From Sulfurimonas marina (lineage in GTDB: Bacteria > Campylobacterota > Campylobacteria > Campylobacterales > Sulfurimonadaceae), in NCBI RefSeq assembly GCF_014905095.1, contig NZ_CP041165.1, positions 1,364,001 to 1,428,000 of the forward strand: a DNA stretch of 64,000 nt, in the 5' to 3' direction. Of the stretch, positions 1 to 64,000 are shown in pieces. Made by a program: the position numbers and the translations under genes. Position 1 is the first letter of the stretch. Every line of letters begins with the position of its first letter. The notes beneath the pieces are model-generated. The model was not told the DNA's origin and did no database searches. It saw only the letters and a program-made list of their open reading frames with translations.

Positions 1-1043
1 CTATTTTTTATTTCCCCTTGCCATGTTCTTCCTCGCTCTAAGCTCTTCCATACCTCTTTATATATACTAGACGGCATATCCGGATGTCTGACAATATTAT
101 GTGACTGACCTATCAACTCTTCTTTTGAATAACCACTGATCTTGCAAAAAGCTTCCGAGACATCGCTTATTTCTCCATGAAGGTCTGTAGATGATGTAAT
201 CACATATTTATCGAGTATATTAAGGTATTGATTTATTTTTTTATCTGCTAGTTCCAATTCCCTGTTTTTATTTTCAATAAGCTGTATATCTTTATTAAAC
301 TCTAAATATAAAAAATAGAGTGCTACACTGTAAGCAGAAAATCTTAAAATATGCCATAGCCACCACTGCATATCCCATAAAAGAGATGATGTAAATAATA
401 CACCGGCAATTCCAAATAACATACAGTGTCCGGCAAATAATATTTCATCTAGCTTTTGTGTATTTATGTACTCTTTAACAAACTTGAGCGATGCTATAAA
501 AAAACCCATTCCACCAACTATATTCAACCAATTTGAAACTCTACTAAACGATTTGTCTGAATTAATCATCTCGGGAACATATTCCGAAAAAACAATTGAC
601 AATAGAGAAAAAAACAGAGCAAATACAATTGCTGAAGCTGGAACTAGCTTATATGTTTTTTGTGATGTTTTCTTTTGATTCATCCATACAAGCATAAAAA
701 ATATACCACCAAAAAACACTGCAGTTGAGTGTAACCATACAAATAACTTTCCAGGCATCATAATGCCATGAAAAATATCTATAATCCCCATCGTTAACAG
801 TGCTATTGTTGTATAGTTATAATGATTAAAAACAAGTTTGCTTTCATACTTTAAAAAAATAATTAAAGAGATAATAATAGCGATAGTTCCACCTGCTACT
901 TCTAAAGCAGAATGGAGAGGAATATTTACAAAGTTCAGAGGGAAATATCTATTTAAAAGATAACCAAATAAAATAGGTAAAGCTATTGTGGTTACTACAG
1001 TGATAAAGATATTTCTTTTTAAATTGCCAAGCATTGGTTTCAT
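1..1043 (-). CDS. Membrane-anchored PAS-domain sensor, 3' end cut by window edge
   Basis: An open frame of about 347 codons starts at the ATG at 1043 (minus strand) and has no stop before base 1, so the gene is truncated at its C-terminal side by the window. The N-terminal 230 residues read as about six to seven hydrophobic helices, including a segment with GIMMPGKLFVWLHS, resembling the MASE-type membrane sensor domains. A short helical linker (residues about 245-270) then leads into a PAS domain of the aerotaxis/Aer subclass, seen from GYSKEELIGQSHNIVRHPDM onward. Such proteins normally end in a GGDEF, histidine-kinase or chemoreceptor output, which lies outside the window. Ligand and output are unknown. 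A competing plus-strand frame at 466-678 lies inside it and is a shadow. Confidence 0.75.
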   Translation of the reverse strand, partial: MKPMLGNLKRNIFITVVTTIALPILFGYLLNRYFPLNFVNIPLHSALEVAGGTIAIIISLIIFLKYESKLVFNHYNYTTIALLTMGIIDIFHGIMMPGKLFVWLHSTAVFFGGIFFMLVWMNQKKTSQKTYKLVPASAIVFALFFSLLSIVFSEYVPEMINSDKSFSRVSNWLNIVGGMGFFIASLKFVKEYINTQKLDEILFAGHCMLFGIAGVLFTSSLLWDMQWWLWHILRFSAYSVALYFLYLEFNKDIQLIENKNRELELADKKINQYLNILDKYVITSSTDLHGEISDVSEAFCKISGYSKEELIGQSHNIVRHPDMPSSIYKEVWKSLERGRTWQGEIKN

Positions 1044-1146
1044 TATTAAACATCCACAATTTTATATACATAAAACGTATATATTTTGAAGATATGTCAA
1101 ATAGGGTTTTATTAATGCAGAGAATATCTCCCTACATTAAGATTTA

Positions 1147-1350
1147 CTATTTTGCCGTATCATCAGCCATAGTTTTAGAGTTGCCATTTTTACCACACTG
1201 ACAACCTGCACCACATTGACAAGGTTTTACACATTTACAATCAGGATTGTTACATACACCGCCAAAAGGACGAATTTCATTTGAACTGTTTGAACATCCC
1301 ATCATTAGCATTAAACCTAATACTGAAGTTACTTTTACAAATAATTTCAT
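1147..1350 (-). CDS. Small Cys-rich lipoprotein, metallothionein-like
   Basis: This 67-residue protein has a hydrophobic signal peptide ending in a lipobox (LMMGC, Cys19), so it should be lipid-anchored in the envelope. The mature part carries seven further cysteines at 33, 38, 40, 44, 46, 50 and 52, in a pattern C-x4-C-x-C-x3-C-x-C-x3-C-x-C, inside CNNPDCKCVKPCQCGAGCQC. Repeated C-x-C spacing with Gly and Lys is typical of thiolate metal clusters of metallothionein type. I do not recognise a named family; metal binding is inferred from composition. A ribosome-binding-like GGAGAAAT sits just upstream of the ATG. It is a stand-alone gene between the sensor and a divergent small membrane ORF. 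Confidence 0.7.
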   Translation of the reverse strand: MKLFVKVTSVLGLMLMMGCSNSSNEIRPFGGVCNNPDCKCVKPCQCGAGCQCGKNGNSKTMADDTAK

Positions 1351-1510
1351 TTATTTCTCCAAAATTAATTTGTAACATTATACAATAAAAACTTTTTGAA
1401 ATATGTGCTTCATAGCTTAAATATTAAGCTACTAAGATACAAGTATCTCTTTTACTTTTTTATATACTAAAAATTTATATAATACGCCTAAGATTAAAAT
1501 AGGATAGAAA

Positions 1511-1627
1511 ATGAACGATACAACAGACTTTACAACATTAACAATCAGAGTGGGAATTTTTTTAGTTATTGCAGGGATTTTTTTCTTTGTTTTAAGATCT
1601 AAAAAGGGAGGGGATAAAGAGAGCTAA
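1511..1627 (+). CDS. 38-residue single-pass membrane protein
   Basis: A short frame runs from ATG 1511 to TAA 1627 with a plausible ribosome-binding site (AGGATAG) just upstream. The product is 38 residues: a polar N-terminus, one strongly hydrophobic helix (roughly residues 12-29, GIFLVIAGIFFFVL) and a positively charged tail RSKKGGDKES, which predicts the C-terminus in the cytoplasm. A perfect 9-bp hairpin followed by a T-rich stretch overlaps its stop, as expected for a real monocistronic transcript. No family is recognised; it could be a small subunit of a respiratory or transport complex. Confidence 0.5.
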   Translation: MNDTTDFTTLTIRVGIFLVIAGIFFFVLRSKKGGDKES

Positions 1628-1645
1628 AAGCCTCTCTTTATTTTA
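1615..1645 (+). terminator. Rho-independent terminator after the 38-residue ORF
   Basis: A perfect inverted repeat TAAAGAGAG (1615-1623) and CTCTCTTTA (1632-1640) with an 8-base loop is followed by TTTT on the plus strand. It overlaps the stop codon of the small ORF and that of the convergent cytochrome gene, so it may serve both directions. Confidence 0.65.
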
Positions 1646-1946
1646 ACTTACCGTTACCGTAATGCTCAAATAGGTACTCAGTACAGATTTTTGCATCTTC
1701 ATCTGTAATTGGTGCTTTAAAGTGAGTGATCATTTTATCTACTTTTTTCGCCCAAAATTCTTTTGACTGTGGCCCTTGGTTAATCATATAACCAAAAGAG
1801 TGACACATAAGACAATTTGCCTGAATAGCATCAAAACCTTGACCCATCTTGATCTCATATGCTATGTAAGGAACTTCAACATCACCTTTTACTTGTGCAA
1901 AAAGTGAACCTACCGATAAAACTGCTAATAATAATATTTTTTTCAT
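1638..1946 (-). CDS. sorB: Sulfite dehydrogenase monohaem cytochrome c subunit (SorB-like)
   Basis: This 102-residue protein has a Sec signal peptide (residues 1-17, cleavage after LFA) and one haem c motif C45-x2-C48-H49, so it is a small periplasmic class I-type monohaem cytochrome. It begins only 9 bases after the SorA-like gene ends, in the same orientation. In Campylobacter jejuni the matching pair (Cj0004c cytochrome, Cj0005c molybdoenzyme) forms a sulfite:cytochrome c oxidoreductase. The expected role is to take electrons from the molybdenum subunit and pass them toward the terminal oxidase. No second haem site is visible. The assignment leans on the adjacent molybdoenzyme. Confidence 0.82.
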   Translation of the reverse strand: MKKILLLAVLSVGSLFAQVKGDVEVPYIAYEIKMGQGFDAIQANCLMCHSFGYMINQGPQSKEFWAKKVDKMITHFKAPITDEDAKICTEYLFEHYGNGKLK

Positions 1947-1955
1947 AACTTACCC

Positions 1956-3155
1956 TTACACCACTTCAACTGTTACTACATCGATACCGTTATATTTGTA
2001 TCCACCGTGGTTCCATTTGATATCTTTTGCAAATGGCTGTTCTTCACCTAAACGGTTGATAGCTTTTGCCATAAACGATAATTTACCGTATTTATTCGGT
2101 TTAAATGCATATCTGAATTCAGTATATGAGTAACGACCGTTTCCTTGTTTAAGCAATGCTTTCTCCCAAGTTTTACCTTCGTCAGTTGAGATCATAACGT
2201 CTCTAATACCTGTACCGTCGTCAAATGCAACACCACGAACAACTAAATGAGAGTTGTGATATACCTTCATTCCGTTTTCAGGATAACCAATTACAGATTT
2301 TACATTCATATGTGTAATAGGTTTTGTAGGCTTGAATTTGTTATCCGGCTCTTCACACTCACACTCATTATCAGGAATACGATAAGCAACATCCATAAAG
2401 AAAAGAGATTTATATTTATCTGTCACTGTAATGTTACTTAACATCTTAACCCAGCTATCAGAATAATATCCAGGCATTACAAGACGTAGCGGATAACCAT
2501 TTAAGTATGGTAAATCTTCACCGTTCATTTCATAAGCAAGGATAACATGGTCATCAAGTTCATGTGTCTCAATCTCACGAACAAAGTTTGGTGTTTCATA
2601 GTAAGCTGCATTATCTTTTCCGTTAAAGCCGATAAAGTGTGCTTCTTTTTTCATACCTGCACGATTAAGAACGTCACGAAGTCTTACACCTTTCCATTTA
2701 GCACATCCCATAGCACCGCTACCCCATTGGATACCACCTGCGATCGGATGGAATGCTGAACGTGAGTTACCACCACACTGAAGAACTGCTGTTACTTCAA
2801 CTTGTTCAAATTCAGTTTTTAACTCTTTTAGTGAGATCTCTAACTCTTTCTCAACTAAACCGTTAACTTTAATAGTATAGTTGTCTGGATCGTTATGAAG
2901 TGGAATCTCCGGTAAGTGCCATCTTACGAAGAACTCATCATTTGGTGTTAATCCTTGAGTAAATACACTTCTTGGTGATTCTAAAAGTGGTGGTCTGTCA
3001 GAGTATGTAATAAGTGGTTTTTTTTCAGGAAAAGCCATTTTTGAGACTTTTCTACCATCGATTGGTTGTGTTGTTTCACCCGCAGATAAAGCAGTACTGC
3101 CAAGAACAGCTGCTGAAGCTACAAGAGAACTTTTTAGGAACTCTCTTCTTTGCAT
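1956..3155 (-). CDS. sorA: Sulfite:cytochrome c oxidoreductase, molybdopterin subunit (SorA-like)
   Basis: This 399-residue protein starts with a twin-arginine signal (RREFLK, residues 3-8, then a hydrophobic run ending near ALSA), so the folded cofactor-loaded enzyme is exported by Tat. The sulfite-oxidase fold follows, with the molybdenum-ligand Cys127 in LQCGGNSR and a Mo-co dimerisation domain in the last 130 residues. It oxidises sulfite to sulfate in the periplasm, with the downstream SorB-like cytochrome as electron acceptor. Sox-cycle SoxC is the closest alternative, but there is no SoxD-type dihaem partner and the neighbour is a monohaem SorB. An extended -10 promoter lies about 40 bases upstream. 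Identity is secure at family level. Confidence 0.88.
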   Translation of the reverse strand: MQRREFLKSSLVASAAVLGSTALSAGETTQPIDGRKVSKMAFPEKKPLITYSDRPPLLESPRSVFTQGLTPNDEFFVRWHLPEIPLHNDPDNYTIKVNGLVEKELEISLKELKTEFEQVEVTAVLQCGGNSRSAFHPIAGGIQWGSGAMGCAKWKGVRLRDVLNRAGMKKEAHFIGFNGKDNAAYYETPNFVREIETHELDDHVILAYEMNGEDLPYLNGYPLRLVMPGYYSDSWVKMLSNITVTDKYKSLFFMDVAYRIPDNECECEEPDNKFKPTKPITHMNVKSVIGYPENGMKVYHNSHLVVRGVAFDDGTGIRDVMISTDEGKTWEKALLKQGNGRYSYTEFRYAFKPNKYGKLSFMAKAINRLGEEQPFAKDIKWNHGGYKYNGIDVVTVEVV

Positions 3156-3194
3156 AAATTTTCCTTAATATAATTATAATAATTGTCCGGCAAA

Positions 3195-3203
3195 ATTATA
3201 GCA
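3195..3203 (-). promoter_or_regulatory. Extended -10 promoter element upstream of sorA-sorB
   Basis: Read on the minus strand the site is TGCTATAAT, an extended -10 box with its end 40 bases from the sorA ATG. A second TATAAT lies closer, at 3173-3178. A good ribosome-binding site (AAGGAAA) sits before the ATG. No clear -35 is expected in this phylum. Confidence 0.5.
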
Positions 3204-3235
3204 CTTTTCTATTAAAGAGTTTTGAATTTTTGCGC

Positions 3236-3727
3236 TTAAATATACTCTTGTGATAGTTTTTTGATTTTCCTATAAATCTTTTCAAAATCCGTAGAGTATA
3301 CACGGTTGTTTGCGATCGAAGTTATAAAGTTAGTATCTCGCTCCCAACGTGGCACTAAATGTAAGTGTATATGTTCTGCTATCCCTGCTCCGCCAGCTTT
3401 CCCTAAATTCATACCAAGGTTGACACCATGAGCACCGAGACCCTCTTTTAAGAGTCTTACACCTTTTTGTGCTAAAGCTGTTATATGGAGCCAAACATCA
3501 CTCTCTAAATCTTCTAACTTATCTGTATGATAATGAGGAATAATCATGAAATGTCCAGGTGTATAAGGATACCTATTCATAACTATAAAACAATGTTCGT
3601 CACGATATACTACATGGAGTTTTTCATCATCTTGGGAATTTGTGCTTATATGGCAAAACACACACCCTTCGATCTTTTCGTTTGTTACGTATTCATCACG
3701 CCAAGGTGCATATAAGATATCTTCCAC
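3236..3727 (-). CDS. HIT family nucleotide hydrolase/transferase
   Basis: This 163-residue protein has the histidine triad signature HIHLHLVPRW with His119, His121 and His123, the catalytic element of nucleotidyl hydrolases and transferases. The preceding AGGAGIAE and N-terminal CVFC (Cys22, Cys25, a possible zinc pair with nearby His) place it in the Ap4A-phosphorylase-like or HINT-like branch common in this phylum. It probably acts in the cytoplasm on dinucleoside polyphosphates or AMP-conjugates. It is separated from the TRAP genes downstream by 38 bases and from sorA upstream by 80, so it may be monocistronic or a promoter-distal member of the sor transcript. Substrate cannot be read from sequence. 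Confidence 0.8.
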   Translation of the reverse strand: MEDILYAPWRDEYVTNEKIEGCVFCHISTNSQDDEKLHVVYRDEHCFIVMNRYPYTPGHFMIIPHYHTDKLEDLESDVWLHITALAQKGVRLLKEGLGAHGVNLGMNLGKAGGAGIAEHIHLHLVPRWERDTNFITSIANNRVYSTDFEKIYRKIKKLSQEYI

Positions 3728-3765
3728 ACTTTCCCTTTTTTACAAAGATTATATCGTGATCTTTT

Positions 3766-5061
3766 TTAAATAAAAGCAAACACCAAATCAGGGAAAAGGA
3801 TCACGAGAGCCAAAGCTACCAACTGTAGTAAAATAAAAGGTATAACCCCTTTATAGATTTGCATAGTTGTAATACTATCTTTTGCCGCCCCTTTTAAAAA
3901 GAAAAGACTTAGTCCAAACGGCGGCGTTAAAAATGAAGCCTGCAGATTGAGTGCTATTAAAATTGCAAACCAGATAGGATCAATTCCAAAAGCATGCATA
4001 ACAGGGACAAGTATAGGGACAATAATAAAGCTGATCTCTATAAAGTCTATAAAAAATCCAAGTATAAAAATACTCAGCATTGCAATCGCTATAAAGACCC
4101 AAACATCTCCAATATCCTCAGAGAAAAATTCCAATATCAGATCAGTTCCGCCAAGTTCGTTAAAAACCAATGAAAAAGCGGTTGCACCTATTAAAATCAT
4201 AAAAATCATACCACTTAACTTCATCGTCTCATAAAGTGCATACTTGACCATTTTTTTACTAAGTGTTTTATTTATCGTAGCTAAAATAAAACCACCCAAT
4301 ACTCCAAAAGCTGCCGATTCAGTAGGTGATGCGATTCCGGCAAAAATACTTCCAAGAACAGCTACCATTAAAAGAAGCGGCGGGATAATGGCATATAAAA
4401 GTTCAAAAACAGAAACTTTCTCTTCACTCACAAGGGCCGGAGCATCTTCTTTGTTAATAAATGCGCGAATTAAAATATAAACTATATAGAGCCCAACTAG
4501 TACAAGTCCCGGTAATACGGCACCCATAAATAACTCACCCACACTCACACTCATCACATCACCAAGGACAATCAAGATGATAGATGGAGGGATAATCTGA
4601 CCGAGTGTCCCACTTGAAGCGATCGTACCGCCAGCAAGAGATTTATTGTACCCTGCTTTTAGCATTAATGGTAATGCGATCACACTCATCATAACAACAC
4701 TTGCAGAGACGATCCCCGTTGATGCCGCAAGAATAGCTCCAACCAGTACGACACTCACTCCAAGTCCACCGCGTACACCCTTAAAAAGTGAAGACATTGA
4801 GAGTAAAAGCTTTTCAGCCATACCTGATTTCTCTAAAATAAGTCCCATCATTATAAATAGCGGGACAGCCATCAAAGTAGAGTTACTCATAATCCCATAA
4901 ATTCTAAACGGCAAGATGTTAAAGACTTCAAATCCTACATCAGGTGTAAAAAAAGCAAAGATCATGGCAACTGCACCAAATGCAAATGCTACCGGGATTC
5001 CAAAAAGTAAAAGAGCAAGAGCTACTAAAAACATTATCAGTGCTATCATAAACTTCTCCAC
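3766..5061 (-). CDS. dctM: TRAP transporter large permease DctM
   Basis: The 431-residue product is almost entirely hydrophobic, with about twelve helices and the DctM signature stretches, for example GAILAASTGIVSASVVMM and IASSGTLGQIIPPSIILIV. It is the channel-forming subunit of a tripartite ATP-independent periplasmic transporter for organic acids or related solutes, driven by a sodium or proton gradient. It overlaps the dctQ gene by 16 bases, so the two are translated together. No periplasmic binding protein (dctP) is found next to it, which leaves the substrate open. Length agrees with the family (about 425-435). Confidence 0.9.
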   Translation of the reverse strand: MEKFMIALIMFLVALALLLFGIPVAFAFGAVAMIFAFFTPDVGFEVFNILPFRIYGIMSNSTLMAVPLFIMMGLILEKSGMAEKLLLSMSSLFKGVRGGLGVSVVLVGAILAASTGIVSASVVMMSVIALPLMLKAGYNKSLAGGTIASSGTLGQIIPPSIILIVLGDVMSVSVGELFMGAVLPGLVLVGLYIVYILIRAFINKEDAPALVSEEKVSVFELLYAIIPPLLLMVAVLGSIFAGIASPTESAAFGVLGGFILATINKTLSKKMVKYALYETMKLSGMIFMILIGATAFSLVFNELGGTDLILEFFSEDIGDVWVFIAIAMLSIFILGFFIDFIEISFIIVPILVPVMHAFGIDPIWFAILIALNLQASFLTPPFGLSLFFLKGAAKDSITTMQIYKGVIPFILLQLVALALVILFPDLVFAFI

Positions 5062-5531
5062 TCTTGTATATCAGTGACTAACTCTTTTAGTGCTTGCAAT
5101 ACCACTAGTCCAAATGCTATAGGGATCAAAGATTTTACGATCCATCTATACGGCAGACCTCCAGGATCACTTGAAGCTTCATTTTGTACAAAACTCATCT
5201 CAACAAACCCAAGAGAGATATAGATGATTAAAAATGCAAAAGGGAGGATAAATAAAACATAGGCCAAAAGATTGACCATTAATTGTGTTTTACGAGAGAA
5301 TTTATCATAAAAGATATCTACCCGCACATGGGCATTGTGTTTAAGTGTATAAGCGATGCTCAGTAGTATTACCACATCAAAAAAATGCCACTGCAACTCT
5401 TGAAGTGCCGTTGAGCCTTCCGAGAAAAGATATCTCAGAGTTGCATCATACACTACAAGTACTACAAGCGAAGCCATAATAAAAGCGGTAAAGTATGAGA
5501 TATACTTTGTTAGAGTGTCAATAAACTTCAT
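5046..5531 (-). CDS. dctQ: TRAP transporter small permease DctQ
   Basis: A 161-residue membrane protein with four predicted helices, matching the DctQ small subunit in size and layout. The region LQWHFFDVVILLSIAYTLKH followed by AHVRVDIFYDKFS is characteristic of the family. Its start codon overlaps the murF stop by one base (TAATG) and its end overlaps dctM, so it is translationally coupled on both sides and is carried as the tail of the cell-wall operon. A DctP partner must be encoded elsewhere if the transporter works. Confidence 0.87.
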   Translation of the reverse strand: MKFIDTLTKYISYFTAFIMASLVVLVVYDATLRYLFSEGSTALQELQWHFFDVVILLSIAYTLKHNAHVRVDIFYDKFSRKTQLMVNLLAYVLFILPFAFLIIYISLGFVEMSFVQNEASSDPGGLPYRWIVKSLIPIAFGLVVLQALKELVTDIQEWRSL

Positions 5532-6976
5532 TATATAAAGTTAGGTGCATCATTCGCAAAAAGAATGATATCTCCGGCTTTTGTCTGTTTTGTCAGCAAG
5601 TCTGTAAGTTTTGACTTGTCTGCCAGGATAAATTTATGTTTAACATCCAGGTTTTTATCAAAAAGGTCGGCATTAAGTGCACCTGTTACGATCACAGTAT
5701 CAAACACCTTATTGATCGCTTCAATCAGTTTTAGATTTAACTCATCACTACTCTCAACTAAGCCCGGTGTTACAATCACTTTATCTCCGGAGTGAAGGGA
5801 ACAAAGTCTTACACCCTCAAGCATACCGTCAATATTGCCGTTATAACCATCATCTATGATTATTTTTCCGCCCGCTTCGATCTTTTGAAGACGGTGTTCA
5901 ACCGGTTCTAAGTTTGCAACCGCTTCTTTAATCTCATCATTACTCATACCAAACTGTTTTGCGATTCGGATGGCAACAGCTATATTCATTGTTTGGAATT
6001 CACCCAATACGTTTGTATGTAAAGTAAGTTTTTCGCCGTCAAGGTCTATAGTAAAATCTATTCCGTTGATATCTGCAACTATATCACTGATCTCGTCTCC
6101 AAAAAAAGTCACTTTCTCATGCGGTTCGTTCGTTACCGATGTATGGATATAAGCATTTTTCAATCGAGGCGACTGCATAATCTCAAGCTTGGTAGCGATG
6201 ATATTTTGCAGAGATTTAAAGTATTCTATATGTGCTTCACCAACACGCCCAACAACTACGGTTTGAGGCTCTAAAAAGTTTGTAATCGTATAGATATCAC
6301 CACTTTCACGCGCTCCAGCCTCTGCTACATACACGTGTGTATCTTGCGGCAGGTTATTGTTTACATCTGCTACAAGCCCGCCGATAGTATTGACACTTCT
6401 TGGAGTTGCATAAACATTGAATTTATGAGCCAAAATCTGTGCTACAAAATTTTTAATACTTGTTTTTCCGTAACTCCCAGTAATACATACAATCTCAAGA
6501 TTTTTCATAGATGAGAGTTTATCTTTAGCCTGTTTTGTATAAACGGCAAAAAGATATTTCTCAATTAAAGTACTCCCTACATAAGCTACCGCTAAAGGCA
6601 TAAACACACCGTAAGTAGCACAACCATCTTTCAGAGTACATAAGATATCTTGAAAAAATACCAGTCCGATTAAAAGAATTAAAAATCTTTTAACCCTCCA
6701 TGTAAGTACCAGCTTTTTATCCAACTTTCTATGCCAGATATATATTGCCGGCAACACCGCAAAAACAAAAAAGATCGTAAAGAACTTACCCGTTGTATAG
6801 TAAGCTATAAAAGGGATAATGAAATAGAACAGATGCCAATGCGCTTTGTGGTGTTTTAAAACCACACGGGAAAGTTTATAATCATACCACTGTAAGTTGG
6901 TAATTAAATACCAACCAAGTACTAATACAAAAAGAATGTTTACGACAAAAGCGACTAAAGTTTCATAGTTTTCCAT
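5531..6976 (-). CDS. murF: UDP-N-acetylmuramoyl-tripeptide--D-alanyl-D-alanine ligase
   Basis: This 481-residue protein is MurF, which adds D-Ala-D-Ala to UDP-MurNAc-tripeptide with ATP in the last cytoplasmic step of peptidoglycan precursor synthesis. The Mur-ligase ATP loop is ITGSYGKTS at about residues 165-173. The usual ligase domains follow, with EHR (PVEHRLQ) and IIDDGYNGN near the C-terminal third. The first 145 residues contain four to five hydrophobic helices, an N-terminal extension known from Campylobacterota MurF, which would tether the enzyme to the inner membrane. It lies one base after the hydrolase gene and two genes after ddl, which supplies its D-Ala-D-Ala substrate. Confidence 0.92.
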   Translation of the reverse strand: MENYETLVAFVVNILFVLVLGWYLITNLQWYDYKLSRVVLKHHKAHWHLFYFIIPFIAYYTTGKFFTIFFVFAVLPAIYIWHRKLDKKLVLTWRVKRFLILLIGLVFFQDILCTLKDGCATYGVFMPLAVAYVGSTLIEKYLFAVYTKQAKDKLSSMKNLEIVCITGSYGKTSIKNFVAQILAHKFNVYATPRSVNTIGGLVADVNNNLPQDTHVYVAEAGARESGDIYTITNFLEPQTVVVGRVGEAHIEYFKSLQNIIATKLEIMQSPRLKNAYIHTSVTNEPHEKVTFFGDEISDIVADINGIDFTIDLDGEKLTLHTNVLGEFQTMNIAVAIRIAKQFGMSNDEIKEAVANLEPVEHRLQKIEAGGKIIIDDGYNGNIDGMLEGVRLCSLHSGDKVIVTPGLVESSDELNLKLIEAINKVFDTVIVTGALNADLFDKNLDVKHKFILADKSKLTDLLTKQTKAGDIILFANDAPNFI

Positions 6977-7711
6977 CTAGTGTCCCAATGTATCTAAAAA
7001 AGTTTTTTCAATTTTTTGAGCTATGTCATCACTTTGTTGCATAAAGAAGTAATGATCACCCTCGTACGCTACAAAATCAGAGTTTTTGATTAGTGATGCT
7101 ATCTTCTCCCCTGAGCTAAGAGGTGTGGCAGTATCTGCTTTCCCCCAACATACAAGTGCTTTACCTTCATATTTTGAAAATTCATCGCTGTAATCTTCAT
7201 CAACTACGTTTTTAAATGTCTGGTACATATGTTCTGAAAGTTTTTTCGCATCATCGGCAACAAACAACTCTCTTAGTTTTGTAAAACCTAAATTTTTAAG
7301 TGCTTTAAATAGTAAAATTTTAGCTTTTATTTTCAACGGCTTCGGTATATATATACCCGCACTCGATAATAATACCAACACTTTCGGCTCTAAGAGTAAA
7401 GCTACTTTACCACCGAAAGAGTGTCCCATAATGATATCTTTTGAAGCATTCATATGGATCATTAAAAGCTCCACTATTCTTGCAACATCGGCAGTTGTAA
7501 GTGCCATAGGACAAGTTGATTTTCCAAATCCCGGCAGATCGATATAGATATGTCTAAAACTATCCATCTCTTTTGCAAAAGTTTTTTTCATAAGTTCTTT
7601 GTTACTGCCCCAACCGTGTAAAATGATAAGATCAACCTTACCGCTTGGATTAACAATCTCGTAACTAATATCAAACGTATGTTGCTTATGCTGAATAGAC
7701 TTTACCGCCAT
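6977..7711 (-). CDS. Alpha/beta-hydrolase fold protein
   Basis: A 244-residue soluble protein of the alpha/beta-hydrolase superfamily. It shows the oxyanion motif HGWG (residues 32-35), the nucleophile elbow GHSFGG with Ser98, a probable acid in GKADTAT, and the histidine in EGDHYFF near residue 220. It sits between ddl and murF with one-base spacing on both sides. The same arrangement is remembered in C. jejuni (Cj0796c), so a cell-wall-related role is conceivable, but the substrate is unknown. Esterase, thioesterase or amidase activity all remain possible. Confidence 0.78.
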   Translation of the reverse strand: MAVKSIQHKQHTFDISYEIVNPSGKVDLIILHGWGSNKELMKKTFAKEMDSFRHIYIDLPGFGKSTCPMALTTADVARIVELLMIHMNASKDIIMGHSFGGKVALLLEPKVLVLLSSAGIYIPKPLKIKAKILLFKALKNLGFTKLRELFVADDAKKLSEHMYQTFKNVVDEDYSDEFSKYEGKALVCWGKADTATPLSSGEKIASLIKNSDFVAYEGDHYFFMQQSDDIAQKIEKTFLDTLGH

Positions 7712-8749
7712 CTATTTCCCTTTTGCTTTTGAAATTGAGTGAATATACTCATAACTCGCACTGATCATTTTTTTCTGTGGAAGTGAGCCGCTTAACTCTT
7801 CGATTGCAGTTGCAAAATCTTCAAAAAGATAGTTTGCCATACTTCCAGGGATAGGATTAATCTCATTTAGCAATACCTCATCGTTATGAACAAAGAAGTC
7901 ACAACGGATTAGTGCACCTTCAAAGAGTCCATCATACACTTTTTTAAAGTTTGTTTGTAGTTTTAAAACCAGGTCTTCAGGGATCTCAGCTTTTAAAACC
8001 TGCTCGCTTCTTGAGAAATCCATATATTTTTTCTCAAAGTCTAAGAACTCCTCTTTATGGGGCTCTTCAACAATTGAGAACTTTATCTCGTCACCTGATT
8101 TGTAACCTGCTAAGTTGTACTCTTTTACACCCTCTAAAAACGGTTCAACCAATACAGTGTCGTCAAATTCAAAAGCAGTGTCAAGTGCATAATCCATCTC
8201 AGATTCATCTTTTACTATACTCACACCTATTGAGCTTCCAAGACGAGAAGGTTTTACAATTACCGGATAGCCTATAGTAATATCTTTTTGCTCCGATTTT
8301 TTAAGCACTTCATACGGTACAGATTTTACACCGATCGCATCACACAAATATTTTGTATATACCTTGTCGAAAGAAAACACAGAAGCATCTGTACGAGGCC
8401 CTATATATTTAATCGCATAAAAGTCGAGTAAAGATGAGATAGTACCATCTTCCCCATCACCGCCGTGGATAAGATTTAATACAACGTTAGTATACGCAGT
8501 TTTACTAAAAAGCGACTTTTGCATGAAACCACCCTGAGTAAGTGAAAGCTGAGCCATTTTTTTATGCTCGCCCTTTGAGAAAGTGATCGCTTTCATTTTT
8601 GAAGGTTCTACAAGATAAAAAGTATGATCGCTGTCGCAAAAAATAAATGTCAGATCAAAATTTGATAGTTTCTCTTTTAATGTGATTGCACTTACAATGC
8701 TAATTTCATGTTCAAAACTAGCTCCACCAAATAATATAGTTAATTTCAA
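7712..8749 (-). CDS. ddl: D-alanine--D-alanine ligase
   Basis: The 345-residue protein is an ATP-grasp ligase joining two D-alanines for peptidoglycan. Recognisable parts are the N-terminal TILFGGASFEHEISIVSA, the ATP-grasp motif PVIVKPSRLGSSIGVS, and the metal-binding LLNEINPIPGS near residue 300. The length fits the family (about 310-350). It lies 16 bases after ruvA and directly precedes the hydrolase and murF, so the D-Ala-D-Ala producer and consumer are co-transcribed. Confidence 0.95.
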   Translation of the reverse strand: MKLTILFGGASFEHEISIVSAITLKEKLSNFDLTFIFCDSDHTFYLVEPSKMKAITFSKGEHKKMAQLSLTQGGFMQKSLFSKTAYTNVVLNLIHGGDGEDGTISSLLDFYAIKYIGPRTDASVFSFDKVYTKYLCDAIGVKSVPYEVLKKSEQKDITIGYPVIVKPSRLGSSIGVSIVKDESEMDYALDTAFEFDDTVLVEPFLEGVKEYNLAGYKSGDEIKFSIVEEPHKEEFLDFEKKYMDFSRSEQVLKAEIPEDLVLKLQTNFKKVYDGLFEGALIRCDFFVHNDEVLLNEINPIPGSMANYLFEDFATAIEELSGSLPQKKMISASYEYIHSISKAKGK

Positions 8750-8765
8750 TATATTTATCCTTTTA

Positions 8766-9344
8766 TCAAATTGTTTGTAATAGTTTTAAAGCACCTTTTA
8801 CAAGGTCAGCAGTATCATTGCCTTCGAGTGAAGAGAGTGCTTTGGAGATCTTATCTTTTTTAAATCCTAAAGCTTCCAGTGCTTCACTTGCCTGTGCATA
8901 TGCTTGTGTATTAGAGCCCTCAGCATGACTCTGAGTTTGTTGTAAGAGTTCAGTATCAAAGCCATTTAGTTCCACTAAGATACGCCCTGCACTCTTCGGT
9001 CCGATTCCAGGTACTTTTTTTACACCGTTAATATCGTTATTATTGATCACGACTGCAAACTGAGAAGGTGTATATGTAGAACATATTGCCATAGCTACCT
9101 TCGGCCCTACACCGTTAATTTTTATAAGTCTTTCAAACATCTTCTTTTCAGCTATATCTAAAAAGCCAAATAGTAGCTGTGCATCTTCACGAAATATCTG
9201 CATTGTAAAAATTGATACTTTTTCTTTTGGTAGTGCAGAAAATGTCTGAAGTGATATAAACACCTCATACACTACACCGTTTACATCTATATGTACAAAA
9301 CTAGGTTCTTTATAAACAACATTCCCTTGTAATCCAACTATCAT
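8766..9344 (-). CDS. ruvA: Holliday junction branch-migration protein RuvA
   Basis: This 192-residue protein has the three RuvA domains: an OB-fold N-terminus (MIVGLQGNVVYKEPSFVHID), two helix-hairpin-helix elements around INGVGPKVAMAI and VPGIGPKSAGRILVEL, and a short C-terminal UBA-like domain that contacts RuvB (EALEALGFKKDKI). RuvA tetramers bind Holliday junctions and load the RuvB motor during recombinational repair. RuvB is not in the window. It sits 18 bases after the DUF342 gene, in the same place as in C. jejuni as I recall it. Confidence 0.95.
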   Translation of the reverse strand: MIVGLQGNVVYKEPSFVHIDVNGVVYEVFISLQTFSALPKEKVSIFTMQIFREDAQLLFGFLDIAEKKMFERLIKINGVGPKVAMAICSTYTPSQFAVVINNNDINGVKKVPGIGPKSAGRILVELNGFDTELLQQTQSHAEGSNTQAYAQASEALEALGFKKDKISKALSSLEGNDTADLVKGALKLLQTI

Positions 9345-9362
9345 TAAAAAATATTTTCCTTT

Positions 9363-11270
9363 TTAGTCTATAAGTGCGCGAATAACATATTCGCCGCTTT
9401 CTAATTCTTTAAGTCCGAAGATTTTCTCCTCTGAGCCCTCAGTAGGTTTGTACACTAGTTCTATAGGGGGTTCAACAAGTTTAAACTTGATCTCGTTATA
9501 CCCTATCCACTCCCCTCTGTTAATAATTCTGGCATCGAAAATATTATCTTGAAAACTGGAGACTTTTGAGCCGAGCAGATTTAAATGGTCCTGCTGTTTA
9601 ACCAGTTTCTCTTCCAAACTTTTGAGCTGTTCTTGCATTGCTTGAAACTGTTTATATTTTTTTACAAACGCCTCAGGCATTTTCACACCGTTTTTCTTGT
9701 AATGGACAAGTCTTTTTTTAATATCTAAAAATGCAGGTGTCCCCTCTTTTACAAGCTTGGTATATTTTTCAACCTCTTTTTTCAGCTCACGTATCTCAAC
9801 TTCAAGCTCTTTGATTGTATCTTCATTATTTTTGAGATCTTTTTGCACATCGTCACTAAGTTTTGGATCGATTGTAAAAGTGTTCTCGCTTCCGTGAAGT
9901 TTTTTTATCTCAATAAGTTTCGTAGCCGTTGCTTTTACATGTGACGTACACACATCCAGTACAATATTTTTACCGAATATATTACCGCCTAATGCTTGTG
10001 CGACTTCTATATCATCACCCTTTACATAACCATGTTCCAAACGTGTGATATGGATCTTTTTCCCTTCAGCACGCCCTTTATGTACATTGATATCCAAATC
10101 ATCAGCTGATACCAATGCCGATTGGTGTGTTTGTCCGCCGACTGTTGCGCGCTTGGCTATAACCTTTGCGTTTGAGCCGACATTTCCGTCGATGTCTATC
10201 TCTGATACCTCTACAACCATACCCGTACCGATGGCATCTTTGATCGCATCACTCTCTTTAACCGAGATATTAACATCAGAGTCAACTCCGCTTGAGATAG
10301 AACCCGTTGTTTTAAAACTAATCTCTGAAACGTCAACATCTTGCTTGATAATATATTTATTATCTTCAAGTGCGATATATCCGTTCTCTTTTGCTATATA
10401 TTTTATAGACTCCGCTGTTTCAACCACCTTGATCGTATCTTCAACATTAAAAGTGGGTTCATTTGAGACTACAGGTTCCGCAGGATGCATAAACTCACCG
10501 CGACAGTTTCTCCCGTATTTTCCGTTTTTCGGTTTTTGATACTCTATAAGGAGTTCACCCTCTTTAACACTTTGAATAAACCCTCTTGAAGCGTAATCTA
10601 CTTTTGCATTATCATCTACTTCGTTATGATTTTCATAGTGAAGTATTAAAGCATCATTTATTGTCGCAGTGGGTTCAAACCCTTCTGCGATCAGATGTGT
10701 CTCCCTCTTTGGAAATTCCAATACGCCGTTGATTCTTGCAGAAGCTGAGAGCTTAGAGACCAGATCGTCTACCATCTCATCAAAAATACCGATCAAAATA
10801 CCTGCACGAATCTTCTTTTTATCAATCAATGTTTTTAAAATATGTTCAAGGTTCTCAACATATGTTAGTTTTGAGCCTTCAGAGATACTCAAGTAAACTT
10901 TACACTTCGTAGCATTTGCACCTACGGCAGCCTTGAACTCACTGCATATATCTTCAATATTTTTATCTCTTGAAAAAACTTCAATCTCGTAAGTTTGCTT
11001 TATTTGAAATTCAGGGTTTAGCAGTGTTGAGTCGTTATCTAGTTCATGAAGTCCACCCGGAGCAACCTCTTCCCATTCTATATCTTGGCCTTCGGCAGCT
11101 ACTCTCGTATAGGTTTGGACTCCAAGAATGTTAAAATCTAATTTTTCGGGATCTGCGTCGTAAGATTTGGCAAGATTAAATATCTCTTTTGCGACATTTT
11201 GAGTTCTTATTACTGTCGGACGAACTTTCTTGACAGATTGCTGCTTTTTTTTAGACCCAAATAACGCCAT
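9363..11270 (-). CDS. DUF342/FapA family protein
   Basis: A 635-residue protein of the FapA (flagellar assembly protein A, DUF342) family. The N-terminal third is poorly conserved. The middle (about residues 250-460) is rich in short beta repeats such as GSNAKVIAKRATVGGQTHQS and GGNIFGKNIVLD, suggesting a parallel beta-helix. Residues about 475-570 form a long coiled coil (KKEVEKYTKLVKEG and QAMQEQLKSLEEKL). No signal peptide is present, so it should be cytoplasmic. The family is loosely tied to flagellar placement and polymer-forming scaffolds; the biochemical role is not established. It is the first gene of the leftward ruvA-ddl-murF-dctQM run. Confidence 0.8.
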   Translation of the reverse strand: MALFGSKKKQQSVKKVRPTVIRTQNVAKEIFNLAKSYDADPEKLDFNILGVQTYTRVAAEGQDIEWEEVAPGGLHELDNDSTLLNPEFQIKQTYEIEVFSRDKNIEDICSEFKAAVGANATKCKVYLSISEGSKLTYVENLEHILKTLIDKKKIRAGILIGIFDEMVDDLVSKLSASARINGVLEFPKRETHLIAEGFEPTATINDALILHYENHNEVDDNAKVDYASRGFIQSVKEGELLIEYQKPKNGKYGRNCRGEFMHPAEPVVSNEPTFNVEDTIKVVETAESIKYIAKENGYIALEDNKYIIKQDVDVSEISFKTTGSISSGVDSDVNISVKESDAIKDAIGTGMVVEVSEIDIDGNVGSNAKVIAKRATVGGQTHQSALVSADDLDINVHKGRAEGKKIHITRLEHGYVKGDDIEVAQALGGNIFGKNIVLDVCTSHVKATATKLIEIKKLHGSENTFTIDPKLSDDVQKDLKNNEDTIKELEVEIRELKKEVEKYTKLVKEGTPAFLDIKKRLVHYKKNGVKMPEAFVKKYKQFQAMQEQLKSLEEKLVKQQDHLNLLGSKVSSFQDNIFDARIINRGEWIGYNEIKFKLVEPPIELVYKPTEGSEEKIFGLKELESGEYVIRALID

Positions 11271-11361
11271 ACTTCAACCATCCCAAATAGATTTTAAATT
11301 TTAAAGGGGTTCATTTTAACCAAAAATTTGTTAAAATTATGTAAAAATACAAAGAAGTACC

Positions 11362-12768
11362 TTGTTTAAAGCAATTTTCACCAATAGTTTTGGAATATTA
11401 TTCTCAAGAATTTTAGGGTTTATCAGAGATCTTTTAACTGCTTCAACATTAGGGGCAAGTATATACAGCGATATCTTTTTTATCGCCTTTAAACTCCCCA
11501 ATCTCTTCCGCCGTATCTTTGCCGAAGGTGCTTTTACACAAGTATTTATCCCCGCATTTGCAAGCACTTCAAAAAAAGCGGTTTTTTCTGCAAATATTTT
11601 TCTTCTTTTTATATCAATAATTTTAATACTTACATTATTAGTAAACCTTTTACCTGCACTATTTACCAAAGCGATAGCTGTGGGTTTTTCAAGTGAAACC
11701 ATTGAGATTGCATCCCCTTATGTAGCGATCAACTTTTGGTATTTGCCACTTATATTTGCCATGACTTTTTTAAGCGGAATGCTTCAGTATAAAAACCACT
11801 TTGCAACTACCGCGTTTGCAACATCACTATTAAATATCTCTTTGATTGTTGCACTTCTTTTAGCACAAGAAAAAAGCTCCCCTGAAATCGTTTACTATCT
11901 AAGCTATGGGGTTGTAATCGGCGGAATCTTACAGCTGATAGTACATCTTATTGCGATCAGACAACTGGGTCTTTCAAAGATCCTCTTTGGGGGTTTTAAA
12001 CACCTCCGGTTAAAAAGCAAACTTATTAAAAAAGACACTTCAAAATTTAAACGTGAGTTTTTTCCTGCGATGTGGGGAAATTCAACCGCCCAGGTTTCAG
12101 CATTTTTAGATACTTTTTTAGCCTCTTTTTTACTTACGGGAAGTATCTCATATCTTTACTATGCAAACCGTATATTTCAACTCCCTCTAGCTCTTTTTGC
12201 CATTGCAACTTCAATAGCACTTTTTCCAAGTGTTGCACGTTACTTAAAGAACAATAATGAACTAAAAGCTCTGGCTAACCTAAAAAAAGCGTTTTGGTTT
12301 TTAGCCTATCTTTTAACTTTCAGTACTATTGGAGGAGTGATACTCTCCCATGAGATTACATGGCTCTTGTTTGAACACGGTGCCTTTGATGCAAACGATA
12401 CAAAAAACACTTCACTTGTACTTATGATGTACCTTATAGGCCTCATCCCTTTCGGTCTTCAAAAACTGCTTGTGCTGTGGCTCTATGCAAAACAGATGCA
12501 GCTTAGTGCCGCCAAAATTGCGACAGCTTCACTGCTCACTTATATTGTTTTTGCTTTGGCACTTATACAACCTTTAGGTGTAGGTGGTTTGGCACTCGCT
12601 AGTACGATGGGCGGGTTTGTAAGTTTTACACTGACCGTGCGAGTTTTTGGGCTTAAAAACTTTTTCGATATAATTCGCTCAAAAAACCTGATATATCTTC
12701 TAATAAGCTCTACTATTTTTGTATTTTTATTATTGATATTTAAAAATTTTATTCAAGCTTATATGTAA
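11362..12768 (+). CDS. murJ: Lipid II flippase MurJ (MviN)
   Basis: This 468-residue polytopic membrane protein belongs to the MurJ/MviN flippase family, which moves lipid II across the inner membrane. Its N-terminus has family features FGILFSRILGFIRD and LPNLFRRIFAEGAFTQVFIP, and the charged residues within helices fit the cation-lined cavity of MurJ. About thirteen to fourteen helices are expected. The start is a TTG at 11362. The gene diverges from the DUF342 gene across 91 bases and is followed by cysS 9 bases later. It is slightly shorter than E. coli MurJ (511). Confidence 0.93.
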   Translation: MFKAIFTNSFGILFSRILGFIRDLLTASTLGASIYSDIFFIAFKLPNLFRRIFAEGAFTQVFIPAFASTSKKAVFSANIFLLFISIILILTLLVNLLPALFTKAIAVGFSSETIEIASPYVAINFWYLPLIFAMTFLSGMLQYKNHFATTAFATSLLNISLIVALLLAQEKSSPEIVYYLSYGVVIGGILQLIVHLIAIRQLGLSKILFGGFKHLRLKSKLIKKDTSKFKREFFPAMWGNSTAQVSAFLDTFLASFLLTGSISYLYYANRIFQLPLALFAIATSIALFPSVARYLKNNNELKALANLKKAFWFLAYLLTFSTIGGVILSHEITWLLFEHGAFDANDTKNTSLVLMMYLIGLIPFGLQKLLVLWLYAKQMQLSAAKIATASLLTYIVFALALIQPLGVGGLALASTMGGFVSFTLTVRVFGLKNFFDIIRSKNLIYLLISSTIFVFLLLIFKNFIQAYM

Positions 12769-12777
12769 AGGAAACAC

Positions 12778-14178
12778 TTGCATTTATTTGATTCCGTCAA
12801 AAAAACAAAACTTCCGTTTGAACCTTTAGTCCCTGGTAAGGTTACACTTTATGTGTGTGGTCCTACAGTGTATGATGATGCCCATTTAGGTCATGCAAAA
12901 TCAGCCCTTGTTTTTGATCTCTTAACACGAGTTCTAAGAGCAAACGATCTTGATGTGACGTATGCGAGAAACATTACAGATATAGACGATAAGATCATCA
13001 AAAAAGCTATTGAACAAAAACAAGATATTAAAACAATTACAGACTTTTACACTGAAGCGTTTCATAAAGAGATGGACTTGCTCGGTGTAAAACGTCCCGA
13101 CTTAGAGCCAAAAGCGACTGAGAATCTCCAAGCGATGTTTGCAATGATCCAAAAGCTGATAGATTCCGGACACGCTTATAAAACTGAAGACGGCGATGTA
13201 TATTTCGATACTGCAAGCGATGGTGAATACCTTTCACTCTCTAACCGCGTTCAAGATGAGGAGGATAAACAAAACCGCGTAGAGTCTTCAGGTTTCAAGA
13301 AAAATCCAGCTGATTTTGCACTATGGAAGTCTGTAAAAGACGGTAGTGTGACGTTTGAAAGCCCGTTTGGTGCAGGGCGTCCTGGATGGCACTTAGAGTG
13401 TTCGGCAATGATCGAAGAGCATCTAGCGTATAAAGATACTCCATATGCGATCGACATCCACGGCGGCGGGGCAGATCTTCTTTTTCCACACCACGAAAAT
13501 GAAGCGGCACAAACTCGTTGTTCAAGTGATCACAACTTGGCGAAATACTGGATCCACAACGGCTTTGTAAACATTGAAGGTGAGAAGATGTCTAAATCTT
13601 TGGGCAACAGTTTTTTCCTAAAAGATGCCCTTAAAGAGTACGACGGAGAGGTTCTTCGTTTCTATCTTTTAAGCACACACTACCGCTCAAACTTCAACTT
13701 TAACACTGAAGATCTCGAAGCAAGTAAAAAAAGACTCGATAAGCTTTATCGTTTGAAAAAACGCCTTTTCGGACTTGCCGAATCAGATGAACAAACTCAG
13801 TTTCAAAAAGATTTATTAGAGGCACTTAGCGATGATCTAAACATCTCTAAAGCACTCTCTTTAATAGATGAGATGACAGCTCACGCGAATGAAACACTAG
13901 ACACTGCAGGAAAACACAAAGTACTTAAACGTGAGACTATGGCAAACCTTGCTTACATCGAAAAAGTACTGGGATTTGGCGTAAAAAATCCGTTTGAGTA
14001 TTTCCAGTTCGGAATAGATGCAGAGACTAAAGAGAAGATTGACAGCTTGATCGAGCAAAGAAATGAAGCAAAAAAAGAGAAAAACTTTGAACTCTCAGAC
14101 TCACTACGTGATGATATTTTAGCTTTCGGTGTACAGCTAATGGACACACCAGCAGGAACTTTCTGGGAAAAAGTGTAA
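12778..14178 (+). CDS. cysS: Cysteinyl-tRNA synthetase
   Basis: The 466-residue class I synthetase charges tRNA-Cys. It has the HIGH-type motif HLGH within YDDAHLGHAKS, KMSKS within EKMSKSLGN, and the zinc ligands Cys27 (VCGPT), Cys in LECSAMI, and His-Glu in FPHHENE. The length is standard. The start is a TTG at 12778 preceded by a clear AAAGGAA ribosome-binding site. It follows murJ by 9 bases and precedes a methyltransferase gene by 2 bases, so the three form one transcript. Confidence 0.97.
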   Translation: MHLFDSVKKTKLPFEPLVPGKVTLYVCGPTVYDDAHLGHAKSALVFDLLTRVLRANDLDVTYARNITDIDDKIIKKAIEQKQDIKTITDFYTEAFHKEMDLLGVKRPDLEPKATENLQAMFAMIQKLIDSGHAYKTEDGDVYFDTASDGEYLSLSNRVQDEEDKQNRVESSGFKKNPADFALWKSVKDGSVTFESPFGAGRPGWHLECSAMIEEHLAYKDTPYAIDIHGGGADLLFPHHENEAAQTRCSSDHNLAKYWIHNGFVNIEGEKMSKSLGNSFFLKDALKEYDGEVLRFYLLSTHYRSNFNFNTEDLEASKKRLDKLYRLKKRLFGLAESDEQTQFQKDLLEALSDDLNISKALSLIDEMTAHANETLDTAGKHKVLKRETMANLAYIEKVLGFGVKNPFEYFQFGIDAETKEKIDSLIEQRNEAKKEKNFELSDSLRDDILAFGVQLMDTPAGTFWEKV

Positions 14179-14180
14179 TT

Positions 14181-15086
14181 ATGACTATTTCTGAACTACA
14201 ACAACATTTAAAAGCACAAAGCGCTACAGATGAATTTCAACGCCTTTTTCATGGTCGAGGCGGACTTTACGAGGGTTTAAAACACCTCACGATAGATAAT
14301 ATTAACAAAGATATTTTAAGTGTAGCACTCTATTTCCAAGAGGATAATGAAGCAGAGCTGATCGAAATGTTAAAAAGTTTTGTAGAGACATCAGGCTATA
14401 CAACCCTAGTTGTACAGCGCCGTTACCTTCAAGGGGCTCCAAGTGAAGTTTTAATGGGTGAAATTCCGGATGATCTCACGATCATGGAAAACGGTATGAA
14501 GTTAAAACTTAATCTTCTCTCGAACAAAAACAACTACTACTTTCCCGATATGAAAAACGGACGTGAGTTTGTAAGAGAGAATGCAAAAGACAAACATGTT
14601 TTAAACCTCTTTTCATACACATGTGCCTTTTCAGTAGCTGCTAAATTCGGTGGAGCAAAAAGTGTAGTCAATGTCGATATGAGTAAAGGTGCACTCAAAG
14701 TAGGAATGGCAAATCACTCGATCAACAACCTCGATCCAAAAGGGGTAAGTTTTCTCCCTTACAATATTCTAAAATCGTTTGCATCGCTTAAACGCAAAGG
14801 GCCGTATGATCTTATCATCATCGATCCACCAAGCTTTCAACGCGGAAGTTTTGAAGCAACCAAAGATTATGAAAAACTGATCATAAAATTACCTCAACTG
14901 GCTTCTGAAAACTGTATCTTATTATCTTGTTTAAATTCACCAGATTTAGAGAGTGAATTTATTATCAACATGATTAAAAGACATGCACCGAGCTTTAAAT
15001 TTGTAAAACGACTTGATAATCTTGAAGAGTTTAAAAGTGCAGATGAAGCAAGAAGTTTAAAAAATCTTGTCTTTATTAGAGAGTAG
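14181..15086 (+). CDS. Class I SAM-dependent methyltransferase (RlmI/RlmL-like)
   Basis: A 301-residue protein with a SAM-binding Rossmann fold: motif I is VLNLFSYTCAFSVAAKFGGA (about residues 135-155), the acidic loop is VNVDMSKGAL, and the catalytic motif IV is IIIDPPSFQRGSF. This set places it with the S-adenosylmethionine-dependent rRNA methyltransferases that modify 23S rRNA. It lacks the PUA domain of RlmI at the N-terminus, so the exact target is uncertain. It begins two bases after cysS and ends in a shared hairpin terminator with the convergent lipoprotein gene. Confidence 0.8.
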   Translation: MTISELQQHLKAQSATDEFQRLFHGRGGLYEGLKHLTIDNINKDILSVALYFQEDNEAELIEMLKSFVETSGYTTLVVQRRYLQGAPSEVLMGEIPDDLTIMENGMKLKLNLLSNKNNYYFPDMKNGREFVRENAKDKHVLNLFSYTCAFSVAAKFGGAKSVVNVDMSKGALKVGMANHSINNLDPKGVSFLPYNILKSFASLKRKGPYDLIIIDPPSFQRGSFEATKDYEKLIIKLPQLASENCILLSCLNSPDLESEFIINMIKRHAPSFKFVKRLDNLEEFKSADEARSLKNLVFIRE

Positions 15087-15106
15087 GAAATCCTCCCTAC
15101 TCTTTT
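15080..15106. terminator. Bidirectional hairpin terminator between convergent genes
   Basis: AGAGTAGG (15080-15087) and CCTACTCT (15096-15103) form a perfect 8-bp stem with an 8-base loop, followed by TTTTAA on the plus strand. It straddles the stop of the methyltransferase gene and lies at the end of the opposing DUF4136 gene. Confidence 0.6.
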
Positions 15107-15633
15107 AATGTTTTTGAAGGGTATTTTTCTAAAATCTTAGCTACGATTTTATTGATATACTCTGTCTTTTCTTGCGGTGTTTTTTGCTCTTTAAGTTCTA
15201 AAACCCCTATCCCTCTCCACACAATTTTATCTGTTTTAGGATTACGTGCATCAATTACCAAGGTTCCTTCAGTGTAGTTATATGTATCAGTTGTTGAGAG
15301 TATCACTCCGCCACCCCATCCTACTCGTCCAAAACCGCTTGCTAATCCATAGCTTGTTCTATAGTCGGTTTTCTCTTTTGCACTGTAGTAAAAATGAAAA
15401 ATCAGTCCATTTGGCGTTACAGCATTTTTATACCCTTTTAACTTGAGTTGTTTTGTTATAGCATTAACTATTCTGTCGTTTACCAAAGAGCTTTCACCCT
15501 CTTTTGCCTTATGCTCAATACTAAAGTTAGAAACACTTAAAAAGTCAAATTTTTGGTCATAATCGACATTCACTTCAACCGTAGAACAACCAACAAGTAA
15601 AAATATTAAAGATACTCCAACCAACCATCTCAT
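15097..15633 (-). CDS. DUF4136-type lipoprotein
   Basis: A 178-residue protein with a signal peptide and lipobox (LLVGC, Cys16), thus an envelope lipoprotein. The mature part matches the DUF4136 pattern: an N-terminal FDFLSVSNFSI strand, a central glycine-rich stretch GFGRVGWGGGVILS, then LVIDARNPKTDKIVWRGIG, in which a lipoprotein reports on its own amount per pair of strands. Function of the family is unknown. Its start follows the stop of the DJ-1 gene by one base, so the two are probably co-transcribed in the order DJ-1 then lipoprotein. Confidence 0.72.
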   Translation of the reverse strand: MRWLVGVSLIFLLVGCSTVEVNVDYDQKFDFLSVSNFSIEHKAKEGESSLVNDRIVNAITKQLKLKGYKNAVTPNGLIFHFYYSAKEKTDYRTSYGLASGFGRVGWGGGVILSTTDTYNYTEGTLVIDARNPKTDKIVWRGIGVLELKEQKTPQEKTEYINKIVAKILEKYPSKTLKE

Positions 15634-15634
15634 T

Positions 15635-16198
15635 TTATTCTCCGCAGTAAGTCGCTAAAAGCCCGCCTTTAAGCATCTCATATTTTTCCTCACCTTTGAG
15701 CTTCTTTACGATCTCTAAAGCAAAACAGATAGCCGTAGCAGGTCCGCGGGATGTAAGGACATTGGCATCTTCAACTACCATTGTACGCTCACCCTGATAT
15801 CCCTCAGTTCTTATCTGCTCCTCAACTGAAGGATAACATGTATAGTTTTGCTTTAACACTCCCGCTTTATTAAGGGCAAACGGAGCTGCACAAATAGCAG
15901 CTATATTTTTCCCTTTTGCATCCATCTCTTTAAGCAGTCTTTGTACATTTACATCATCGGCTAATGCATGAGTACCGTCCCAACCTCCGGGAAGTACGAT
16001 CATATCAATCTCATCAGAAGTTATATCTTTAACTTCTAGATCAGTTTGCACAGTAATACCGTTTGCACCTTTTACCAATTTGTTTGCATCTAAAGATGCC
16101 ACTAAAACGTCTATTCCTGCACGTCTTAATACATCTATAATCGTAATACCCTCTATCTCTTCAAAACCTTTTGCTAGCGGAACCAATACTTTATTCAT
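15635..16198 (-). CDS. DJ-1/PfpI family protein
   Basis: This 187-residue protein has the DJ-1/ThiJ fold: an N-terminal VLVPLAKGFEEIEG with the conserved Glu near residue 15, VLPGGWDG, and the nucleophilic elbow AAICAAPFAL with Cys103. C-terminal LLATYCGE is also usual in the family. Members act as deglycases, chaperones or redox sensors; the exact activity is disputed in general and unknown here. It is the first gene of a two-gene leftward unit, divergent from the binding-lipoprotein gene across about 100 bases. Confidence 0.88.
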   Translation of the reverse strand: MNKVLVPLAKGFEEIEGITIIDVLRRAGIDVLVASLDANKLVKGANGITVQTDLEVKDITSDEIDMIVLPGGWDGTHALADDVNVQRLLKEMDAKGKNIAAICAAPFALNKAGVLKQNYTCYPSVEEQIRTEGYQGERTMVVEDANVLTSRGPATAICFALEIVKKLKGEEKYEMLKGGLLATYCGE

Positions 16199-16260
16199 TT
16201 AAAATCCTTTTTTCTCAATACTACTAAACAATATTTTAAAGCATAATTAAACTCTTTATC

Positions 16261-16286
16261 GTTATTATTTCCCTACGAAAAATAAC
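16261..16286. repeat. Inverted repeat in the divergent promoter region
   Basis: GTTATT (16261-16266) and AATAAC (16281-16286) are inverted repeats separated by 14 bases, placed 14 bases ahead of the ATG of the binding lipoprotein and in the divergent intergenic region. It could be an operator or the base of a leader hairpin; in AT-rich DNA it could also be chance. Confidence 0.25.
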
Positions 16287-16300
16287 AAGGCTTCATACCT

Positions 16301-17179
16301 ATGATAAAGCAGTTTCTATTTATACTATTTTCTTTATTACTGTTTAGTGCTTGTTCTTCTGAAAAGCAGCGTGAAATACGAATAGCAACCAATTCATGGG
16401 TAGGTTACTCGCCGTTATTTTATGCAAAAGAGACAGGTGAACTTGATAAACTGGGAATTAAACTTATCACAAATGTTTCTTTGGCTGAAGCTTCTGAAAT
16501 TTTTGAAGTGGGTAAAGCCGATCTGGTTACTACGACACAATATGAATACCTTACACTCAAAGAAGTGATACAAGATGTTGTTCCTGTTATTTTGATCGAT
16601 AGATCAAACGGAGGAGATATGATCCTCTCAAATAAAACTATTGATGAGATCAATAATGCCGAAACTATTTATGCCTATTTAGAAATTGACTCTATCAACA
16701 GTGAACTTTTAAAATCTTTTATCCAAACACACCACCTTGAAAATAAACAACTTATCTATACAAATAAAGACCAACTGCAAATCTCAGATTTAGAAAATAA
16801 TGAAAAAAATGCAATGGTTGTAGTAACCTATGCTCCTTATAATACAGAGCTTGAAAAAAGAGGTTTTGAGGAAGTTGCCTCAACTAAAGATATTAATTCT
16901 CTTGTAGTAATTGACGCCCTCTGTACAAAAAAAGCAATATACAATTCAGACAAAGCACGCCTGCAACAACTAAAAGTACAGATAGACCGTGCTATTTTAG
17001 AGATAGAACAAAATCCTCAAAAAGCGCATAAGCTTATAGGAAAATATCTTGGAAACATCAGTTATGATGAGTATGTAGATGCTGTAAAATCTATCAAATG
17101 GATCAACAAAAATCCTTCACAAGAACTCCTAAAAAAGATCAACAAACTAGGCTATGAGGAAACTATCTTAATTCAATGA
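16301..17179 (+). CDS. NitT/TauT-type substrate-binding lipoprotein
   Basis: A 292-residue lipoprotein (lipobox LFSAC, Cys18) with the fold of ABC substrate-binding proteins for nitrate, sulfonate, taurine or thiamine-precursor-like ligands. The start of the mature part, IRIATNSWVGYSPLFYAKE, is the usual opening of that family and KADLVTTTQYEYL is the matching ligand-pocket region. No permease or ATPase gene is next to it. Instead its last four bases overlap the start of a GGDEF-EAL gene (ATGA), so it is probably a dedicated periplasmic ligand sensor that signals to the downstream enzyme rather than a transporter part. The ligand is unknown. Confidence 0.82.
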   Translation: MIKQFLFILFSLLLFSACSSEKQREIRIATNSWVGYSPLFYAKETGELDKLGIKLITNVSLAEASEIFEVGKADLVTTTQYEYLTLKEVIQDVVPVILIDRSNGGDMILSNKTIDEINNAETIYAYLEIDSINSELLKSFIQTHHLENKQLIYTNKDQLQISDLENNEKNAMVVVTYAPYNTELEKRGFEEVASTKDINSLVVIDALCTKKAIYNSDKARLQQLKVQIDRAILEIEQNPQKAHKLIGKYLGNISYDEYVDAVKSIKWINKNPSQELLKKINKLGYEETILIQ

Positions 17180-19173
17180 AAACCATCTCTATAAAACTAT
17201 TTTTTACCCTTATTATTATTACAGCAATCGTATATCAGTCAATTGCCTTTTACGCATATTATCAAAAATCAAAAACTGGTATTGCCACTTTATTAAAAGA
17301 AAATATTCAAACAAATATGATCAATCTCAAACATATCATTGAGAAAAACATTAAAATCGATAATGTTAATAATATCGTTGCCAATTTAGACAACTATGTA
17401 GCATCAAGCGAGATTATGAAAGATGTACATATTGTCAACAACCATAACAAACTACTCTACTCTTCAGACAGAGAGAATTCTAAATTTCACGAAGATACAA
17501 AATGTGTACAGATATCTCAAACACTTAGTTCCGATATCTTTTCTGAAGAGTGTTACTACTTTACCGTAAAACTACACGATAGACTGCGGCCTTATTACTA
17601 CTATACTTATATATACACAAATAAAGATTATAAAGATTCTCTTCTAAAAAAACAGGTAGAAAAATATACAATATTATTTACCTTCTTAACGTTTATATTT
17701 TTACTCCTTTTATGGTTTAGCCTTAAAGCTATTGTAATCACTCCACTTAAAGAGCTGAAACATTATGCTTACTATAGTGAAAATCCGCCGTTAAATTTTT
17801 TCATTCAAGAGATAGAAAGTATACGCTACTCTCTTACAATGACATTTAAAAGGATGAAAGAGGAACAACAAAAACTCTACGATCTCTCTACTAAAGACCC
17901 GCTAAGCGGACTATACAACCGCTTAAGTCTGATAGAAAAAATCAACTGGCTTATCGCACAGTCAAAAAGAACGAACCAAGGTTTTACCCTTATCTTTCTT
18001 GACTTGGACGACTTTAAAAACATCAATGATTCTTACGGTCATGAGTTTGGAGATATGGTTTTAAAAGAGATCTCTGAAGTGATCCAGTCCTCTTTAAGAA
18101 GTAACGATATCATCTCAAGATTCGGTGGTGATGAATTTGTCATTATCTTACCAAACATTACAGATGTAACAAATATTGTAGAAGTCCTTTCAAAACTCCA
18201 GAAAAAGCTTTTTATGCCTATTTGCCACCAAGAGTTTACATACAATACAACTTCAAGTATGGGAGTTGTTATCTACCCTAAAGATGGTGATGATGCCACC
18301 TCTTTACTGAAAAATGCAGATATAGCGATGTATAAATCAAAAGCTCTAGGAAAAAATAGTTTCAGCTTTTTTACAAATGAGCTTAATGAAGAGCTTAAAG
18401 AGAAACTTCGTATAAAAAGTATGATTGAACTTGCTCTAAAAAACAATGGTTTTGAGCTCCATTACCAGCCCCAGATTGATATTAGCTCAGGGAAGATCAT
18501 AGGATGTGAAGCACTTATTAGAATGATTGATCCTATTGAGGGGATGGTTCCGCCAAATAAATTTATCCCTATTGCTGAACAGAACAACTTAATAGTTCCT
18601 CTTGGGCAATGGATTCTAAAAGAAGCTACATCACAACTCAAAAAATGGGAAAACACCCCTTTGTCTGAATTAAAACTCTCGATCAATGTTTCTGCATTGG
18701 AACTTAATCATAAAGATTTCCTAAGCAGTGTAGAAAAAAGTATTCAAGATATTGACCATAAAAAACTCTCTATCGAACTTACAGAGTCTGTACTTATGAA
18801 CAACTTTAAAAACGATCTTCCTAAAATTCACAAACTTAAAGAGATGGGGCTTACACTCTCTCTTGATGATTTTGGTACCGGGTATTCGTCATTATCGTAT
18901 CTTAAAAACATCCCGTTTGATTTTCTCAAGATCGACAAAAGCTTCATTGATGATATTTTAGAAGATCCAAAAGATAAAATGTTCGTTCAAATCATTATAG
19001 ATATTGCACAAACCATGAATTTAACGGTAGTTGCAGAGGGTGTTGAACTCAAAGCTCAACTTACTATGTTGGAACAACTCGGATGTCACATCTACCAAGG
19101 ATACTATTGTTCTAAACCTCTAAAATGTGAAGAATTTGAAAAACTTTTCCTCTCTCACAAAAACTATAATTAA
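17176..19173 (+). CDS. Transmembrane GGDEF-EAL c-di-GMP enzyme
   Basis: A 665-residue protein with an N-terminal helix (about 8-28), a periplasmic domain (about 29-165), a second helix (about 166-188), then GGDEF and EAL domains. The GGDEF site is intact (RFGGDEF, about residue 315) and has a canonical RxxD inhibitory site five residues before it (RSND). The EAL site is also intact: EALIRM, ELTESVL, LDDFGTGYSSL, KIDKSF and VAEGVE. It can in principle both make and degrade c-di-GMP. Its translation is coupled to the binding lipoprotein upstream, which probably docks on the periplasmic domain and sets the output. Confidence 0.92.
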   Translation: MKTISIKLFFTLIIITAIVYQSIAFYAYYQKSKTGIATLLKENIQTNMINLKHIIEKNIKIDNVNNIVANLDNYVASSEIMKDVHIVNNHNKLLYSSDRENSKFHEDTKCVQISQTLSSDIFSEECYYFTVKLHDRLRPYYYYTYIYTNKDYKDSLLKKQVEKYTILFTFLTFIFLLLLWFSLKAIVITPLKELKHYAYYSENPPLNFFIQEIESIRYSLTMTFKRMKEEQQKLYDLSTKDPLSGLYNRLSLIEKINWLIAQSKRTNQGFTLIFLDLDDFKNINDSYGHEFGDMVLKEISEVIQSSLRSNDIISRFGGDEFVIILPNITDVTNIVEVLSKLQKKLFMPICHQEFTYNTTSSMGVVIYPKDGDDATSLLKNADIAMYKSKALGKNSFSFFTNELNEELKEKLRIKSMIELALKNNGFELHYQPQIDISSGKIIGCEALIRMIDPIEGMVPPNKFIPIAEQNNLIVPLGQWILKEATSQLKKWENTPLSELKLSINVSALELNHKDFLSSVEKSIQDIDHKKLSIELTESVLMNNFKNDLPKIHKLKEMGLTLSLDDFGTGYSSLSYLKNIPFDFLKIDKSFIDDILEDPKDKMFVQIIIDIAQTMNLTVVAEGVELKAQLTMLEQLGCHIYQGYYCSKPLKCEEFEKLFLSHKNYN

Positions 19174-19192
19174 ACTATTACCTTTAATTTAG

Positions 19193-19198
19193 TATAAT
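19193..19198 (+). promoter_or_regulatory. -10 element before pyrD
   Basis: TATAAT sits about 29 bases ahead of the pyrD start, in a short AT-rich gap after the GGDEF-EAL gene. This supports separate transcription of the pyrD-protease unit. Confidence 0.5.
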
Positions 19199-19226
19199 CT
19201 CTCTTATTTTCAATAAGTGGATGACT

Positions 19227-20285
19227 ATGCTAAATTACAATTCTATCAAACCATATCTTTTTAAGTTTCAGCCTGAAAATGCGCACCATATAGCTGAATT
19301 TGTACTCAGACTTCCAAACATTTCGCAACTGCCGTTTAACTCATTTTTAGAATCTCATTTTATCAATGACGAGATCTTAAACCAAGAACTTTTTGGAAGA
19401 ACTTTTTTAAATCCGATAGGTCTCGGGGCTGGTTTTGATAAGAATGCTACAATGATCAGAGGTATTCAAACACTGGGATTCGGCTTTACTGAAATTGGAA
19501 CCGTAACACCAAAGCCACAACCGGGTAATCCAAAACCTCGTATGTTCCGTCATGTTGAAGAGGAAACTATCCAAAATGCAATGGGATTTAATAATGACGG
19601 TGCTTACAAAGTGGTTCAAAGATTAAAAGAGCGTTACCCTTTCTCTACACCTATCGGGATCAATATCGGGAAGAACAAAGTAACTCCTGAAAATGAAGCA
19701 ATAAGTGACTATACACATCTTATTAAAGCGTTTAATGGTCTTGGAGATTATTTTGTAATTAATATCTCTTCACCTAACACACCGGGTCTTCGTGATCTGC
19801 AAAATGAAGAGTTTATCACTGAACTTTTCAAAGAAGCTAAAGCACTGACAGATATGCCGATTTTACTAAAAATTGCTCCAGATATGACAAAAGAGGATGC
19901 TGTGGCACTTACAAAACTTGCAGTTGAAAAAGGTGCTGACGGTATCATCGCTACAAATACTACAATCGATTATTCACTGGTAAAAAATCCTAAAGATATC
20001 GGTGGACTTAGCGGTGCAGTCTTAAAGCAAAAAAGTTTCGAAATTTTTGAAGCAATAGCAAAAGAGTTATATGGTAAAACTACACTTATCTCAGTTGGTG
20101 GGATAGACTCTGCAGAAGAAGCATATAGAAGAATCAAAGCGGGTGCATCTTTAGTACAAGTATACAGTGCTATGATTTTCCACGGTCCGGATCTTATTAT
20201 GAATATAAATAAAGGACTTATTGAACTGCTAAAAGCTGACGGATATAACAACATTACAGAAGCTATCGGAGCAGATAGAAAATGA
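19227..20285 (+). CDS. pyrD: Dihydroorotate dehydrogenase (quinone), class 2
   Basis: This membrane-associated flavoenzyme oxidises dihydroorotate to orotate in pyrimidine synthesis and passes electrons to quinone. It has the class 2 N-terminal helix region (YLFKFQPENAHHIAEFVL), LNPIGLGAGFDKNA, the base-containing VINISSPNTPGLRDLQ with catalytic Ser, and the FMN-binding LISVGGIDSAEEAYRRI and GASLVQVYSAMIF. An upstream ATG at 19221 also exists; I prefer 19227 because the AAGTGG ahead of it is then properly spaced, giving 352 residues. The stop overlaps the next gene's ATG, and C. jejuni is remembered to have the same order (Cj0804-Cj0807). Confidence 0.93.
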   Translation: MLNYNSIKPYLFKFQPENAHHIAEFVLRLPNISQLPFNSFLESHFINDEILNQELFGRTFLNPIGLGAGFDKNATMIRGIQTLGFGFTEIGTVTPKPQPGNPKPRMFRHVEEETIQNAMGFNNDGAYKVVQRLKERYPFSTPIGINIGKNKVTPENEAISDYTHLIKAFNGLGDYFVINISSPNTPGLRDLQNEEFITELFKEAKALTDMPILLKIAPDMTKEDAVALTKLAVEKGADGIIATNTTIDYSLVKNPKDIGGLSGAVLKQKSFEIFEAIAKELYGKTTLISVGGIDSAEEAYRRIKAGASLVQVYSAMIFHGPDLIMNINKGLIELLKADGYNNITEAIGADRK

Positions 20286-21640
20286 TCAAAAGCTTAGCTG
20301 TTTTAGCAGTATCGGCAACTATAATTTTTTCTTCAAACAACGTAACAACTGACAAAGAGAGTGATATGAGTAGAATGAAAACAGTAAAAATGGGAGATAC
20401 ACTCCCGGCATATAAAACAAAAACCTTGGAAAACGGGCTGCAGATTGTAGTTGTTCCTATGGAAAACGACACAAATGTAGTAAGTACAGACATTTTTTAT
20501 AAAGTTGGTAGCCGTAACGAGATTATGGGTAAAACTGGAATTGCTCATATGCTAGAGCATATGAACTTCAAATCAAGTAAGAACCTTCAAGCGGGAGAGT
20601 TTGACAAAGAGGTAAAAAGCATCGGTGGGGTGAACAACGCTTCTACAAGCTTTGACTATACACACTACTACATCAAATCAAGTTCAGACAATATGAAAAA
20701 ATCTATTGAGCTTTATGCTGAACTGATGCAAAACCTTACTTTAAAAGATGAGGAGTTCCAACCTGAGCGTGATGTTGTAACAGAAGAGCGTCGTTGGAGA
20801 ACAGATAACAATCCTCTGGGATACCTTTACTTCAAGCTCTTTAACAATGCATATATATACCATCCGTACCACTGGACACCTATCGGCTTTATGAATGACA
20901 TCCGTACATGGACGATCGAAGATATTAGAGATTTTCACAAAACATATTACCAGCCGCAAAATGCCATTTTAGTTGTAACAGGTGATATTGAGCCTAAAAA
21001 AGTGTTTAATGAGGCACAAAAAGCTTTCGGAGAGATCAAAAACAGTGCAGATATCCCTGAAGTAAAATTTGTAGAACCTGAACAAGACGGTGCTAAAAGA
21101 GTTACTATCCATAAAGAGAGTGAAGTGGAGATGATCGCTATCACTTTCCATATTCCTGATTTTAAAAGTGAAGATCAAGTAACACTTAGTGTAATCTCTG
21201 AGATTCTTTACTCGGGAAAAAGCTCACGCCTTTACAAAGAGCTTGTGAATAAACAACGTCTTGTAAACTCTGTATATGCGTACAATATGGAAAACACAGA
21301 TCCGGGTCTGTTTATCTTTATGGCTACTTGTAACCCTGGTGTAAAAGCAAAAACTGTAGAAAAAGAGCTGATCAAACAGATCAATCTTCTTAAAGAGGAA
21401 AAGGTATCTAAAAAAGAGCTTGAAAAAGTGAAGATCAATACAAAATCTGACTTTATCTATTCACTTGAGAGTGCAACAAGCGTTGCAAATCTTTACGGTA
21501 GTTACCTTGTTCGCGGAGATACAACACCGCTTATGAACTACGAGGAAGCTGTAAATAAAATAACACCGAAGCAAGTACAAAAAATTGCAAATAAATACTT
21601 TAATTTCAACAAATCAACAACGGTTATTCTGAAAAAGTAA
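20282..21640 (+). CDS. M16 family zinc metalloprotease
   Basis: A 452-residue protein with an N-terminal hydrophobic signal (residues 1-18) and the inverted zinc motif HxxEH in AHMLEHMNF (about residues 88-96), with the third ligand Glu farther on in VVTEERRWRTDN. Insulinase-like M16 peptidases cut peptides; this one is probably exported to the periplasm. The family usually has two homologous halves, here active N-terminal and inactive C-terminal in one chain of normal bacterial length. It overlaps pyrD by four bases. Confidence 0.88.
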   Translation: MIKSLAVLAVSATIIFSSNNVTTDKESDMSRMKTVKMGDTLPAYKTKTLENGLQIVVVPMENDTNVVSTDIFYKVGSRNEIMGKTGIAHMLEHMNFKSSKNLQAGEFDKEVKSIGGVNNASTSFDYTHYYIKSSSDNMKKSIELYAELMQNLTLKDEEFQPERDVVTEERRWRTDNNPLGYLYFKLFNNAYIYHPYHWTPIGFMNDIRTWTIEDIRDFHKTYYQPQNAILVVTGDIEPKKVFNEAQKAFGEIKNSADIPEVKFVEPEQDGAKRVTIHKESEVEMIAITFHIPDFKSEDQVTLSVISEILYSGKSSRLYKELVNKQRLVNSVYAYNMENTDPGLFIFMATCNPGVKAKTVEKELIKQINLLKEEKVSKKELEKVKINTKSDFIYSLESATSVANLYGSYLVRGDTTPLMNYEEAVNKITPKQVQKIANKYFNFNKSTTVILKK

Positions 21641-21652
21641 AACTTTTTTAGC

Positions 21653-21658
21653 TATAAT
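21653..21658 (+). promoter_or_regulatory. -10 element before dapA
   Basis: TATAAT at 21653-21658 lies 30 bases ahead of the dapA start chosen at 21688. It overlaps the alternative ATG at 21658, which argues that the longer frame is not translated. Confidence 0.5.
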
Positions 21659-21687
21659 TGCACATAATTTTAAAGAGGGTAAATTAT

Positions 21688-22581
21688 ATGGACATAGTTA
21701 CTGGTTCTTCAACCGCACTAATTACACCATTTAAAAATGGGAAACTGGATGAGCAAAAATATGCTGATCTAATCAAAAGACAAATCAAAAACGGTATGGA
21801 TGCAGTTTGTCCGGTAGGTACTACCGGAGAGAGTGCTACTCTTACACATGACGAAGATATTCGTTGTATAGAGATCGCTGTAGAAGTTTGTAAAGGTACT
21901 GGTACAAAAGTTCTTGCAGGTGCAGGAAGTAATGCTACTCATGAAGCAATTGAAACTGCAAAATACGCACAAAAATGTGGTGTTGATGCTATCTTTTCAG
22001 TAAGTCCTTACTACAACAAACCTTCACAAGAGGGTCTATACCAACACTATAAAGCGATTGCAGAGGCAGTTCCTGAACTTCCTTTTATGTTATATAACGT
22101 TCCTGGACGTACTGGTGTTGATATTCTACCTGAAACAGCAATCAGACTTTTTGACGATGTTAACAATATTTACGGAATTAAAGAAGCAACAGGAAGCTTA
22201 GAGCGTACAACTGCTCTTCTTTCACAAAGACCTGACTTTAAAGTATTCTCAGGTGATGATGCTATTGATTATCCAATTCTTGCAAACGGTGGGGCTGGTA
22301 TTACATCTGTAACATCAAACCTAATGCCTGACCTAAAATCAGAGCTTGTAAGACTTGCTCTTAGCGGTGATTTTGCTGGGGCTAAGGCAATAAATGATAA
22401 ACTATATCCTCTAAATAGTGTTATGTTTTGTGAAGCTAATCCTATTCCGGTAAAAGCAGCTATGTATATTGCTGGGCTTTTAGATACTTTAGAGTACAGA
22501 CTTCCACTTGTTGCTCCAAGTGTTGAAAATATGAAAAAAATCGAAGAAGTAATGAAAAATTACGATATCAAAGGAATGTAA
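21688..22581 (+). CDS. dapA: 4-hydroxy-tetrahydrodipicolinate synthase
   Basis: DapA condenses pyruvate and aspartate semialdehyde, the first committed step of lysine and diaminopimelate synthesis. The start at 21688 is preceded by a good ribosome-binding site (AGAGGG), giving 297 residues beginning MDIVTGSSTALITPF. Class I aldolase features are GTTGESATL, the tyrosine in PYYNKPSQEGLYQHY, and the Schiff-base lysine in YGIKEATGSLERT. A longer frame from 21658 exists but begins inside the probable -10 box. It is 2 bases upstream of the SDR gene and supplies DAP for MurF's pathway. Confidence 0.96.
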   Translation: MDIVTGSSTALITPFKNGKLDEQKYADLIKRQIKNGMDAVCPVGTTGESATLTHDEDIRCIEIAVEVCKGTGTKVLAGAGSNATHEAIETAKYAQKCGVDAIFSVSPYYNKPSQEGLYQHYKAIAEAVPELPFMLYNVPGRTGVDILPETAIRLFDDVNNIYGIKEATGSLERTTALLSQRPDFKVFSGDDAIDYPILANGGAGITSVTSNLMPDLKSELVRLALSGDFAGAKAINDKLYPLNSVMFCEANPIPVKAAMYIAGLLDTLEYRLPLVAPSVENMKKIEEVMKNYDIKGM

Positions 22582-22583
22582 GA

Positions 22584-23360
22584 ATGGCAGATTTTAAAGG
22601 TAAAACTCTTTTTATTAGTGGTGGTACTCGCGGTATCGGTAAAGCAATCGTTTACAAGTTTGCTGAAGCTGGTGCAAATGTTGCATTTACATATGCTTCA
22701 AGTGCAGATACTGCAAATGAGATGGTAGCTGATATTGAATCAAGATTCGGTGTAAAATCTCGTGCCTACAAGCTAAACATCTTAGAGCCTGAAACTTATA
22801 AAGATGTTTTTAAAGAGTTTGATCAAGATTTTGATTCTTTAAACTTTTTTATCTCTAATGCCATCATTTCCGGTCGTGCTGTTGTTGGCGGTTTCGGTCC
22901 ATTTATGAGACTAAAACCAAAAGGTCTGAATAACATCTGGACTGCTACGGTAGATGCGTTTGTTGTTGGAACTCAAGAAGCTGCAAAAAGAATTGAGCAA
23001 GCTGGCGGTGGAAGCATCATCTCTATGAGTTCAACTGGTAACTTAATCTATACACCAAACTATGCAGGTCACGGTGCGAATAAAGCTGCTGTTGAAGCGA
23101 TGGTTAGATATGCTGCTGCTGAGCTTGGTGATAAAAACATTCGTGTAAATGCAGTAAGCGGTGGACCAATCGATACTGATGCACTAAGAGCTTTCCCTAA
23201 CTACGATGAAGTACGTGCGGAAACTGAAAGAAGAAGTCCATTAAATAGAATGGGATTCCCGGAAGATTTAAGCGGTGCTTGTAAATTCTTATGTAGCGAT
23301 GAAGCTGGATGGATTACAGGTCATACACTTATCATCGATGGTGGGACTACGTTCCAATAA
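22584..23360 (+). CDS. FabL-like enoyl-ACP reductase (SDR family)
   Basis: A 258-residue short-chain dehydrogenase with the cofactor loop SGGTRGIGKA near the N-terminus and a C-terminal DGGTTFQ. The catalytic pair is spaced Tyr-x6-Lys (YAGHGANK), unlike the Tyr-x3-Lys of ordinary SDRs. That spacing is the mark of enoyl-ACP reductases such as FabI and FabL, and FabL is the better fit from its Rossmann loop. The expected reaction is NAD(P)H-dependent reduction of enoyl-ACP in fatty-acid synthesis. C. jejuni has an SDR (Cj0807) in the same position after dapA. Classification as FabL rather than an unassigned SDR is inference. Confidence 0.78.
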   Translation: MADFKGKTLFISGGTRGIGKAIVYKFAEAGANVAFTYASSADTANEMVADIESRFGVKSRAYKLNILEPETYKDVFKEFDQDFDSLNFFISNAIISGRAVVGGFGPFMRLKPKGLNNIWTATVDAFVVGTQEAAKRIEQAGGGSIISMSSTGNLIYTPNYAGHGANKAAVEAMVRYAAAELGDKNIRVNAVSGGPIDTDALRAFPNYDEVRAETERRSPLNRMGFPEDLSGACKFLCSDEAGWITGHTLIIDGGTTFQ

Positions 23361-23362
23361 AA

Positions 23363-23389
23363 AGTAGTAAGGTTTTATAACCTTCTACT
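23363..23389 (-). terminator. Terminator of the metal-uptake operon
   Basis: Two arms, AGTAGTAAGGTT and AACCTTCTACT, form a stem with one bulged base and a 4-base loop. On the minus strand the stem is followed by CTTTTTATT, a good U-tract, just after the stop of the permease gene. It may also stop plus-strand transcription from dapA. Confidence 0.65.
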
Positions 23390-24143
23390 CCTCTACTTTC
23401 TCTTTTTTATCATTTAACATTACAAATCCCAACGAAACAATTACCATAACAAATATAATGCTGTATCCCGTAGGAAGATCAAAACTGTATGAACCTATCA
23501 TGGCAGCGATTATTGCAACTGTTCCCATAAACCAGGCTACAACCAATGGGGAAAATCTGTTTTGAACTAAACCTATATATGCCGGAGCAATTAAAAGAGC
23601 AAATACAACGAGAACTCCTGCAACCTGTACTGATGATGTAACAGTCAAAGCAAGCATTACAAAAAATGTCATCTCTTTTAAAAACCCTTTCATTTTAGGA
23701 TAAAGTATAAACATAACTATAGAGATTGGTATATAGAGTGCTAAACTTTTGTAAAAGTCCTCTTGTGATGTAAAGAGTATATCTGCAGCGCTGAGTTTGG
23801 AGAAGATCTCCATCCCCTCAGCACTTTTTGAAAGAATAATCATAATAGAAGAGATACCAAGGGCATATAAAAGCCCTATAAAGGCTTCTACATTCTTGAT
23901 ATTTTTACTTGCCCAAGCAATGATAAGTGCTGCAAAGATAGCGAAACTTAACACTAGTAGTGTTTGGTATGCACCATCTAAAAATGCAACACTCAACGCC
24001 ATCCCGATAGCTGCAATCTGTCCGATCGCAAGGTCTGTAAAGATTACACCTCTGCGAATGATCTCTACACCGAAAACAGCATGGATGTAAACAAGTAAAA
24101 AAGCCAGCATAAATGCCGGCCAAAAAATCTCTATTATCTGCAT
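23385..24143 (-). CDS. znuB: Zinc/manganese-type ABC transporter permease (ZnuB-like)
   Basis: A 252-residue protein with about eight membrane helices of the ABC-3 family that imports Zn or Mn. The first residues, QIIEIFWPAFMLAFLLVYIH, and the motif GVVFAL-like VAGVLVVFALLIAPAYIG fit ZnuB/MntB/TroC-type permeases. It overlaps the binding-protein gene by ten bases, so both are co-translated. No ATPase (ZnuC) gene lies next to it, so the importer depends on an ATPase encoded elsewhere. The zinc call is inferred from the cluster. Confidence 0.82.
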   Translation of the reverse strand: MQIIEIFWPAFMLAFLLVYIHAVFGVEIIRRGVIFTDLAIGQIAAIGMALSVAFLDGAYQTLLVLSFAIFAALIIAWASKNIKNVEAFIGLLYALGISSIMIILSKSAEGMEIFSKLSAADILFTSQEDFYKSLALYIPISIVMFILYPKMKGFLKEMTFFVMLALTVTSSVQVAGVLVVFALLIAPAYIGLVQNRFSPLVVAWFMGTVAIIAAMIGSYSFDLPTGYSIIFVMVIVSLGFVMLNDKKEKVEE

Positions 24144-25015
24144 AATCTCATTTCAATCGTATTGTAAAAACTCTTAAGTGTATCAGTCCCTTCAACACTA
24201 CCAACATCGTGTGGGATAATTACAACTTCCGCACCCGTTTTTTCCGCTATAAATTTAGCAGTTTTCTTCTCATGATATACATCCTGAAGAATCGTTTTTA
24301 CCTCTTTCTCTTTTACAAGATTAATAGTTTTTAGTGTATTTTTTGAACTTGGAGTGATCCCAGGAAGAGGTTCAATATTTCCATAAAGATCAAACTTATA
24401 TCTTTTTAGAAAGTATGTAAAAAGGTCGTGATACTGAACAACTTTCGTCCCTTCACACTTTGCCATTTTTGCATCGTACTCTTTTAGATATTGATTCCAG
24501 TCCGCTAAAAATGCTGCAAGATTTTGCTCATAAACAACACTGTTTGAGCTGTCTAATAATGCAAGTTTTCTACTAATAAGTTTTGCAATGATCCCTACAT
24601 TATGCGGGTCAAGTGCAAAGTGAGGATTACCATCTGGGTGAACATCTCCTAAAGCACGAGAAACTACTGCAGGTTTGTTCAGCATTGTAATAACACCACT
24701 TACATCTAAAAACCCTTTTGCACCGACATTAAGCTCTCTGTTTTGTGCACCGCGAAGAAGTGGCGGCAACCAACCTATCTCTAGCTGCCCGCCGTTTACA
24801 ACAAGCAGATCAGCTTTGCGAAGTTTTGTAATAAGAGATGGTTTTGGTACTACAAAGTGTGGATCAAACGTAGGATCAGCCAATACATCTACTTTAACAT
24901 TCTCACCACCTACCTCTTTTACGATCTCACCTAAGTATGCATATGTTGTTACAACATTTACCTTTGCAAAGAGTGATACGCTTGCCAATAAAGTTAATAA
25001 TAATATTTTTCTCAT
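24134..25015 (-). CDS. znuA: Metal ABC transporter substrate-binding protein (ZnuA-like)
   Basis: A 293-residue periplasmic protein with a Sec signal (residues 1-17, LLASVSLFA) and the cluster A-I (ZnuA/TroA) fold. Likely metal ligands are the histidines in TFDPHFVV (about 53), GNPHFALDPHN (about 131) and VQYHDLFTY (about 198) plus the acidic residue in IPHDVG. It captures Zn (or Mn) and hands it to the permease that overlaps it downstream. The gene starts 9 bases after the outer-membrane protein gene. A His-rich loop typical of many ZnuA proteins is absent here, but the outer-membrane protein upstream carries one. Confidence 0.85.
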   Translation of the reverse strand: MRKILLLTLLASVSLFAKVNVVTTYAYLGEIVKEVGGENVKVDVLADPTFDPHFVVPKPSLITKLRKADLLVVNGGQLEIGWLPPLLRGAQNRELNVGAKGFLDVSGVITMLNKPAVVSRALGDVHPDGNPHFALDPHNVGIIAKLISRKLALLDSSNSVVYEQNLAAFLADWNQYLKEYDAKMAKCEGTKVVQYHDLFTYFLKRYKFDLYGNIEPLPGITPSSKNTLKTINLVKEKEVKTILQDVYHEKKTAKFIAEKTGAEVVIIPHDVGSVEGTDTLKSFYNTIEMRLCR

Positions 25016-25024
25016 CCTCTGCTC

Positions 25025-26404
25025 CTAGAAGTTGTGTGCGCCGTGTGCGCCGATCGCTAAATTAAGTTGAAGAATTACAGTGTCAATATGTTGTCTTTCA
25101 CCATCTTCATTAAACATTGCATTGTTACGGTTGTATTGTAGTCTTATTCTTGCAAATTCGCTTGTAGTGTAGTCAATCATTGCAGAGTATCTGTCAAAAT
25201 TTTGAGGCAATGTAGTCTGTCCATTAATCTCATTTTTATTAATTGCATCATATCTAAAACCTGCACGCCAGTTTTGGTTGTAAGCATAAACCAGCTGTGC
25301 ATAGTAACCACTTTGTTTTTTTACTGTCGGTGTAACATCAAAGGTAGTATAATCCGTTATCGTACCGTTACCATCCGTAGGATATTCATACTTACTTCCA
25401 TCCATATCACGATAAAGATACTCCCCTTGAAATGTAAGGTAAGAGTATGAATCAAAATAGTGTTTTACAGTAAGATCTACACCATATAGATAACTATCAG
25501 CTACAAATGCATGTGGCCCCTCTTCATCGTCTAAATGGTTTATATGACTGTCTCCGTATGCGATTGAACCGCCGTAAAGAAATGTTGTATTTCCGAGGTC
25601 AAATGAACTCTTGATATACCCTACTAAAAGGTTGGGTTGTGAAGGAGATGCTACTGCCACTTCTTCAGCACCTTCAGGTATAATGGCATCTGTACCGTAC
25701 ATTGAAGGGTTCTTCCCTTGAAGAGCTTCAACTCCAACCATTACATAAGTATCTGTCGGCAATGTCCACTGCACTTGCGCACCGATATCATTGATCCCGT
25801 GTTCTCCAAGAAAAGCCATATATACTAAAGGCATATCTGAAAAATCCTGAACGTGCTGGTGTTGTTCGTTAATACGTCCAAAGTCTGAACGGAATTTACC
25901 GATTTTTGCTTTAAGTCCGTACCCTAAAGATGTAGTCTCGCCGTAAGCTTCTTCGATCTCAAAACCATCTTCTGTTAAGTGGAAAACAGCCATAGTTCTA
26001 AAGTACGGGTCTACTACACTCTCCATTGCTACTTCTGCATAGTTAAGATTAAAACCGTTTGATGCATTATACGGGGCATGTGAGTGTTCACCGTGAGAAT
26101 GGCTTCCCATAATACCGTGTGCAACTCCCGGGATCTCTAAGTGTGTTAACTCTTCATCTTTCATTGAGCGGTTTACATAACTTGTATCTACAATCAATGA
26201 TAGATCGGGCATATAACTGCTTTGAGAAAAGCTGTTTAAACTTCCCATAAGAGAGTTTCTAATTTTCGTATCTTCTTGTTGCTGCTGTTGTTGTTGAATA
26301 ATTGCTTCTAAAGAATCTATTCTAAGTTTAAGATCCTCGATTTCACTATTTGCAAATAATGACAATGATGCAAATAGCGATAAATATGTTAATTTTTTGT
26401 ACAT
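25025..26404 (-). CDS. Outer-membrane beta-barrel protein with coiled coil and His-rich loop
   Basis: A 459-residue exported protein: signal peptide (1-17), a helical coiled-coil segment with a run of seven Gln (about residues 36-42), then a beta-rich body with alternating aromatic strands and a C-terminal end ...LNLAIGAHGAHNF that fits a porin-like barrel. A His-rich stretch at about residues 98-110 (GSHSHGEHSHAP) suggests binding of Zn or a similar metal. It is the second gene of a metal-uptake cluster, followed by ZnuA-like and ZnuB-like. It lacks a TonB plug, so passive or metal-selective uptake is the likely role, by inference. Its ribosome-binding site lies inside a hairpin (26412-26462). 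Confidence 0.72.
   Translation of the reverse strand: MYKKLTYLSLFASLSLFANSEIEDLKLRIDSLEAIIQQQQQQQEDTKIRNSLMGSLNSFSQSSYMPDLSLIVDTSYVNRSMKDEELTHLEIPGVAHGIMGSHSHGEHSHAPYNASNGFNLNYAEVAMESVVDPYFRTMAVFHLTEDGFEIEEAYGETTSLGYGLKAKIGKFRSDFGRINEQHQHVQDFSDMPLVYMAFLGEHGINDIGAQVQWTLPTDTYVMVGVEALQGKNPSMYGTDAIIPEGAEEVAVASPSQPNLLVGYIKSSFDLGNTTFLYGGSIAYGDSHINHLDDEEGPHAFVADSYLYGVDLTVKHYFDSYSYLTFQGEYLYRDMDGSKYEYPTDGNGTITDYTTFDVTPTVKKQSGYYAQLVYAYNQNWRAGFRYDAINKNEINGQTTLPQNFDRYSAMIDYTTSEFARIRLQYNRNNAMFNEDGERQHIDTVILQLNLAIGAHGAHNF
26276..26296 (-). repeat. CAA/CAG trinucleotide run encoding seven glutamines
   Basis: Seven consecutive Gln codons, a mix of CAA and CAG, follow the signal peptide region of the outer-membrane protein. 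Slippage would change length by whole residues and not the reading frame. Confidence 0.6.
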
Positions 26405-26408
26405 AAAT

Positions 26409-26462
26409 ATCCTCTTAATATTTTTTTCGATAATAGTTTGTTTATATGTTGAATATTAAGAG
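26409..26462 (-). promoter_or_regulatory. Hairpin masking the ribosome-binding site of the outer-membrane protein gene
   Basis: On the minus strand CTCTTAATATT (26462-26452) and AATATTAAGAG (26422-26412) are perfectly complementary over 11 bp with a 29-base loop. The first arm contains the stop codon of the small His-rich gene, and the second arm contains the AAGAGG ribosome-binding site of the next gene. Ribosomes finishing the small gene would open the stem, giving translational coupling. A terminator function is less likely because there is no U-tract. Confidence 0.5.
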
Positions 26463-26728
26463 ATTTTTGGAGGTGCGCGAGGATTTACATTTGAGATAAG
26501 TTGATTACTATGTAAAGAAAAAAGCGGTGTTACGATACCTTCATGAAAAATATCCAGTTCAGATAAGTACACACTTTTTTCAGGTGTATCGGCATCAAAA
26601 ATTGTAGATTGTACAGTACACACTTGACAGTCATTGTGTTGCTGAGCGTCATGATGATGGTGAAAAGAACCCATCATTGTTGCTATGAAAAGTACAATTC
26701 CAACATATTTTGATAAAAAATTTCGCAT
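26456..26728 (-). CDS. Small His-rich membrane protein of DUF2946-like type
   Basis: This 90-residue protein begins with a hydrophobic helix or signal (residues 6-22), followed at once by HHHHDAQQHNDCQVC (residues 23-37), a His/Cys-rich metal-binding patch. It ends in NPRAPPKIS. The pattern of short signal, HHDH-like patch, CxxC and a RAPP tail is that of small periplasmic proteins found beside metal-uptake or metal-efflux genes (DUF2946 type). It opens the zinc cluster and would be the translational lead for the outer-membrane protein gene. Family membership is by pattern and should be tested. Confidence 0.55.
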   Translation of the reverse strand: MRNFLSKYVGIVLFIATMMGSFHHHHDAQQHNDCQVCTVQSTIFDADTPEKSVYLSELDIFHEGIVTPLFSLHSNQLISNVNPRAPPKIS

Positions 26729-26758
26729 TTGGAATTATAATGGATAGTTATTAAAGAT

Positions 26759-27385
26759 TTAATTAGAAAACACAATTAATCTTTTTTCAATTATCAACTT
26801 TGAAAACTTGTAATGTTGTTTAATCCATTCAAATGTTTCCTTTGTATAAAAAAACACATGTGTGGGGTCATTTTTATAGTACCACGAAGCAAAATCTATA
26901 GAATCGTTATAAAGTTCTGTCATCAAATAAAGTTTTCCACCCTCTTGTAACATCGATTTTATACGTTCAAATTCTTTACCCGGTTCATAAAAATGTTCAA
27001 TCACCTCACATGAAGTGATATAGTGATATTTTTGCTCTAAAAGCTGCGGTTTATTTGAGAAAAAAGGATCATAACTCTCTATGCTAAAACCGTGTTCTTC
27101 AAGCACTTTAGAGATAACACGTGAACGTCCCGAGCCAAAATCAAGCCCCTTGTCCTCTTTTGAAAACTCCTTGATAACATGGGAGGTAATCGGAGAGACA
27201 AATTTTTTATATCCCTCATCTATCTCGGTATCGTGAAGTTCATAACGCTCTTTTTCACTACTTTCATTCGGTAGGTCTTCTTGTTCAGTGAAGATAGCTT
27301 TACACGTTGGACATCTAAAGTACTTTTGTTTATCTTGATGGAAAAATTGTGCTTGCGTTCCACAAAGTCTGCATGTTTGATTCAT
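26759..27385 (-). CDS. Zinc-ribbon plus class I methyltransferase
   Basis: A 208-residue protein with an N-terminal zinc ribbon of two CxxC pairs (CRLCG near residues 5-8 and CPTC near 25-28) and a SAM-binding methyltransferase domain, with motif I seen as GLDFGSGRSRVISKVLEEHG and a post-motif SYDPFFSN. The rest resembles class I methyltransferases with a HFYEPGKEF substrate loop. It sits alone between the zinc cluster and the divergent pgsA gene. Substrate unknown; a methyltransferase of type 12 with a zinc ribbon is a broad, poorly characterised group. Confidence 0.72.
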   Translation of the reverse strand: MNQTCRLCGTQAQFFHQDKQKYFRCPTCKAIFTEQEDLPNESSEKERYELHDTEIDEGYKKFVSPITSHVIKEFSKEDKGLDFGSGRSRVISKVLEEHGFSIESYDPFFSNKPQLLEQKYHYITSCEVIEHFYEPGKEFERIKSMLQEGGKLYLMTELYNDSIDFASWYYKNDPTHVFFYTKETFEWIKQHYKFSKLIIEKRLIVFSN

Positions 27386-27465
27386 AAGGCTAATTGTATC
27401 ATATCAACCATAGATAAGCATACATAAGATAAAATCGCGTTAACTTTTATAAATGAAGGAATTTT

Positions 27466-28017
27466 TTGCTTAATCTACCAAATTTTTTAGCCTCGATCAG
27501 AATAGTACTTGCACCGTTAATGTTCTGGGTAATTTTAAACCCGCAGATCTTTACGGATAACGGTTACGACATCACTTGGAATTACTATTTTGCCTCATTG
27601 CTGTTTGTTCTTGCAAGTGTTACGGACTTTTTTGACGGCTATATCGCCAGAGAGTGGAATCAGATGACAATGCTCGGAGCGATCCTCGATCCATTAGCTG
27701 ACAAGATGCTGACACTTGCGGCCTTTTTAGGCCTTATGATCGAAGGAAGTGCTTCAGGATGGGCTATCTATATCATCATTGTTCGTGAACTTTTTATCAC
27801 CGGTGTTAGAACGATTGCAGTAAGTGAAGGTCTTAGCGTAAAAGCAAGTTGGGCAGGAAAAGTAAAAACGGTAGCACAGATGATTGCGATCGGTTTTTTA
27901 CTTATGCACTGGCCTTACGGTGACCTGCTTTTATGGTTCGCGGTATTTTTAACTGTGTATTCGGGACTTGAATATATTTGGGGCTTTAGAAAAGCACTTT
28001 TAGGAGATGAAATATAA
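27466..28017 (+). CDS. pgsA: CDP-diacylglycerol--glycerol-3-phosphate 3-phosphatidyltransferase
   Basis: A 183-residue membrane enzyme that makes phosphatidylglycerol-phosphate. The CDP-alcohol phosphotransferase motif D-G-x2-A-R-x8-G-x3-D-x3-D is complete in DGYIAREWNQ followed by MTMLGAILDPLADK. Four to six hydrophobic helices fit the family length. The start is a TTG at 27466 with GAAGGA ahead of it at good spacing. The stop overlaps the start of rseP by one base, and yggS follows, so phospholipid synthesis and envelope proteolysis genes are transcribed together. Confidence 0.93.
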   Translation: MLNLPNFLASIRIVLAPLMFWVILNPQIFTDNGYDITWNYYFASLLFVLASVTDFFDGYIAREWNQMTMLGAILDPLADKMLTLAAFLGLMIEGSASGWAIYIIIVRELFITGVRTIAVSEGLSVKASWAGKVKTVAQMIAIGFLLMHWPYGDLLLWFAVFLTVYSGLEYIWGFRKALLGDEI

Positions 28018-29069
28018 TGGGTATCTTTGTATCACTACTCGTTCTTTCTGCTTTAATTTTCTTCCATGAACTCGGCCACTACGCAGCCGCTCGTTTAATG
28101 GGTGTTTATGTAGAGGTATTTAGCATCGGTTTTGGTAAACGTGTAGCTACTATCAAAAAATGGGGGACTGAGTGGAGTATTGCTCTTATTCCTCTTGGTG
28201 GTTATGTTCGTATGAAAGGTCAAGATGATATGGACCCTTCTAAAAAATCGTACGATCCCGACAGCTACAACTCAAAAACACCGCTGCAAAAGATCTTTAT
28301 CCTCTTTGCAGGACCTTTGGCAAACTTTGTTCTTGCGTTTGTACTTTACTTTGCGATCGGTCTCAGCGGCCCGCAAGAGCTTTCACCGGTAATCGGTACA
28401 GTTGTAAAAGACTCACCGGCAATGAAAGCGGGACTACAAGAAAAAGATGAGATCATCTCAATTAACGGTGAGAAGATAAACAGCTGGAATAAAATGGCTG
28501 AACTTATCGCAGACTCAAAAGGGAGCTTACAATTAGAGGTAAAACGTGAAAACTATCTTCACCAAATCCTTTTAACACCTGAGCTTAATGATACACAAAA
28601 CATGTACGGTGAAAACGTAAAAAGAAAAATGATAGGTATCTCTGCAGCTGGTGTTACACACCCTAAAGAGTTAAGCTTTTTCGGAACTTTCGAATATGCT
28701 TATGATCAAACTGTTTTTGCTAGTACTGTCATTTTCACAGGGGTAAAAAAGCTGATCTTCGGAGAGGTTCCGGCTGATCAACTCGGCGGTGTAATAAGCA
28801 TTGTACAACTTACTTCAAATGCAAGTGAGGTTGGCTGGGTTAGTCTCTTTTTCTTTACGGCACTAATTTCGGTAAACTTAGGGGTATTAAACTTACTTCC
28901 GATCCCGGCACTTGACGGTGGACACATTATGTTTAATCTCTATGAGATGATCTTCCGCCGTGAAGTGAGTGAGCGTGTAATGATAAACCTTACTATTGCC
29001 GGATGGGTGATACTTTTTGGACTTATGGGATTAGGTCTTTATAACGATATAAACAGATTAGCAAACTAG
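28017..29069 (+). CDS. rseP: RIP site-2 metalloprotease (RseP)
   Basis: This 350-residue inner-membrane protease has the zinc motif HELGH (residues 17-21) in the first helix, a PDZ domain in the middle (GTVVKDSPAMKAGLQEKDEI, about residues 120-200), and the second active-site element LLPIPALDGGH near the C-terminus. RseP-type enzymes cut transmembrane anti-sigma factors or leftover signal peptides inside the membrane. The length is shorter than E. coli RseP (450), as in single-PDZ forms of this phylum. It follows pgsA with a one-base overlap. Confidence 0.93.
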   Translation: MGIFVSLLVLSALIFFHELGHYAAARLMGVYVEVFSIGFGKRVATIKKWGTEWSIALIPLGGYVRMKGQDDMDPSKKSYDPDSYNSKTPLQKIFILFAGPLANFVLAFVLYFAIGLSGPQELSPVIGTVVKDSPAMKAGLQEKDEIISINGEKINSWNKMAELIADSKGSLQLEVKRENYLHQILLTPELNDTQNMYGENVKRKMIGISAAGVTHPKELSFFGTFEYAYDQTVFASTVIFTGVKKLIFGEVPADQLGGVISIVQLTSNASEVGWVSLFFFTALISVNLGVLNLLPIPALDGGHIMFNLYEMIFRREVSERVMINLTIAGWVILFGLMGLGLYNDINRLAN

Positions 29070-29079
29070 GAGGATATAT

Positions 29080-29754
29080 ATGGACCAAACAGAATACAAA
29101 ATTTATATAGACAATGTGATCAGACGTGTTGAAACAGCACGTCTTAAAGTGGATGACCATCATATTGTAAAGATCGTAGCAGTAAGTAAATACTCTACAA
29201 GTGATGAGATAGAAAAACTTTACGAGATTGGACAGCGTGCATTTGGGGAAAACAAAGTACAAGACTTAAAAGTAAAAACTACAGAGCTTGAAGAACTGCC
29301 TTTAGAGTGGCACTTCATAGGGAACCTGCAAAAAAACAAGATCAATAACCTCATCGATCTAGCACCTTCATTATTTCAAGGGCTTGATTCACTAGAGCTG
29401 GCAATAGAGCTGAATAAAAAGCTTGCAGCTAAAGAAACAACTATGGATTGTCTACTGCAGATAAACTCTGCAAAAGAGGATTCTAAACACGGTGTAATGC
29501 CTGAAGATGCTCTAGCTATCTATAAACAAATCGAAACAGAATGTCCAAATATCCACCTAAAAGGTGTAATGAGTATTGGTGCACATACTAACGACAAAGC
29601 AGTTATCAAGAAAAGTTTTGAAACAACTCACGAAATTTTCAAACAAATTCCGGACGCTAAAATCTGTTCAATGGGGATGAGCGGTGATTTTGAACTTGCA
29701 ATTGAATGTGGTTCAAATATGGTACGCCTCGGCTCTGTGATGTTTAACAAATAA
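29080..29754 (+). CDS. yggS: PLP homeostasis protein (YggS/PROSC family)
   Basis: A 224-residue TIM-barrel protein that binds pyridoxal phosphate, with no known enzymatic reaction. Family marks are VAVSKYSTSDEIEKLYEIGQ with the PLP lysine, AFGENKVQDLKVK, LEWHFIGNLQKNKIN and LKGVMSIGAHTNDK, ending SMGMSGDFELAIECGSNMVR. It regulates free PLP and amino-acid balance in other bacteria. It follows rseP by 10 bases with AGGAGG as a strong ribosome-binding site. Confidence 0.93.
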   Translation: MDQTEYKIYIDNVIRRVETARLKVDDHHIVKIVAVSKYSTSDEIEKLYEIGQRAFGENKVQDLKVKTTELEELPLEWHFIGNLQKNKINNLIDLAPSLFQGLDSLELAIELNKKLAAKETTMDCLLQINSAKEDSKHGVMPEDALAIYKQIETECPNIHLKGVMSIGAHTNDKAVIKKSFETTHEIFKQIPDAKICSMGMSGDFELAIECGSNMVRLGSVMFNK

Positions 29755-29797
29755 AGACTTTTCTTTACATCTTAAGTCTCTAGAAGCACTTGTTTGA

Positions 29798-29814
29798 CAA
29801 ATAAACATTATTTG
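29798..29814 (-). terminator. Weak hairpin at the end of the TonB gene
   Basis: CAAATAA and TTATTTG form a perfect 7-bp stem with a 3-base loop, overlapping the TonB stop codon at 29808. It is AT-rich and has only a short U-tract on either side, so the role in termination is uncertain. Confidence 0.3.
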
Positions 29815-30545
29815 AGCGTATATGCAAGTTTAATATTGAACTCTTTAGGAAAGTCTATCAACGACTTTTCTACATTGAGTGGAAAACTCTCTTCGATCGC
29901 TTGAATAGTTGCCTTTTTAAAAATACTTTTTCCTGCAATCACTTTAATTGCAGAAACACCGCCGTCTGCCAAGACAATAAACTTCACATCTACATCACCT
30001 TCAACACCGCGTCTTCTTGCTGAGAGAGGATAACGTTTATTTTCATTTATTTTTTGAACCAGCTGTAGTGTAAAAGAGTCCAATTCTTTTTGTTTTGCTG
30101 CAAGCATCTCTTGAAGCTTTTGTTCCCGAAGCTCTTCTTCCTCTTGTGCTTTTATATCTTCAACCTGCTGTTCTACAACCTCTTCTTCAACTTCGGCAAC
30201 TATCTCTTCAATAATTACCTCTTTTTCAATAATTTTCTCTTTTACAACCTCTTTTTGTACAATCTTTTCAACTACCGCTTTTTGCTCTACTTTTGGTTTT
30301 AGCTTTTCCTTTTTTACTACTTTTTTTTGAACTTCTTTTTTAGGCTTTTTTTCAACCTTTTTTAGCTGTTTTTGCTCGGTACACGGATGTTCTCTCATAA
30401 GGGAGACAACAACTATTTTTGTATTATCAATGCTCTCTTTTGATTCTGAGGCTTCATACTGTTTTTCTGCCATATATATTATAGAAGCAACCAAAGATGT
30501 ATATATAACGATAGTCATTGCAAACGAGGAGATATATCTATTCAT
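29808..30545 (-). CDS. tonB: TonB energy-transducer protein
   Basis: A 245-residue protein with an N-terminal membrane anchor (about residues 8-26), a long Lys/Glu/Val-rich linker (residues 55-150, KKVEKKPKKEVQKK and following) and a TonB C-terminal domain (residues 165-245; RYPLSARRRGVEGDVDVKF and GGVSAIKVIAGKS). It carries proton-motive energy to outer-membrane receptors with ExbB/ExbD, which are not in this window. It overlaps the RND gene by 8 bases and has a strong GGAGG ribosome-binding site. The linker has no Pro-rich repeat of the E. coli kind; charged residues replace it. The TonB-dependent receptor two genes upstream is its likely partner. Confidence 0.85.
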   Translation of the reverse strand: MNRYISSFAMTIVIYTSLVASIIYMAEKQYEASESKESIDNTKIVVVSLMREHPCTEQKQLKKVEKKPKKEVQKKVVKKEKLKPKVEQKAVVEKIVQKEVVKEKIIEKEVIIEEIVAEVEEEVVEQQVEDIKAQEEEELREQKLQEMLAAKQKELDSFTLQLVQKINENKRYPLSARRRGVEGDVDVKFIVLADGGVSAIKVIAGKSIFKKATIQAIEESFPLNVEKSLIDFPKEFNIKLAYTLK

Positions 30546-33500
30546 ACTTTCCTCCGCTTACATAATTAAAAAGAACCGGCAGATAAAAAAGATTGAGTAT
30601 AGTCCCCCATAATAAACCAAATCCCAAACTTACAGCTAAAGGCTGAAATGCTACCGCTTGTGCCGTTGCAAAAAACATAAGTGATGACAATCCCACCAGT
30701 GTTGTCACCGATGTAAGTACGATCGGACGGAACCTTGTTGCTGCGAGTGTAAAGATATCCTCTTTTTTATGAGCTTTAATCAAAGTAGCCATCATAATGA
30801 TCCCGTCATTTACAATAACACCTGAGAGTCCCAATGCTCCGATCAATGACGGCAGTGAAATATTGAGCCCCATAATGTAATGCCCCGCATATACACCCAG
30901 GAATGAAAACGGTATAACAGAGAGTACGATCAACGTATCTCTAAAAGAGTTAAAAAGATACAGAATCGAGATAAATATCAATACGACGGCAAAAAGTGAG
31001 GCAAAGACTAGTTCCGTTTTAAGGGTTGCCTGTTGTTCCTGTTCCCCTTTAAAACGCAACGATACACCATCTGTATTTTGAAGTTTCTGCAATGTCGGTG
31101 CTATTTTTTCCAATACTTCCGAAGATGTTACTATAGAAGGGTTCACATTGGCAAATACATAGAAGTTTGTCTCTCCATCCTCTTTTACAAGCTGTTCTAA
31201 CGATTCCACTTTTTCAAAACTACACAGATCGCTGAGCTTGATATATCTATCTTGTACATATATTTCAAGGTCTTTGAACTTTTGCAGATCGTTTTTGTAG
31301 TTAATAGACTTGATCTTTAAATCCAGCAGCTCTTTACCGTCAAAAATTGTCCCTATCTTTTTTGAAAGGTAGAGATTCGCTATATAATCTCCAAGATATT
31401 TTTTCGTAATTCCAAGTTCACGTGCATAGCTGTTAAGGTGGAGTTTAATCTCATCTATACCAACTTTAACATTATCACCGTAATACTTAATCCCATCTAT
31501 TTTTGAGAGGGCATCTTCAAGTTCTCTGACTGCTGCGAGTGCTTTTTGATGATCGTCACTTACAACACCTATACGGATATCTGCTTTAACATGATCCATC
31601 TGCTTTTCAATAACCGTTAAACTGCTTAGATGGTATTTCTTCTCTAGCCCCTCTGCCACAAGCCATTGACGCAGTTCACGTGAGATCTCCTGTGATGATT
31701 TATCCCTAATTCTCTCACTACTGTCGTAGTAAAAACTCAAATAAGGGGTAATATACTTATCCATAAAGTTTAAAGGTTTGAGTTTATAAAGCTCCAACGT
31801 CAGATATCCAACATAAGGGTACATCTCACGATCACCGGTTGCACTTCTTCTATACCCTGCCGTTGAACTGACATGCTTTACAAAAAATCTCTCTTTTTGG
31901 GTTAGTATATCTCTTTCTAACTCTTGGACTATTGCCAAGGATTCTTCAAGTGTCGTAGTAGGTTGCGCTTTAAATGTAATGTTTACCAAAGAGGTATCAA
32001 AAGGCTGAAACATCTGAAACCTTGAGTTTTTCACCCCTGCAAAAATCAAAAGCGGTACGACAATAAGAAATACCGTTATAAATGTTTTTTGATAGACAAG
32101 AAGAAACTCCAAACATTTTTGATAAAAGTGTTGTACCCTCTCCCACGATAAAGTTTTAACATCTTTTGAAAGTGTATGAGAAGCGTGGATTGGAAGAAAC
32201 ACAAAAGACTCGATCAAAGAGGCAATCACAAGGGCTGAGAATGCGATCGGAATCAGCTGAATAATCTCCCCTATTCTCCCGCTGAGCATCAGCAGTGGAA
32301 TAAAAGAGAACAACGTCGTAAGCGATGCAATAGTTACCGGCTTTGCCATCTCTTTTGTTCCAAGAAGTGCCGCTTCTTTTACACTATACCCTTTCTCTAT
32401 ATACTGCTGGATATTTTCACTCACCACGATCGCATCATCAACGATGATACCGATTGCTATTAAAACCCCGATAAGCGAATTGACATTAATGCTGTAGGGT
32501 GTAAAGTAAAAATAAATTGCTCCGATCACAAATGAAGTAGGTATCCCCAAAGCGATAATAAAAGCGATACGGATATTTATAAGTACTGAGATCATTAACA
32601 TTATCAACAAAATTCCAAAAAGGATGTTAGAGATAACAATGTTCAGCCTGTCTTTTATAACAACAGAACGATCCATTCTGATCTCTATCTCAGCCCCTTT
32701 TAAATGGGTAGTGTCGATCAGCTTTTTGATCTCGTTAGAGATTGTCAGTGCATCGCCGATAGGATTTTGAGATACTGCTAAAGAGATAGAGTTTTGTGCA
32801 TCCATACTTGCAAGTGTTGAGGCATCTTCATACTTTTTTGAGATTGTGGCGATATCGCTGATATTTACCTGTTTATCACCGATACTAATAATCGTTTTTT
32901 CAAGATCATGCGCTACTTGTTCCTGATTTTTTATTGAAAGGTAGAACTGCTCTTTTGCATTATCGATCTTACCGAGCGGAAAGATATATGAGAGTTCCGA
33001 AAAAGCTTTTACAACATCCTCAAGTCCAAGACCGTATGCACCGAGTTTGTTTTCATCTATAAGTATCTCATAATAAAGATCTGAATCTCCAAATATCCTC
33101 ACCTCGGAGATATTTTGAATATTTAAGAGCTTTATTTTAAGATTTTTAGCAAGTGCTTTGAGCTCATCACGGGAGAGTTCAGAAGATAAGATGGCAATAT
33201 GCATCAAACTCTTTGAATGGATCATACTTCGAACAGTTGGCAGTTCCATATCACTTGGAAGTGTACTCTCAATTGTTGCGATCGTATCTTCTACATCTTT
33301 TTGCACATCCTGTTTGTGAATGCCCTCTTCTAGTTCTAACGTGATTACAAACTGTCCCGGGGAGATGATAGAGGTGATGTTGCTCACACCTACGACATTA
33401 TTGATCTCCGCTTCAATTTCCGAGACTGCCATGTTGTTAAGTGCATCAACGGAAGCCCCTTGATAAACTCCGTGGATCGTTAATGTCTCAGGTTCAATAG

Positions 33501-33621
33501 TTGGTGCTATCTCTTTTGGAATTTTCGTATAGGCAAAGATACCCAAAGCAAAGATTAGAAAAAATAAAGTGTAATTCATTTTGTAGTTATCTAGAAAAAA
33601 CTTTAAAAATCTTTCAAACAT
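30538..33621 (-). CDS. RND-superfamily efflux permease (AcrB-type)
   Basis: This 1027-residue protein has the RND layout: twelve helices, two large periplasmic loops, and the charged relay residues in helix 4 (GIIVDDAIVVSEN, about residue 400). The matching helix 10 reads GVIVNDGIIMMATL, with Asn-Asp in place of the classical Lys. It is in the hydrophobe/amphiphile efflux group rather than the heavy-metal group by its motif pattern. No membrane-fusion protein and no outer-membrane channel gene is adjacent, unusual for an RND pump. Upstream is a polyferredoxin gene (13 bases) and downstream TonB (8-base overlap). Confidence 0.88.
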   Translation of the reverse strand: MFERFLKFFLDNYKMNYTLFFLIFALGIFAYTKIPKEIAPTIEPETLTIHGVYQGASVDALNNMAVSEIEAEINNVVGVSNITSIISPGQFVITLELEEGIHKQDVQKDVEDTIATIESTLPSDMELPTVRSMIHSKSLMHIAILSSELSRDELKALAKNLKIKLLNIQNISEVRIFGDSDLYYEILIDENKLGAYGLGLEDVVKAFSELSYIFPLGKIDNAKEQFYLSIKNQEQVAHDLEKTIISIGDKQVNISDIATISKKYEDASTLASMDAQNSISLAVSQNPIGDALTISNEIKKLIDTTHLKGAEIEIRMDRSVVIKDRLNIVISNILFGILLIMLMISVLINIRIAFIIALGIPTSFVIGAIYFYFTPYSINVNSLIGVLIAIGIIVDDAIVVSENIQQYIEKGYSVKEAALLGTKEMAKPVTIASLTTLFSFIPLLMLSGRIGEIIQLIPIAFSALVIASLIESFVFLPIHASHTLSKDVKTLSWERVQHFYQKCLEFLLVYQKTFITVFLIVVPLLIFAGVKNSRFQMFQPFDTSLVNITFKAQPTTTLEESLAIVQELERDILTQKERFFVKHVSSTAGYRRSATGDREMYPYVGYLTLELYKLKPLNFMDKYITPYLSFYYDSSERIRDKSSQEISRELRQWLVAEGLEKKYHLSSLTVIEKQMDHVKADIRIGVVSDDHQKALAAVRELEDALSKIDGIKYYGDNVKVGIDEIKLHLNSYARELGITKKYLGDYIANLYLSKKIGTIFDGKELLDLKIKSINYKNDLQKFKDLEIYVQDRYIKLSDLCSFEKVESLEQLVKEDGETNFYVFANVNPSIVTSSEVLEKIAPTLQKLQNTDGVSLRFKGEQEQQATLKTELVFASLFAVVLIFISILYLFNSFRDTLIVLSVIPFSFLGVYAGHYIMGLNISLPSLIGALGLSGVIVNDGIIMMATLIKAHKKEDIFTLAATRFRPIVLTSVTTLVGLSSLMFFATAQAVAFQPLAVSLGFGLLWGTILNLFYLPVLFNYVSGGKYE

Positions 33622-33634
33622 TTGCTATGTGGCC

Positions 33635-35062
33635 CTACCCTTTACTGTTTACTGTTTTGTGTTGCATTGCATGATGAGAGTGTTTAGCAACTCCGTAAGT
33701 TTTGAACACATATCCTCTGTAAATATTTACAGAAAGAAAAAATATGATCAATGATGCTGCAAAAGGGAATGCTACCATCTTTTTCATTTTAGTTGCATCA
33801 ATTTTGGCCAATCTTTTATATAAAATTACTAATGCCCAAACAATCGCAATCCACTTCAGTGCTCCAAAAATATGTAGCCAACTGTCACCTCGGCTTGCTA
33901 ATGGTGCAACATCTAAAGTTATTCCTAACCCCTGAGCAAATCCTTCGGCAATTTTTGCAGAACCGCGAGTGAAAAAACTCTCTAGGGTATGTGCAATTGA
34001 ACCGATAATAAACAGCGGAGCATAAGAGTATCCGAGATCGTAAAATGTTGTTTTAAAATCTTTTTGTAACACTTTTGAGGCAATGAACATCCCAATAAGT
34101 GCTGCTGCTACTGAAAATACAACGGCATAGACAAATGAGAATAACCCAACTGCATCCATAGAACCGAAATTGATATATTGTTCAAAAAAGTGTGCCGTTT
34201 TACTCCAGATCATATCATCTGCTGCATTTGATCTGTTGATCCCATGATGAAAAGACATCGTTATAGGAATAGCTGCCAAAATCAATAGGTATGCCCAGAT
34301 CTCAGCCGGCATACTCTGGAACTTGCCAAAAAGTGAAAATGAAGGTTTTTTTACTTTAAAAGCCACTGCTTCACATGCACTTGTACAATCCATACAAAGT
34401 GTACAATCGGTCATAGAGTTACGTTTGTCAAAAGTAAAAGGTTTTAGATTCTGGTCACATACACTTGCACAATCAAAAGTTTTACAAGAACTACACTCAT
34501 CTTTATATGTTCCGATCCAAGTAAACGACATCTTCGAATACGCACGGCTTAGTACTCCAATAGGACAAACAGATTTACAATAACTCATATCTCTATAAAC
34601 AAAATAGAGTCCAAAAGCTAACAGAGTCATCACAGTAAACATTACAGCTGTACCAAGCGGACTGCGAAATAATCCCGGATATGCATAGTACACACCCCAC
34701 CAACCAATCATTAAAATAGCGATGCCTATATATCTATTTTGCATCCATTTTGGCATCTTCTTTTGTAAACCGTACTTTGTTATATACTTACCTATAAAAC
34801 CGTGTGGGCAAACACCGCAAAATACACGACCTAAAGTAGGAAGCGTTACAACCATAAATAAAGCCCAAAACACTCCCCAAAATACTGCTGATGTAAAAAT
34901 ATTTTCTTTTCCAGGATGGGCATATCCATAGTAGATCGCATAAAAAAACACCACTGCGATCAATACTCTTAAAGCCATTAAAAAGCTCTGGTTTTTAAAA
35001 AGAAATGCTGTAATTTTATATTTCAACAAATCATTCTTATCTCTTTGTACATATTCAACCAT
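33635..35062 (-). CDS. Membrane polyferredoxin of NapH/NosR type
   Basis: This 475-residue membrane protein has six or more helices and many cysteines. Two CxxC/CP motifs occur (Cys82-Cys85-Pro and Cys162-Cys166-Pro) and two ferredoxin-like clusters follow: Cys190, 193, 198 and 202, then Cys220, 223, 226 and 230. The arrangement resembles NapH/NosR-type electron-transfer proteins that pass quinol electrons across the membrane. The C-terminal 220 residues are hydrophobic and not obviously a known domain. Lying between a TonB receptor gene and an RND gene, it may reduce a metal or a metal complex during uptake; that is inference. Confidence 0.78.
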   Translation of the reverse strand: MVEYVQRDKNDLLKYKITAFLFKNQSFLMALRVLIAVVFFYAIYYGYAHPGKENIFTSAVFWGVFWALFMVVTLPTLGRVFCGVCPHGFIGKYITKYGLQKKMPKWMQNRYIGIAILMIGWWGVYYAYPGLFRSPLGTAVMFTVMTLLAFGLYFVYRDMSYCKSVCPIGVLSRAYSKMSFTWIGTYKDECSSCKTFDCASVCDQNLKPFTFDKRNSMTDCTLCMDCTSACEAVAFKVKKPSFSLFGKFQSMPAEIWAYLLILAAIPITMSFHHGINRSNAADDMIWSKTAHFFEQYINFGSMDAVGLFSFVYAVVFSVAAALIGMFIASKVLQKDFKTTFYDLGYSYAPLFIIGSIAHTLESFFTRGSAKIAEGFAQGLGITLDVAPLASRGDSWLHIFGALKWIAIVWALVILYKRLAKIDATKMKKMVAFPFAASLIIFFLSVNIYRGYVFKTYGVAKHSHHAMQHKTVNSKG

Positions 35063-35082
35063 CTTCTTGTTCTCCTGATTTA

Positions 35083-37278
35083 TTAAAACTTAGCAGATAG
35101 ACCTGCAGTTAAAGTTCTTCCCTGATTTACAGTGATTGAAAGATCCTCTTTATCAAATACACCATCTTCATTACGATCACTGCTTGATCTTGCAGAGTTA
35201 TAGTATTGTTTATCAAAAAAGTTATCTACTCTAAAGAAAAAGCTTGTATCAAACATTGCTATTTTTTTATTGTATGTCGCCATTAAATTCATTGTTTGGT
35301 AGCCATCGATTTTTAATTGGTTTAAATCGTCTGCGTAATAACTAGATTTTCCGTTTACTTCAACCATATACGACAACTCTTTTGTTGCTTGATAATCTAT
35401 TCTAAGGTTAACAGTATGTTTTGATGTTCTTGGGATAGTATTACCTGTTACATCATAAGTATAAACTGGAGCAGGAGTGGTCCATGTACCAGCACCCATT
35501 GTAATTCCAAAGTTTTTATAATCTGTATATTTAGCATCTAAATATGTATATGCAAGGTTAAACTTTAATGATTTTGCAAGGTCTCCTATTGCTGAAAGTT
35601 CTAAACCTCTGTGTCTTGCTCCACCGATATTATCCCACATATCAGTTGTATCAGTGTCACCGTAATTCCCTGAAGTTTTCATAATAAAGTCTTTTCTATC
35701 TAACTGAAAAACAGATGCTTCATACTTTACATTATTCAGTAATATCCTAGTACCGATTTCATAGTTAAAAGATTCTTCAGGTTTTAAATCCGGATTATTT
35801 AGTGTCGATCCCCATGTACTTACATCACCTGCAAAAAGTTGAGAAATTGTCGGTGCACGGAACCCTGTCGAATAGTTCACAAAAAGTGTCGTTTTGGGAT
35901 CTACTTGATAGTTCATTCCTAGTCTATAAGAGTATACATTGAAATTTTTAGTAAGATTATTAGACATTGAATCCGTATAATCAAGTTTAATATGATCGTA
36001 ACGTAGATTGGCAGTAGCGCTTAAATCTTTCGTTAAAGCATACTTGTACTCACCATAAAGGGCATATACATTTTCATCAGTTGTATTGTCACTTTTAAAA
36101 TCACCTGGTTGAAAATAGTCTGGGATAGTAATTTTTGTACCATTTTCATCTCTCGTATTAAAAGCTTGTGCAGCTCTATAAGTCACTCTATTTTTGTATT
36201 CATTGGCACGAAGGTCCAAACCTAGTAATGCAGCTGAGTCTTTAAAAGAATCTCTATATTCACTTTTGATCCCTTTTTGAATCTGTTCATAATGGTTATC
36301 ATAAACATAATCTTCATCATCCAAAGTAGCATCATATGCACCTGTAGAATCTTTTGTTTGCGGTGATGAAATAAAATTTGTCGTATCTGTATAAACGTAT
36401 CCGTTTACTAAAAGGTTTGCTCCACCGTCAAAATCTTTTGAATATGTTAAGAATGTTTTTAAAAGTTCAACATCGTATTTACGTGTATAGTCTCTACTGT
36501 CCTGATCACCCGTGTAGATAGATTCCGGATTTGTCTGAGCTTCAGTTTCACCTCCAACAGTACCGTGGGAATCTTTATTTCTTTGTGAATACTCTACACC
36601 TAAAGTGATATCCGATGTATCATCAATATAATATTGCAATTTACCGTTTACATAATCCGCTTCATAATCTGAATCTTCATGGTAACCGTCAGCCTTTCTT
36701 TGGCTTGCCTGAATATGAAAACTCAAATTATCATTTGCATACCCTGTTCTTGCCACCATTTTTTGATAACCATAGCTTCCAACTTCAAAAGCACCGTAAT
36801 TATGATTGTATTTTGCCCCTTTTTTCGTAGTAATTATTACCGCACCTGAAAGTGCATCATCACCAAATAGATAAGAAGCACCACCCTTGATCACTTTAAT
36901 ACTTTCGATGTTATCAAGATCAATGTTCACTTTTCCAGTTCTTTCAAATACCGGTACACCGTCTATAACGACTGCTACTCCCGGTTTTTCTCCCATATAC
37001 ATTTGGTTTTCTAAACCTCTTATATGTATTTTTATTGAATCCCCTGTAGAAACTTCTGTAGTGATACCAGGTATTGTCTGTAATAATTGTTGTAAGTTTT
37101 CTGTATGAGATGTATCCACTACCTCGCCATTGATTGTAGCTGTTGAAGAAACCTCTGTCTTTTTTGTATCAAACTTATCATCAATTGTTGAAGACTCAAC
37201 TTTAATTGTCCCCAAATCAGTCGCTGATAAATTTATAGCTAAAGCACATATAGCAGATAATTGTATAAACTTTTTCAT
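35083..37278 (-). CDS. TonB-dependent outer-membrane receptor
   Basis: A 731-residue outer-membrane protein: Sec signal (1-19), plug domain (about residues 45-165; LQQLLQTIPGITTEVSTGD, VVIDGVPVFERTG and IKVIKGGASYLFGDDALSG), and a 22-strand barrel ending in GRTLTAGLSAKF with a terminal Phe. The C-terminus carries FDKQYYNSAR as in many siderophore and metal-chelate receptors. The ligand is not readable from sequence. Downstream in the same orientation come the polyferredoxin, RND and TonB genes, with 20- and 13-base gaps and an overlap, so this is a four-gene transcript. A tandem 9-bp repeat lies near its promoter. Confidence 0.88.
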   Translation of the reverse strand: MKKFIQLSAICALAINLSATDLGTIKVESSTIDDKFDTKKTEVSSTATINGEVVDTSHTENLQQLLQTIPGITTEVSTGDSIKIHIRGLENQMYMGEKPGVAVVIDGVPVFERTGKVNIDLDNIESIKVIKGGASYLFGDDALSGAVIITTKKGAKYNHNYGAFEVGSYGYQKMVARTGYANDNLSFHIQASQRKADGYHEDSDYEADYVNGKLQYYIDDTSDITLGVEYSQRNKDSHGTVGGETEAQTNPESIYTGDQDSRDYTRKYDVELLKTFLTYSKDFDGGANLLVNGYVYTDTTNFISSPQTKDSTGAYDATLDDEDYVYDNHYEQIQKGIKSEYRDSFKDSAALLGLDLRANEYKNRVTYRAAQAFNTRDENGTKITIPDYFQPGDFKSDNTTDENVYALYGEYKYALTKDLSATANLRYDHIKLDYTDSMSNNLTKNFNVYSYRLGMNYQVDPKTTLFVNYSTGFRAPTISQLFAGDVSTWGSTLNNPDLKPEESFNYEIGTRILLNNVKYEASVFQLDRKDFIMKTSGNYGDTDTTDMWDNIGGARHRGLELSAIGDLAKSLKFNLAYTYLDAKYTDYKNFGITMGAGTWTTPAPVYTYDVTGNTIPRTSKHTVNLRIDYQATKELSYMVEVNGKSSYYADDLNQLKIDGYQTMNLMATYNKKIAMFDTSFFFRVDNFFDKQYYNSARSSSDRNEDGVFDKEDLSITVNQGRTLTAGLSAKF

Positions 37279-37337
37279 ACCTAAATTTCCCTTTTAATTA
37301 AAAATTTTAAGAAATTTAACAAAAAAGTGTTACATTA

Positions 37338-37355
37338 GTATTAATTGTATTAATT
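37338..37355 (-). repeat. Tandem 9-bp repeat downstream of a TATAAT box
   Basis: On the minus strand AATTAATAC occurs twice head to tail, located about 16 bases downstream of a TATAAT (37377-37372). It falls at the expected start of the receptor transcript and could be an operator for a regulator such as Fur, but the AT-rich context permits chance occurrence. Confidence 0.3.
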
Positions 37356-37397
37356 AAGTATATTTTAAAATATTATATAACTATTTATGTTATTTTA

Positions 37398-37422
37398 AAT
37401 AACAGGGAAAAACCCTATTATT
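37398..37422 (-). terminator. Terminator hairpin after the carbonic anhydrase gene
   Basis: AATAACAGGG and CCCTATTATT pair over 10 bp (one G-U wobble on the minus transcript) around a 5-base loop, about 10 bases past the carbonic anhydrase stop. The U-tract is not strong. It separates the carbonic anhydrase from the receptor operon. Confidence 0.5.
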
Positions 37423-37432
37423 TGTTTGAAGA

Positions 37433-38179
37433 TTATTGAAGAACTTTTCTAGCGTTTGTAGGCTGGATAGGTCTGTTATTTGGATGATGCATAGTCTCCA
37501 TAAACTCATTTACCTCTTCAGCTGAAACTTCAGAGTAATGTTTCATAACAAACCATCTTACTCCCTCACTACACGGAGGAGTTGTCAGAGAACCGTCAAA
37601 TCTATAATAAGTTTTATCTGCCGGTAACATCTCGTTGATCATTTTAGCAGGAAGTTTACAAGTTGCCTTTTCACCCGTTTTATGCGGCATTTTTTTCCAA
37701 ACTTTGTTAATAATTGGATTATCCTTACCATCTTTAAACATTACTGCAACAACTGCTAAAGAACCATCTTTTGCAGCATGAACAAAGTGAGCTTCTAAAG
37801 GGAAAGCTTTTCCATCTATATGGTTTTCACTCGGTGAATGGAAATGGAACTGTTTTAACTCAAACACTTTACCGTCAACTGCGATCGTACTTCCATCTGC
37901 TATATTTACCTGAACCGTATGACCGTTGTTAATAACTGAAACGGCAGAAGTTTTATAGTCAAACTTAATAGGCTCTAACCCAACAGTTTTGATCGTATTT
38001 TCTGCAGTAATATCGATCGGAGATTGAGAACCGCCAAGTTTACACTCTGCATACTCCGGATCAAGATCACCCCAGTGTGTAGGATCCTCTTCCCCCATAT
38101 ATCCCCAATGTGCATGATGAACTCCAGCAAATAAAGATGAAGCAACTAGTAAACTCCCTAAAAATGAAGCCAGTTTCAT
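37433..38179 (-). CDS. Periplasmic alpha-carbonic anhydrase
   Basis: A 248-residue alpha-class carbonic anhydrase with a Sec signal peptide (1-18) and so exported to the periplasm. The zinc ligands are His112 and His114 (KQFHFHSPSEN) and His131 (LEAHFVH). The family mark SQSPIDI is at residues 51-57, and a Cys pair (Cys46 and the Cys of LTTPPCSEGV near residue 203) fits the conserved disulfide. It interconverts CO2 and bicarbonate, supporting carbon supply or periplasmic pH. A similar enzyme is known from Helicobacter and sulfur-oxidising relatives. It is a single gene with its own hairpin terminator. Confidence 0.93.
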   Translation of the reverse strand: MKLASFLGSLLVASSLFAGVHHAHWGYMGEEDPTHWGDLDPEYAECKLGGSQSPIDITAENTIKTVGLEPIKFDYKTSAVSVINNGHTVQVNIADGSTIAVDGKVFELKQFHFHSPSENHIDGKAFPLEAHFVHAAKDGSLAVVAVMFKDGKDNPIINKVWKKMPHKTGEKATCKLPAKMINEMLPADKTYYRFDGSLTTPPCSEGVRWFVMKHYSEVSAEEVNEFMETMHHPNNRPIQPTNARKVLQ

Positions 38180-38249
38180 ATATTTCCTTTTTTTCTTATG
38201 TTATTAAGTATATATATTATAATGTGATATAAATTTGATAATCTTTAAA

Positions 38250-38909
38250 TTAGCTGTTTGTGTATCTTTTAAATCGCACGGCGTGACTTTTTGGATTAGC
38301 AATAAGCTCTTTTTGATACTCAATCATCTTTAAAAACGGAGTTGTAAACCTCTCTAAACTCTCTTTAGAAAACTCTTCTATCTTCCAATCATTTAGTGCT
38401 TCAAGAACCACCTGTGTTGATTCTATCGTTGAGAGGTATGCTTCATCCGGCTGTATTTTAATCTCATACTGTGAAGTTTTCGTCGTTGTAAAACTCATAT
38501 GCTGCAGGTTTTTAAGATTCTCGCTTAATGTAAAGATCTTTTTTGTACATGCCCATGTAGAATCTATTATAAATATAGCAAGCGGCTTCTCTGAATGTTT
38601 CGGATTTGTTTCACTTAAATTGATCGCATCTTCTGAAGGAAAAAGAATATAGCTCTCATGAGTAGCGATTATCTCGTTTATACGGTTGTTATTAGAAAAA
38701 TCTATTCCCACAAAAAGTTCTGAGTTTGTCAAACTCTGATGGGTAAAGTGTCCCGTATTGTTTTTTACTTTTTTAAACTCTTTTGGGTGCATAAGTATTA
38801 CAAACTTCGTATCTGTATCTAACTTCTCACAATACTTACACATACAGGAACTCTTCGGTCTGTAACACTTATAACATTTTTCTCTATCGCCGTAATATGT
38901 ACATTTCAT
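38250..38909 (-). CDS. DTW-domain tRNA aminocarboxypropyltransferase-like protein
   Basis: A 219-residue protein with the DTW domain, in which DxTW appears as FIIDSTWACTKKIF (about residues 115-128). An N-terminal cysteine cluster (CYKCYRPKSSCMCKYC, residues 17-32) could bind zinc. DTW proteins of bacteria (TapT) transfer the aminocarboxypropyl group from SAM to uridine-47 of tRNA to give acp3U; the same chemistry is expected here but not shown. It diverges from the flavoprotein gene across only 26 bases. Confidence 0.8.
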   Translation of the reverse strand: MKCTYYGDREKCYKCYRPKSSCMCKYCEKLDTDTKFVILMHPKEFKKVKNNTGHFTHQSLTNSELFVGIDFSNNNRINEIIATHESYILFPSEDAINLSETNPKHSEKPLAIFIIDSTWACTKKIFTLSENLKNLQHMSFTTTKTSQYEIKIQPDEAYLSTIESTQVVLEALNDWKIEEFSKESLERFTTPFLKMIEYQKELIANPKSHAVRFKRYTNS

Positions 38910-38935
38910 AAGTGGAATTATAGTAAAATAAACTT

Positions 38936-40177
38936 ATGAATGATGATATGTATGATTTGGTAGTAGTTGGTAGCGGTGCAGCCGGACTTATTGGGGCTGT
39001 AGTCGCAGCTCGGGAAGGGAAAAAAGTCTTAGTACTTGAAAAACTCTCAAAAATAGCCTCAAAACTAAAAGCGACAGGCGGAGGTCGCTGTAACCTTACA
39101 AATACACTTTCCAATGAAGAGTTTATGTCCCGTTTCGGACGAGATGGGCGTTTTATGCAGGATGCTTTAAATGGTTTTGATCATAATGATTTAGTAGAAT
39201 TTTTAAAAGGAATCGGGGTTGAGACCCATGCTCCTGACGGCTTTAGAATATTTCCAACCTCACATTCATCCCAGACAATCATCGATGCTTTTGAAAATGA
39301 ACTGACACGTCTAGATGTTGAGATCAAATGTGAGCAAAGGGTTGAAAGACTTTTGCTTGAGGGAGAACATATCTCAGGGATTAAAACACAAGATGCCATC
39401 TATAAAACTGCCAATGTGATCTTGGCAACGGGAGGACTGGGATATCCTGCTTTAGGTGCTGAGGGAGACGGTTATATATTAGTTGAAGAGTTAGGACATA
39501 AAGTCACAGACCTCTCCCCAGCTATGATGCCTCTTAAAACAAAAGAGAAGTGGCAGGCAAACTGTCGAGCTGACACCATACCTAAAGTGGAACTTCGTGT
39601 TGATATTAAAAAACACAAAAAACTGCGGGCAAAAGGGGATCTTATCTTTACTAAAGAGGGGATCCGCGGTCCGGTCGTACTTGATTTTGCCAGAGAGGTA
39701 ACACCGCTGCTTAAGAAGTATGATGAAGTTCCAATTCTCCTTAACCTTACAAAAGGAAAAAATGAGGAGCAGATTCGTGAACATCTCAAAAAAATCTCCC
39801 AAGAGGATCCTGACAAAACCATTGTAGAGCTTGTACATACCCTACTGCCACTGCCCCTCTCTGAAGAGTTGTGTAAACTTGCAACAATTGAGCCCGATCT
39901 AAAATACAATAAAATAGAGGGGCAAAAACGGGATCACCTCATAAAACTTCTGGCCTGGACACCAATGACGGTTACGGGACACGACGGGTTTAAAATGGCT
40001 ATGATTACACGTGGAGGGATCAGCCTCAAACAGATAGAGCCAAAAACTATGCAAAGCAAGCTAGTTCAAGGGTTGTATTTTTGTGGTGAGATTATGAACC
40101 TTGACGGTCCCTGCGGCGGTTATAATCTCCAGTGGAGTTTTGCAAGCGGTTATCTTGCAGGGCAACTCAAAAACTAA
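38936..40177 (+). CDS. HI0933-family FAD-dependent oxidoreductase
   Basis: A 413-residue flavoprotein with an N-terminal GxGxxG (VVGSGAAGLIGAVVAAREG), the signature GGGRCNLTN, and the C-terminal FAD motif GEIMNLDGPCGGYNLQ. The family (HI0933/BaiN) includes FAD-dependent enzymes of uncertain substrate, among them bile-acid reductases and a 23S rRNA-related dihydrouridine factor. Nothing nearby fixes its substrate. It shares a 26-bp divergent promoter region with the DTW gene and ends 1 base from the convergent antiporter gene. Confidence 0.85.
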   Translation: MNDDMYDLVVVGSGAAGLIGAVVAAREGKKVLVLEKLSKIASKLKATGGGRCNLTNTLSNEEFMSRFGRDGRFMQDALNGFDHNDLVEFLKGIGVETHAPDGFRIFPTSHSSQTIIDAFENELTRLDVEIKCEQRVERLLLEGEHISGIKTQDAIYKTANVILATGGLGYPALGAEGDGYILVEELGHKVTDLSPAMMPLKTKEKWQANCRADTIPKVELRVDIKKHKKLRAKGDLIFTKEGIRGPVVLDFAREVTPLLKKYDEVPILLNLTKGKNEEQIREHLKKISQEDPDKTIVELVHTLLPLPLSEELCKLATIEPDLKYNKIEGQKRDHLIKLLAWTPMTVTGHDGFKMAMITRGGISLKQIEPKTMQSKLVQGLYFCGEIMNLDGPCGGYNLQWSFASGYLAGQLKN

Positions 40178-40178
40178 A

Positions 40179-41504
40179 TTATTTGGAAAGTTTTATACCA
40201 AAGAGTTCGAGTCTCTTTGTCCCCATATAGTAAGGTTCCCATCTCTTAATCGCAAGTGGAACTGCAATGTTTAATAAAAAGATCGTAAAGATTAAAATAT
40301 CGAACTGTTCAATGTCGATGATCTTCTCATCCACATAAGCGATATCGATTACGATAAAGGCAAGTTCAGCTCGTCCGAGCATCCCAAGACCAATCATCAC
40401 ACTTTGATACCATTCATACTTTCCGGTAAACCTTGCGGCAAGAGCAGCCGAGAGAACCTGAAGTATAAAGACCGCAAAAAAAAGTACAAAAACTATAGGA
40501 AAAACCTCGGTTAGCAGTTCCATATCAAGGATTAGTTTACTTCCGAGCTCTACAAAAAAGATAGGTCCAAAGATAGTATAGGCAAGATGATTGATCACAA
40601 ACTCACTGTCTTTCCTGTGGGAACGCAGTTGATTATCCACTTTGATCATAAAATACTCTTCACGTAAAAACAACCCTGCAAAATAAGCCCCTATCGCAGG
40701 GTGAAACCCAAACCTGTCTGCTAGTGCTCCAAAAACAAAAGCGGTAAAGATCATCACCAAAGGTGTAAACTTTCCGCTATAAGCCATAAGTAGTTTTCTA
40801 ATACCTAAATATTGTCTCACTTTTACGATAACATGAAACAATGCACTATATTTCTTATCTCTTTCTTTAGTGATAGAATCAGGAAAAAGTACCAGCCCTA
40901 TAAAACTGATGATCGCAAAAAAAGCGAGCACTTTTGCGATGATAATGGAAAGTTCGTTAAACTCTATCATCGAACCATTCTCACCCGTAGTACTTACAGC
41001 GATCGGTATCATAATAGAGAGCCCGATAAGGGAGAGTATATCATCTACAACTGCCGCACTCATAATAGCAGTTGATGCGGTAGTTTTATGTAATCCTTGT
41101 TCTCGGAGTGAAACCATGGTCAAGCTCACAGCAGTGGCTGTCATAGTCAGTCCCCAGATCATCTGCGTATTAAACCCGTAACCAAATAACCCGGCCGTAT
41201 AATACCCTGCTAAAAACGGAAAGATTGCACCGATTACCGCTATTCCGAAACTTCTTTTGAGTCCCTCTATAAAATGGTTGAGATCCTCATCAAAACCAAG
41301 GGCAAACATAATAAATATGATCCCCCAGTCCCCTATTGCTTCGAGGATCTCATTATGTGTGGGGAGTATTCCTAAATTGACTCCAAGCGAGCCAAAGATA
41401 ATAAGCCAAATCACATCAATCGTAGAGGTTTTTTGGGACACTATTTTTGCAATCACAACAAAGAAAAGTATGATCGCCGAATAACTCCAAAGTTCGTGTC
41501 CCAT
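40179..41504 (-). CDS. Cation:proton antiporter of CPA2/KefB type
   Basis: A 441-residue membrane protein with about twelve to thirteen helices of the Na+/H+ exchanger (CPA2) family. Recognisable regions are FALGFDEDLNHFIEGL, the ion-binding Asp stretch AAVVDDILSLIGLS (about residue 148) and the GMLGRAELAFIVIDIA region. No RCK/TrkA domain follows, so it lacks the regulatory tail of KefB. It swaps K+ or Na+ for protons at the inner membrane. It is monocistronic, and its stop is 1 base from the flavoprotein stop. Confidence 0.85.
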   Translation of the reverse strand: MGHELWSYSAIILFFVVIAKIVSQKTSTIDVIWLIIFGSLGVNLGILPTHNEILEAIGDWGIIFIMFALGFDEDLNHFIEGLKRSFGIAVIGAIFPFLAGYYTAGLFGYGFNTQMIWGLTMTATAVSLTMVSLREQGLHKTTASTAIMSAAVVDDILSLIGLSIMIPIAVSTTGENGSMIEFNELSIIIAKVLAFFAIISFIGLVLFPDSITKERDKKYSALFHVIVKVRQYLGIRKLLMAYSGKFTPLVMIFTAFVFGALADRFGFHPAIGAYFAGLFLREEYFMIKVDNQLRSHRKDSEFVINHLAYTIFGPIFFVELGSKLILDMELLTEVFPIVFVLFFAVFILQVLSAALAARFTGKYEWYQSVMIGLGMLGRAELAFIVIDIAYVDEKIIDIEQFDILIFTIFLLNIAVPLAIKRWEPYYMGTKRLELFGIKLSK

Positions 41505-41623
41505 TTACAACTCCATTAGATATTAGTGTATCTCTTATTATATCTGAGGAAAATATTGAAGTCAAAAAGAGTTTTAGAAAAAATGTGCTATCCTACCTCC
41601 ACTTAACAACTATAGGAGCCGTA

Positions 41624-42073
41624 ATGAGAAACTTAAATACTAAACTTGAAGAATATGCAAAAAGGTGTGATGAGATATTTTTATCTGATCACCTAAAAGC
41701 CGTGATCGAAGAAGCTTCCCGACATGTAGTAAACATTGATGTGGAAGAGCTTTACGATATTTCAAAAGATATCATTCTTATCGATGTAAGAGAGCCGGAA
41801 GAGTTTAGTTCAGGATATATTAACGCTCATACGGTACTTACAATTCCAAGAGGAAAACTGGAGTTTATGGCAATTGAAAAAATTGCAAAACAGTTTGGAC
41901 AAGATGCCCAGATCGTTACATACTGTCTCAAAGGTCCCCGCGGAGCACTCGCTGCATATCAGCTGCAAAAACTCGGCTTTACAAATGTGAAAAATTTAAG
42001 CGGAGGGATCTTACACTGGCTTGCAAAAGGAAATACGATCCACAGCTATCTAGGCGAACTCTCTTTAGCCTAG
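41624..42073 (+). CDS. Rhodanese-domain protein
   Basis: A single-domain rhodanese of 149 residues with the active-site cysteine in TYCLKGPRGALA (Cys101) and the family marks LIDVREPEEFSSGYI and ILHWLAKG. The ATG at 41624, with AGGAG five bases before it, is preferred over the longer frame from 41585. Rhodaneses carry persulfide sulfur, fitting a sulfur-metabolising cell, but the donor and acceptor are unknown. No signal peptide is seen, so it is cytoplasmic. It is divergent from the antiporter gene and convergent with the ThiE-like gene, one base apart. Confidence 0.87.
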   Translation: MRNLNTKLEEYAKRCDEIFLSDHLKAVIEEASRHVVNIDVEELYDISKDIILIDVREPEEFSSGYINAHTVLTIPRGKLEFMAIEKIAKQFGQDAQIVTYCLKGPRGALAAYQLQKLGFTNVKNLSGGILHWLAKGNTIHSYLGELSLA

Positions 42074-42074
42074 T

Positions 42075-42626
42075 TTAGAAAAAATAGCGTATAGATGCGA
42101 AGCCAAAAGCTTTTGCATCTTCCACAGCTTTTATCTGCACCTTATCTACAATGCCGCCCAATGCAAAGATCTTAATATTTAAACTCTTTACAATCAACTT
42201 CAGATCTTCGATCCCTTTTGGTATCCCTTTGTTTGGAGATGGAAAGATCGGGCTGTAAGTGACATAATCAGCCCCTAAGCTTTGAACCTCGTTCACCTCA
42301 TCATGCGTATGTGTACTTACAATCACTTCAAGTCCCAACTCTTTCGCTTTTGCAATCTTGTCAAACTGCGTAGAATTTAGATGTACACCCCCGGCATCTA
42401 ATTGGTGTGCTAAAAGAGGGTCTTGATGGAGAAAACACTTTACACCTTGATGTTCTTTACAAACTGCTATAAAAGTTTTTGCAAGCTCGGCATAGTTTGC
42501 ATTCTCTTTATCTCGATAAAGTAAAAAATCGGGCTGATGTTTTTGTATCTGTGCCTCTAGTTTCTCAGCGAAAGTTTCACTCTCTTGTGTATAAAACTCC
42601 GGTGAAGTGATAAGATATTTTTTCAT
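42075..42626 (-). CDS. ThiE/TenI-like TIM-barrel protein
   Basis: A 183-residue protein resembling thiamine-phosphate synthase ThiE and its relative TenI. Phosphate- and substrate-binding features are QLDAGGVHLNSTQ, VSTHTHDEVNEVQSLGADYVTYSP (read in parts), and FALGGIVDKVQIK. It is shorter than typical ThiE (about 205-215), and the early region differs, so TenI-like activity or a degenerate ThiE is possible. It is one base from the gene that follows and shares a transcript with the uncharacterised 142-residue protein. Confidence 0.7.
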   Translation of the reverse strand: MKKYLITSPEFYTQESETFAEKLEAQIQKHQPDFLLYRDKENANYAELAKTFIAVCKEHQGVKCFLHQDPLLAHQLDAGGVHLNSTQFDKIAKAKELGLEVIVSTHTHDEVNEVQSLGADYVTYSPIFPSPNKGIPKGIEDLKLIVKSLNIKIFALGGIVDKVQIKAVEDAKAFGFASIRYFF

Positions 42627-43055
42627 CTACTTAAATTTTAAAGTCTGGAAATTTACTTGACTCGGTTCTTGATCGTTTTCATATCTCTCTAAGAGCAAAG
42701 TTACATGGTTAAGCAGTCTATTGAGCAGATATAATTCAGACGGAGTATATTTCGAGCGTGATTCCTGGATAAACTTGAGTAAAAAATCTACCGCTTCTTT
42801 TTCATTTTCGAACTTAATATCTTCGATCAGCTTTTTTACCTCTTCATACTCTGCATCACCACACGTTGAGAGAAAATCGTAACTTAAATCAATTGTCTTC
42901 ATTGTAGGAACCGCTTTTGAAAAGTTAAAATGGTTATATAACATACACCCTATAAAATACTCTATATCAGAGGGTTCAAATTCACTATATTGATGCTCTT
43001 CATCCTCATAGCGCTTATGCCAAATCTCTAAAGCTTTTTCTATATTGTTATTCAT
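42627..43055 (-). CDS. Uncharacterised 142-residue protein
   Basis: Not recognised. The ATG at 43055 has a well-spaced AAGGG and is preferred to a TTG six bases upstream. The protein is acidic and helical (LEIWHKRYEDEEHQYSEF at the start), without signal peptide or membrane helix, and has no clear motif; two cysteines occur far apart. Its stop touches the start of the ThiE-like gene, so both are made from one message. A role linked to that protein is possible but not shown. Confidence 0.6.
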   Translation of the reverse strand: MNNNIEKALEIWHKRYEDEEHQYSEFEPSDIEYFIGCMLYNHFNFSKAVPTMKTIDLSYDFLSTCGDAEYEEVKKLIEDIKFENEKEAVDFLLKFIQESRSKYTPSELYLLNRLLNHVTLLLERYENDQEPSQVNFQTLKFK

Positions 43056-43125
43056 TAGCAACCCTTACGTTTTATTTTTGTAATTATAAGGGAATTTTTT
43101 GTAAATTTAGAATAAACTTTAAACA

Positions 43126-44058
43126 ATGATCAAATTAGACTCAAATAAACTGCAAAATATTGTACTACCGTCAACAAACAAAGCTTTGGCACAAGTTTTA
43201 AAAGATATCGCCCCAAGTGAGAGTGCACTGCTAAGCAAAGCAAAAGATCTCTCCTCCATTTTAAATACAATTTTTAAAGAGTCTGCAACCAATGAGCTTC
43301 AAAACCAAAAACTCTTGGAGCTACTTAAAAACAATCCTACCCTCAAAGAGCTGGGAAATATAAAAACTACCATTAAAGAGCTCCTCGGCTCTTTAGAGAA
43401 TGAGAAACAAAACCTTCCGATCGAAAAACATCTTAAAAGTATGCTCTCAGATATAAAAAATATAGATGATAAGGTACTCAAAGCAAAACTGGAAAATTCG
43501 GGAATATTTTTAGAATCGAAACTCAAAAATCTCAATCCTAAAGATGCCAAAATTCAGGAGCTTCTCTCAAACGATTTTAAAGCCGCACTCCTTAAAACAA
43601 AACAGGAGCTGGAAAGTTCTCTTTTGCCAAACAAAACACAACTGCTTAATATTGTAGATAAACTTTCCCTGCAAATAGACTACTATCAACTGGTATCACA
43701 CCTTTCAAACGGCGCTGCCATGTATATACCTTATGAGTTTAATGCTCTTGAGGATGGTAATTTCACTATTAAAAAAGATAAGAATAATGCTTTCTTTTGC
43801 GATATAGAGCTCAATCTTAAAAAATATGGTGAATTGCGTGTAAGGCTGGGGCTTTTTGAGAAGAAGTACCTTAATGTAAATATATCTACACAAAATCAGG
43901 AGTTAAAACAACTTCTGCAATCGGAGATGAAAGAGTTAAAAGAGCAGCTTAACACAACTGGACTCTTAATTAAAGAGATTCGATTTTTAGACCCAAATCA
44001 GACACAATATGCTTCAGATATAGATGCGGTAAATCTCGGTTTTGAGGCAAAAGTATGA
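43126..44058 (+). CDS. FliK-like flagellar hook-length control protein
   Basis: A 310-residue protein whose N-terminal two thirds is helical and Leu/Lys-rich, with low sequence identity to anything known. The C-terminal part (about residues 195-300; FFCDIELNLKKYGELRVRLGLFEKKYLNVNIS and IKEIRFLD) matches the FliK C-terminal (Flg_hook) fold that contacts FlhB to switch export specificity. Its last four bases overlap the FlhX gene (ATGA), and FlhX is a FlhB C-domain homologue, so the pair likely acts together. Its N-terminal part may act as a molecular ruler. The identification is by position and C-terminal pattern. Confidence 0.6.
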   Translation: MIKLDSNKLQNIVLPSTNKALAQVLKDIAPSESALLSKAKDLSSILNTIFKESATNELQNQKLLELLKNNPTLKELGNIKTTIKELLGSLENEKQNLPIEKHLKSMLSDIKNIDDKVLKAKLENSGIFLESKLKNLNPKDAKIQELLSNDFKAALLKTKQELESSLLPNKTQLLNIVDKLSLQIDYYQLVSHLSNGAAMYIPYEFNALEDGNFTIKKDKNNAFFCDIELNLKKYGELRVRLGLFEKKYLNVNISTQNQELKQLLQSEMKELKEQLNTTGLLIKEIRFLDPNQTQYASDIDAVNLGFEAKV

Positions 44059-44303
44059 AAACAAAAGCAGCAGCACTCAAATACGATGCATCCAAAGACT
44101 CAGCACCAAGAGTAACAGCCAAAGGTGAAGGGAAAACTGCGCAAAAAATTCTAGAGATTGCAAAAGAGAATGACATTCCGATAAAGCAGGATGAAAACCT
44201 GATTGAACTACTTTCAAATGTGGAACTTGATCACGAAGTACCACCTGAAATGTATAAAGCTATTGCCGAGGTCTTCAGTTTTATCTATAAACATACTAAA
44301 TAA
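44055..44303 (+). CDS. flhX: FlhB C-terminal homologue (FlhX)
   Basis: This 82-residue protein corresponds to the cytoplasmic C-terminal part of FlhB/YscU-type export switch proteins: AALKYDASKDSAPRVTAKGEG, IPIKQDENLIELL and VPPEMYKAIAEVFSFIY. The cleavage site of full FlhB (NPTH) is not present, and there is no membrane domain, as expected for FlhX of Helicobacter. It may substitute for the cleaved C-terminal fragment of FlhB in specificity switching. It overlaps the FliK-like gene by four bases. Confidence 0.78.
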   Translation: MKTKAAALKYDASKDSAPRVTAKGEGKTAQKILEIAKENDIPIKQDENLIELLSNVELDHEVPPEMYKAIAEVFSFIYKHTK

Positions 44304-44375
44304 GTTTTTTTAATACTAAAAGTATCAAATTTTCCCTTGAACAAAAAAAAAGCAACATAAGAGTACCAATTTATA

Positions 44376-44394
44376 TAATTGTATGTTACAATTA
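44376..44394. promoter_or_regulatory. Palindrome overlapping the promoter of the GAF-PAS-GGDEF-EAL gene
   Basis: TAATTGTA-TGT-TACAATTA is a perfect 8-bp inverted repeat with a 3-base centre, 27 bases ahead of the ATG at 44421. TATAAT (44374-44379) and TACAAT (44387-44392) both lie in it. This is a good operator candidate; the regulator is unknown. Confidence 0.45.
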
Positions 44395-44420
44395 ACACAA
44401 AAAGGTGATAGGTATATCTT

Positions 44421-46589
44421 ATGTCAAGTGAACAAAACTCGTGCAAAAACTTAGAATTGTTAGAACTTGATGAAGTCCCTATTACACAAAAAGAGTACGA
44501 TAAGATTATTAGCATCCAAAGTAATATTCTTGGCATGGTTGCCGATAATGAAGAGAGTGACGTTGTACTAAACACTTTATGTCGATTGGCTGAAAAGCTT
44601 CTTCCTAATGCTGTTGCTTCTATTATGCTTTTGGATCCAAAAAGCAATTCTCTTAGTGTTTTATCTGCTCCTTCCGTACCAGAAGCCGGTCATAAAGCAT
44701 TGGAAAAATTAAAGCCTGGAAAAGGTGCCGGTTCTTGCGGCAATGCAATCTTTCAAAATGAAGCACAATATGTCGTAGATACATTTGAAGATGAAAGATG
44801 GCTTGACTTAAGAGAACTCGCACACGATTTTAACCTATGTGCTTGTTGGTCCATGCCTGTAAAAGATGAAAATGCTCAACCTATTGCTACGTTTGCTCTT
44901 TCATCTTTTGAACAGCGTTCCCCTTCAAATTTTCATAAAAAATTATTAGAAACTGGTGCTAAGATTATTAGCATTGTCCTAAAAAATATCAAAAAAGATC
45001 AAAAACTAAAACTCTTTTCGTTAGCTACACAAAATGCTTCTGAAGGGATTGTAATTACCGATGAACACAATACTATTATCGAAGTAAACCAAGCCTTTAA
45101 AGATATTTATAAATATGATGAAAGAGATATTATAGGAAAAAATCCAAGTTTCTTATCCTCTCGTAAACAATCCAAAAATTTTTACGATGAGATGTGGAAA
45201 AGTTTAAATGAGACTTCGAAATGGGCAGGAGAGATCGTAAATGTTAATGCTGAAGGAAAAGAGATCACTCAATGGTTAAGCATTAGTGTTTTAGAGTTAC
45301 CGCATCATAAAAAAAACTATCTTGGAATTTTTACAAATTTAACAGAACTTAAACAGGCAAAAATACAGATCGAAGAGATGGCATTTATTGATTCTTTGAC
45401 AGGATTGAAAAACAAATCAAAACTTGAGCATATGTTAGAGTCTTATAAAAATCCTGTAACATTGATTTTACTCAATATCAATAACTTCTCTTATATCAAT
45501 ACCGCTTACGGATACGAGATTGGTGATGCTATTTTACAAGATGTAGCAGAAGTTTTAAAAAACAATTTTGGCAAGCACCATACATTTAGAATTAATTCCG
45601 ATGAGTTTGCTCTGTTATACGAAACAGATATTGACATAAAAAAGGTAGTTAGCGAAATTCAAAAATATTTTTACGGCTCTACTATTATGGTGAAAGATCT
45701 TACCTTTAACATCTCTTTTACCTATGGCGGTGTTTATGTTGATAAAAATGTTTTACGTGATGCTGCAATAGCTTTGAAAAAAGCGAAACAAAACGGGAAG
45801 AACAACCTTTTTATATACAACCATAAAGATGATGTTGCTCTAAATGATCAAAATAAAGAGAATTTCTTTGAATCAAACAGACTCTTACACTCTGCACTTC
45901 TTGAGGATCGAATAGTTCCATATTATCAGGGAATCAGAAACAATAGAACAGGAAAAATCATCAAATTTGAAGTACTTGCTAGAATTGAGGACTTTGATAA
46001 AGTTATCTCCCCTATCGCCTTTTTAGAAGCGGCAAAACTCTCGGGCTTGTTGTTAGAGATCACTAAAGCTATTATAGATAAAAGTTTTTATGAGATGGCA
46101 CAAAACGACTACACCTTTTCTATAAATATTACGGAAGAGGATTTAAACCAACACTACTTAAAAATTTTTCTTCTGGAAAAAGTAAAACACTACAATATCA
46201 AGCCAAATAGAATTGTTTTGGAGGTTTTAGAAGGTATTAGTGCAACAGGAAAAATCAACCATATAGATCAGTTAAAAAGTTTAAAAGAGTGCGGATTTAA
46301 AATCGCCATAGATGATTTTGGTTCAGAATATTCTAACTTTGAAAGAATTTTAGATATGGATATAGACTTCTTGAAAATAGATGCACGATATATTAAAAAT
46401 ATTGACACCGATCCGAAAAGTTACGAGATAACAAGAGCTATAAGCTTTTTTGCTAAAAATGCAAATATTCCTGTTATCGCAGAGTTTGTACATTCTCAAT
46501 CGATTCAGGAAAAACTTGAAGAACTTGATATCGAGTTCTCTCAAGGCTACCTCTTTAGTGAGCCTTCACCTCAGCCGATTGAGAAATAA
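44421..46589 (+). CDS. GAF-PAS-GGDEF-EAL protein with degenerate catalytic motifs
   Basis: A 722-residue soluble protein with a GAF domain (about 30-180, including PGKGAGSCGNAIFQNEAQY), a PAS domain (about 200-310, with NTIIEVNQAFKDIYKYDERD), a GGDEF-type domain (about 315-470) and an EAL-type domain (about 490-720). The GGDEF site reads RINSDEF, so two Gly are lost and the cyclase is probably inactive. The EAL site is partly degenerate (EVL for EAL, DDFGSEYSN, AEFVHS for AEGVE), although the key Glu, Asp-Asp and Lys positions are retained. It may be a c-di-GMP or GTP sensor or a residual phosphodiesterase. A palindromic operator candidate sits before it. Confidence 0.85.
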   Translation: MSSEQNSCKNLELLELDEVPITQKEYDKIISIQSNILGMVADNEESDVVLNTLCRLAEKLLPNAVASIMLLDPKSNSLSVLSAPSVPEAGHKALEKLKPGKGAGSCGNAIFQNEAQYVVDTFEDERWLDLRELAHDFNLCACWSMPVKDENAQPIATFALSSFEQRSPSNFHKKLLETGAKIISIVLKNIKKDQKLKLFSLATQNASEGIVITDEHNTIIEVNQAFKDIYKYDERDIIGKNPSFLSSRKQSKNFYDEMWKSLNETSKWAGEIVNVNAEGKEITQWLSISVLELPHHKKNYLGIFTNLTELKQAKIQIEEMAFIDSLTGLKNKSKLEHMLESYKNPVTLILLNINNFSYINTAYGYEIGDAILQDVAEVLKNNFGKHHTFRINSDEFALLYETDIDIKKVVSEIQKYFYGSTIMVKDLTFNISFTYGGVYVDKNVLRDAAIALKKAKQNGKNNLFIYNHKDDVALNDQNKENFFESNRLLHSALLEDRIVPYYQGIRNNRTGKIIKFEVLARIEDFDKVISPIAFLEAAKLSGLLLEITKAIIDKSFYEMAQNDYTFSINITEEDLNQHYLKIFLLEKVKHYNIKPNRIVLEVLEGISATGKINHIDQLKSLKECGFKIAIDDFGSEYSNFERILDMDIDFLKIDARYIKNIDTDPKSYEITRAISFFAKNANIPVIAEFVHSQSIQEKLEELDIEFSQGYLFSEPSPQPIEK

Positions 46590-46600
46590 ACTTCTCAATC
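46577..46600. terminator. Hairpin between the GGDEF-EAL gene and polA
   Basis: GATTGAGAA (46577-46585) and TTCTCAATC (46592-46600) form a perfect 9-bp stem with a 6-base loop at the convergent ends of the two genes. No strong U-tract follows, so it is a plausible but unproven terminator. Confidence 0.45.
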
Positions 46601-46614
46601 TCCCTTGCCTCTTA

Positions 46615-49332
46615 TTATTTTAGTTGGCTCCAGTTGTCACCGATATTAAGTGAGGCTTTTAACGGGATATTTAACTTATAAATATCCTCCATTATAGACT
46701 GAAATTTTTTCCCAAGCTCATCTGAAACTGCTTCATCCACTTCAAAGATAAGTTCATCGTGAATCTGTAGCAACATTTTAGCGCCCAAGTTCTCTTTTTC
46801 AATCGTTTTAATAATTTTATTCATTGAAAGCTTAATCAGATCACTCGCACTCCCTTGAAAAACACTGTTTACACTCTCACGCTCATAAGCGGCTTTAAAC
46901 ATAGGTGTCGCATTTTCATAGTCAAAATATCTTCTTCTACGAAGCAGTGTCTCTATGTAGCCTTTCTCTTTAGAGCCGTCTACAATTGATCTAAAATAAG
47001 TTTTTACAGTTGGAAATGATTCAAAGTACTTCTCTATAATCGCCTTTGCCTCTTTTGTCGTAATTCCCAACGTATCTGAGAGTTTTTTCTGTCCCATTCC
47101 ATATAGAAGTCCAAAGTTTACAGTTTTGGCAATACCTCTTTTTTGGGCAGCTTCCTCCTCGCCAAATAAAACGATGGCAGTTTGCAGGTGGATATCTTTA
47201 TTATGATTAAAAGCATCAACAAGTACAGGATCCCCAGAAAAGTGTGCTAGCAGACGCAATTCAATCTGCGAGTAATCTATCCCTATAAGTTTTTTCCCTT
47301 TTGGTGCTACAAATGCTTGACGGATCTTTGCTCCAAGCGGTGTACGTGTAGGAATATTTTGCAAGTTAGGATTTTTAGAACTAAGTCTCCCTGTTGCCGT
47401 TCCCGTTTGTACAAAAGATGTATGGATACGGCTATCTTCGCTCTCACGTGCTAATTTTAATAACGGTTCAATATAAGTAGAGTAAAGTTTATATACTTCA
47501 CGATACTCTAAAAGCTTCGGTATGATCTCATGAGAATCTTTGAGTGAGCTAAGAACCTTTTCGTCTGTAGAGTACCCAGTCTTAGTTTTCTTTCCTACAG
47601 GTAATCCTAACGTTTCAAAAAGTACTACACCTAACTGCTTTGTAGAGTTAATATTGAACTCTCCGCCTGCAAGTGTATATATCTCTTGTGTCAGTGTTTG
47701 AATATTGGCTTGTACCTCTGTTAAAAACTTCTCTAAGAAAGCTGTATCAACGGCAATACCTGTTTCTTCCATTTTTAAAAGTGTTTGTAAAAACGGGATC
47801 TCTATATCATCTGCTTCATCTATAAGATGATCAGCATTTTGCAATTCTAGTTTTTGTAAGAAAAGGTTATAGAGTTTAAAAGTGATATATGCATCTTCAG
47901 CCGCATATTTACATGCTTGCTCCAGCTCTACCGATGCAAATGTCTCCCCTTTTTTCACCGTATCTTTAAACGCAATCATTTTATGGTTTAAAAGTTTTTC
48001 CGAGAGTTTATCGAGAGAGAGTGCCGCTTCAGGATTGATAAGCCACGCGAGTATCATACTGTCGCTGTATACACTTAACTCTTCCCCTACAAACTTGTTA
48101 AGAAAGTGAAGATCAAACTTGATGTTATGCCCAACTATTAAAGAGTTAAAAATCTTTTTAATTGCATCCTTTGCATCATCTTCACTGATCTGCTCACCAA
48201 CACCCAGATAAAAATGTCCAAACGGTACATAATACGCTTCATCTTCATTAAAACAAAATGAGAACCCTACAAGCTTATCGTTTTCATAATCAAGCCCCGT
48301 AGTCTCTGTATCGAAAGCTACGATAGTCAATTCTTCTAACTTTGCGATCACATCATCAAGCGTTTTCTTATCTGTGATTAGAGTTGTTTTAAACTCCTCT
48401 GCACTATGATCTTCTGCTATCTCTTCATTTGCTTTTTGAACAGCTTTCTCTTTTTGCTCATCACTTACCATATTTTTGGCATGAAGTGTTCGAAGTATAG
48501 CATTTTGTTCATACTGAACAAGTTCATCATAGATATTTAAAAACGGGTTTTCAACATCCATCTTGTACTCTTCAAAATCAAGCGTATCAAACGCATCGTC
48601 ACGAAGCGTTACAAGTTGTTTTGACATATAAGCCTGATCTTTTGAAGCTATAAGCTTCTTTTGATTTGCACCTTTTATCTCGTCTATATGAGCATAGATA
48701 TTATCTAAAGTTCCATATTCTTTTAAAAGCTTCTCAGCCCCAACTTTTCCTATCCCTTTTACACCTGGAACGTTATCGGCACTGTCACCTAAAATAGACT
48801 GATAATCGATAAACTGTTTTGGAGTTACACCGTACTTTTCATAACAAGCTTCTTCATTAACGCTTTTTCTTTTAATAGCATCGACGATAGTGACATTATC
48901 ATCATCTATAAGCTGATAAAGGTCTTTATCGTGTGAAACTACACGAACTTTATACCCTTTATCTTTTGCAAACTTTACAACAGTGGCTATCATATCATCC
49001 GCTTCAAAACCGGTAAGACCAAGAGTTTTATAACCCATTTTATTGATCCACTCAATAGCAACAGGGAGCTGCATTGTAAGTTCAGGCGGTGGAGCTTGAC
49101 GATTTGCTTTATAGTTTTCATCTATCTCGTTTCTAAAAGTATCCCCTTTAGAATCAACAGCAAAAATAATATAGTCACTATCGTGATCTTTTTGCAATGT
49201 AGAGATAAAGTTTGTAAATCCTGTTAAAAGTCCTGTCGGAAAACCATCTTTTGTTTTTAAGTGCTGCGGAAGTGCGTAAAAGCTTCTAAAAAAGAAGCCG
49301 AATGTATCTATAACTGTAACTACTTTAGACAT
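46615..49332 (-). CDS. polA: DNA polymerase I
   Basis: A 905-residue protein with the three PolA domains: an N-terminal 5'-3' flap exonuclease (VIDTFGFFFRSFYALP, GFEADDMIATV, LGDSADNVPGVKGIG), a 3'-5' proofreading domain with its DxE intact (VAFDTETTGLD, about residue 340), and a family A polymerase domain (KKLIGIDYSQIELRLLAHFSGD; the O-helix RGIAKTVNFGLLYG; and LLQIHDELIFEV). It fills gaps during repair and removes RNA primers. Length is normal. It is followed downstream by only a hairpin and the convergent GGDEF-EAL gene. Confidence 0.97.
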   Translation of the reverse strand: MSKVVTVIDTFGFFFRSFYALPQHLKTKDGFPTGLLTGFTNFISTLQKDHDSDYIIFAVDSKGDTFRNEIDENYKANRQAPPPELTMQLPVAIEWINKMGYKTLGLTGFEADDMIATVVKFAKDKGYKVRVVSHDKDLYQLIDDDNVTIVDAIKRKSVNEEACYEKYGVTPKQFIDYQSILGDSADNVPGVKGIGKVGAEKLLKEYGTLDNIYAHIDEIKGANQKKLIASKDQAYMSKQLVTLRDDAFDTLDFEEYKMDVENPFLNIYDELVQYEQNAILRTLHAKNMVSDEQKEKAVQKANEEIAEDHSAEEFKTTLITDKKTLDDVIAKLEELTIVAFDTETTGLDYENDKLVGFSFCFNEDEAYYVPFGHFYLGVGEQISEDDAKDAIKKIFNSLIVGHNIKFDLHFLNKFVGEELSVYSDSMILAWLINPEAALSLDKLSEKLLNHKMIAFKDTVKKGETFASVELEQACKYAAEDAYITFKLYNLFLQKLELQNADHLIDEADDIEIPFLQTLLKMEETGIAVDTAFLEKFLTEVQANIQTLTQEIYTLAGGEFNINSTKQLGVVLFETLGLPVGKKTKTGYSTDEKVLSSLKDSHEIIPKLLEYREVYKLYSTYIEPLLKLARESEDSRIHTSFVQTGTATGRLSSKNPNLQNIPTRTPLGAKIRQAFVAPKGKKLIGIDYSQIELRLLAHFSGDPVLVDAFNHNKDIHLQTAIVLFGEEEAAQKRGIAKTVNFGLLYGMGQKKLSDTLGITTKEAKAIIEKYFESFPTVKTYFRSIVDGSKEKGYIETLLRRRRYFDYENATPMFKAAYERESVNSVFQGSASDLIKLSMNKIIKTIEKENLGAKMLLQIHDELIFEVDEAVSDELGKKFQSIMEDIYKLNIPLKASLNIGDNWSQLK

Positions 49333-49338
49333 GAAAGT

Positions 49339-50163
49339 TTATAACCCTTCTTCTTCGATAATATCTAACATATCGTCAATAGCATCTTCTATAGCTTCAT
49401 GGTTATACCCTGCATCTCTTGCTTTACGAAGTGCAAAGTTGATGGCTTGTTCAGACAAAGGTTTATTGATAGGTAAAGCAGTTTTTACAATATGCAACGC
49501 CATTGCATACTCTTTAACCTCATCTGGCGCAGATGCAGGTTCATCGGCAAAACGGATCATCTCTACAAACTCTTTGTCAAAGCCCCAGTGTTCAAACACC
49601 TCAGCCGTAACTTCGGCACTCGTTACACCCACATACGACTTTTCAACTTGTGCCAGATTATTTGACATCTCAATTTCAGATTTGAAACTTACATCTTCAT
49701 CTTCTTTGATTACGTCACTTGCAATAAGAATTTTTCCAGTCTCCTGTAAAAAAGCTGCGAGGTACAATTTTTCCGCTTTTTTCTTATCGATCTTGCCGTA
49801 CCATCTATTCATCATGGTTGCTTGCAAAGAAGAGATCTCTGCAAATCTCTCACTTGTAATACCGTATGGTTGCATATCGACATTGAGCAGTTTTCTTAAG
49901 GCATTACCAAGGGCGATAGTCCTTGTCATACTCATTCCAAAAAGCGAAACTGCCTGACCGACATTTTTAATCTCCCTACCGAAGCCGTAAAGAGGTGAGT
50001 TTGCCGTTTTTAAAAGGTTAGCTACAATCATCGGGTCATGTTCAATCACCTTAGTAAGATCAGAAACTCCAGCTTCTTTATCTGCAAACACTCTATCTAT
50101 ATCTGCAATAGTTTTAGAAAGTGGAGGAAGGGATTTAATACTCTCTACAATTGAGCTTTTCAT
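49339..50163 (-). CDS. HDOD-domain protein
   Basis: A 274-residue soluble protein with an HDOD domain (about residues 15-215): LPPLSKTIADIDRVFADKE, VIEHDPMIVANLLKTANSPLYG, FLQETGKILIASDVI. HDOD is an HD-fold relative that keeps structure but usually loses the metal-binding HD residues, as here. Such proteins act in signalling, often together with c-di-GMP or chemotaxis systems; the partner is unknown. It is six bases upstream of polA in the same direction. Confidence 0.82.
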   Translation of the reverse strand: MKSSIVESIKSLPPLSKTIADIDRVFADKEAGVSDLTKVIEHDPMIVANLLKTANSPLYGFGREIKNVGQAVSLFGMSMTRTIALGNALRKLLNVDMQPYGITSERFAEISSLQATMMNRWYGKIDKKKAEKLYLAAFLQETGKILIASDVIKEDEDVSFKSEIEMSNNLAQVEKSYVGVTSAEVTAEVFEHWGFDKEFVEMIRFADEPASAPDEVKEYAMALHIVKTALPINKPLSEQAINFALRKARDAGYNHEAIEDAIDDMLDIIEEEGL

Positions 50164-50233
50164 ATCTCTAATACCTTTTTTTTTAATTATTTTATTTTTT
50201 ATTATAGCGAATTCTAAATTTAATTATCTACAC

Positions 50234-50941
50234 CTAATGACACTGTTGTACCGTTTTTAAAGGATCTGTAATATACTCATATCCATTGTAAATTGTAAAA
50301 CCGCCATAGAGGATAACTGCTACACTCGATAAACTCATCATCATATTTCTAAAGTTTGTTGCACTTGCCATTGAGGACAAAAATCCAAGTCCAAACATTG
50401 CCGGAATTGTACTTATTCCAAAAATAAACATCACTAATGCTCCATACAACGGACTTGCTGTTGATGCCGCAGTGATCGCAAAAAAGTATACAAAACCGCA
50501 TGGAAGCAGTCCGTTAAGCATTCCAAGAACAAAAAAACTAAAGTTTGATTTGGAGTTTAAAATAGAGCGAAAACTCTCTTTATAAAGTTTAGATGAGGAG
50601 AAAGTATGTTCAATCACTGTTAAAAATTTAATTTTCCCCATAAGTGACAAGCCGGCCAAGATCATCACAACTCCGGCAACAACAAGCAAAGCACCGTTTG
50701 CACTATTTGAAAATGTCACAACGCCGCCGAGTGCTCCAAAAACAGCACCTAAGAGTGTGTATGTAAACACTCTTCCAAGACTGTAAAGCAGATGCGCTAC
50801 ACTCTTTGAAACTTTTGAGCTTTGCGGCTCAATTTTAATACTTGAATAGGCAAGAACTATTCCTCCGCACATACCTATACAATGCCCAAAAGATCCTAAA
50901 AACGCTATGCTTATGATCGCTATAATATTAACTGTATCCAC
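50234..50941 (-). CDS. UreH/SafE-like membrane protein (DsbD_2 family)
   Basis: A 235-residue membrane protein with six helices and two conserved Cys motifs, GHCIGMCGGI (Cys21 and Cys25) and NGLLPCGFVYF. These are marks of the DsbD-gamma-like family (sulfite exporter TauE/SafE, cytochrome-biogenesis type). In respiring Proteobacteria such proteins sit beside copper and cytochrome oxidase maturation genes. It is encoded directly after the NosL-like gene, stops and starts abutting, so the two are probably a copper-delivery or oxidase-maturation unit. Substrate is inferred from the family only. Confidence 0.75.
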   Translation of the reverse strand: MDTVNIIAIISIAFLGSFGHCIGMCGGIVLAYSSIKIEPQSSKVSKSVAHLLYSLGRVFTYTLLGAVFGALGGVVTFSNSANGALLVVAGVVMILAGLSLMGKIKFLTVIEHTFSSSKLYKESFRSILNSKSNFSFFVLGMLNGLLPCGFVYFFAITAASTASPLYGALVMFIFGISTIPAMFGLGFLSSMASATNFRNMMMSLSSVAVILYGGFTIYNGYEYITDPLKTVQQCH

Positions 50942-51445
50942 TTATTTGTCCGTTAAAATTTTTCTTATTTTTGGATCTAGCATCGTTTCACCGCGAAGTG
51001 TAAAAAGTTTCATCTCTCCATAAGTTACTAAATGTTCTTTTTTTTGTTCATACGCACCAAAACCAAATCCCATAGGTGTGATCTCATTTCGTGAATAATA
51101 TGCTTCTTTTGCATCGATCCACTTATTTGTATCTCTACTCATCACCCAGATTTTCACCTCATCTTTAAACGGTTTGTTTTCAAGCCATAAAACGAAATCT
51201 CCGTGATCATGAAAAAACCAAGTTTTACCATCTTTTGCCACCACCTGAGATGCATAAGAGAGCTCATCTATAATCATCCCGCAATAACTGTCTTGATATT
51301 TATGCAATTCTATTTTTAAAGGAAGTTGTTTGAGGTTTCCCTCTTTTATCACCACCATATGTTGTGTTTTCCCTAAAGAAAGGAATATAGATACTATTAC
51401 TATCACAAAAACTAAGACTATTAAAATCGGTGCTATTTTTTTCAT
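50942..51445 (-). CDS. NosL-like copper-binding membrane-anchored protein
   Basis: A 167-residue protein with an N-terminal membrane anchor (residues 5-24), no lipobox, and the NosL-type opening SYCGMIIDELSYASQVVAKD with Cys55 and Met57 as likely metal ligands, followed by TWFFHDHGDFVLWLE. NosL proteins bind Cu(I) and help insert copper into nitrous-oxide reductase. No nos genes are in the window, and the UreH-like gene follows, so a general periplasmic copper chaperone role is as likely. The family call rests on the CGM motif and the spacing of aromatic residues. Confidence 0.68.
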   Translation of the reverse strand: MKKIAPILIVLVFVIVIVSIFLSLGKTQHMVVIKEGNLKQLPLKIELHKYQDSYCGMIIDELSYASQVVAKDGKTWFFHDHGDFVLWLENKPFKDEVKIWVMSRDTNKWIDAKEAYYSRNEITPMGFGFGAYEQKKEHLVTYGEMKLFTLRGETMLDPKIRKILTDK

Positions 51446-51572
51446 GTATGTATTATACTTGGATAATCTTAATAAGCTTTTTAGTCACTAAAACATATTA
51501 GTTTAAATCCCTGCCATTACTCGCAGTTTATTATGCTATTATGAATCATATTAACAACTAGGATAAAATAAG

Positions 51573-52847
51573 TTGACATTTAAAGAACTGGGTCTATCAG
51601 CACCTTTATTAAAAGCGATAAAAGAACAAGGCTATACAAAAGCTACACCGATACAGGAAAAAGCTATACCTGTAGTATTAGAGAAAAAAGATATATTAGC
51701 AGGTGCCCAAACGGGTACAGGTAAAACAGCGGGGTTTACACTCCCTTTACTCGAACTCCTTTCCCGTGCAAAACCAACAAAACATAAGCACGAGGTACGT
51801 GCACTTATACTGACTCCCACACGTGAATTGGCTGCACAAGTTGGCGAGAGTGTGTCTCTTTACGGCAAACATCTCCCATTTAAATCTACAGTAATATTTG
51901 GAGGGGTAAAGATAAACCCTCAGATCACACAATTGAAAAAAGGGGTAGATATTGTTGTAGCTACTCCGGGAAGACTCTTAGACCATATTTCTCAGGGGAC
52001 GATCAAACTTTCAAAAGTTGACTTTTTCATCCTTGATGAAGCGGATAGAATGTTAGATATGGGGTTTATCAACGACATAAAAAAAATCATGAAACTCCTG
52101 CCAAAAGAGAGACAAAACCTACTCTTTTCGGCAACTTACTCAGATGCTATAAAAAAACTTTCAGAGAGCTTGCTAAAGTCTCCAACTCTTATAGAAGTAG
52201 CAAGAAGAAATACTTCAAGCGAGATCGTTAAACAAGCTGTTTATCACGTTGACAAAGCACGTAAACGTGAGCTTTTAACACACCTCATCACTGAAGGGGA
52301 TTGGAAGCAGGTACTTGTATTTACAAGAACAAAACACGGAGCAAATAAACTGTGTGGACAGTTGGAAAAAGACGGGATTTCAGCTGTGGCAATTCACGGA
52401 AACAAAAGTCAAAATGCAAGAACCAAAGCACTCGCTGACTTTAAAAAAGGTGATGTAAGAGTTTTAGTGGCAACTGACATCGCAGCACGCGGGATCGACA
52501 TCGATCAGCTTCCCCATGTAGTAAACTTTGAACTGCCTAATGTCAGTGAAGATTATGTACACCGAATTGGACGTACCGGACGTGCTGGAAACGAGGGTGA
52601 AGCTGTTTCACTGGTGTGTGTAGACGAAGATGAATTCTTGAAGAACATTGAGAAGCTTATCAAAAAAGATATCCCTAAAGTGTGGTTAAAAGGTTTTAAA
52701 CCAGATCCATCTATAAAAGCAGAACCTATAAATATGGGCGGAGGGCGCGGTTCTCGCAACAACTCTCAAAAGAAAGCAAAACCCGCGCAAAATAAGCCTC
52801 GGTCTAATCGGTCTAATTCAAGAAACCGTTCCCGTTCTAGATCTTAA
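51573..52847 (+). CDS. rhlE: DEAD-box RNA helicase (RhlE-type)
   Basis: A 424-residue helicase with all usual motifs: Q motif [19 protein letters not shown], Walker [38 protein letters not shown] and [10 protein letters not shown]. The C-terminus is a basic tail rich in Arg, Ser, Asn and Lys (about residues 390-424) that probably binds RNA. It starts at a TTG at 51573 with AGGATAA at good spacing. RhlE works in ribosome assembly and mRNA turnover at low temperature. It is monocistronic. Confidence 0.95.
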
Positions 52848-52892
52848 AACTTTCTAGAGAAAGATTAATCACTTTTACCTCAACTAAAAAAT

Positions 52893-52909
52893 GAGCTTAT
52901 TTATAGCTC
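52893..52909 (-). terminator. Weak terminator of the MFS gene
   Basis: GAGCT (52893-52897) and AGCTC (52905-52909) form a short stem overlapping the MFS stop; on the minus strand it is followed by ATTTTTTAG, a U-rich run. The stem is only 5-6 bp, so the strength is uncertain. Confidence 0.35.
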
Positions 52910-54027
52910 TTTACAAACAATACAAAAGCTGTAAAAAAAGATACAAGCGATACTATAAAAAAGAGTCCTTGTATCCCGTAAGCCAATACTATCGGTTCAA
53001 ACAACAAGGGTGAGGAAAATTGTCCCAGAAAAAAACTCGACGTTAACATCCCTGAAGCTTTTCCCCTTTTATGCGGCGGCACTTGAGAGAGAAACCAGGC
53101 ACTGGTATTGACAAGTAAAAGTCCAAAAGCCATCCCCAGTGGAGCGGTAGCAAAAAAGAGTTCTGTAATACTCTTCGCCTCTGAGACGATAAATACACCC
53201 GTACCAAAAAGTATAAATGTCGCCATATAGATCTGGATATAGGAAAATTTTGCTTTGATCTTTGCATACTGTATAGAGGTAAGAGCATTAAAGATCATAG
53301 CTGTTGCTATCACAAATCCTACCGTCTGCGGTTTGCCTCCCAAGGTATTTACTATCAAGTACGGTAATTGTGTCGGAAGCATATAAAATAGAACCATCAC
53401 AAAAAATGCCGTCAAATACACTGGAAAAAGTTTTGTCGATACATTGAGATCTTCATCAAGCTCAGAGTGTTTTTTCGGCTCATAAAGTGAACTTAAAAGT
53501 AATGGGAAAAAGAGTATAGGGAGCAAGTAGATCGCAAAAGGATACGACCAATGTATTTGTGCCAGCAATCCCCCTAAAGAGATAAAAACTATCCCGCCAA
53601 GGGCTACAGCCATCCCCTGCTTTGCCATAAACTTATGTCGCAACTCTTCATTAAAATAATCTCCAATCAGTGCCGTTGAACTAGTCATTATGAGGGCAAC
53701 GGCAATTCCAAGAAGTGCACGACCTATAAGAATCACATAAAAATCATGCAGATAAAATCCGGAACTTCCCCCTATTATAAAAAGTATAATTCCTCCATAT
53801 AGAGGCTTAAGCCGACCAAATCTGTCTACAATATGTCCTGCAAAGGGAGCAAAAAGAGCTATCATCATCGAGGGAATCGTAAGCATCAATTTTGATAGAA
53901 ACTCTATATGTTCTATATTAGAAAATTTATGCGCGATTAACGGTAAGGATGAGACTACTGTAATACCGGACATAACACCGAGAGTTGCTATCAACAGTAA
54001 GGATATTTGTATCTTAATTTTATTCAT
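52897..54027 (-). CDS. MFS transporter
   Basis: A 376-residue protein with about twelve membrane helices of the major facilitator superfamily, with the motif A loop GHIVDRFGRLKPLYGG between helices 2 and 3. An AGAG-like ribosome-binding site precedes the ATG at 54027, which overlaps the recombinase stop (ATGA); a longer frame from 54054 is less likely. Members of this size include drug exporters and sugar-phosphate transporters; the substrate is unknown. It lies downstream of the recombinase and is convergent with rhlE. Confidence 0.85.
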   Translation of the reverse strand: MNKIKIQISLLLIATLGVMSGITVVSSLPLIAHKFSNIEHIEFLSKLMLTIPSMMIALFAPFAGHIVDRFGRLKPLYGGIILFIIGGSSGFYLHDFYVILIGRALLGIAVALIMTSSTALIGDYFNEELRHKFMAKQGMAVALGGIVFISLGGLLAQIHWSYPFAIYLLPILFFPLLLSSLYEPKKHSELDEDLNVSTKLFPVYLTAFFVMVLFYMLPTQLPYLIVNTLGGKPQTVGFVIATAMIFNALTSIQYAKIKAKFSYIQIYMATFILFGTGVFIVSEAKSITELFFATAPLGMAFGLLLVNTSAWFLSQVPPHKRGKASGMLTSSFFLGQFSSPLLFEPIVLAYGIQGLFFIVSLVSFFTAFVLFVKSYK

Positions 54028-54851
54028 AAATTCTCTTTTGCCATCGGATGACATACATCGACTGTATCTTTAAGATCTTGTTTTTGAATATGTGTATAGA
54101 TCTGTGTCGTTAACAGTGAGGAGTGTCCGAGAAGTTCTTGAACAACTCTAATATCGGCTCCACCTCGTATTAAAGAGGTTGCATAGGAGTGTCGCAGCAC
54201 GTGGGGTGATACGCCCAAATATTTTTGTGTAATTTTAAAAGCAGAGATTCGGCTCAGTTTGCCACCTTTATAGTTGCACCATATAAAATCTTTCTCAAAA
54301 GGTAATTCTCCAAGATACTCATCGATCGCATCTTTGGCAACTTGAGCTAAAGGGACAATTCTCTCCTTTTGCCCTTTGGCATGGCGGATGTAGAGCCACT
54401 CCCCGTCAATATCCCCTAAAGAGAGTTCCAAACATTCACTTATCCTTGCTCCGCTTGCATATAAAAAAAGGATCAAAGCATAATCCCTTTTTCCTATCCA
54501 AGTAGATCTGTCAATCATTGAAAGTCCACTTTGTATCGCTTCATATGATAAAAACTTTGGAAGCAGTTTTGGAATTTTTGCCGACTTGATCTTTGTTTTT
54601 TCCGCTAAAAACTCCTCTTTATAACAGAAATCAAAAAAGGCGTTGATTGAAGAGAGTTTACGATTGAGTGTACGTTTGTTTTTATATTCTGAGAGAAGAG
54701 AGAGAATTGTTGGGGTATCTAAAGAGATAAGGGGCTTTTGGAACTTCTCTTCAAGTTGCAGAAGATCACCCTTGTATGCCTCAACACTCTTTTTTGAGAG
54801 TGTTTTGGTGACAAGGATATATTCTAAAAAAGCTTCGAGTTCCTTAGACAT
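54024..54851 (-). CDS. Tyrosine recombinase (XerC/D-like)
   Basis: A 275-residue recombinase with an N-terminal SAM-like domain (residues 1-90) and a C-terminal catalytic domain with the full set Arg136, Lys159, His217, Arg220, His243 and Tyr252 (ASGARISECLEL, SPHVLRHSYATSLI, LGHSSLLTTQIYTHI). Xer-type enzymes resolve chromosome dimers at dif sites. It is shorter than the XerH of Helicobacter (about 360), so whether it is the dimer-resolving enzyme or a second recombinase of the cell is open. It starts one base after the BamB-like gene stop. Confidence 0.88.
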   Translation of the reverse strand: MSKELEAFLEYILVTKTLSKKSVEAYKGDLLQLEEKFQKPLISLDTPTILSLLSEYKNKRTLNRKLSSINAFFDFCYKEEFLAEKTKIKSAKIPKLLPKFLSYEAIQSGLSMIDRSTWIGKRDYALILFLYASGARISECLELSLGDIDGEWLYIRHAKGQKERIVPLAQVAKDAIDEYLGELPFEKDFIWCNYKGGKLSRISAFKITQKYLGVSPHVLRHSYATSLIRGGADIRVVQELLGHSSLLTTQIYTHIQKQDLKDTVDVCHPMAKENL

Positions 54852-55847
54852 CTATTTAATTGATATTTTTGTATCATCCACATAAAAAACTTTATCGCCT
54901 ACAAAAACGAATCCGTCACTAAAGTCACTTTCATATATTTTATATTCAAAAGTTTTTTTGTCAATTTCTATAAGATACTCCTCTTTTTCAAGAAGATATA
55001 TCTTTTCTTCATCACTTACCATTCCAAGAATATGTGCAAACGGGAACTTGGTTTTATTAACAACCTCAAGCTCAGGAGTTAAAGAGATAACATCACCCTG
55101 CTTTGTTGCTATATAAAGCATCTTATCGTCATCTATAATACTTCTGATCTCATACTTTTGGCGTATCTCTTTTTGTGCAAGTGAAAGGATTTTTGTACCT
55201 GTAGCTGCGATAATTTTATTATCAATCATATTAAAATAGATAATATTATTAAATTTATCTTGAGATGATACGATCACTGTACGTAAACGTTTTTTCACCG
55301 TAGCATTGATGATAACTATCTTACCGTCAAGTGTTGAGAAGATAACAAGATCTTTCATAAAGTAAGGGTTTACTATCTTCATATCAACTGCTAAAGATTT
55401 AGAACCCTGCTCTTTTAATACCAATGCTTTAGTATTAATATCATACAGAGCCATATCGTTGTTTGCAAAAAGTACTGCTAAAATATTATCTTTTATACTC
55501 GCTGCTGCAATTGTATTTTTAAGATCAATATTTTTTGTAATATTGCTATCTGCTATAGATACTATACTAACATTTCCGTCAATTGATGCAGAGATGATCC
55601 AACCGTCACTCTCTGAGATAAGTCTTTTATCTTCATCGATCGTAATATCTTTAACACCATCTTTATCGAGAACCTTGCCGTTATCTAAAAGTGCAACATT
55701 GTAAGCTCTATCTACTAGGTCAGATTCTATACTGCTCTCTTTATCCCAATCAGCTTCTACAGATTTCGGCTCAAAAACCTCTTTTGTACTACATCCACTA
55801 AAGACGATCGTTAAAGCTGTTAGAGTAAAAAATATATAGTTTTTCAA
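54852..55847 (-). CDS. BamB-like beta-propeller lipoprotein
   Basis: A 331-residue lipoprotein (lipobox VFSGC, Cys19) composed of repeating beta-strand blocks such as ISASIDGNVSIVSIAD, VLFANNDMALYDINTK and LVIFSTLDGKIVIINATVKK, suggesting a seven- or eight-bladed propeller as in BamB or PQQ-propeller proteins. It is in the same transcript as a YfgM-like gene, with 1 base between. E. coli has yfgM next to bamB as well, so the pair probably assists outer-membrane protein assembly or its quality control. Sequence identity is low; the call is by context and fold. Confidence 0.65.
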   Translation of the reverse strand: MKNYIFFTLTALTIVFSGCSTKEVFEPKSVEADWDKESSIESDLVDRAYNVALLDNGKVLDKDGVKDITIDEDKRLISESDGWIISASIDGNVSIVSIADSNITKNIDLKNTIAAASIKDNILAVLFANNDMALYDINTKALVLKEQGSKSLAVDMKIVNPYFMKDLVIFSTLDGKIVIINATVKKRLRTVIVSSQDKFNNIIYFNMIDNKIIAATGTKILSLAQKEIRQKYEIRSIIDDDKMLYIATKQGDVISLTPELEVVNKTKFPFAHILGMVSDEEKIYLLEKEEYLIEIDKKTFEYKIYESDFSDGFVFVGDKVFYVDDTKISIK

Positions 55848-55848
55848 A

Positions 55849-56445
55849 CTATTTAACTCCGTAGTGCATTAATGATTTTGCAACATTTGCTAAAGGTGAA
55901 TCTGATGAGATCATACTTAAGTTTGCATGAGCTTCATCAATTTTGCCTTCATTCATAGCGATTAATGCCAATTCTACCAATGCTAACTCTTTATAGATAA
56001 CATCTTTTTGTTTCGCATATTTTTCTAAGAGCTTTTTATCACCTTTAAGTTGTGCAGCTTCGTATGTTGAAAGGTCTCCGATAAGTAATGCTTTTGAGTC
56101 TGTTAATTTTGAAAATTCTTCTGCACTCTCGTTTGCTACTGCTTGAGAATAAGCCCATACGTCATGGAGTTCAGAACTTAGTGATTGAAGTCTTGCAACT
56201 GTTGCAGTGTCAAAACTGCCTGCCTGCAGTTCTTTTAATGTCTCATTTGCAGCAGTTATAGTATTTTGTTTATTTACATCATAAGCGATATCAGCAGCTA
56301 CTATTAAAACTATAGCGATTACAGAACCTATAAGCGGTTTTTTATATTTCTTTACAAACTTTTCCGTTACGACAGCTTTTTCAAAGAACTTCTCTTCAGA
56401 GTTCAGTTCCTCTTTAACCATGTCAATGTTATCTTTTAAGCTCAA
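55849..56445 (-). CDS. YfgM-like TPR-domain membrane protein
   Basis: A 198-residue protein with a cytoplasmic N-terminus, a single membrane helix at about residues 36-53 (LIGSVIAIVLIVAADIAYDV) and a periplasmic helical domain with TPR-like repeats. That topology and size match YfgM, a SecYEG-associated ancillary protein, although similarity is low. It is the promoter-proximal gene of a leftward unit followed by the BamB-like lipoprotein and the recombinase. It diverges from gatC across 128 bases. Confidence 0.65.
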   Translation of the reverse strand: MSLKDNIDMVKEELNSEEKFFEKAVVTEKFVKKYKKPLIGSVIAIVLIVAADIAYDVNKQNTITAANETLKELQAGSFDTATVARLQSLSSELHDVWAYSQAVANESAEEFSKLTDSKALLIGDLSTYEAAQLKGDKKLLEKYAKQKDVIYKELALVELALIAMNEGKIDEAHANLSMISSDSPLANVAKSLMHYGVK

Positions 56446-56573
56446 AAATCATCCCTTTATTTCGAAAGTATAGAATATTATCGCATAGTTTGTTAAACTT
56501 TTCTCAAACAAGTTCAAATAAATTAAGTTTTCTATGTTAAAATTTAAGAAAATTATATAAGTCAGGAAATTTA

Positions 56574-56864
56574 ATGCAAGTTGATGATAAATTATTAAGC
56601 AGATTAGAAAAATTATCTTATTTAAAAGTTGCAGAGGATAAACGTGCTGAAATCGTAGAGCAGTTGTCTGAAATCGTAAGTTTTGTTGATAATCTCAGTG
56701 AGTTAGATACGGCTGGAATCGACTCAACTTTTGCTATGAACGACAATGCAACTCCATTAAGAGAAGATTTACCATCTTGCGATACTAATGTAAATGATGA
56801 TATACTGCGTCATGCACCAGATGCATCTGAACATTTCTTTATAGTACCTAAAATTATCGAGTAG
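56574..56864 (+). CDS. gatC: Aspartyl/glutamyl-tRNA amidotransferase subunit C
   Basis: A 96-residue protein of GatC type, the small stabilising subunit of the GatCAB complex that amidates misacylated Glu-tRNA-Gln and Asp-tRNA-Asn. Recognisable are LLSRLEKLSYLKVAEDKRAE and the C-terminal LREDLPSCDTN followed by HFFIVPKIIE. The GatA and GatB genes are not in the window. It carries an AGGAAA ribosome-binding site and starts a transcript with the Spx-like and PilT genes. Confidence 0.92.
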   Translation: MQVDDKLLSRLEKLSYLKVAEDKRAEIVEQLSEIVSFVDNLSELDTAGIDSTFAMNDNATPLREDLPSCDTNVNDDILRHAPDASEHFFIVPKIIE

Positions 56865-56866
56865 TC

Positions 56867-57208
56867 ATGATCAGAGTCTATGGTATAAAAAATTGTGATA
56901 GTGTAAAAAAAGCTTTATCGTTTTTTAAAAAGAACGATCTTGCATATGAGTTATACGACTTTAAAACAGAAAAATTACCATGCCAAAAGATAGATGAATG
57001 GCTCAAAAAAGTGAGTATGAAAGAACTTTTTAATTCAAGAAGTACTACATACAGAAACTTAAAGCTCAAAGAACTTAACCTCGATGAAGCCGGACAAAAA
57101 GAGTGGTTGTGTAAAGAGAACCTTCTTATTAAACGACCGGTGGTTGAGTTTAACGATGAAGTAATTGTTGGTTTTAACGAAGAAAATTATAAAAGGAGTT
57201 TTCTATGA
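56867..57208 (+). CDS. ArsC/Spx family thioredoxin-fold protein
   Basis: A 113-residue protein of the ArsC/Spx family with GIKNCDSVKKALSFFKKND at the N-terminus (Cys10). Only the first Cys is present, with no second redox Cys, so Spx-like or YffB-like rather than Spx with a CxxC. Function in Campylobacterota is not known; reductase or RNA-polymerase-binding roles are possible. It starts 2 bases after gatC and its end overlaps pilT by four bases (ATGA). Confidence 0.8.
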   Translation: MIRVYGIKNCDSVKKALSFFKKNDLAYELYDFKTEKLPCQKIDEWLKKVSMKELFNSRSTTYRNLKLKELNLDEAGQKEWLCKENLLIKRPVVEFNDEVIVGFNEENYKRSFL

Positions 57209-58308
57209 GTGAAGAGTTACAAAGTCAAAGTGCACAAGCAGGTAAAAAGTTAGATATTAAAAAACTTTTAAAAAGTGTTATGGCGTTTAAGTCATCAGAC
57301 TTACACCTAGTTGTTGGAAGTGAACCGCAGATTAGGATAGATAAGGAGTTAAGAGCACTTAACCTTCCTGTTCTAAGTGATACTGACATTGAAGAGATGG
57401 CATATTCTCTTATAGAAGACAAACAGAAAAAAGATTTTGAAGAGAACAACGAACTTGACTTCTCTTTTGAACTTAAAGATATCGGGCGTTTTCGTGCGAA
57501 CTACTACCGTACTATTTACGGTATAGGTTGTGCATTCCGTATGATTCCTATTGAGATTCCGACACTTGAAGAGTATGGAAATCCACCAATTTTCAAAGAA
57601 CTCGTTAAAAAAGAGAAAGGGCTTATTCTTGTAACAGGTCCTACTGGTTCAGGTAAATCAACTACACTTGCGTCAATGCTACATGAGATTAATCTCAATG
57701 AAAGACGTCACATCATTACAATTGAAGACCCGGTTGAGTTTGTTCACACAAACATTAAATCTCTCTTTTCACAAAGGGATGTTGGTAGCTGTACAAGATC
57801 GTTTGCTACAGCACTGAAGTACGCTCTTCGTCAAGACCCGGATGTTATCCTCATCGGGGAGATGAGGGATGCTGAAACGATCGGTGCAGCTCTAACAGCC
57901 GCGGAAACTGGTCACTTGGTTTTTGGTACACTCCATACAAACTCTGCACCAGGAACAATCAACCGTATCATCGACGTTTTCGATGGTGAGGAACAGGCTC
58001 AAGTACGTGCGCAACTTGCATCATCACTAGTTGCCGTTATTTCTCAAACACTTATTCCAAGAGTTGGTGGCGGTAAAGTTGCTACACAAGAGGTTATGAT
58101 CTCTAATCCTGCCATTTCTAACCTTATCCGCGAAGATAAAGTACACCAAATCTATTCACAAATGCAGTTAAACCAAGGGGAAACTGCTATGACAACTCAG
58201 ACACAACAGCTGCTTGAACTCTTACAGAAAAAAACTATCTCTAAAGAGAATGCACTGAAAAACTCAAACAGACCTGATGAGTTAATGAAGGTTATTGCGA
58301 ACCTCTAA
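57205..58308 (+). CDS. pilT: Type IV pilus retraction ATPase PilT
   Basis: A 367-residue secretion-type ATPase with Walker A GPTGSGKST (about residues 145-153), Asp box and Walker B around DPDVILIGEMRD, and the PilT-type motif GAALTAAETGHLVFGTLHT. PilT depolymerises type IV pili and gives twitching motility. The rest of the pilus is not in the window. It is the last gene of a three-gene message starting at gatC, whose overlaps make it translationally coupled. A hairpin follows at 58328-58353. Confidence 0.93.
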   Translation: MSEELQSQSAQAGKKLDIKKLLKSVMAFKSSDLHLVVGSEPQIRIDKELRALNLPVLSDTDIEEMAYSLIEDKQKKDFEENNELDFSFELKDIGRFRANYYRTIYGIGCAFRMIPIEIPTLEEYGNPPIFKELVKKEKGLILVTGPTGSGKSTTLASMLHEINLNERRHIITIEDPVEFVHTNIKSLFSQRDVGSCTRSFATALKYALRQDPDVILIGEMRDAETIGAALTAAETGHLVFGTLHTNSAPGTINRIIDVFDGEEQAQVRAQLASSLVAVISQTLIPRVGGGKVATQEVMISNPAISNLIREDKVHQIYSQMQLNQGETAMTTQTQQLLELLQKKTISKENALKNSNRPDELMKVIANL

Positions 58309-58327
58309 TAACTTCCCTCCTTTTTTC

Positions 58328-58353
58328 TTATGAAACTCGTTAGAGTTTCATAA
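58328..58353 (+). terminator. Hairpin after pilT
   Basis: TTATGAAACTC and GAGTTTCATAA form a perfect 11-bp stem with a GTTA loop, 20 bases beyond the pilT stop. The U-tract after it is weak, but the stem is the strongest in the region. Confidence 0.5.
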
Positions 58354-58400
58354 CTCTATCCCTATAAATTTTTCTTATTTACCATTAAGTTTATACGAGA

Positions 58401-58406
58401 TACAAT
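58401..58406 (+). promoter_or_regulatory. -10 element abutting the HD-GYP start
   Basis: TACAAT at 58401-58406 lies seven bases before the ATG at 58413, and no ribosome-binding site is visible between, so the message may be leaderless. Confidence 0.4.
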
Positions 58407-58412
58407 AGTCCT

Positions 58413-59636
58413 ATGAACTACCAATTAAACTTAAGAGAAGTGACGTATTCACTCTCAACTGCTTTGGATTTTGTAGGTATTGATGATACTTTTCACGGCA
58501 AAAGAGTTGCCTACATGGCAGCGGAAATTTTAAAAGAGCTACACTGGCCGCAAGAAAAAATAGATGATGTTATCTGTGCATCTATGCTCCATGACTGCGG
58601 TGTTTCCTCTACAGACGTGCATTCACACCTTGTAACTGAACTCGACTGGGACAATTCTCAAGTACATGCAAAGCGCGGAGAAGAACTTTTAAAAAGTGTA
58701 GATATTTATGAAAAGTATGCAACCTTAATACGTTATCATCATACCCACTGGAATAGAATGCCGGATTCTCTTTCAGAAGAAGAAAAGTATATTACAAATC
58801 TTATATATATGGTTGACAGGGTTGATGCTTTAAATGCTCAGCAAAAAGACTCTGAAGTCTTCTCAATTCAAACAATTCAAGAAACTATTCAAAAATACAG
58901 CGGTTCAATGTTCTCTCCTGAACTTGTAGAGATCTTTTTACATGTATCTCAGCGCTCATCATTTTGGTTTTATTTTGAAGAGGATGCACTGGATGAGTAT
59001 TTTGTAGAGTGGATCGAAAAAGGGATTGAACATACATTCTCCTTTGCAGAAGTAAAAAAGCTTGCATTGATGTTTGCTGCCGTTGTAGATGCAAAAAGTG
59101 AATTTACCTCTTCACACTCTGTAAGTGTAAGCAACCTTGCACGTTATCTGGCTGAAGAGATGAATCTTTCCTTAGAAGTTTGTGAAAAAATAGAGATAGC
59201 AGGCTTATTACATGATCTGGGAAAACTTCGTGTAGATGATGCAATTTTAAATAAACCCGCAAAACTTGACTACAATGAACGTCTTAAAATGAATCGACAT
59301 GGATTTGATTCTTATATTATTTTACGCAGAGTACAAGGTTTTAAAGAGATAGCTTATCTGGCATCTATGCACCATGAAACCTTAGATTCGCAAGGATATC
59401 CTTACAATTTTGAAGCAAAAGATATCCCTATCGAAGCGCGTATTATTACAACCGCCGATATCTATCAGGCTCTTATACAAAACAGACCCTATCGTGAAGG
59501 ATTAACTAAAGAAGAGGCATTAAAAATAGTTACTTCAATGACCGAAGCAGGTAAACTAGATTACAGAATTACAGACCTGATGGCAAACAATCTGGATATC
59601 TGTTATGAAAAAGCTATGATAGAGTATGAAATCTAA
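58413..59636 (+). CDS. HD-GYP domain c-di-GMP phosphodiesterase
   Basis: A 407-residue protein with two HD-type domains. The N-terminal one (ASMLHDCGVSSTDV and YHHTHWNRMP) is divergent. The C-terminal one (about residues 215-380) is an HD-GYP domain: ELLHDLGKLRVDD-like AGLLHDLGKLRVDDAI, MHHETLDSQGYP, and ADIYQALIQNRPYR. GYP is retained, while the usual HHExxDGxGYP has changed to HHETLDSQGYP. It should degrade c-di-GMP to GMP or pGpG and may also act on other substrates. No membrane helix or signal is seen. Confidence 0.87.
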   Translation: MNYQLNLREVTYSLSTALDFVGIDDTFHGKRVAYMAAEILKELHWPQEKIDDVICASMLHDCGVSSTDVHSHLVTELDWDNSQVHAKRGEELLKSVDIYEKYATLIRYHHTHWNRMPDSLSEEEKYITNLIYMVDRVDALNAQQKDSEVFSIQTIQETIQKYSGSMFSPELVEIFLHVSQRSSFWFYFEEDALDEYFVEWIEKGIEHTFSFAEVKKLALMFAAVVDAKSEFTSSHSVSVSNLARYLAEEMNLSLEVCEKIEIAGLLHDLGKLRVDDAILNKPAKLDYNERLKMNRHGFDSYIILRRVQGFKEIAYLASMHHETLDSQGYPYNFEAKDIPIEARIITTADIYQALIQNRPYREGLTKEEALKIVTSMTEAGKLDYRITDLMANNLDICYEKAMIEYEI

Positions 59637-59649
59637 TAATACTATTGCA

Positions 59650-60405
59650 CTATTTAACAATAAACCAAGGGTTTAAAAGCTCTTCTTTATTATATACAAG
59701 AGGCTTTGTTAAGTCGAACTGATATACCATTTTTCCGGCTTCTCGCAGTATAGCATCGGCTGCAGCCGTATCCCATTCGCTAGTCGGTCCTAATTTTGGA
59801 TAGATGTCAGCTTCACCGGCTGCTATCATACATAATTTGAGTGAGCTTCCAACAGCTTTTTGTTCTATCTTTTTTGTATCGAAACTTGCTATGAAATCTT
59901 TTGTCTCTTGTGTAAGGTGTGATCTTGAAGTTAAAACCAGAAGTTTATCTTCCGGATTGTGGTTAATTTTTAGTGGAAGTTTTATACCGTTTTTAAAAGC
60001 CCCTTGATCTTTTACTGCCCAATAAAGTTCCTCTTTTACAGGTGCATATACAACACCTAAAACAGGTGTGTCTTTGTGAATGAGTGCAATATTCACGGTA
60101 AATTCACCATTTTTCTTTATAAATTCCTTGGTACCGTCTATAGGGTCTATACACCAGTAATAATCCCAGTTTTTTCTTACACTATAAGGAGCATCCTGAG
60201 TCTCTTCACTCATTATCGGTATATTGGGGTAGAGTTTTTCTAATGTGGAGCAAATGATCTCGTTTGCTTTGAGATCAGCTTCAGTAAGTGGAGAGTTATC
60301 CTCTTTATACTCTATGGCAAAATCTTGCACATAGATCTTCATAATAGCTTCCCCTGCTTCTAAAGCCAGTGCTTTAATTGCTTCTATATCTATAGAACTA
60401 AGCAT
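59650..60405 (-). CDS. cysQ: 3'(2'),5'-bisphosphate nucleotidase CysQ
   Basis: A 251-residue inositol-monophosphatase-fold enzyme with the metal-binding motifs EETQDAPY, DPIDGTKEF and EWDTAAADAIL. CysQ dephosphorylates PAP (3'-phosphoadenosine-5'-phosphate) from sulfate assimilation and RNA turnover to AMP. The full motif set and normal length (about 245) support function. It overlaps the MidA-family methyltransferase gene by 8 bases, in the same transcript. Confidence 0.93.
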   Translation of the reverse strand: MLSSIDIEAIKALALEAGEAIMKIYVQDFAIEYKEDNSPLTEADLKANEIICSTLEKLYPNIPIMSEETQDAPYSVRKNWDYYWCIDPIDGTKEFIKKNGEFTVNIALIHKDTPVLGVVYAPVKEELYWAVKDQGAFKNGIKLPLKINHNPEDKLLVLTSRSHLTQETKDFIASFDTKKIEQKAVGSSLKLCMIAAGEADIYPKLGPTSEWDTAAADAILREAGKMVYQFDLTKPLVYNKEELLNPWFIVK

Positions 60406-61390
60406 TTTTCCTAAACTTAATCATCTTAAATCTCTCACCCATTAAATTTGGCATAATCAGCATTTTAACTTTTTCAAGCTCTTGTTTATAGATCTTCTCA
60501 TCTGCATTTTCTTGTAACATCTCTAATAGTTCTAAAATTCCCATATCAACAAGGGCAACCATTTGAGGGACACATGTTATAAACTTCACACCAGCCTCTT
60601 CATATGCATCTTTTACATGTTCAAAAGTTACATCGTAAGTGATATCTGAAGTTCCAAAAAGTACCTCTCTGTCTAGATCATCTTCAAAGAATGGATACAC
60701 CTCATGTTTTGCATAGATTCGAAGTGAAAAATCAGGGCGTGCCTGCAACTCTCCGTAATCAAAACTCATAAATTCAAAACGCTCAGCTGAGAGAGCCATC
60801 TCTTTGGCAAACTCTTCATAGCCGACTGCAATCTCACCTTTTTCTTTATGATATTTCTTTGCTTTTTCACTTACCCATTCATCTTCAACATCAAAATTGA
60901 TCTGATGCCCCTCTACACGCGCAGTATGCCCTTTAAAGTAGAGTTCACAAGGGAACGCATCAAAGATCTCATTGGCAATAAAAAAAGCACTTTTTACTTC
61001 CATCTCACTTAAAGATTTATGGTGTGTTAACTGAACTACATCACCGAAGCTCTCAGCAAAATAGTCCCTTTGTTGTCTCTGAAGATCATCAAAACGCTCA
61101 ATAATAACAAAGCGTAAACTTAAAAGAAGTTCTGGTCTAAGTGTATATAAGAACTCACATACATCTGCTAAAAAGTAACCGTGGTGTGCACCTATCTCAC
61201 ACACTACACCATCTTTATCTAAAAAGCCTTCATCAACTAAAGAGATAATGTGTTTAGCTATCGTTCCGCCAAAAAACTTACTTGCACTGACAGCCGTGTA
61301 AAAGTCACCCTCTTTACCAATATTTTTATACGTAGCATAGTAACCTTCTTTACCGTAAAGCCACTCACCCATATACTCGCTAAATTTCAT
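60398..61390 (-). CDS. MidA/NDUFAF7-family SAM-dependent methyltransferase
   Basis: A 330-residue protein of the PF02636 family, with motif I as VCEIGAHHGYFLADV and later FVIIERFDDLQRQQ and FFIANEIFDAFPCELYF. The eukaryotic member NDUFAF7/MidA methylates an Arg of complex I; bacterial substrates are unknown. The stretch QMVALVDMGILELLEML near the end fits the family. It starts one base after tolC and overlaps cysQ. Confidence 0.8.
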   Translation of the reverse strand: MKFSEYMGEWLYGKEGYYATYKNIGKEGDFYTAVSASKFFGGTIAKHIISLVDEGFLDKDGVVCEIGAHHGYFLADVCEFLYTLRPELLLSLRFVIIERFDDLQRQQRDYFAESFGDVVQLTHHKSLSEMEVKSAFFIANEIFDAFPCELYFKGHTARVEGHQINFDVEDEWVSEKAKKYHKEKGEIAVGYEEFAKEMALSAERFEFMSFDYGELQARPDFSLRIYAKHEVYPFFEDDLDREVLFGTSDITYDVTFEHVKDAYEEAGVKFITCVPQMVALVDMGILELLEMLQENADEKIYKQELEKVKMLIMPNLMGERFKMIKFRKNA

Positions 61391-62620
61391 CTACTCTCCA
61401 TTATTTACATACATCTCATAGAGTGTCAATAGTTCTAATTGTTTATCAATCTCATATATTTTTGCATCTATTTTTTGAATCTCTAAAGAGTTTTGCAGAT
61501 TCTCTACATCATACTCAGTTTTATAGCCCGCTTCATATAGTGCTTGAGTATCTTCTAAAAGTTTCCCATACAGATCAATATTTTCTTTACTCAAAGAGAC
61601 CTTTTTATCTAAATTATCTATGTTATGTAAAACCTGTTCAAAAAGGTTTGTAAGTTCTCTTTTTTTATCTTCCTGAATCACTTGAGACTTTAGATAATCG
61701 AGCTTGATTGATTCAATATCGTTAAACATATTAATGTCAAGGGGCATCGATGCACTAACACCGTAATCATAATAATTGATTTCTCGGGAACTATCTCTTA
61801 AAACTCCAGCTATAAAGAACTGCTGTCCTTCACTTTTTTGCCATGTATATCCGGCTGTAAAGTTTACCTTTGGAAGATACTTGGCAATAGTCACATTTTT
61901 ATAGTATCTGTCTTTTTCGATCTGAGACTGAGTCTGTTTTATAACAATGTTATTTTTTAAAAACTCATCCTCTTTTATAAGTTCTAAGTGTGGAATAGAA
62001 GCTTTTTTATAATCAAGATCACTCAGTACCTGAAATTGTGTTACCAATGTCTCTTTTGCATTTTGAATATCAAAAAGTGCCTGCTTTACAACATTTCTTT
62101 GAATAATAGCATCATCTAAAAAACCAGAATCGAGTCTTCCGCTTAAGTACTCTTCTCGTCTTTGTTCAAGGTTTATATCTGCATTTTTGATCTGCAATAC
62201 TTGACGTTGTTCTTGAAAATCCGATTTTTTCAGCTGCATTAAAATAGAGATAGTATCTTTAATCATTTTTCGTTTTGCAACATCAATCGTATAATCGTTA
62301 TACAACCTCATTGCATTGGCATATCTGATCCCATAATAAATACCACCGCTTTGAAAAATCGGTTGATTCATCTTTATTGTAGCCGATTGATTTGTCTGTT
62401 CTACTACATTGGGATTACTCTTAGAATAACTATAATTTAGTTGTATTGGTGCTATCCAAGTATCACGCAATTTTGAACTTTCTTGATCATTTTTTTCATA
62501 ATCATATTCAAACTGCTTCTGTTTAAGATCAGAAAGATAAGTATCTAAAGAGGTGTTATTTTCATTTGCCAGTAAGCTAGAGCTTACTAACAGCAGATTC
62601 AAGAGCTTTAAAGCCTTCAT
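61391..62620 (-). CDS. TolC family outer-membrane efflux protein
   Basis: A 409-residue outer-membrane protein with signal peptide (1-18, ends SSSLLA) and the two-repeat, long-helix TolC layout, for example QKQFEYDYEKNDQESSKLRD and KVSLSKENIDLYGKLLEDTQALYEAGYKTEYD. TolC forms the trimeric exit duct of tripartite efflux or secretion systems. No membrane-fusion or inner-membrane partner gene is adjacent. Its start lies inside the argD gene, overlapping by 44 bases in another frame, with GAGGAAATAG as ribosome-binding site. The RND gene at 30538-33621 is a possible but unproven partner. Confidence 0.85.
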   Translation of the reverse strand: MKALKLLNLLLVSSSLLANENNTSLDTYLSDLKQKQFEYDYEKNDQESSKLRDTWIAPIQLNYSYSKSNPNVVEQTNQSATIKMNQPIFQSGGIYYGIRYANAMRLYNDYTIDVAKRKMIKDTISILMQLKKSDFQEQRQVLQIKNADINLEQRREEYLSGRLDSGFLDDAIIQRNVVKQALFDIQNAKETLVTQFQVLSDLDYKKASIPHLELIKEDEFLKNNIVIKQTQSQIEKDRYYKNVTIAKYLPKVNFTAGYTWQKSEGQQFFIAGVLRDSSREINYYDYGVSASMPLDINMFNDIESIKLDYLKSQVIQEDKKRELTNLFEQVLHNIDNLDKKVSLSKENIDLYGKLLEDTQALYEAGYKTEYDVENLQNSLEIQKIDAKIYEIDKQLELLTLYEMYVNNGE

Positions 62621-63758
62621 CTATTTCCTCTTTCGTGATAGTGAGGGGTGGTAAAAATCTTAGTGTATTACGTCCTGCTTTAAGGACCATTACACCGTTT
62701 TCCTGAGCATTTTTAATGATTGCAGACAACGTCTCAGAATCTTTAACGCGTAGACCACACATCATTCCAAGTCCTACTTTTGCAGTAAATAAGTTTGTAT
62801 GGTTATTGTAAAACTTTTCTAATGCAGCATCAAAATATGCTATTCCATCTGAGAGAGCACCGCTTGCATCATATTCATTTAAAATATCAAGCACTTCACA
62901 AACAGCAGTCGTACTTAAAAAGTTTCCGCCAAAAGTTGATCCGTGATCACCGGGACTAAAAATATCTTTTTTACTTGTCATCACAACACCGACAGGTACA
63001 CCGCCGCCGACACCTTTTGCTAATGAAATGATATCAGGTTCTATCTCATACAGATTTGATGCTAAGAACTTCCCTGTTCTATATACACCTGTTTGTACTT
63101 CATCAACGATAACTAAAATATCTTTAGATTGTAACAACTTTACCAGCTCTTGAACTTTTTGTTTATCCTGAGGTTGTACACCACCCTCACCTTGAACCAG
63201 TTCGATCATAACCGCTACAGTATGATCATCAAGTAAAGATTCCACTTCATCGATATCTTTTGCATACACAAAACCGTCAGGGAACGGTCCAAAATAGTTA
63301 TGCATAGACTCTTGCCCTGTTGCTTTTACTGTGGTGATCGTTCTTCCGTGAAATGAGTGATCAAGTGTAATAATTTTATAACGTTTTGGAACACCATCTT
63401 TTTCACCGTATTTTCTAGCGATCTTAATGGCACCTTCATTTGCTTCTGCACCACTGTTTCCAAAGAAACATTTCATATCATAACCGCTGGCTTCAACTAT
63501 TTTTTTAGCAGCAAGTGCCTGCGGTGCAGTATAGTATAGGTTTGACATATGTATCAGTTTTTTTGTTTGCTCACATAGAGCATTTGTCAGTCTTTCATTA
63601 CCGTGCCCCACACTCACAACTGCGATACCTGAAGTAAAGTCTATATACTCTTTACCATTAGCATCTGTAAGTCTTGCATTTTTACCACTAACGAACTCAA
63701 CATCTGCTCTTGCATATGTCGGTAAAACATATTTTTTATCTAATTGTTGTATATCCAT
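62577..63758 (-). CDS. argD: Acetylornithine/N-succinyldiaminopimelate aminotransferase
   Basis: A 393-residue class III aminotransferase with the PLP lysine Lys248 (DIISLAKGVGGGVPVGV), GAEANEGAIKIARKYG and IVDEVQTGVYRTGKF. ArgD acts in arginine synthesis and, in many bacteria, also in the DAP pathway as N-succinyl-DAP aminotransferase. Normal length (about 390). Its C-terminal codons overlap the tolC start. Confidence 0.92.
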   Translation of the reverse strand: MDIQQLDKKYVLPTYARADVEFVSGKNARLTDANGKEYIDFTSGIAVVSVGHGNERLTNALCEQTKKLIHMSNLYYTAPQALAAKKIVEASGYDMKCFFGNSGAEANEGAIKIARKYGEKDGVPKRYKIITLDHSFHGRTITTVKATGQESMHNYFGPFPDGFVYAKDIDEVESLLDDHTVAVMIELVQGEGGVQPQDKQKVQELVKLLQSKDILVIVDEVQTGVYRTGKFLASNLYEIEPDIISLAKGVGGGVPVGVVMTSKKDIFSPGDHGSTFGGNFLSTTAVCEVLDILNEYDASGALSDGIAYFDAALEKFYNNHTNLFTAKVGLGMMCGLRVKDSETLSAIIKNAQENGVMVLKAGRNTLRFLPPLTITKEEIDEGFKALESAVSKL

Positions 63759-63789
63759 AATTTATCCAATAATTTTTATAAGATTATAA

Positions 63790-64000
63790 CTAAAAATCTC
63801 TTACGATTGAAACCGTATTTTCTTGAAAAATAGCACTTTTACCTTCAATAGAGTGCCTTGAAGATGTAAGATTATTCACACCTGGTGTTCCGCTGTAGAT
63901 CAAAACAGTATCATCTCTAAGATCTTCTGAGTTTTTAACCTCTAAAACCACTTCACCGTTTTTAGAAATAATTTTCACACGTTCCCCATCATTTATTTGG
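63790..64000 (-). CDS. C-terminal end of a molybdopterin-oxidoreductase-like protein (NuoG-like?), cut by window edge
   Basis: The frame is open to the right edge (70 codons here plus a partial one), so the gene starts outside. The visible part, INDGERVKIISKNGEVVLE, VLIYSGTPGVNN and KSAIFQENTVSIVRDF, matches the molydopterin dinucleotide-binding domain at the C-terminus of the formate dehydrogenase and NuoG class. NuoG is favoured because argD and nuo genes can be neighbours in related genomes, but other members are possible. It lies 31 bases upstream of argD on the same strand. Confidence 0.5.
   Translation of the reverse strand, partial: QINDGERVKIISKNGEVVLEVKNSEDLRDDTVLIYSGTPGVNNLTSSRHSIEGKSAIFQENTVSIVRDF

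Follow-up and report, generated by a model that had tools for sequence, protein, structure and literature searches.

What could a bacterium gain from encoding an outer-membrane receptor, a membrane polyferredoxin, an RND permease and TonB side by side? This arrangement is found in a 64-kb stretch of a Sulfurimonas genome, hereafter the window. We read the operon as a copper-acquisition unit that would import copper, reduce it and capture it at the inner membrane, and give this reading roughly two chances in three.

Organization of the operon

The operon comprises four minus-strand genes, encoding a TonB-dependent outer-membrane receptor (35083-37278, 731 aa), a membrane polyferredoxin (33635-35062, 475 aa), an RND permease (30538-33621, 1027 aa) and TonB (29808-30545, 245 aa). 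Open reading frames and Pfam matches bear out this layout as an earlier note on the same DNA had described it, including junctions of 20 bases, 13 bases and an overlap, which spans 8 bases. The next two genes upstream encode a carbonic anhydrase and a DTW protein (Pfam). Structurally, the receptor consists of a plug (Plug, 8.4e-18) and a barrel (TonB_dep_Rec_b-barrel, 1.6e-53), while TonB is composed of a Lys/Glu-rich linker and a TonB_C domain (1.2e-10); together they constitute a TonB-dependent transporter. ExbB and ExbD are missing from the operon, and the genome of the window contains three ExbD/TolR-family genes elsewhere. The permease (ACR_tran, 1.9e-128), which retains the Asp pair of TM4, stands without a membrane fusion protein, as had been noticed earlier: none of the four genes encodes the adaptor that accompanies the permease in a tripartite RND pump.

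A modular locus in Campylobacterota

The polyferredoxin is carried by 62 of 397 sampled Campylobacterota genomes. From 86 mapped loci, 12 whose polyferredoxin score was absent or did not exceed 600 bits were dropped along with two duplicate contigs (L062, L117), leaving 72, among which near-identical strains may remain. Receptor and polyferredoxin share one same-strand run in at least 65 of the 72 loci and all four gene types do so in at least 11, both counts being lower bounds since some contigs end within the run. This conservation goes beyond chance. In the closest relative (G047), whose polyferredoxin is 95% identical, ExbB and ExbD are encoded between receptor and polyferredoxin. Fuller loci add ExbB/ExbD, a DsbD-like protein, a NosL fusion, a second polyferredoxin, and a double-cubane reductase with an ATPase. 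Double-cubane proteins occur in 30/72 loci; that of L001 scores 346.5 bits against NF040772 (cut-off 350), and we take this protein and its ATPase to be of the YjiM/YjiL type. Neither was found in the window or in its genome. The window operon represents a trimmed form of this modular locus.

The larger module, reduced to four genes here, is not visible from the window alone. Among open-licence PubMed Central papers, none appeared from title and beginning of the abstract to describe the locus, and a search for 'double-cubane' with 'TonB' returned 0 papers.

The receptor resembles PqqU and siderophore receptors

Two receptor clades occur in the module, the second having just 19-24% identity to the window receptor. 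Both find their best PDB match in PqqU/YncD (1.2e-53 and 1.6e-50), the PQQ importer PqqU being the nearest solved relative of the window receptor, and solved siderophore receptors follow. The window receptor stays under the cut-off of both the siderophore-receptor model TIGR01783 (1.1e-56) and the PqqU model NF041535 (139 bits, cut-off 1200).

The window receptor was also considered as an OprC-like protein and rejected. Its sole cysteine is residue 11, within the signal peptide, and the sequence contains no HxM, leaving the CxxxM-HxM copper ligands absent; TIGR01778 is not among the 19 NCBIfam families matched at E 0.01.

Kinship with PqqU in both clades could mean that the unit takes up another metal or an organic redox cofactor, with the reductases acting on the imported molecule. 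Benzoyl-CoA-reductase-like double-cubane enzymes, which reduce organic or small inorganic substrates, occur in relatives and fit such a role. The distance from the PqqU cut-off speaks against it, as do the repeat and NosL links to copper described below, and we consider uptake of another metal or of a cofactor quite unlikely.

The polyferredoxin ends in a His-rich tail or a NosL domain

The polyferredoxin (Fer4_5, 4e-10) has about nine hydrophobic segments, as judged by eye from the sequence. All 12 of its cysteines fall into four motifs, namely C82xxC85P, C162xxxC166P, CxxCxxxxCxxxC (190-202) and CxxCxxCxxxC (220-230); the CxxxCP pair and the two 4Fe-4S motifs at residues 162-230 are encoded at 34373-34579 on the minus strand. 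The two 4Fe-4S-type clusters claimed earlier are thus represented by two classical motifs, and two further cysteine pairs go beyond that claim. The earlier label 'NapH/NosR-like' is loosely right: the protein reaches 32.5 bits against TIGR02163 (NapH/MauN), far under the cut-off of 213, and at E 0.01 NapH-type models alone were matched in NCBIfam, the CcoG model giving no match. A distant relative in Azospirillum (22% identity over 71% of the length) adjoins an FTR1 gene, which makes the polyferredoxin FtrD-like as well.

NosL (PF05573) is fused to the polyferredoxin in 19/72 loci. Short forms without NosL account for 31 of 74 polyferredoxins, and 29 of these 31 bear a His-rich tail at the position that NosL occupies in the others, 27 being detected by script and two more (L045, L090) by inspection. 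Histidine makes up 16.1% of the tail versus 2.3% overall in the 27 short forms measured. Of the two short forms without a tail, L087 has a longer linker at its end and L098 stops before the tail. In the window, the tail VAKHSHHAMQHKTVNSKG is encoded at 33638-33691 on the minus strand. An AlphaFold2 model of the polyferredoxin, built from eight sequences, was unusable (mean pLDDT 40.5).

The RND permease is an optional component

Only 19 of the 72 mapped loci contain the RND permease, which is therefore optional and not part of the module core. No adaptor gene was recognised beside it in these 19 loci; in two of them the adjacent gene was unlabelled. RND pumps export copper in other bacteria, and the proximity of this permease to redox and metal-binding proteins would suit a unit for copper export or detoxification, in which the RND is the working part that expels copper or a toxic complex. 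Its rarity and the missing adaptor argue against this, and so does its profile, which scores as a drug exporter (4.7e-115) rather than CusA/CzcA (3.7e-74), each under its cut-off. Receptor and TonB, furthermore, indicate import; we regard export as very improbable.

A promoter repeat shared with OprC-type receptors and NosL genes

A TTAACA-type direct repeat, TTAATACTAATGTAACA, lies at 37328-37344 on the minus strand, about 50 bases upstream of the receptor ATG, and forms a putative operator. It is the single match in the window, against 0.17 expected. The repeat precedes 51 of 60 module receptors, which include one duplicate contig pair (L005, L062), compared with 9 of 281 control upstreams from the same loci; the pattern was picked after some of the scored sequences had been viewed. 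Both receptor clades have it, and nine of the 60 receptors do not. With the strict pattern, 8 of 20 places read were without a copper link, 3 of them inside ORFs and 5 elsewhere.

The same repeat precedes 55 of 61 OprC-type receptor genes examined: 28/30 in Sulfurimonas, drawn from 51 genomes with the gene, and 27/30 in other genera and families, drawn from a second set of 33 genomes. The genes without the site are thus two, three and one more (L268, G392), one of them at a contig end. As TIGR01778 at 1e-60 proved too strict a query (1/60), the protein of G000 was used instead (51/60). This gene (283645-285612) combines OprC similarity with CxxxM-HxM and scores 189.5 bits against TIGR01778, under the cut-off of 472. 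TIGR01778 (TonB-copper) is nevertheless the best NCBIfam match of the OprC-like receptors, and OprC is their sole PDB match at E 1e-5 (best 1.9e-26). The copper ligands CxxxM-HxM, described for OprC (PMC8610252), are retained in 60/60 OprC-like sequences.

Receptors linked to neither the module nor the OprC type lack the repeat (0/35). The survey covered ten genomes and 74 rows, 20 of them module or OprC receptors by position; 37 of the other 54 were examined, along with the OprC-like L268, using gene starts as picked by script. Two of the 37 had the site, both from a module variant. Among 20 NosL loci chosen regardless of the repeat, nine have it upstream of NosL and 11 do not, and it precedes NosL in two of three loci fetched because of it, one being in the window's own genome. 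From sequence, we define the repeat-bearing genes as a putative copper regulon in Campylobacterota. A response regulator adjoins some Arcobacteraceae loci; a homology search with it in Sulfurimonas returned many similar paralogues, none of which stands out as its one clear counterpart.

These observations bear directly on iron, the metal suggested by the receptor's matches to the siderophore model and siderophore receptors and by the FTR1 neighbour of the Azospirillum homologue. A ferric siderophore would enter through the receptor, the FtrD-like polyferredoxin would reduce periplasmic Fe(III) and the RND would recycle the siderophore, comparable to the periplasmic iron reduction and siderophore recycling of the pyoverdine pathway. 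However, consensus sites for Fur, NikR, Zur and PerR-like regulators show no enrichment upstream of module receptors, Fur-type boxes giving a mean best match of 11.82 of 19 versus 11.85 in controls. The repeat is common to OprC-type copper receptors, the polyferredoxin ends in NosL or a His-rich tail, and Pfam recognised no Ftr1, P19 or cupredoxin gene among the four genes and their two upstream neighbours. None of the neighbouring genes submitted to Pfam belonged to an FTR1 family. Iron uptake is therefore unlikely in our judgement.

The NosL fusion, together with copies of the repeat close to nos genes in genomes G005 and G378, could also indicate a unit that serves nitrous oxide reductase and its copper centres only. 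Against this, the window's genome yields no NosZ match, and 8 of the 22 Sulfurimonas genomes that strongly match the polyferredoxin give none at E 1e-100. NosZ is present in 14/22 genomes with the polyferredoxin and 16/38 without (Fisher p 0.18), a weak link in which G030 was counted as without despite a fragment at a contig end. We consider so exclusive a role extremely improbable.

We favour copper because the repeat recurs before OprC-type copper receptors and NosL genes. The earlier interpretation is partly supported: the linkage, the siderophore-type receptors and the NosL or His-rich ends suit a single system that takes up and reduces a metal chelate, with the RND as an optional part, and from Fe, Cu, Mo or Co, among which no choice had been made, the evidence favours Cu.

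Proposed mechanism

We postulate that copper scarcity leads a regulator to bind the repeat and activate the operon. The receptor would draw energy from the operon's own TonB, with ExbB/ExbD encoded elsewhere in the genome, and import copper in a form not taken by OprC, probably chelated or in another small complex. At the inner membrane, the polyferredoxin would carry cytoplasmic electrons across to its periplasmic end and reduce Cu(II) to Cu(I), which may then be freed from its ligand and passed to the His-rich tail or, in other species, to NosL. In loci that have it, the RND would most likely clear the emptied ligand out of the periplasm.

Where the locus is fuller, electrons of low potential may come from the double-cubane reductase, ATPase and NapH-like protein, and metal-binding thiols may be kept reduced by the DsbD-like protein. 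Since a very low potential is unnecessary for copper reduction, Cu(II) reduction by itself does not account for the double-cubane enzymes found in relatives. Tentatively, and with more doubt than confidence, we suggest that the full module consumes TonB energy as well as ATP, and that its double-cubane reductase, activated by ATP, sends low-potential electrons by way of two membrane polyferredoxins to periplasmic NosL, releasing and capturing copper from sulfide, thiol or chelate complexes in sulfidic waters; the window operon would be its stripped-down form.

Relation to known systems and significance

The operon shares features with several known systems. Like OprC/NosA, it has a TonB-dependent receptor, and the promoter repeat is common to both in the same genomes; unlike them, its receptor has neither CxxxM-HxM nor a TIGR01778 match and comes with a polyferredoxin, TonB and RND. 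The ferrous iron transporter FtrABCD likewise dedicates a membrane polyferredoxin, FtrD, to a metal-uptake operon, but the window operon replaces Ftr1 permease, P19 and cupredoxin with an outer-membrane receptor and TonB. The Fer4_5 core and the NosL fused in relatives recall NapH/NosR and NosL, whereas the additional C-terminal membrane half, the distance from TIGR02163 and the NosL-free form in the window set the polyferredoxin apart. The pyoverdine system combines a receptor, periplasmic metal reduction (FpvGHJK) and a pump for the empty ligand (PvdRT-OpmQ). The same working scheme would apply to the operon, although its reductase is of another type, its pump is an RND without adaptor and not an ABC pump, and its metal is probably copper, not iron. 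CcoG/RdxA is also a membrane iron-sulfur protein, and a cupric-reductase role is ascribed to CcoG (PMC8267372); the polyferredoxin differs in lacking a CcoG match, in its operon and in ending with a His tail or NosL.

These bacteria require copper for N2O reductase and for cbb3 respiration. To our knowledge, how Gram-negative bacteria acquire the metal is poorly understood, particularly in sulfidic habitats, in which copper is almost insoluble. The abstract of the OprC paper (PMC8610252) says the same of ionic copper. If our reading is true, the operon would represent a second copper route, of chelate type, that exists alongside OprC and has an electron supply of its own, and the repeat would provide a list of candidate copper-controlled genes. 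The fuller loci may offer a physiological setting for double-cubane reductases, which, if the full-module reading holds, would gain a physiological role in metal uptake.

Organization of the operon

The operon consists of four minus-strand genes, delineated by ORF and domain searches: a TonB-dependent receptor (35083-37278), a Fer4_5 polyferredoxin (33635-35062), an RND permease (30538-33621) and TonB (29808-30545). Successive genes are separated by 20 and 13 bases and then overlap by 8, and these coordinates, spacings and domains confirm the four-gene arrangement described in an earlier note. The downstream neighbour is convergent. Upstream, an alpha carbonic anhydrase gene lies 154 bases from the receptor on the same strand; the scan lists no terminator-like site between them, and read-through into the receptor is therefore possible. 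The genome holding the window is a single contig of 2.26 Mb.

Elsewhere in the window, a 90-aa peptide (26456-26728, minus strand) carries HHHH, CxxC and a C-terminal NPRAPPKIS, and is weakly DUF2946-like, below cut-off. It precedes a gene for a 459-aa protein with no Pfam match (25025-26404), followed by ZnuA/ABC-3 genes (24134-25015, 23385-24143). The peptide resembles a metal-sensing translation-arrest leader of the CruR RAPP type (PMC12992588 describes RAPP peptides and CruR), and this candidate leader perhaps controls zinc uptake here.

Conservation and composition of the module

In the genus Sulfurimonas, 22 of 60 genomes contain a strong match to the polyferredoxin (E of 1e-160 or lower), and at E 1e-40 its profile detects 62 of 397 Campylobacterota genomes, in 23 of 68 genera. 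NosZ does not account for this distribution, being found in 14 of the 22 genus genomes with the polyferredoxin and 16 of the 38 without. Distant relatives are found in haloarchaea and Deinococcus (over 87-91% of the length) and, over 71%, beside FTR1 in Azospirillum.

Gene maps were made for 86 loci, of which 72 were counted: two duplicates and 12 loci whose scores were weak or absent were set aside. Family names derive from Pfam/NCBIfam mainly on one locus (L001), the remaining loci being labelled by profiles from such seeds. Among the 72, the same-strand run includes a receptor in 65, TonB in 36, ExbB in 35, ExbD in 34, a DsbD_2-type protein in 31, a second NapH-like polyferredoxin in 30, a double-cubane (HGD-D) protein in 30, its BadF-type ATPase in 29 and RND in 19. 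The window's four gene types occur together in 11. A Sulfurovum mangrovi ST1-3 plasmid record combines receptor, DsbD-like protein, two polyferredoxins, double-cubane protein, ATPase and RND. ExbB-ExbD sit between receptor and polyferredoxin in the window's nearest relative (G047) and are missing there from the window operon, whose genome has three ExbD/TolR-family genes elsewhere. In the limited paper collection searched, no paper appears to describe this locus.

In several f7 loci, taken as Arcobacteraceae, a histidine kinase and a response regulator of OmpR type are encoded upstream of the receptor, either adjoining it or separated from it by two genes (L084:12652-14149, by Pfam; likewise L089, L091, L095 and L098), making this regulator a candidate for control of the operon. 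Tandem operator-bearing receptors followed by a NapH-like gene (by sequence) at G308:C4:59745-63345 (L229, L239) form a second module variant, perhaps lacking the main polyferredoxin.

Polyferredoxin and receptors

All 12 cysteines of the polyferredoxin fall within four motifs; conservation is at least 95% for these residues and for M269, H273 and H358 of the membrane half. Our reading of the hydropathy suggests about nine membrane segments, with the ferredoxin motifs on the cytoplasmic side and the C-terminus in the periplasm. The C-terminus is fused to NosL in 19 of the 72 loci and to another domain in 32; at the same position, a His-rich tail ends 29 of the 31 forms that have fewer than 520 residues (16.1% His in 27 measured tails vs 2.3% across the protein).

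Module receptors fall into two clades, one sharing roughly 40% identity or more with the window's receptor, the other 19-24%. The closest PDB match for both is PqqU/YncD, with siderophore receptors next, and the copper ligands of OprC are absent from the window receptor. Since receptors are exchanged while the kind of reductase stays fixed, the module would suit a system taking a metal from different ligands.

A common operator

A direct repeat, TAAYA-n6-TAAYA (usually TTAACA-n5-TTAACA), precedes 51 of 60 module receptors, mostly 50-80 bases from the start, vs 9 of 281 control upstreams of the same loci (Fisher p 9e-42, a value that ignores relatedness and concerns a pattern chosen after viewing ten of these upstreams); it is absent before the other nine. 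The window's copy (37328-37344) is the sole match in 64 kb, with 0.17 expected. Consensus sites of the Fur, NikR, Zur and PerR-like types show no enrichment upstream.

A strict form of the pattern gives 39 exact hits in ten Sulfurimonas genomes vs 10 for the reversed pattern. Twenty stretches with such hits were read: seven precede a receptor of about 655 aa bearing an NRMDPP-type motif, two a NosL-ABC operon and one a similar operon with a different first gene, while two lie near nos genes, three inside ORFs and five elsewhere. This 655-aa-type receptor has OprC as its only PDB match at E 1e-5 and its best family is TIGR01778 TonB-copper, though scoring below cut-off; by sequence, we class it as OprC-like. 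OprC binds copper via CxxxM-HxM, and its orthologue NosA is repressed by copper (PMC8610252). These ligands are retained in 60 of 60 aligned Campylobacterota OprC-like sequences.

The operator precedes 28 of 30 OprC-like genes examined within the genus and 27 of 30 from other genera and families; overall it is missing at 6 of 61, including that of G392 (L268). Among 37 other receptor genes, it occurs at two, both of a module variant with a NapH-like gene following (one 68% identical to the L006 module receptor, the other its neighbour), and at none of the remaining 35. Of 20 NosL loci chosen regardless of operator, nine have it before the NosL gene and 11 do not; of three fetched for having it, two carry it there, the window's own genome among them.

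Further copies were recorded. In G047, one (L123:2964-2980) lies 156 bases ahead of a gene (3136-4473) whose 445-aa product weakly matches a cytochrome c domain; a gene for a 397-aa protein with no Pfam match follows, and the two may belong to a respiratory complex that responds to copper supply. In G392, L137:3405-3421 directly precedes a TonB gene (3445-4101) adjoining an ammonium transporter gene. In G005 and G378, copies lie ahead of a DUF302 gene close to nos genes, and in G005 also ahead of a 452-aa gene whose G378 counterpart matches the OprD porin family (L130:11122-11149, L130:13544-13560, L133:2797-2813). Two operator-like sites in the window's genome (G000:C1:210156-210172 and 2051874-2051890; L118, L122) have identical 17-mers in G047 and no obvious correctly oriented target gene.

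Proposed mechanism

Gene linkage, the common operator and domain content are established by this analysis. The earlier proposal of uptake coupled to reduction is supported as far as sequence allows, and copper is most likely the metal. We postulate that copper shortage would induce the operon, and that a copper complex would enter through the receptor, driven by TonB. The polyferredoxin would then reduce Cu(II), the His-rich tail or NosL would capture the copper, and the RND permease may export the ligand. In relatives, the double-cubane trio implies a reductant stronger than Cu(II) requires; a possible explanation, we suggest, is that the copper is held by sulfide or thiols. As a whole, the locus would be a variation on TonB-dependent metal uptake.
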